This document shows, one piece after another, positions 1-15,100 of a stretch of DNA of 15,100 nt. The stretch comes from Willaertia magna (lineage: Eukaryota > Heterolobosea > Eutetramitea > Acrasida > Naegleriidae). Below the pieces are notes generated by a model. That model saw only the letters and a list, made by a program, of their open reading frames with translations, did no database searches and had not been told where the DNA came from. The position numbers and the translations under genes were made by a program. The number at the start of each line of letters is the position of its first letter. Positions within the stretch are counted from its first letter, which is position 1. Location of the stretch: positions 1 to 15,100 of the forward strand of contig CADWAF010000370.1 of the NCBI GenBank assembly GCA_902984215.1, in the 5' to 3' direction.

Positions 1-1206
1 AATAAAAATAGTTTTATAATTGGTTATATTCATGAAGAATTACCAAATATAGATAATGATGATATTTTAATTTTAGATTTAGATCATTTACATTTTTATA
101 ATTTTAATAATTTTATTGAATTACCAAAAGAATTAATTTTAAAAAATAATTTAGAAAAAAATAAATTAAATATTGAAAAAATTGTTAATTTATTTATTAA
201 ATATTTTATTTACTTATTTGGTAATTATAGATATTATTATAAATTAAATAATACAACACAATTATTAGAATTTGATAAATTACATTTTTTAAAAGATTTT
301 AATAATAATAATTTTTATAAATTATTTTTAGAAACAAATAGTTTTAATTATTTTTTAAAAGAAAGAAATATTTTAATAAATAATTATTCTTCTTTTCAAT
401 TACAAAAATTACAATTTGGAAAATTTGAAAATAATTGTTATAAAAATAATCCTAGAATTTATAATACCGTTGTAAAGTCATTAAAAGTTAACAATACCAT
501 TACAACAACAACAAATACTGTTACAAATAATAATAGTATTACTACAAATAATAATAATAATAATGCATTAAATAATAATAATAATTATAAAAATACATTT
601 TCTTTAAAACAATTATTTTTTAAAAAGAGAGCAAATAGTGATAGCATTCCACATAATACTTCAACAACAACAAGTACAACAACAACAACTAGTAGTAGTA
701 GTAGTAGTACTTTATCTAATAGTAGTAATAATAATATAAATATAATAAATGAACATTATTTTAATAATGAAAATAATTTAGAAATTATGAATAGTAATAT
801 GAAATTAAATAATGAATTAATTAATAATAATATTAAAGTTAATACTAGTAGTAATAGTAATAACAATAATAATAATAATACAACAGCAAGTACTAGTTCA
901 ATAATTAATAATAATCAATTACCATTTTATTATTATATGAAAGAAGATGATGATTTTAATATGAAACAAAGAATTTCCTTTTTCGAACATCATGAATTAT
1001 TAAAACCAAGTAGAAAATATTTACCTACATCTCCATCAACAATTATTAATAATAACAATAATACAACAATCACTCCAATTAGTAGTAATACAAGTATTAG
1101 TTCTATATTAGAACAATCTACAAGTCCAACTAGTAGTGTCAATGGTGGTTTAAATTCAGTTGGATCAAGTGGTAGTTTCAATGAAACTACTTTATTAACT
1201 TTGTAA
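1..1206 (+). CDS. DENN-domain protein, 3' part (5' end outside window)
   Basis: The frame is open from base 1 to a TAA at 1204-1206 (401 codons); the Met at 787 is internal, so the gene begins upstream. Visible residues 1-123 match the C-terminal half of a DENN domain. There is a strand like FIIGYI followed by DILILDLD, then a proline-containing LPKEL segment. After these come a helix ending LFGNYRYYY (72-80), an FD pair (91-92) and FLETNSFNYFLKER (109-122), the usual 'FLETQMF..FI.ER' block. DENN proteins are mostly guanine nucleotide exchange factors for Rab GTPases on membranes. From about residue 155 the chain is Asn/Thr/Ser-rich and probably disordered. A less repetitive, partly basic island lies at about 306-347. 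No intron is visible. The DENN assignment is firm; the subfamily and Rab partner cannot be told from this part. Confidence 0.85.
   Translation, partial: NKNSFIIGYIHEELPNIDNDDILILDLDHLHFYNFNNFIELPKELILKNNLEKNKLNIEKIVNLFIKYFIYLFGNYRYYYKLNNTTQLLEFDKLHFLKDFNNNNFYKLFLETNSFNYFLKERNILINNYSSFQLQKLQFGKFENNCYKNNPRIYNTVVKSLKVNNTITTTTNTVTNNNSITTNNNNNNALNNNNNYKNTFSLKQLFFKKRANSDSIPHNTSTTTSTTTTTSSSSSSTLSNSSNNNINIINEHYFNNENNLEIMNSNMKLNNELINNNIKVNTSSNSNNNNNNNTTASTSSIINNNQLPFYYYMKEDDDFNMKQRISFFEHHELLKPSRKYLPTSPSTIINNNNNTTITPISSNTSISSILEQSTSPTSSVNGGLNSVGSSGSFNETTLLTL
691..708 (+). repeat. (AGT)6 microsatellite encoding Ser6
   Basis: Six AGT codons in a row, in frame inside the disordered tail of the DENN gene, preceded by ACA/ACT Thr runs. 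Trinucleotide runs of this kind are in frame throughout the window, as expected when selection removes length changes that shift the frame. Confidence 0.9.
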
Positions 1207-1223
1207 CAACAAATTTATCAACA

Positions 1224-1234
1224 AATAAAATAAA
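1224..1234 (+). promoter_or_regulatory. Polyadenylation signals of the DENN gene
   Basis: Two overlapping AATAAA hexamers (1224-1229 and 1229-1234) lie 18-30 nt after the TAA stop. They are the likely 3'-end signal and imply a very short 3' UTR. They precede the GC-rich block, so that block is probably outside the DENN mRNA. Confidence 0.6.
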
Positions 1235-1244
1235 TTTAATTCCC

Positions 1245-1400
1245 TAGAAATTTTGCAGATCCGCTAACAAGAGAGATTTAATGCATCCGCACAACCCTTA
1301 AGGCGCCAAAAATCCATCGCATTACCGTAATGGTTTGTGAGGCTTTACCCTTGCAAGGCCCTATAGTCACCCATATTAGATGTTAATATCAGTCATCGAA
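1245..1400. other. GC-rich, palindrome-rich spacer block (upstream region of the zinc-finger gene)
   Basis: By count, 55 of the 120 bases at 1261-1380 are G or C, against 10 of 60 at the start of the neighbouring gene. The block holds several perfect palindromes: ATGCAT (1281-1286), CCTTAAGG (1296-1303), GGCGCC (1302-1307), CATTACCGTAATG (1320-1332, central C) and CCTTGCAAGG (1349-1358). I found no open frame of note, no tRNA boxes and no convincing snoRNA boxes on either strand. It could be a promoter/enhancer or an unannotated structured RNA. It ends just before the A-rich start context at 1403-1410. Confidence 0.45.
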
Positions 1401-1410
1401 TTGAAAAAAA

Positions 1411-3558
1411 ATGAGTTCCACCATCTCTTCAGAAGAGATTATTGTTCCTGAATCACTTCATCATCAACCGTCTTCTTCCAATAATAATGGTGATGGAACT
1501 ATTGCAAATATCAATAATCAACTACAACAACAACAACAAGATGGGAATAATAATGATATAACAAGATTATCTTCTTCCGCACAACAACAATTATTGATAT
1601 CAAGTGATACCAATAATTTATTATCAACTACCATTAATAGTAATAGTAATAATAATAGTACCACTACCATTATTAATAATAATAATAATAATAGTACAGG
1701 TAAAGATCATACTTGTTGTGGTTGTAATAATCAACAACAAGAAGTAGATATGGAAGAAATGTTTAATAATGCCTTTAGAGATCAATTTTATAATACAACA
1801 CCCACTCCTACAACTACATCTTCTTCTATTACTACTAATAATAATCATTTAAATAATAATACAACAACAACAACAACTACTACTACTTCACCAATTACAG
1901 TTGTTTCAACTCCATTAGGATTACCAATAAGTAATAATAATTTAAATACAACAAATAATAATTTAAATGGTCATTTAGTAAATAATACAACAACAACTAC
2001 TACTAGTGCGCATATAAATAATAATAATTTAATGGAAAGTTTATTTTATAATTCAAATAATAATTTACATTCACAACAATTATTACAACAATTACAACAA
2101 GATAATAATCAATTAATAATACAACAACAACAACAAGACTATTTTACAAATCATGATTTAAATCAACAACATTCTCAATTTTTATATCAAACATTTTATA
2201 ATAATAATCCAAATTATCATCATCATCATCTTGAAGAAGAAGAAGAAGAAGAAGAAGAATTAGATGATAATCAACAACAAGATGATGAATTACAATTAAC
2301 TGCAGTAGAATTAGCTAAATTAAAATCATTACCTAATAATAATAATGGAAATCAATTAAATAATAGAAAAGTAAAGAGAGGTAGAAAGATTAAATATAAA
2401 GATAGTGTATGTTTAGAATGTGAAGAATTAGGATGTGATTCTAAAGGAGGTATTTGGTGTTATGATTTAGATCATCATAAAAATAAAAAGAGAGCACCTA
2501 AATATGTTAATTGTGATGAATGTCATAAATTAGTTAGTGGACCTAAATATACTAGACATTTAAATAAATGTAATACTATAGATGGTATTATAGATATACA
2601 TTCACAACAACAATTAAATGGATCTATTAGTAATTCACATCATCAATTAATGAATAATCAATTAATGTTACAACAACAACAACAATCATTAATGAGTAAT
2701 AGTGGTGTTAATAATAATCAACAACAGTTATTGACAAGTGGATTACATAATCAATATCATTTAGATAATAATAATAATATAATGATGAATATACCTACAA
2801 TATTAATACCTAATAATAATAATATATTAAATAATAATAATCAACAACAACAACAACCATTATCACCTAATCATTTATCACCACTTTCACCAAATAGTCA
2901 TCATCCGGTTATTTTTAGAACTAGTCCAACAAATACAATAACTATTGTAAATAATTCTAATAATTTAAATAATAATACACGTACATGTTGTTCACCTACT
3001 GTAGTTGTAACATCACCTATTAACCAATCACATATTAATCAATTACCTATTATTACTACTACAAATAGTAATAATAATAATAATACTTTAAATACTTTAC
3101 AACAACAACAGGGATATACTAAATTATTATTAACAAATAATAATAATAATAATATAACAACAACAACAAGTGTACATCAACAACAACAACATCCATTATC
3201 ACCACATCATTTACATCCAACATCACCTCATTCTCCACATTCACATTGTTCTTCTAATGATAATAGTTATTATGGTAATTTACAACAACAACAACAACAA
3301 CATACAGTATTAGATAATAATATAATATATCATCATCATTCACCTAATAATAATAATAATTATTATCATTCATTACATATAAATGATTTAACTAATCATT
3401 ATAATGAATTAAATAATTATGGTAATAATAATCCACCAATTATAGTACATGCACATCAATTAGTTACAACACAACCATTAAATAATCAACAACAACAACA
3501 ACAACCTTTAAATAATCAAAATAATAAAAAGGTATTATTTAAATCCTTCATTAATTGA
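1411..3558 (+). CDS. Asn/Gln-rich protein with a Sgf11-like C2HC zinc finger
   Basis: This is a 715-residue intronless frame, starting in the context AAAAAAAATG and ending with TGA. Most of it is low-complexity Asn, Gln, Thr and His-Pro-Ser sequence, with an E9 run. The one ordered-looking part is residues 318-390. It has a basic stretch (RKVKRGRKIKYK, a possible nuclear signal) and then Cys334-x2-Cys337-x4-Cys342-x7-Cys350. Next comes Cys368-x2-Cys371-x11-His383-x3-Cys387. The last motif (CDECHKLVSGPKYTRHLNKC) has the spacing and the HLxKC ending of the Sgf11/ataxin-7-like-3 finger, which in the SAGA deubiquitinase module contacts nucleosomes. A nuclear, transcription-related role is inferred. 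The preceding four-Cys cluster is not part of the Sgf11 family as I know it. Other C2HC fingers are possible. The last 43 bp overlap the huntingtin frame on the other strand. Confidence 0.75.
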   Translation: MSSTISSEEIIVPESLHHQPSSSNNNGDGTIANINNQLQQQQQDGNNNDITRLSSSAQQQLLISSDTNNLLSTTINSNSNNNSTTTIINNNNNNSTGKDHTCCGCNNQQQEVDMEEMFNNAFRDQFYNTTPTPTTTSSSITTNNNHLNNNTTTTTTTTTSPITVVSTPLGLPISNNNLNTTNNNLNGHLVNNTTTTTTSAHINNNNLMESLFYNSNNNLHSQQLLQQLQQDNNQLIIQQQQQDYFTNHDLNQQHSQFLYQTFYNNNPNYHHHHLEEEEEEEEELDDNQQQDDELQLTAVELAKLKSLPNNNNGNQLNNRKVKRGRKIKYKDSVCLECEELGCDSKGGIWCYDLDHHKNKKRAPKYVNCDECHKLVSGPKYTRHLNKCNTIDGIIDIHSQQQLNGSISNSHHQLMNNQLMLQQQQQSLMSNSGVNNNQQQLLTSGLHNQYHLDNNNNIMMNIPTILIPNNNNILNNNNQQQQQPLSPNHLSPLSPNSHHPVIFRTSPTNTITIVNNSNNLNNNTRTCCSPTVVVTSPINQSHINQLPIITTTNSNNNNNTLNTLQQQQGYTKLLLTNNNNNNITTTTSVHQQQQHPLSPHHLHPTSPHSPHSHCSSNDNSYYGNLQQQQQQHTVLDNNIIYHHHSPNNNNNYYHSLHINDLTNHYNELNNYGNNNPPIIVHAHQLVTTQPLNNQQQQQQPLNNQNNKKVLFKSFIN
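2233..2259 (+). repeat. (GAA)9 microsatellite encoding Glu9
   Basis: Nine consecutive GAA codons follow a short CAT (His) run. They give an abrupt acidic block about 60 residues before the Cys-rich cluster of the zinc-finger protein. Confidence 0.9.
3283..3300 (+). repeat. (CAA)6 run, longest Gln tract of this gene
   Basis: Six CAA codons encode Gln6. Shorter CAA runs recur through the gene (for example near 1526-1540, 2121-2136, 2669-2685, 2842-2856 and 3487-3503). The tracts are pure CAA, so they are length-mutable, but all are short. Confidence 0.85.
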
Positions 3559-6500
3559 GATAATATTTGATTTTTAAATAAATTTAAAGTATCCAACATA
3601 TTCTTTTCCTTTAAATAATCACTAAACATTAAACCATACATTAAAAAAGCATGTGAAGTAAAACTATTCCAATTATTAATTGAATGATTTGAACCAAAAT
3701 AAATTAATAAAGGATAATGATGTGTATATTCACCTACAACAACAGAAATAAATAAACATAATAAAGCCCATAATGCACCCATCATTGGTTGTTTCATTGA
3801 TAATGTTTGTAAACTTATTTGAATCCAATTCTCATATTCTTTAATATTTTTATAAATATGTGGCATATGTATAGATAATAATAAACTTAATAATAATGGA
3901 TGTGTTTTACTACTTAAATATTCATTATAAATTAAAGGTAATATTTGTTCACTTTCAAAGAAATCTTCCATTAATTGTGGAATAAATCTTAATAATAATT
4001 CACCTTCTCTATCAATTTCACCATCATGAAATTGTTCAATTAAATGTAAAATATTTACTTTAGCTCTTTCTCTTTCTAATGATGTTACACTGTTGTTGTT
4101 ATTAATTGTTGTAATGGATGATGTATACATTGATGTAATCATTAATCCTAATAGTAATACTCTTCTAGCAGATGATGTAGATAATAAATTACTTGTTGTT
4201 GTTGTTGCAGTAATATTATTATTGACACTACTGGATGATATAGATGTATTGTTATTAGTATTGTTATTTGCAGTACTTGTCTTTTGTTGAATATTATTAT
4301 TATTACTGTTACTATTAGAAGTGGTATTATTTGTAGTGGTTGGTGTTGGTGTAGTTTTCTTTGTTGTAAATAAACTCATAAACTTCTTCATTGTAGTTGC
4401 CGTTGTCGTTGCAATTGAAGATGTTCCACTACTACTACTACTTGTACCACCACTACCACTGCTGCTATTATTTCCACTTGTTGATGATGAACCAGTAGTA
4501 CTAGTTGTATTAGTTGCAACAGTTGTTGTAGGTTTTGAATTGCTTGTTGAAGTATTGTTATTATTACTATTTGATTTAAAAAATTCCATATTAAATGCAG
4601 CAGTTGGTTTTTTAATTAATAACAATGCTCTATTTTGTGCTAACATGGAAGTAAATGAAGTAAATGTAGAAATATCAATATTCATCTTTTTTAAAAACTT
4701 TTCTCCTCCTGTACCATTATTATTATTATTAGCATTATTAGCACTACTACCTGTATGATTATGATTATTATTATTAGAATTATTACTAATTATAGTAAAT
4801 GGAGGGGTAGTATCTTGTTGTTTAATACTTGTCATAATTTCAATTAAATTTCTTTCCAATTGTGATAAAGAATAATTCATTAATAATGTTTGTAATGTTT
4901 TAAATAAGGAAATAATAATATAAATAGGAGTATTCATATCATCTAATAAATTAAATAAACATTCCATTATTTTTTTAGTTAATTGATGTACTGATGCTTC
5001 TGGAAATTTCATTACAATAATTGTAATCATTTTCATTAATAATAATTGGTGTGTAACTGTTTGTTCTTTATCTAATAACCATATTTGTATATTATTTGAT
5101 ATAAATGGTAATAATTTTACAATAATTTCTCTATTTTTATAATTATCAATTAAATTTAAAATACTTTTATATCCAAATAATTTTAAATGATTATTATTTA
5201 ATGATGTTTCTAACATTTTAATAAAATAATCAATATTTTCTATATTTGTAAAATTAATATTAGTTTTAGTAATACCATATATAGTATATCTTTGTAATAA
5301 ATAATCATCTGATAAAATACTATCTTTATATAAATTTTTAAATAAATCATTTAACCATTGTAAAGTATATTGATTTGATTTTAAATAACATTGTTGATTA
5401 AATTCTAAAATTATAATTAATGATTTAATCATTTCTTTTGTAATCATCATATTACTATGTAAATATTTTTGTAAAGAATCTTCTATAAATAGTATATAAC
5501 TATCAAATAAAGCAGATGCATATGTTTCTTCAATTTCTATTTTTAAATTATTATTATTTTTATTATTATTGTAATCTTTATTAATCATTAAATAATGTTG
5601 AATAATTGTTAATAAATTTGTCCATGAATTTGTATTTTCTAAATTATCTAAACTTTCCAAATTAGTAAAATTATTATTATTGTTATTCATTAAAGATAAT
5701 AAACAAGTAATACATTTAATTAATTGAATTTGAATTTCATCAAATTGATTCATTGTTAATTCTGATTTTAATAAATCAAATAATAAATTAAAAATATTTT
5801 TAAAAACATATTCATTACAAGAAATATTTTTAATCATTATTATTAATATATTAATTTGTTCAATATCTATTCTTGGAAAATAATCTTCTTTTGGAATAAA
5901 TATTTCATAAGATAAATAAATATAATTTTTAGCAATTTCAATTCCAATTTTTCTAATTAATTTTAAATGATGATAAGATATATATGGTATATTATTTCCT
6001 ATAGTAAATCCATAATAGGAAAGTCCGTTATTGTTACTATTTTTAGCATTATTGTTGGTAATGGATGATTTAAAGGTTTTGGAGATGATTAATTTTTTTA
6101 ATTCCATTTTTGTTAAATTGGATTCTATATATGGTATTACACTGGTTGCATCAAAAATAAATTGACATGTTAAATCAATCATTTCTTCAATCACATGTTT
6201 TAAATTGTCAACACTAGTGTTGTCAATGCTATTATTGTCACCTTTATTATTGTGATCACCCATGTCAATTAAATTTCCATTTTTAGGAGTATCATCATTT
6301 ACTAATAAAGTATATAATTGTAAAACATGACAAGTTAAAGATAAAATACAATCAACATCCATTAATTCAACATAATTTTCATTTAATCTATTTTTATAAA
6401 ATAATTTAATAAAATCTGTTGTAAAATTAATAATTTTAATAAAATGATTTTTTAATAAATATTTTGATTTAATAATTAATTTTGTAATTAAAATTGATAA

Positions 6501-9500
6501 TTTTAAATAATAATTAAAATTATCATTAATTAAAATTAAATTATTTAATTCTTGATTCATATATTCTATAATTGGTAATAATTGATTATTATTTAAATGT
6601 ACTAAAATAGAAATAATAAAATCAATATCATTATTTTTAATTAAAATTGAAATTGACTTTTCACTCATATTAGATACTATATTTGGAATATATTTTAAAT
6701 TTGTTTTATATTTCATAAAATAGTCAATAATTAAATTTTCATTATTTACTTTCATTTCCTTATTTAAATTTAATAAATAATTATTATTATTACTATTTAT
6801 AGAATTATTATTACTTTCTTTATTTATATAAATTTGAATATCTTTTAAAATTTTCTTTTTCATAAATGTATTTTCTTTTTTAAGTCTTTCATTAATTAAA
6901 TTATTTAAATTTTCTTTAAAATTATTATTAAAATTTTTAAATTCTTTAATAAATTTAAATAAATTTCTTAAATCAATAATATCTAATTTAGTATTATTTT
7001 TAATTAATAATTCTTCTAATTCTAAAAATAGATTATCATAATTACCATTATAAGAATGAATAAATTGTTTTATAATTTCATATTCATTAAAATATTTAAT
7101 TATATATTTCCAAATTTTATTTGAGATATTTAAATTAAAAGTTTTTAAATTAAAAAATTCAATTAATTTTAAAAATAAAACTTGTTGTAAAATAATATAA
7201 TTATGTAATTCTAAATTTGTAAAATCTTTTAAATTTAAATGGAAATAATTATTTAATTTATTAAAAATATTTTCTAAATTTAAATTTTCTTTATTTAAAT
7301 TAATTATAATATTTAATAATTTATTATAAATTTCATAATTAAAATATTTAAATGTATAATTATTTAATAATTCAATTAATTCATTATTTATTAAATTATT
7401 TATTTTATTTAAATTATTTAAATTATTATTTCCAATTAAATTATTTTGATAATTTAATAAATTATTTAATAAATAAATAATTAATTTTTCATTTCTATTT
7501 TTATTTTTTAAAATAAAATTTATACTTTTAATTAATAATAATTCATAAATAGTATTATCAAATATTTTAAATTTACTAATTATAGTAATATCAATTAATA
7601 ATTGATAAATTGTTGTAACTTTTTGTAAATTATAAATTATTTTATTTTTCTCAAAAGTTGTTAAATTTAATGATCCTTTTAATTGTTGAATTAAATCTAA
7701 TAAATTAAAGAATTCTTCATCTTGTCTTTCCTTTTCTTCTAATGTTATTGTCATGTCTTCAATTATTTCATTTTCATCATTATTAACACTATCAACTATA
7801 TGATTACTATCATTATTATTTACTACATTATTATCTTGTTTATTATCTTGTTGATTCATGTCATTGTCATCAAATACTAACAATACTTGTTCATTCATCA
7901 TCTTCTTATTGTCACCACTATTATTATTGCTGTCAACATTATTGTCATTAATAACAGTATTGACACTATTGTCAGTAGTAGTAATTGAATGATCAGTGTA
8001 GTGATGATATGGAAAGTTCATTAAATGATTTAAAATTTCTAATGAAATATTTTCTTTAATTTCTTGGTTGTCTTTATAATAAAAAATTAAATTAATAAAA
8101 CTTTTTGGACATTTATATAAATTATTTAAATAATAATTATAAATTTCTTTATTTAATAAATATCCTCTAATCATTATTGATGAAATTAAATTAAATTCAT
8201 TTCTTTTTAAAAATAAATTAATTAAATCAAAAATATTATTTTCTACATTTGTTTCATCACTTTCCATAATATTATCAAATTGATTATATTTAATTATATA
8301 AATTAATATTGAAATAAAATCAATTAAAATTTCAAAATAATTATTATCATCATTATTATTATTTAATAATAAATATTCATTTAATTGTTTTAAAATATTT
8401 TTAATAAAAGATTTATCTTTATCTAATTGTGTAAAATCAATTCCTATACAAATCATTCTAATTAACATTTTAATAATTAAATATTTTAATTTATTATCAT
8501 GTGAATATTTAAATGTTTTCATTAAAGTTATAACCATTGGATTAAACATTATTAAAATATTTTTGTACGTTTTATTTGTATTTCCAAATTTAGAATCAAA
8601 ATTTTGTTGAAATAATAAATTATTTATTTTAATATTATTATTTATATTATCTATATTTGTAATTGGTAAATATTTATCTTTTTTACCAAATAAAGAAATA
8701 AATAAACTTTGAATACATAAAATTGTATATTTTTTTTCAAATAAAATAAAATAATTTAAATTTTGAATTAAATCTATTGTAACATTTTCAATACATTTAA
8801 AATTACCATTTAATAATAAATGATATAAAATTTTTAATAAATATTTTCTAATTATAGAAATATAATCATTATTACTATTTTTAAAAATAAATGATTTAGA
8901 TGTTGTTGTAATATGATTAATTAATTTATCATGTATATATTTATTCATATTTATTTCTATATTAGTATTATTATTTAAATAAATATTTCTAATTAAAGTA
9001 ATCATTGGCATTAAATAATCATTTAATAAAATTGTTGTAATCATTTCAATTTTATTTAAATTTAAAAATTTTAAAAAATGAATATAAATAGAAATAGTTT
9101 TTAAAATACTACTATGTATAGATAAATCAATTGAAAATAATTCAAATTTTAATTTATCTAATAATAATTCAATAATTTCAATACTATAATAGGAAATAAT
9201 AGAATTATTTTTATATAATTTACCTAATTTATATAATAATTGAATAGTACCTAAAAAGGAATGTTTATCTTCTAAATGATTTAATTGATTAATTGATTTT
9301 TTTAAAATAAATAAAATATTTTTATTTTCTATATTTAAAATATCTTCTTTTAAAATTAAATAATTAATTAATTTTAATTCATATAAATTTGAATATCTTT
9401 CTAAATCTGTAATTTCTATAATTGGATATTTTAATAAAGAAATGAACGTATCAATCGTTTGATTTCTAACCATTTCATTATCATCACTTAAAAATCTCCA

Positions 9501-11315
9501 AATCACGTGATCTAATAAAATTTGTAACGTTCTTTTACGTTCATAAAATTCAATAACATTAAAATTTAAAGATTTAATTAAATTTAAAATTTCAATTTTT
9601 ACTCCAAAAAAACTATCATTTAAAGTAATTATACTAATTAAGTAATTACTACATTTATCTTTTAATAAATGTATATATTTAGATAAAAAATAAATACATG
9701 AAGTTATCATCATTTTTAAACAAATATGATCTGTTTCTTTAAATAGAATATACATATATTTATCTATATATTCTATATTTGTTGTAATATTATTAGTATC
9801 TATATTTAGTAAATGTCCAAATAAAATAGCAGCATTTCCTCTAATAAATACATCTTCTTCTAATGGATAAATAAATGTATTAAAAATATATTCAATTGTA
9901 AAATTATTTTCTAAAAATATTTTATTTGATATATTTGGAAATAAAATTATAATTTGTTGTAATAATTCTAAAATAGATCCTTTTATAGTAATTAATTTAT
10001 TTATATTTAAAATATTTAATAAAGATTTAACTAATTGAATAACTTTATCTTTTAACCAATAAACTTTACAATATTTATTAAATTTATTTAATTTAAATAA
10101 ATTATTTAATAATTCTATAGATGGTGATAATATTTTTTGATCATTATAATTATTTAAACTATTTATAGTAATATCAAATATAATATTTGTAAATTCAATA
10201 ATATTATTATTTAAATTATTATTTAATAAAATAAAATTAAATGTAATTAAAATTGATTGTAATAATTTAATATCTTCTAAATTTAATTTATTATATAATT
10301 CTATACATATTTGGAATATTGGACATTGTAAAACATATTTACAACAAATTCCAATAATTTTACTTGTAAATCTTCTAATCTCTTGATCTTGATGATTTAA
10401 TAATTTAAATAATTCTAAAATTAAATAATTATAAATCTCTTCCTTATTTATATATTTTCCTAAAATAATAAATATTTTATCTAAATTAATACTTAAATTC
10501 TCTAAAATTTCATAATTTTGAATTTCAATAAAATTTTTAATTTGAGGTAAAATAAAACTAATCATTGTTTTACATTTTTGTGGTTTTATATATTTAGATA
10601 TTTCACTAAAATTATTTAATGAACTAATTATAGAATAAATATTATTTTCATTTAATTTCATTGATTTAAATAAAATTACTAAAATTTTATCAGAATGTGT
10701 TTCAATTAAACATTTTATAATTTTATTTAAATGTTCATTTGAAATCATTCTTACATCTTGATTATTATCACCACACGTTTTTAAACATAATGTAATACTT
10801 ATATTTAAAATATTTGTAACTTGTTTAAAATATACTTCATATTGTTGTTGTTGTTGATTATTATTATTTAAAAAAAATATTGAATTATTATTAGAATTTG
10901 TATTATTAGAATTTATTATGGTTGTTGTTGTTGTATTTGTATTATTATTAATTGTTGTTGTTGTTGTATTTGAGAAGGAAGGGTTCATGGAAGATAAAGT
11001 ATAAGAAAGATGATAATAATAAAATTGTATAAAATAGTCAGAGATATTTGTTAAACAAGTTTGTATTTGTTTTTTACGTTCTTGTTCGTTGGGACATTGT
11101 ATTGTTTTTTCTATAATTTTTTTTAAATGATCTATATTACTTTGGATATCTACACTTGAGATTGTTATTGTTGTTGTTGTGGATGGAGATGATGATGAAT
11201 TGGTATTGTTGTTCACTTGAAGAGATTGTTGATTACCCGAAGCGTTGTTGTTATTGCTGTTGTTGAGCTTCAAAGAGGGTGAAAAACTCATTTTTTTTTT
11301 GGGTGAAAAACTCAT
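3516..11315 (-). CDS. htt: Huntingtin homologue (HEAT-repeat scaffold protein)
   Basis: This is a 2,599-codon uninterrupted minus-strand frame ending in TGA. Huntingtin is a large HEAT-repeat scaffold for vesicle transport, autophagy and centrosome/spindle work. Residues 160-250 carry the hallmark start of the N-HEAT domain: DVRM (187-190), a HLNKIIKCL helix and KPQKC (244-248). The animal protein has DVRM, ECLNKVIKAL and RPQKC in the same order. The C-terminus also matches: LGLMITSMYTS (2389-2399; animal LGLMLTCMYTG), FIPQLMEDFF (2444-2453; animal ILPQFLDDFF) and ALWALLCLFISV (2514-2525; animal ATWSLSCFFVSA). The chain is shorter than human (about 3,140). It lacks the N17-polyQ-Pro head and has Asn-rich loops at about 110-158, 1102-1198, 1681-1709 and 2165-2382. 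The start could be codon 1 or codon 9, because the start region is duplicated. Animal motifs are recalled from memory. Confidence 0.92.
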   Translation of the reverse strand: MSFSPKKKMSFSPSLKLNNSNNNNASGNQQSLQVNNNTNSSSSPSTTTTITISSVDIQSNIDHLKKIIEKTIQCPNEQERKKQIQTCLTNISDYFIQFYYYHLSYTLSSMNPSFSNTTTTTINNNTNTTTTTIINSNNTNSNNNSIFFLNNNNQQQQQYEVYFKQVTNILNISITLCLKTCGDNNQDVRMISNEHLNKIIKCLIETHSDKILVILFKSMKLNENNIYSIISSLNNFSEISKYIKPQKCKTMISFILPQIKNFIEIQNYEILENLSINLDKIFIILGKYINKEEIYNYLILELFKLLNHQDQEIRRFTSKIIGICCKYVLQCPIFQICIELYNKLNLEDIKLLQSILITFNFILLNNNLNNNIIEFTNIIFDITINSLNNYNDQKILSPSIELLNNLFKLNKFNKYCKVYWLKDKVIQLVKSLLNILNINKLITIKGSILELLQQIIILFPNISNKIFLENNFTIEYIFNTFIYPLEEDVFIRGNAAILFGHLLNIDTNNITTNIEYIDKYMYILFKETDHICLKMMITSCIYFLSKYIHLLKDKCSNYLISIITLNDSFFGVKIEILNLIKSLNFNVIEFYERKRTLQILLDHVIWRFLSDDNEMVRNQTIDTFISLLKYPIIEITDLERYSNLYELKLINYLILKEDILNIENKNILFILKKSINQLNHLEDKHSFLGTIQLLYKLGKLYKNNSIISYYSIEIIELLLDKLKFELFSIDLSIHSSILKTISIYIHFLKFLNLNKIEMITTILLNDYLMPMITLIRNIYLNNNTNIEINMNKYIHDKLINHITTTSKSFIFKNSNNDYISIIRKYLLKILYHLLLNGNFKCIENVTIDLIQNLNYFILFEKKYTILCIQSLFISLFGKKDKYLPITNIDNINNNIKINNLLFQQNFDSKFGNTNKTYKNILIMFNPMVITLMKTFKYSHDNKLKYLIIKMLIRMICIGIDFTQLDKDKSFIKNILKQLNEYLLLNNNNDDNNYFEILIDFISILIYIIKYNQFDNIMESDETNVENNIFDLINLFLKRNEFNLISSIMIRGYLLNKEIYNYYLNNLYKCPKSFINLIFYYKDNQEIKENISLEILNHLMNFPYHHYTDHSITTTDNSVNTVINDNNVDSNNNSGDNKKMMNEQVLLVFDDNDMNQQDNKQDNNVVNNNDSNHIVDSVNNDENEIIEDMTITLEEKERQDEEFFNLLDLIQQLKGSLNLTTFEKNKIIYNLQKVTTIYQLLIDITIISKFKIFDNTIYELLLIKSINFILKNKNRNEKLIIYLLNNLLNYQNNLIGNNNLNNLNKINNLINNELIELLNNYTFKYFNYEIYNKLLNIIINLNKENLNLENIFNKLNNYFHLNLKDFTNLELHNYIILQQVLFLKLIEFFNLKTFNLNISNKIWKYIIKYFNEYEIIKQFIHSYNGNYDNLFLELEELLIKNNTKLDIIDLRNLFKFIKEFKNFNNNFKENLNNLINERLKKENTFMKKKILKDIQIYINKESNNNSINSNNNNYLLNLNKEMKVNNENLIIDYFMKYKTNLKYIPNIVSNMSEKSISILIKNNDIDFIISILVHLNNNQLLPIIEYMNQELNNLILINDNFNYYLKLSILITKLIIKSKYLLKNHFIKIINFTTDFIKLFYKNRLNENYVELMDVDCILSLTCHVLQLYTLLVNDDTPKNGNLIDMGDHNNKGDNNSIDNTSVDNLKHVIEEMIDLTCQFIFDATSVIPYIESNLTKMELKKLIISKTFKSSITNNNAKNSNNNGLSYYGFTIGNNIPYISYHHLKLIRKIGIEIAKNYIYLSYEIFIPKEDYFPRIDIEQINILIIMIKNISCNEYVFKNIFNLLFDLLKSELTMNQFDEIQIQLIKCITCLLSLMNNNNNNFTNLESLDNLENTNSWTNLLTIIQHYLMINKDYNNNKNNNNLKIEIEETYASALFDSYILFIEDSLQKYLHSNMMITKEMIKSLIIILEFNQQCYLKSNQYTLQWLNDLFKNLYKDSILSDDYLLQRYTIYGITKTNINFTNIENIDYFIKMLETSLNNNHLKLFGYKSILNLIDNYKNREIIVKLLPFISNNIQIWLLDKEQTVTHQLLLMKMITIIVMKFPEASVHQLTKKIMECLFNLLDDMNTPIYIIISLFKTLQTLLMNYSLSQLERNLIEIMTSIKQQDTTPPFTIISNNSNNNNHNHTGSSANNANNNNNGTGGEKFLKKMNIDISTFTSFTSMLAQNRALLLIKKPTAAFNMEFFKSNSNNNNTSTSNSKPTTTVATNTTSTTGSSSTSGNNSSSGSGGTSSSSSGTSSIATTTATTMKKFMSLFTTKKTTPTPTTTNNTTSNSNSNNNNIQQKTSTANNNTNNNTSISSSSVNNNITATTTTSNLLSTSSARRVLLLGLMITSMYTSSITTINNNNSVTSLERERAKVNILHLIEQFHDGEIDREGELLLRFIPQLMEDFFESEQILPLIYNEYLSSKTHPLLLSLLLSIHMPHIYKNIKEYENWIQISLQTLSMKQPMMGALWALLCLFISVVVGEYTHHYPLLIYFGSNHSINNWNSFTSHAFLMYGLMFSDYLKEKNMLDTLNLFKNQILSQLMKDLNNTFLLF
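3577..3582 (+). promoter_or_regulatory. Polyadenylation signal of the zinc-finger gene, inside huntingtin coding DNA
   Basis: AATAAA lies 19 nt after the TGA stop at 3556-3558, within the C-terminal coding part of the opposing huntingtin gene. If used, the 3' UTR of the plus-strand mRNA is antisense to huntingtin codons. No TTTATT (minus-strand AATAAA) is visible just below 3516, so the huntingtin 3' end must use a variant signal or lie deeper in the neighbour. Confidence 0.45.
4170..4825 (-). other. Low-complexity insertion in the huntingtin C-HEAT domain
   Basis: About 215 residues (roughly 2165-2382) of Asn, Ser, Thr and Gly interrupt the C-terminal HEAT domain. They lie between LFKTLQTLLMN...LSQLERNLIEI and the conserved LGLMITSMYTS, where the animal protein has only a short link. 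A less repetitive hydrophobic stretch (MNIDISTFTSFTSMLAQNRA at about 2204-2223 and onward to NMEFF) sits inside it. The frame stays open throughout, and no GT..AG pair is needed to keep it open. It is probably a disordered loop rather than an unspliced intron. Confidence 0.6.
10842..10856 (-). repeat. (CAA)5 run: the only Gln tract near the huntingtin N-terminus
   Basis: Five CAA codons (TTG on the plus strand) encode Gln154-158, after an Asn run and directly before the first conserved HEAT helix. The place differs from the residue-18 polyglutamine of vertebrate huntingtin. Confidence 0.9.
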
Positions 11316-11324
11316 TTTTTTTTT
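11277..11324 (-). repeat. 24-bp exact tandem duplication of the huntingtin start region
   Basis: The units 11277-11300 and 11301-11324 are identical. On the minus strand each unit is ten A's, then ATGAGTTTTTCACC, then C. Because 24 bp is eight codons, both ATGs (11313-11315 and 11289-11291) are in frame and have the same A-rich context, giving MSFSPKKK-MSFSP. Either can serve as start. A one-unit slippage would add or remove a start without harming the protein. Confidence 0.95.
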
Positions 11325-11699
11325 AAAAATAATATTTTTTTAATTTTTAATTTTTTTTAAAAAGACGGGGACTATGCGGGAATGCGAGGTGCTTCAACCA
11401 AACTTGAAGGAAAAATTCTAGCAAAAAGATTTGAACTAGACTTGCAAATCATTGACCTAGTATATAGAAAATCAATTTAAAAAGGCTGTTTTATGGTTTA
11501 CTTTTATCTTTTATTATTATCATACAAAAAACATTATGAAATTTCTTTGCTTTAGTACTAGCTGTTGGCAAGTTTCATTTTAGCTTCGAATTCAACCTTG
11601 TCATTACTCAACGACAATCAAGTTTTCACTATAAATTAGTTAACGTTTATCTAATACCATTTCAAGCTTAACATATTTCAAAAAAATACAAAAACAATA
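11316..11699. promoter_or_regulatory. Divergent intergenic region between huntingtin and the secreted-protein gene
   Basis: This 384-bp region holds no gene that I can support. Next to huntingtin it is T/A-rich, then comes a GC-richer block (about 11361-11460). That block carries an inverted repeat, CTTCAA (11392-11397) and TTGAAG (11404-11409) with a 6-nt spacer. TATATA at 11461-11466 could serve huntingtin (about 146 bp from its ATG). TATAAAT at 11630-11636 lies 64 bp before the ATG at 11700. It must contain the promoters of both genes; the individual elements are inferred. Confidence 0.5.
11630..11636 (+). promoter_or_regulatory. Candidate TATA box of the secreted-protein gene
   Basis: TATAAAT stands 64 bp upstream of the start codon in otherwise mixed sequence. 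Distance and match fit a TATA element with a short A-rich leader. AT-rich DNA gives such matches by chance, so the call is tentative. Confidence 0.35.
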
Positions 11700-12440
11700 A
11701 TGAATATAGGCCTTCTGTTGACGCTTCTTTCTTGCTTTGTGGTCGTATCTGTGGCTATGGCTGTCTTGTGTGAAAATGTACCGCCAACACCGTTAATGCA
11801 CAAGCCAGTATTAAAAACCATCATTTCCAATAACGACAACAGCACAAATGCAAATATGGAAAAAGCAAAAGCAGCATACCAGTTGTGGACTGAAACGATA
11901 AAAAAGAAAGAAATGCAATCATCATTTACTTACTGTTACACCAATATGAGAAGATGGGAAACAAAAACCACTGTCAATACAGATTACACAAAAATTGTTG
12001 TAACTTTTAATAATTTCACACAAAAATATAATATTATTGAAAGAAGCTATAAAATATATACCTATGACGAAGCTGCAGATCGTTCTTATAGAAATAGTTG
12101 GACAGAAATTTCAAATAATCTTAATTCACACGGTACAGAAGGGTATCCAGTTTATAATTTAAATGACGTTTATTCAAATTGCTTTAATGACATTGTAAAT
12201 CAATCAAGTAAAGTGGAAGTTGACACTACGCCAAACAGTGAACCTTTTTTACAAAAATGTGGAATATTTTACACACAATGGAATGCTGTGCAAGAAGCTC
12301 CTATTAGATTTGAATTATATGATTTTAAGTGGAATGACACCTGTGACTACCTCAATAACAGTAGTAACATAACACACAAAAGTTACAGCTTAATCATTAT
12401 AATGAATTGTATTCTTTTTCTTTTTACCTTCTTACTGTAA
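11700..12440 (+). CDS. Small secreted, probably GPI-anchored glycoprotein of unknown function
   Basis: This 246-residue protein has a clear signal peptide: a hydrophobic core at 4-21 with the cleavage motif Ala19-Met-Ala21. The C-terminus is a Ser/Asn-rich small-residue stretch (219-223) and then a hydrophobic tail (229-246) with no basic residues after it, the layout of a GPI-attachment signal. The mature part has five Cys (24, 79, 161, 187, 215) and seven N-glycosylation sequons (Asn47, 105, 167, 212, 219, 220, 223). An extracellular, cell-surface protein is therefore likely. The middle has a helix (53-70), then a SFTYCY strand with further strands, a YNLNDVYSNCFNDI helix and a terminal RFELYDFKW strand. 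That order recalls the secreted DUF6174 proteins, but this is a weak, by-eye resemblance. Codons, especially over the signal peptide, are richer in G+C than in the neighbouring genes. Confidence 0.8.
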   Translation: MNIGLLLTLLSCFVVVSVAMAVLCENVPPTPLMHKPVLKTIISNNDNSTNANMEKAKAAYQLWTETIKKKEMQSSFTYCYTNMRRWETKTTVNTDYTKIVVTFNNFTQKYNIIERSYKIYTYDEAADRSYRNSWTEISNNLNSHGTEGYPVYNLNDVYSNCFNDIVNQSSKVEVDTTPNSEPFLQKCGIFYTQWNAVQEAPIRFELYDFKWNDTCDYLNNSSNITHKSYSLIIIMNCILFLFTFLL

Positions 12441-12444
12441 TAAA
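12439..12444 (+). promoter_or_regulatory. Polyadenylation signal overlapping the stop codon
   Basis: AATAAA shares its first two bases with the TAA stop of the secreted-protein gene, so the 3' UTR may be only a few tens of bases. The 230 bp that follow, up to the KIX gene, hold no gene that I can support. Confidence 0.5.
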
Positions 12445-12670
12445 CAATTTGGTAAATTAATTTTTTTTTCATTCTCTTTGCATCCTTTGCGAATTGAGGT
12501 AAGGCAGCAGAATAGTTTTTTAAAAAGAACCAAGAAAGTTTTGGTCAGGATCACCTTTCAAAGTTCGAATTGTTTCAAGAATTAAAATTAGAATTCAAAA
12601 AAAATAGCTTGACAGTAATCTTTGTCATTCATTCTTTAATTTCTTCATTCATTGCTGATCATATCACTAA

Positions 12671-12967
12671 ATGTCTACTAATAACGATGACCCTAGCACT
12701 ACAAATCCACCAGTTAATAATAATAATTGGAGACATGAATTTAATAGAGATAGACGTACAGAAATCTTTAAAGCAGTGTTTTTATCCTTGAAACAACATC
12801 CAACTTATCAATCATGGGATGAAAGAAAATTACAAATTTATTCATTGGATAAAGTGTGTGCCTTTTGGAAAAGAGCAACTAGTAAAGAAGAATTTTTAAG
12901 CTTAGTGGATGATTTAAAAATCAATGGTGGCTCAACTCCCCAATTTTTTAAAGGGATTAATAAATAA
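12671..12967 (+). CDS. Small protein that is essentially one KIX-like domain
   Basis: This is a 98-residue protein. An in-frame TAA directly before the ATG (12668-12670) fixes the start. After a short Asn/Ser/Thr leader, residues 20-85 read NWRHEFNRDRRTEIFKAVFL, then two more helices (about 50-69 and 71-83). This is the pattern of the KIX domain of Mediator subunit Med15 (W-R followed by an R-x2-I-x3-I helix, an aromatic-containing second helix and a SKEEFLSLV third helix). KIX domains are three-helix bundles that bind activation domains of transcription factors. Med15 proteins are long, whereas this one ends after the domain with TAA and AATAAA motifs. It may therefore be a free-standing paralogue or decoy. 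I see no splice donor that would extend it. The family call is by eye. Confidence 0.7.
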   Translation: MSTNNDDPSTTNPPVNNNNWRHEFNRDRRTEIFKAVFLSLKQHPTYQSWDERKLQIYSLDKVCAFWKRATSKEEFLSLVDDLKINGGSTPQFFKGINK

Positions 12968-12973
12968 AATAAA
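12959..12973 (+). promoter_or_regulatory. Cluster of AATAAA motifs at the end of the KIX gene
   Basis: Three AATAAA copies (12959-12964, 12963-12968 and 12968-12973) span the last codons and stop of the KIX gene, the likely 3'-end signal. Confidence 0.45.
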
Positions 12974-13080
12974 TGTTTTTAATGGTAAAATTTTTTTGAA
13001 GAACGCTGCAATTTACAAAACAGTTTACAATTATCGATTGTAATTTTTTGGTACTACTAAAGGTGAAATTAAAATAACTA

Positions 13081-13160
13081 TAGTCAATAGTAATTAAGAA
13101 AGTCACATTTATTTACATTTATTTACATTTATTGTCACAAATAATTTAGTCACAAGTAAT
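13081..13160 (+). repeat. Nested direct repeats upstream of the F-box-Rho gene
   Basis: A 10-bp unit ACATTTATTT is repeated at 13105-13114, 13115-13124 and 13125-13134 (one change in the last). It is flanked by near-identical 14-mers TAGTCAATAGTAAT (13081-13094) and TAGTCACAAGTAAT (13147-13160), which agree at 12 of 14 places. GTCACA occurs at 13102-13107, 13134-13139 and 13149-13154. The cluster lies 30-110 bp before the ATG and may be a multi-site promoter element. Confidence 0.6.
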
Positions 13161-13189
13161 AAAAAAAAAAAAGTTGCAAAATAAAAAAA

Positions 13190-14231
13190 ATGTCAGTTCA
13201 AAAGCTAAGAGATTTGTTTGATGACGAATTATTAATTATTTTTTCTTTTTTAAAAGTTCCTGAAGAAATTAATTTCTTAATAATGTCACTAAAAAGTAAA
13301 CGAATTTACAAAATTCTAATTAGTGATTATATTTGGGAATATTTTGTAAAAAGTAAAAATCAATTTCTTTTTGAAAAGTATAAAATATCATTTTATTCTG
13401 AAAATAATTATAGAAATTCCTTTTTACAATTTTATAAACAAATAAATGATATGACAATTGACAATATAAAAAAAAGAGAACTTTTTGTAAATAATTTTGA
13501 ATTATACCTTCCAGAAAAACAAATTTCTTTTTTTGACCTACATAAATTAGATAAAGAAGAAGTAAAAACAGTAAAAACAACACTGAACACATGTAAAGTT
13601 GTTATAATTGGAGATGGAGGTGTTGGAAAAACAAGTTTTTTGTACAGACTTTGCCGTAACTCTTTTGAAGAAGATTACTATTATGGATATTTTGAAAATC
13701 CTTGTTATTTTTTTAGTCGTGACAACAATTCATCATATGCCTCTTTATGGGATACTGCAGGACAAGAGGTAAGTTTAAATTTTAACTAACAGTTAGTTAA
13801 AAAAACAATGTTTTTTTTGTGTTGGAGAAAAGGAGTATGACAGACTTAGACCATTGTCTTATCCTGATACCAATTTATTTATTATTTGTTATTCTATTGA
13901 TACAGTTGACTCTTTTAAAAATGTTTTAAATAAGTGGGTTGTAGAAATTCACAATTACATTAAAAATCCAAATTACATTTTAGTTGGTTGTAAAACTGAT
14001 TTGAGAAACGATAAAGAAATTTTACAAAATTGTTTTTATAAAGATAAAGAAAAGGTATTAAGTGAAGAAGAAGGAATAATGTTGGCCAAGAAAATAAAAG
14101 CAATTACCTATTTGGAATGTAGTTCAAAAAAGGGAGATGGTTTTGTAGCATTTAGGGACAGATTTGAAAAACTTTTAACACTTGTATTGGAGAGGCCAGA
14201 ATCCAAAAAGAAAATTTGTGAAATAATGTAA
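13190..14231 (+). CDS. F-box-like / Rho-type GTPase fusion protein with CaaX box
   Basis: Two exons (13190-13768 and 13833-14231) joined in phase 0 give 325 residues. Residues 6-52 look like an F-box (LRDLFDDELLIIFSFLKVPE, then LKSKRIYKILISDYIWEYF); F-boxes bind Skp1 in SCF ubiquitin ligases. A linker follows, then a full small GTPase at 135-325. It has the P-loop GDGGVGKTS (141-149), FEEDYYYGYFENP switch I (159-171), WDTAGQE (187-193) joined across the splice to EYDRLRPLSYPDT, CKTD for base recognition (246-249) and ECSSK (288-292). The extra helix at about 251-272 is the Rho insert, so this is Rho rather than Ras or Rab. It ends KKKICEIM, a basic stretch plus a CaaX box, predicting prenylation. 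Gly166 replaces the switch I Thr. RhoBTB proteins join Rho with a BTB ubiquitin adaptor; this fusion has a different partner in the opposite order. Confidence 0.87.
13769..13832 (+). other. 64-nt GT..AG spliceosomal intron in the F-box-Rho gene
   Basis: The donor is GTAAGT after the GAG codon of DTAGQE; the acceptor is AAAAG before GAG TAT GAC. Unspliced, the frame meets a TAA at 13787-13789. Spliced, it reads DTAGQE-EYDRLRP, which is the exact Rho-family sequence at this place. A pyrimidine-poor acceptor and CTAAC at 13784-13788 (a possible branch site) are visible. It is the only intron I can support in the window. Confidence 0.92.
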
Positions 14232-14336
14232 AAAAACAATTAAGACATCATATTAAGATAGCTAGTAGCTCTACACTTTTTAATTCAACATACTTACGCA
14301 AAGGCTCGAGCGGTAAATCTAAAAAATTAAAAATCC

Positions 14337-14342
14337 AATAAA
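14337..14342 (+). promoter_or_regulatory. Candidate polyadenylation signal of the F-box-Rho gene
   Basis: AATAAA stands 106 nt after the TAA stop, the first perfect copy downstream. Chance occurrence cannot be excluded in this base composition. Confidence 0.35.
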
Positions 14343-14530
14343 AATGTTTTTATGGTTTTTTTAAATTGCACCTCAAAAAACACGTGTTCACAACTGCTGT
14401 CTACCAGTAATTCCCAAATTTAAGCAAATACAACAACTTTAACGTTTTCCATTGTAACAACTACCGTATCTTACACTGTTTTTAAAACCACTGAACGGAA
14501 TCAATTACCGAAAAACTCAAAGTAAATCAA

Positions 14531-14537
14531 TATAAAG
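14531..14537 (+). promoter_or_regulatory. Candidate TATA box of the U-box gene
   Basis: TATAAAG is followed by a long A/C-rich, G-poor leader leading into the AAAATG start at 14633. Position and context fit a core promoter; the call rests on motif and spacing only. Confidence 0.35.
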
Positions 14538-14632
14538 TTCATTCACCAACAAGTCAACGCTAATACCCAACAAAACAATTAAAAAACACAAAAAACACAA
14601 AAAAAAAAAAGAAGTAACAAAACAATCATAAA

Positions 14633-15100
14633 ATGTTACAAGATCAACAACAACAACAAGAAAATAATGAACTTGATCTATCTTGTCCCATTAGTAAAGA
14701 TTTATTAGAAGATCCAATTGTAGTACCATGTTGTGGAAGAGCATTTTCTAGACAATCTTTATTAGATTATTTTTCTTTTCATAATGAAAATTTTAATGAA
14801 AATTCAGATGAAAATTTCAATGAAAGATCATGTCCTTGTTGTAGAGGAACTTTAACAAACTTTAATATAGAACAAGCTCCCAAAAATGTAAATTTATCTT
14901 CTCTTGTGGAAACCTTTAAACTACAAGTAATTCCACCACAAACAGTTCAACAAACAGTTCAAAAAGAAAAAGAAGAAGAAAATAAAGCAATTTTTAAGGC
15001 AGAAGTAGAACATTTAATAAATGTAGATGATGTAGATATTGGCGTTGCAGAAATGAAAATTATGGTTGATGATTCCACATTAAATCCAAAACCAACTTTA
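14633..15100 (+). CDS. U-box domain protein, 5' part (runs off the window)
   Basis: The start is in the context AAAATG and 156 codons stay open to the window end. After a short Gln5 leader, residues 16-95 form a U-box: LSCPISKDLLEDPIVVPCCG (16-35), then RAFSRQSLLDYF, SCPCCRGTL (66-74) and PKNVNLSSLVETF (83-95). U-boxes are the zinc-free relatives of RING fingers that recruit ubiquitin-conjugating enzymes. Here the second ligand Cys of a RING is Ser21 and the 'CGHxFC' positions are CGRAFS, so zinc binding is not expected. A Glu/Asn/Asp-rich insertion of about 15 residues (50-64) widens the middle of the domain. After it come a Gln/Lys/Glu-rich stretch (103-118) and the start of an acidic region. 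The remaining domains, which would tell the substrate, are outside the window. Confidence 0.8.
   Translation, partial: MLQDQQQQQENNELDLSCPISKDLLEDPIVVPCCGRAFSRQSLLDYFSFHNENFNENSDENFNERSCPCCRGTLTNFNIEQAPKNVNLSSLVETFKLQVIPPQTVQQTVQKEKEEENKAIFKAEVEHLINVDDVDIGVAEMKIMVDDSTLNPKPTL

Follow-up and report, generated by a model that had tools for sequence, protein, structure and literature searches.

An N-terminal F-box-like segment fused to an atypical Rho GTPase with a CaaX end in Willaertia magna

The window analyzed here, a 15,100-nucleotide stretch from the start of contig CADWAF010000370.1 of the Willaertia magna assembly GCA_902984215.1, carries near its right end a two-exon gene whose spliced product of 325 amino acids has an F-box-like segment at the N terminus, a Rho-type GTPase domain behind it and the C-terminus CEIM (Table 1). 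Farther upstream, on the opposite strand, lies a single open frame of some 2,607 codons with a huntingtin match (Htt_N-HEAT_1, E 2e-33; Htt_C-HEAT, E 3e-6, barely above cut-off), which its sequence marks as a huntingtin-like gene, here in a heterolobosean. The small gene directly upstream of the fusion gene gives a weak KIX-like match (PF16987, E 0.2, under cut-off). The next gene downstream, which runs off the window, opens with a cysteine segment resembling a RING/U-box (zf-Nse, 24.8 bits; zf-RING_UBOX, 20.2 bits; both under cut-off) and possibly encodes an E3 ligase adjoining the F-box gene. The first 107 codons of the fusion gene recur at the left end of contig C758 (stretch 1-2500): over 300 bp there is no DNA mismatch and by 330 bp there is one, after which the upstream DNA differs. 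This partial copy stems either from a recent duplication or from a join made in assembly.

Table 1. Features of the F-box–Rho gene and of its neighbors in the window (positions are those of the window)
Feature	Positions	Strand	Basis
Huntingtin-like gene, single frame	3516-11339	-	Pfam matches
Small upstream gene, weak KIX-like match	12671-12967	+	PF16987, under cut-off
F-box–Rho gene, start ATG at 13190	13190-14231	+	coordinates checked
Exon 1, single open frame, 193 codons	13190-13768	+
Putative divergent F-box, residues 1-62	13190..13375	+	lineage profile (match to residues 4-62) and shuffles, weak PF12937, purifying selection
Linker, residues 63-135, partly helical, fast-evolving vs C344	13376..13594	+	dN/dS, model
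Rho GTPase domain, exon 1 part, residues 136-193	13595..13768	+	sequence alignment
P-loop GDGGVGKT	13610-13633	+
Switch I Gly166 codon	13685-13687	+
Intron, 64 bp, GT-AG	13769..13832	+	same place in C285 and C344; joined in paralogue public models
Rho GTPase domain, exon 2 part, residues 194-305	13833..14168	+	alignment; splice test
G4 CKTD	13989-14000	+
Rho insert	about 14007-14057	+	aligned to RhoA insert
G5 ECSSK	in exon 2 part of Rho domain	+
Tail with KKK and CaaX CEIM (14217-14228), stop 14229-14231	14169..14231	+
Next downstream gene, RING/U-box-like start	14633-15100 (running off the window)	+	zf-Nse, zf-RING_UBOX, under cut-off

The frame of exon 1 spans the F-box-like segment, the linker and the P-loop and continues through DTAGQE. 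Eight AG acceptors were tried for the intron, and three are in frame with no internal stop: 13832, which makes the junction read WDTAGQE|EYDRLRPLSYPD, the Rho consensus; 13835, which gives a product one E shorter; and 13796, which leaves a 28-bp intron and adds 12 odd residues. At the identical position the paralogues on contigs C285 and C344 are interrupted by introns of 46 bp and 91 bp, and the order of F-box segment then GTPase is kept at three loci of the assembly. Exons corresponding to the two of the window are joined in the public W. magna models P0003 and P0004, and also in P0006, from which another piece is missing. The start of the C285 paralogue (about 500-640) contains a tandem double over roughly 100 bp, present as one copy in the P0003 model. 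The public model of the window gene itself, P0005 (ABK040_011790, 199 aa, 99% identity over exon 1), and the paralogue model P0010 run into the intron and then stop, which lends something to a reading in which the gene model is false or covers two genes, with the first 130 codons, or exon 2, outside the Rho protein; the disagreement of the annotation concerns exon 2, not the F-box part. Against this reading stand the retained order at the three loci and the joined exons of P0003 and P0004, and we give it almost no credence. Its two-gene form is ruled out by the shared frame of the F-box segment and the P-loop: because 13190-13768 is one frame, the first 130 codons do not form a gene of their own, barring a start farther downstream. 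The F-box-like segment and the Rho domain are a real single-gene fusion, and the exon joining proposed in the initial annotation agrees with the single frame, the short intron and the paralogue introns in the same place.

The window protein matches the Ras family in Pfam with an E-value of 7e-37, and among solved structures the nearest in sequence are RhoA and Rho1, followed by Cdc42 and Rac. Its G domain is nearest to Rho/Rac/Cdc42, and the fold of the model of the paralogue P0003 agrees (Foldseek, VIA-align). The Rho insert is present between G4 and G5, and the CKTD form of G4 is found in one of 32 plain Rho rows, selected from a homologue search, most of which have CK.D forms. The CaaX ends of the family are CEIM in the window protein, P0003 and P0004 and CKVM in P0006, and the W. 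magna genome has 1 Prenyltrans match. The assignment to Rho, with insert and CaaX box, is confirmed by these results. The domain had also been called complete, which does not hold: at the position of RhoA Thr37 there is Gly in P0003, P0005 (same letters as the window) and P0006 and Tyr in P0004, so that the switch-I threonine, present in all 32 plain Rho rows compared, is missing from the window protein and from three other family members. Gln63 and Gly14 (RhoA numbering) are kept in the window family. Loss of the switch-I threonine would weaken effector and magnesium coupling and leave nucleotide binding in place. With this threonine absent, and the Gln kept, we regard the window protein as an atypical Rho, and an atypical module in the manner of RhoBTB is more probable than a normal switch.

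The N-terminal segment is well below what general profiles recognize. The Pfam F-box gives no match in the whole 325-residue protein up to E 10, a Pfam search with residues 1-130 returns no F-box match, and a PDB sequence search with residues 1-130 returns nothing up to E 10; PF12937 against residues 1-55 alone reaches E 0.15 and 12.3 bits, with a cut-off of 24.3. A lineage profile was built from 44 W. magna F-boxes, drawn from at least 84 F-box matches in the genome, and a second profile combined these 44 with six F-boxes of the clear F-box–Rho relatives described below as group A (50 in total). Shuffled N termini of four family members (window, P0003, P0004 and P0006) served as controls, 9,994 or 9,993 of them scored. 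Against the 44-F-box profile, residues 4-62 of the window protein score 16.3 bits, a score that 0 of 9,994 shuffles reach; the scores of P0006, P0003 and P0004 are reached by 0, 1 and 9 of 9,994, respectively. With the 50-F-box profile the scores are 14.6 bits (window), 18.0 (P0003), 17.7 (P0006) and 16.2 (P0004), and all four members lie above every one of the 9,993 scored shuffles. The hhalign probabilities are 84% and 88% for the two profiles. Built from the six group A regions alone, a profile fails to set the window protein apart: its 6.1 bits are reached by 94 of 9,994 shuffles, the counts being 10 for P0003, 10 for P0006 and 44 for P0004, and hhalign against this profile gives 16%. The F-box that had been proposed for this segment is in this way absent at the Pfam threshold and recovered with the lineage profiles.

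Consensus positions that the segment has in common with F-boxes include Leu9, Asp12, Ile17, Phe20, Leu21, Lys37 and Trp49. The window family is without the Pro of the LP motif, which is present in 22 of the 44 W. magna F-boxes, and without the Trp or Phe at residue 39, which is present in 38 of the 44, and it has a short insertion in the segment; Skp1 binding could therefore be lost. The dN/dS values, which rest on few synonymous sites, are about 0.25 against C285 (53 codons, codons 1-9 excluded) and 0.16 against C344 (61 codons) for residues 1-62, 0.27 and 0.37 for the GTPase, and 0.48 and 2.0 for the linker. Residues 1-62 are under purifying selection and, on these few sites, at least as constrained as the GTPase. 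A structure model of P0003 predicted from 42 rows has a mean pLDDT of 74 (a first prediction from five rows, mean pLDDT 35, was set aside), with GTPase blocks mostly at 87-97 and some stretches at 57-68. Its N terminus, in blocks of pLDDT 54-75, has helices at 11-20, 26-35, 37-44 and 47-63, which fit the places of F-box helices. The matches listed for this model by Foldseek and VIA-align (50 each) are all GTPases or GTPase fusions. As judged from its sequence, the segment of residues 1-62 looks like a constrained, divergent F-box with putative Skp1 binding.

Relatives of residues 1-132 turned up in W. magna only, with five matches in four genes among 68 candidates. A sixth W. magna F-box–GTPase, on contig C375 and spanning an intron, is when joined the same as ABK040_012760 (P0123) over the searched region, and as a query it gave 26 matches, 6 with an F-box and 20 without in the precomputed domains. 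The six make up group A: P0123 of W. magna, P0124 (C9374_000127) of Naegleria lovaniensis, the environmental proteins P0125, P0128 and P0130, and P0129 of EukProt. In all six the F-box and the Ras match are both above the Pfam cut-offs, and the C-terminal ends are CaaX-like (CIIG, CIIQ, CGIA, CGIS, CKFM and CTVN). The environmental protein P0130, ending in CTVN, is a single predicted protein with a 2OG-Fe(II) oxygenase, an F-box and a Rho GTPase. Like the window family, group A has an F-box, a linker, a Rho-type GTPase and a CaaX-like end; unlike the window protein, its members have a clear F-box, a long N terminus and, in five of six, a KKSPWSKDDY-like linker. The switch residues also differ from those of the window family: the switch-I Thr is retained in 6/6, and the catalytic Gln is replaced in four of the five models that include the region (Ser, Ser, Ser, Thr; P0129 is without it) and kept in P0130. 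The proposal that such a receptor is controlled by nucleotide state is, in that form, not supported by either set, the window family being without the switch-I Thr and four of five clear relatives having Ser or Thr for the catalytic Gln. The suggested search for the same order in other genomes was productive, since F-box–Rho–CaaX recurs in W. magna, N. lovaniensis, environmental and EukProt proteins.

A tree of 33 GTPase domains, in which group A is represented by five of its six members and from which one of 12 Rho rows was dropped as its motif is missing, places the window family in one clade (100/100) beside RhoA/Rho1-type rows (90/91) and four group A proteins in another (100/96), with P0130 elsewhere; the tree contains several long branches. 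A single clade uniting the window family with group A survives the test (p-AU 0.199), as does one that also takes in five other F-box GTPases (p-AU 0.144).

In at least five open frames of the W. magna assembly (19.24 Mb, 894 contigs), those of C708, C681, C644, C745 and C311, an F-box match accompanies a Ras match; both domains are over cut-off in all five, and the C745 frame stops before the end of the GTPase. Contigs C255, C20, C598 and C792 hold apparent further F-box GTPases, with introns, frame changes or weak GTPase parts. The proteins of C681, C644, C311, C20 and C255 start with MGQ, which we take to be myristoylation-like, and some of these starts are followed by cysteines, resembling lipid-modified N termini; no CaaX is found at the C-terminal ends of C681, C644 and C311. 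Matches to Skp1 and cullin in the genome number 3 and 7 (one of the latter partial), respectively, and a Skp1 match lies on contig C294. Another combination of a Rho-like GTPase with ubiquitin-ligase domains is P0143 of EukProt, in which BTB, U-box and Ras are precomputed together.

The combination of an F-box with a small GTPase is already known from TbFRP and F-box–ARF proteins, and the family of the window protein was not found in the literature searched. TbFRP of Euglenozoa is a FYVE–F-box–Ras-like GTPase; as in the window protein, the F-box is ahead of a C-terminal small GTPase and the protein is directed to membranes, but the membrane is bound through FYVE and the GTPase is, per the paper, closest to Rab18 (PMC3593210). 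The authors of that paper did not find a TbFRP orthologue in N. gruberi (PMC3593210). Membership of the FRP group is ruled out for the window protein, which has no FYVE match in Pfam. The F-box–ARF proteins resemble it in joining an F-box to a Ras-superfamily GTPase in a lineage-specific way and differ in having an ARF-family domain, not Rho (PMC8358228). RhoBTB proteins likewise combine a Rho domain with a cullin-adaptor domain under atypical regulation, and RhoBTB3 has a CaaX; unlike the window protein, they have two BTB domains after the GTPase and serve cullin-3, not Skp1/cullin-1 (PMC4931677). RhoBTB is an example of a Rho domain at work in a cullin ligase under the control of its partners (PMC4931677). 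The window protein has no BTB match in Pfam and ends at the CaaX, which rules out RhoBTB membership and bears out the earlier view that the architecture differs from RhoBTB. FBXL2 is an F-box protein held on membranes by a prenylated C-terminal CaaX (CVIL), as proposed here, with leucine-rich repeats in place of the GTPase (PMC9141697).

In the main texts of the literature searched no description of an F-box–Rho protein was found. In the Naegleria fowleri genome paper, Ras-superfamily proteins were searched for domains with SMART, Pfam and CDD (PMC8296547). For its small-GTPase supplement that paper refers to references 27 and 65-79, which include F-box, BTB and RhoBTB reviews (PMC8296547); such proteins, for instance a group A member from Naegleria, may already be described in the supplement. 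The initial annotation knew of no described F-box–Rho architecture; that holds for the main texts found, and is narrowed by the published F-box proteins with other Ras-superfamily GTPases (PMC3593210, PMC8358228).

The explanation we favor, with a probability of roughly one half, is that the gene encodes an atypical Rho that begins with a divergent F-box and carries a prenylation motif, the F-box segment docking Skp1, the ligase held on a membrane and the Rho domain binding a partner or substrate. The F-box segment would dock the Skp1 of a cullin-1 ubiquitin ligase, and the CEIM tail, judging from the motif and its conservation, would be prenylated and hold the ligase on the membrane. The Rho domain would be the partner- or substrate-binding part; it probably binds nucleotide and would signal unlike RhoA because its switch I is without threonine. 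Activity may depend on partner binding and self-ubiquitination, not on exchange factors and GAPs, as proposed for RhoBTB.

How far the segment still acts as an F-box is where the main alternatives diverge. It may descend from an F-box and have lost Skp1 binding, leaving an atypical prenylated Rho whose helical N terminus serves autoinhibition or partner binding. A score under the Pfam cut-off, the missing LP Pro and Trp/Phe39 together with the short insertion, and a group A profile that does not pick the segment out all point this way; since the Pro is also absent from half of the W. magna F-boxes (22 of 44), and since residues 1-62 have dN/dS values (about 0.25 and 0.16, on few sites) no higher than those of the GTPase (0.27 and 0.37), we consider this rather unlikely, though the most serious of the alternatives. 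A chance likeness, in which a lineage-specific helical extension has no kinship with F-boxes, would account for the lack of anything above threshold in the Pfam and PDB searches and for the restriction of the segment's kin to W. magna. It is very improbable given that 0 of 9,994 shuffles reach the window score and that F-box–GTPase fusions of the same order exist elsewhere in the W. magna genome. A working F-box might instead destroy its own protein, making a short-lived, membrane-bound Rho regulated by its level rather than by its nucleotide state. There are precedents in the rapid turnover of TbFRP, tied to its F-box by the authors (PMC3593210), and in RhoBTB, thought to be inactivated through auto-ubiquitination (PMC4931677); this reading also requires a working F-box, which is putative here, and we find it improbable, less so than a chance likeness.

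Beyond this gene, we entertain as a tentative and on balance doubtful generalization that Heterolobosea have several lineages of membrane-anchored SCF receptors in which small GTPases with altered switches sense or bind substrate: two CaaX-ending F-box–Rho lineages, in which the switch-I Thr or the catalytic Gln is lost, and a third group with the MGQ start, together a repeatedly evolved cullin-1 counterpart of RhoBTB. Should the F-box of the window family be functional, these proteins would act as ubiquitin-ligase receptors anchored to membranes through the Rho tail that they carry, and would be to Skp1/cullin-1 what the RhoBTB proteins are to cullin-3. Their altered switch residues open to experiment the question of whether a GTPase domain can serve a ubiquitin ligase without normal GTP cycling. 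Since at least two genera have clear F-box–Rho proteins and W. magna has F-box–GTPases of several kinds, the coupling of small GTPases to ubiquitin ligases may be widespread in Heterolobosea.
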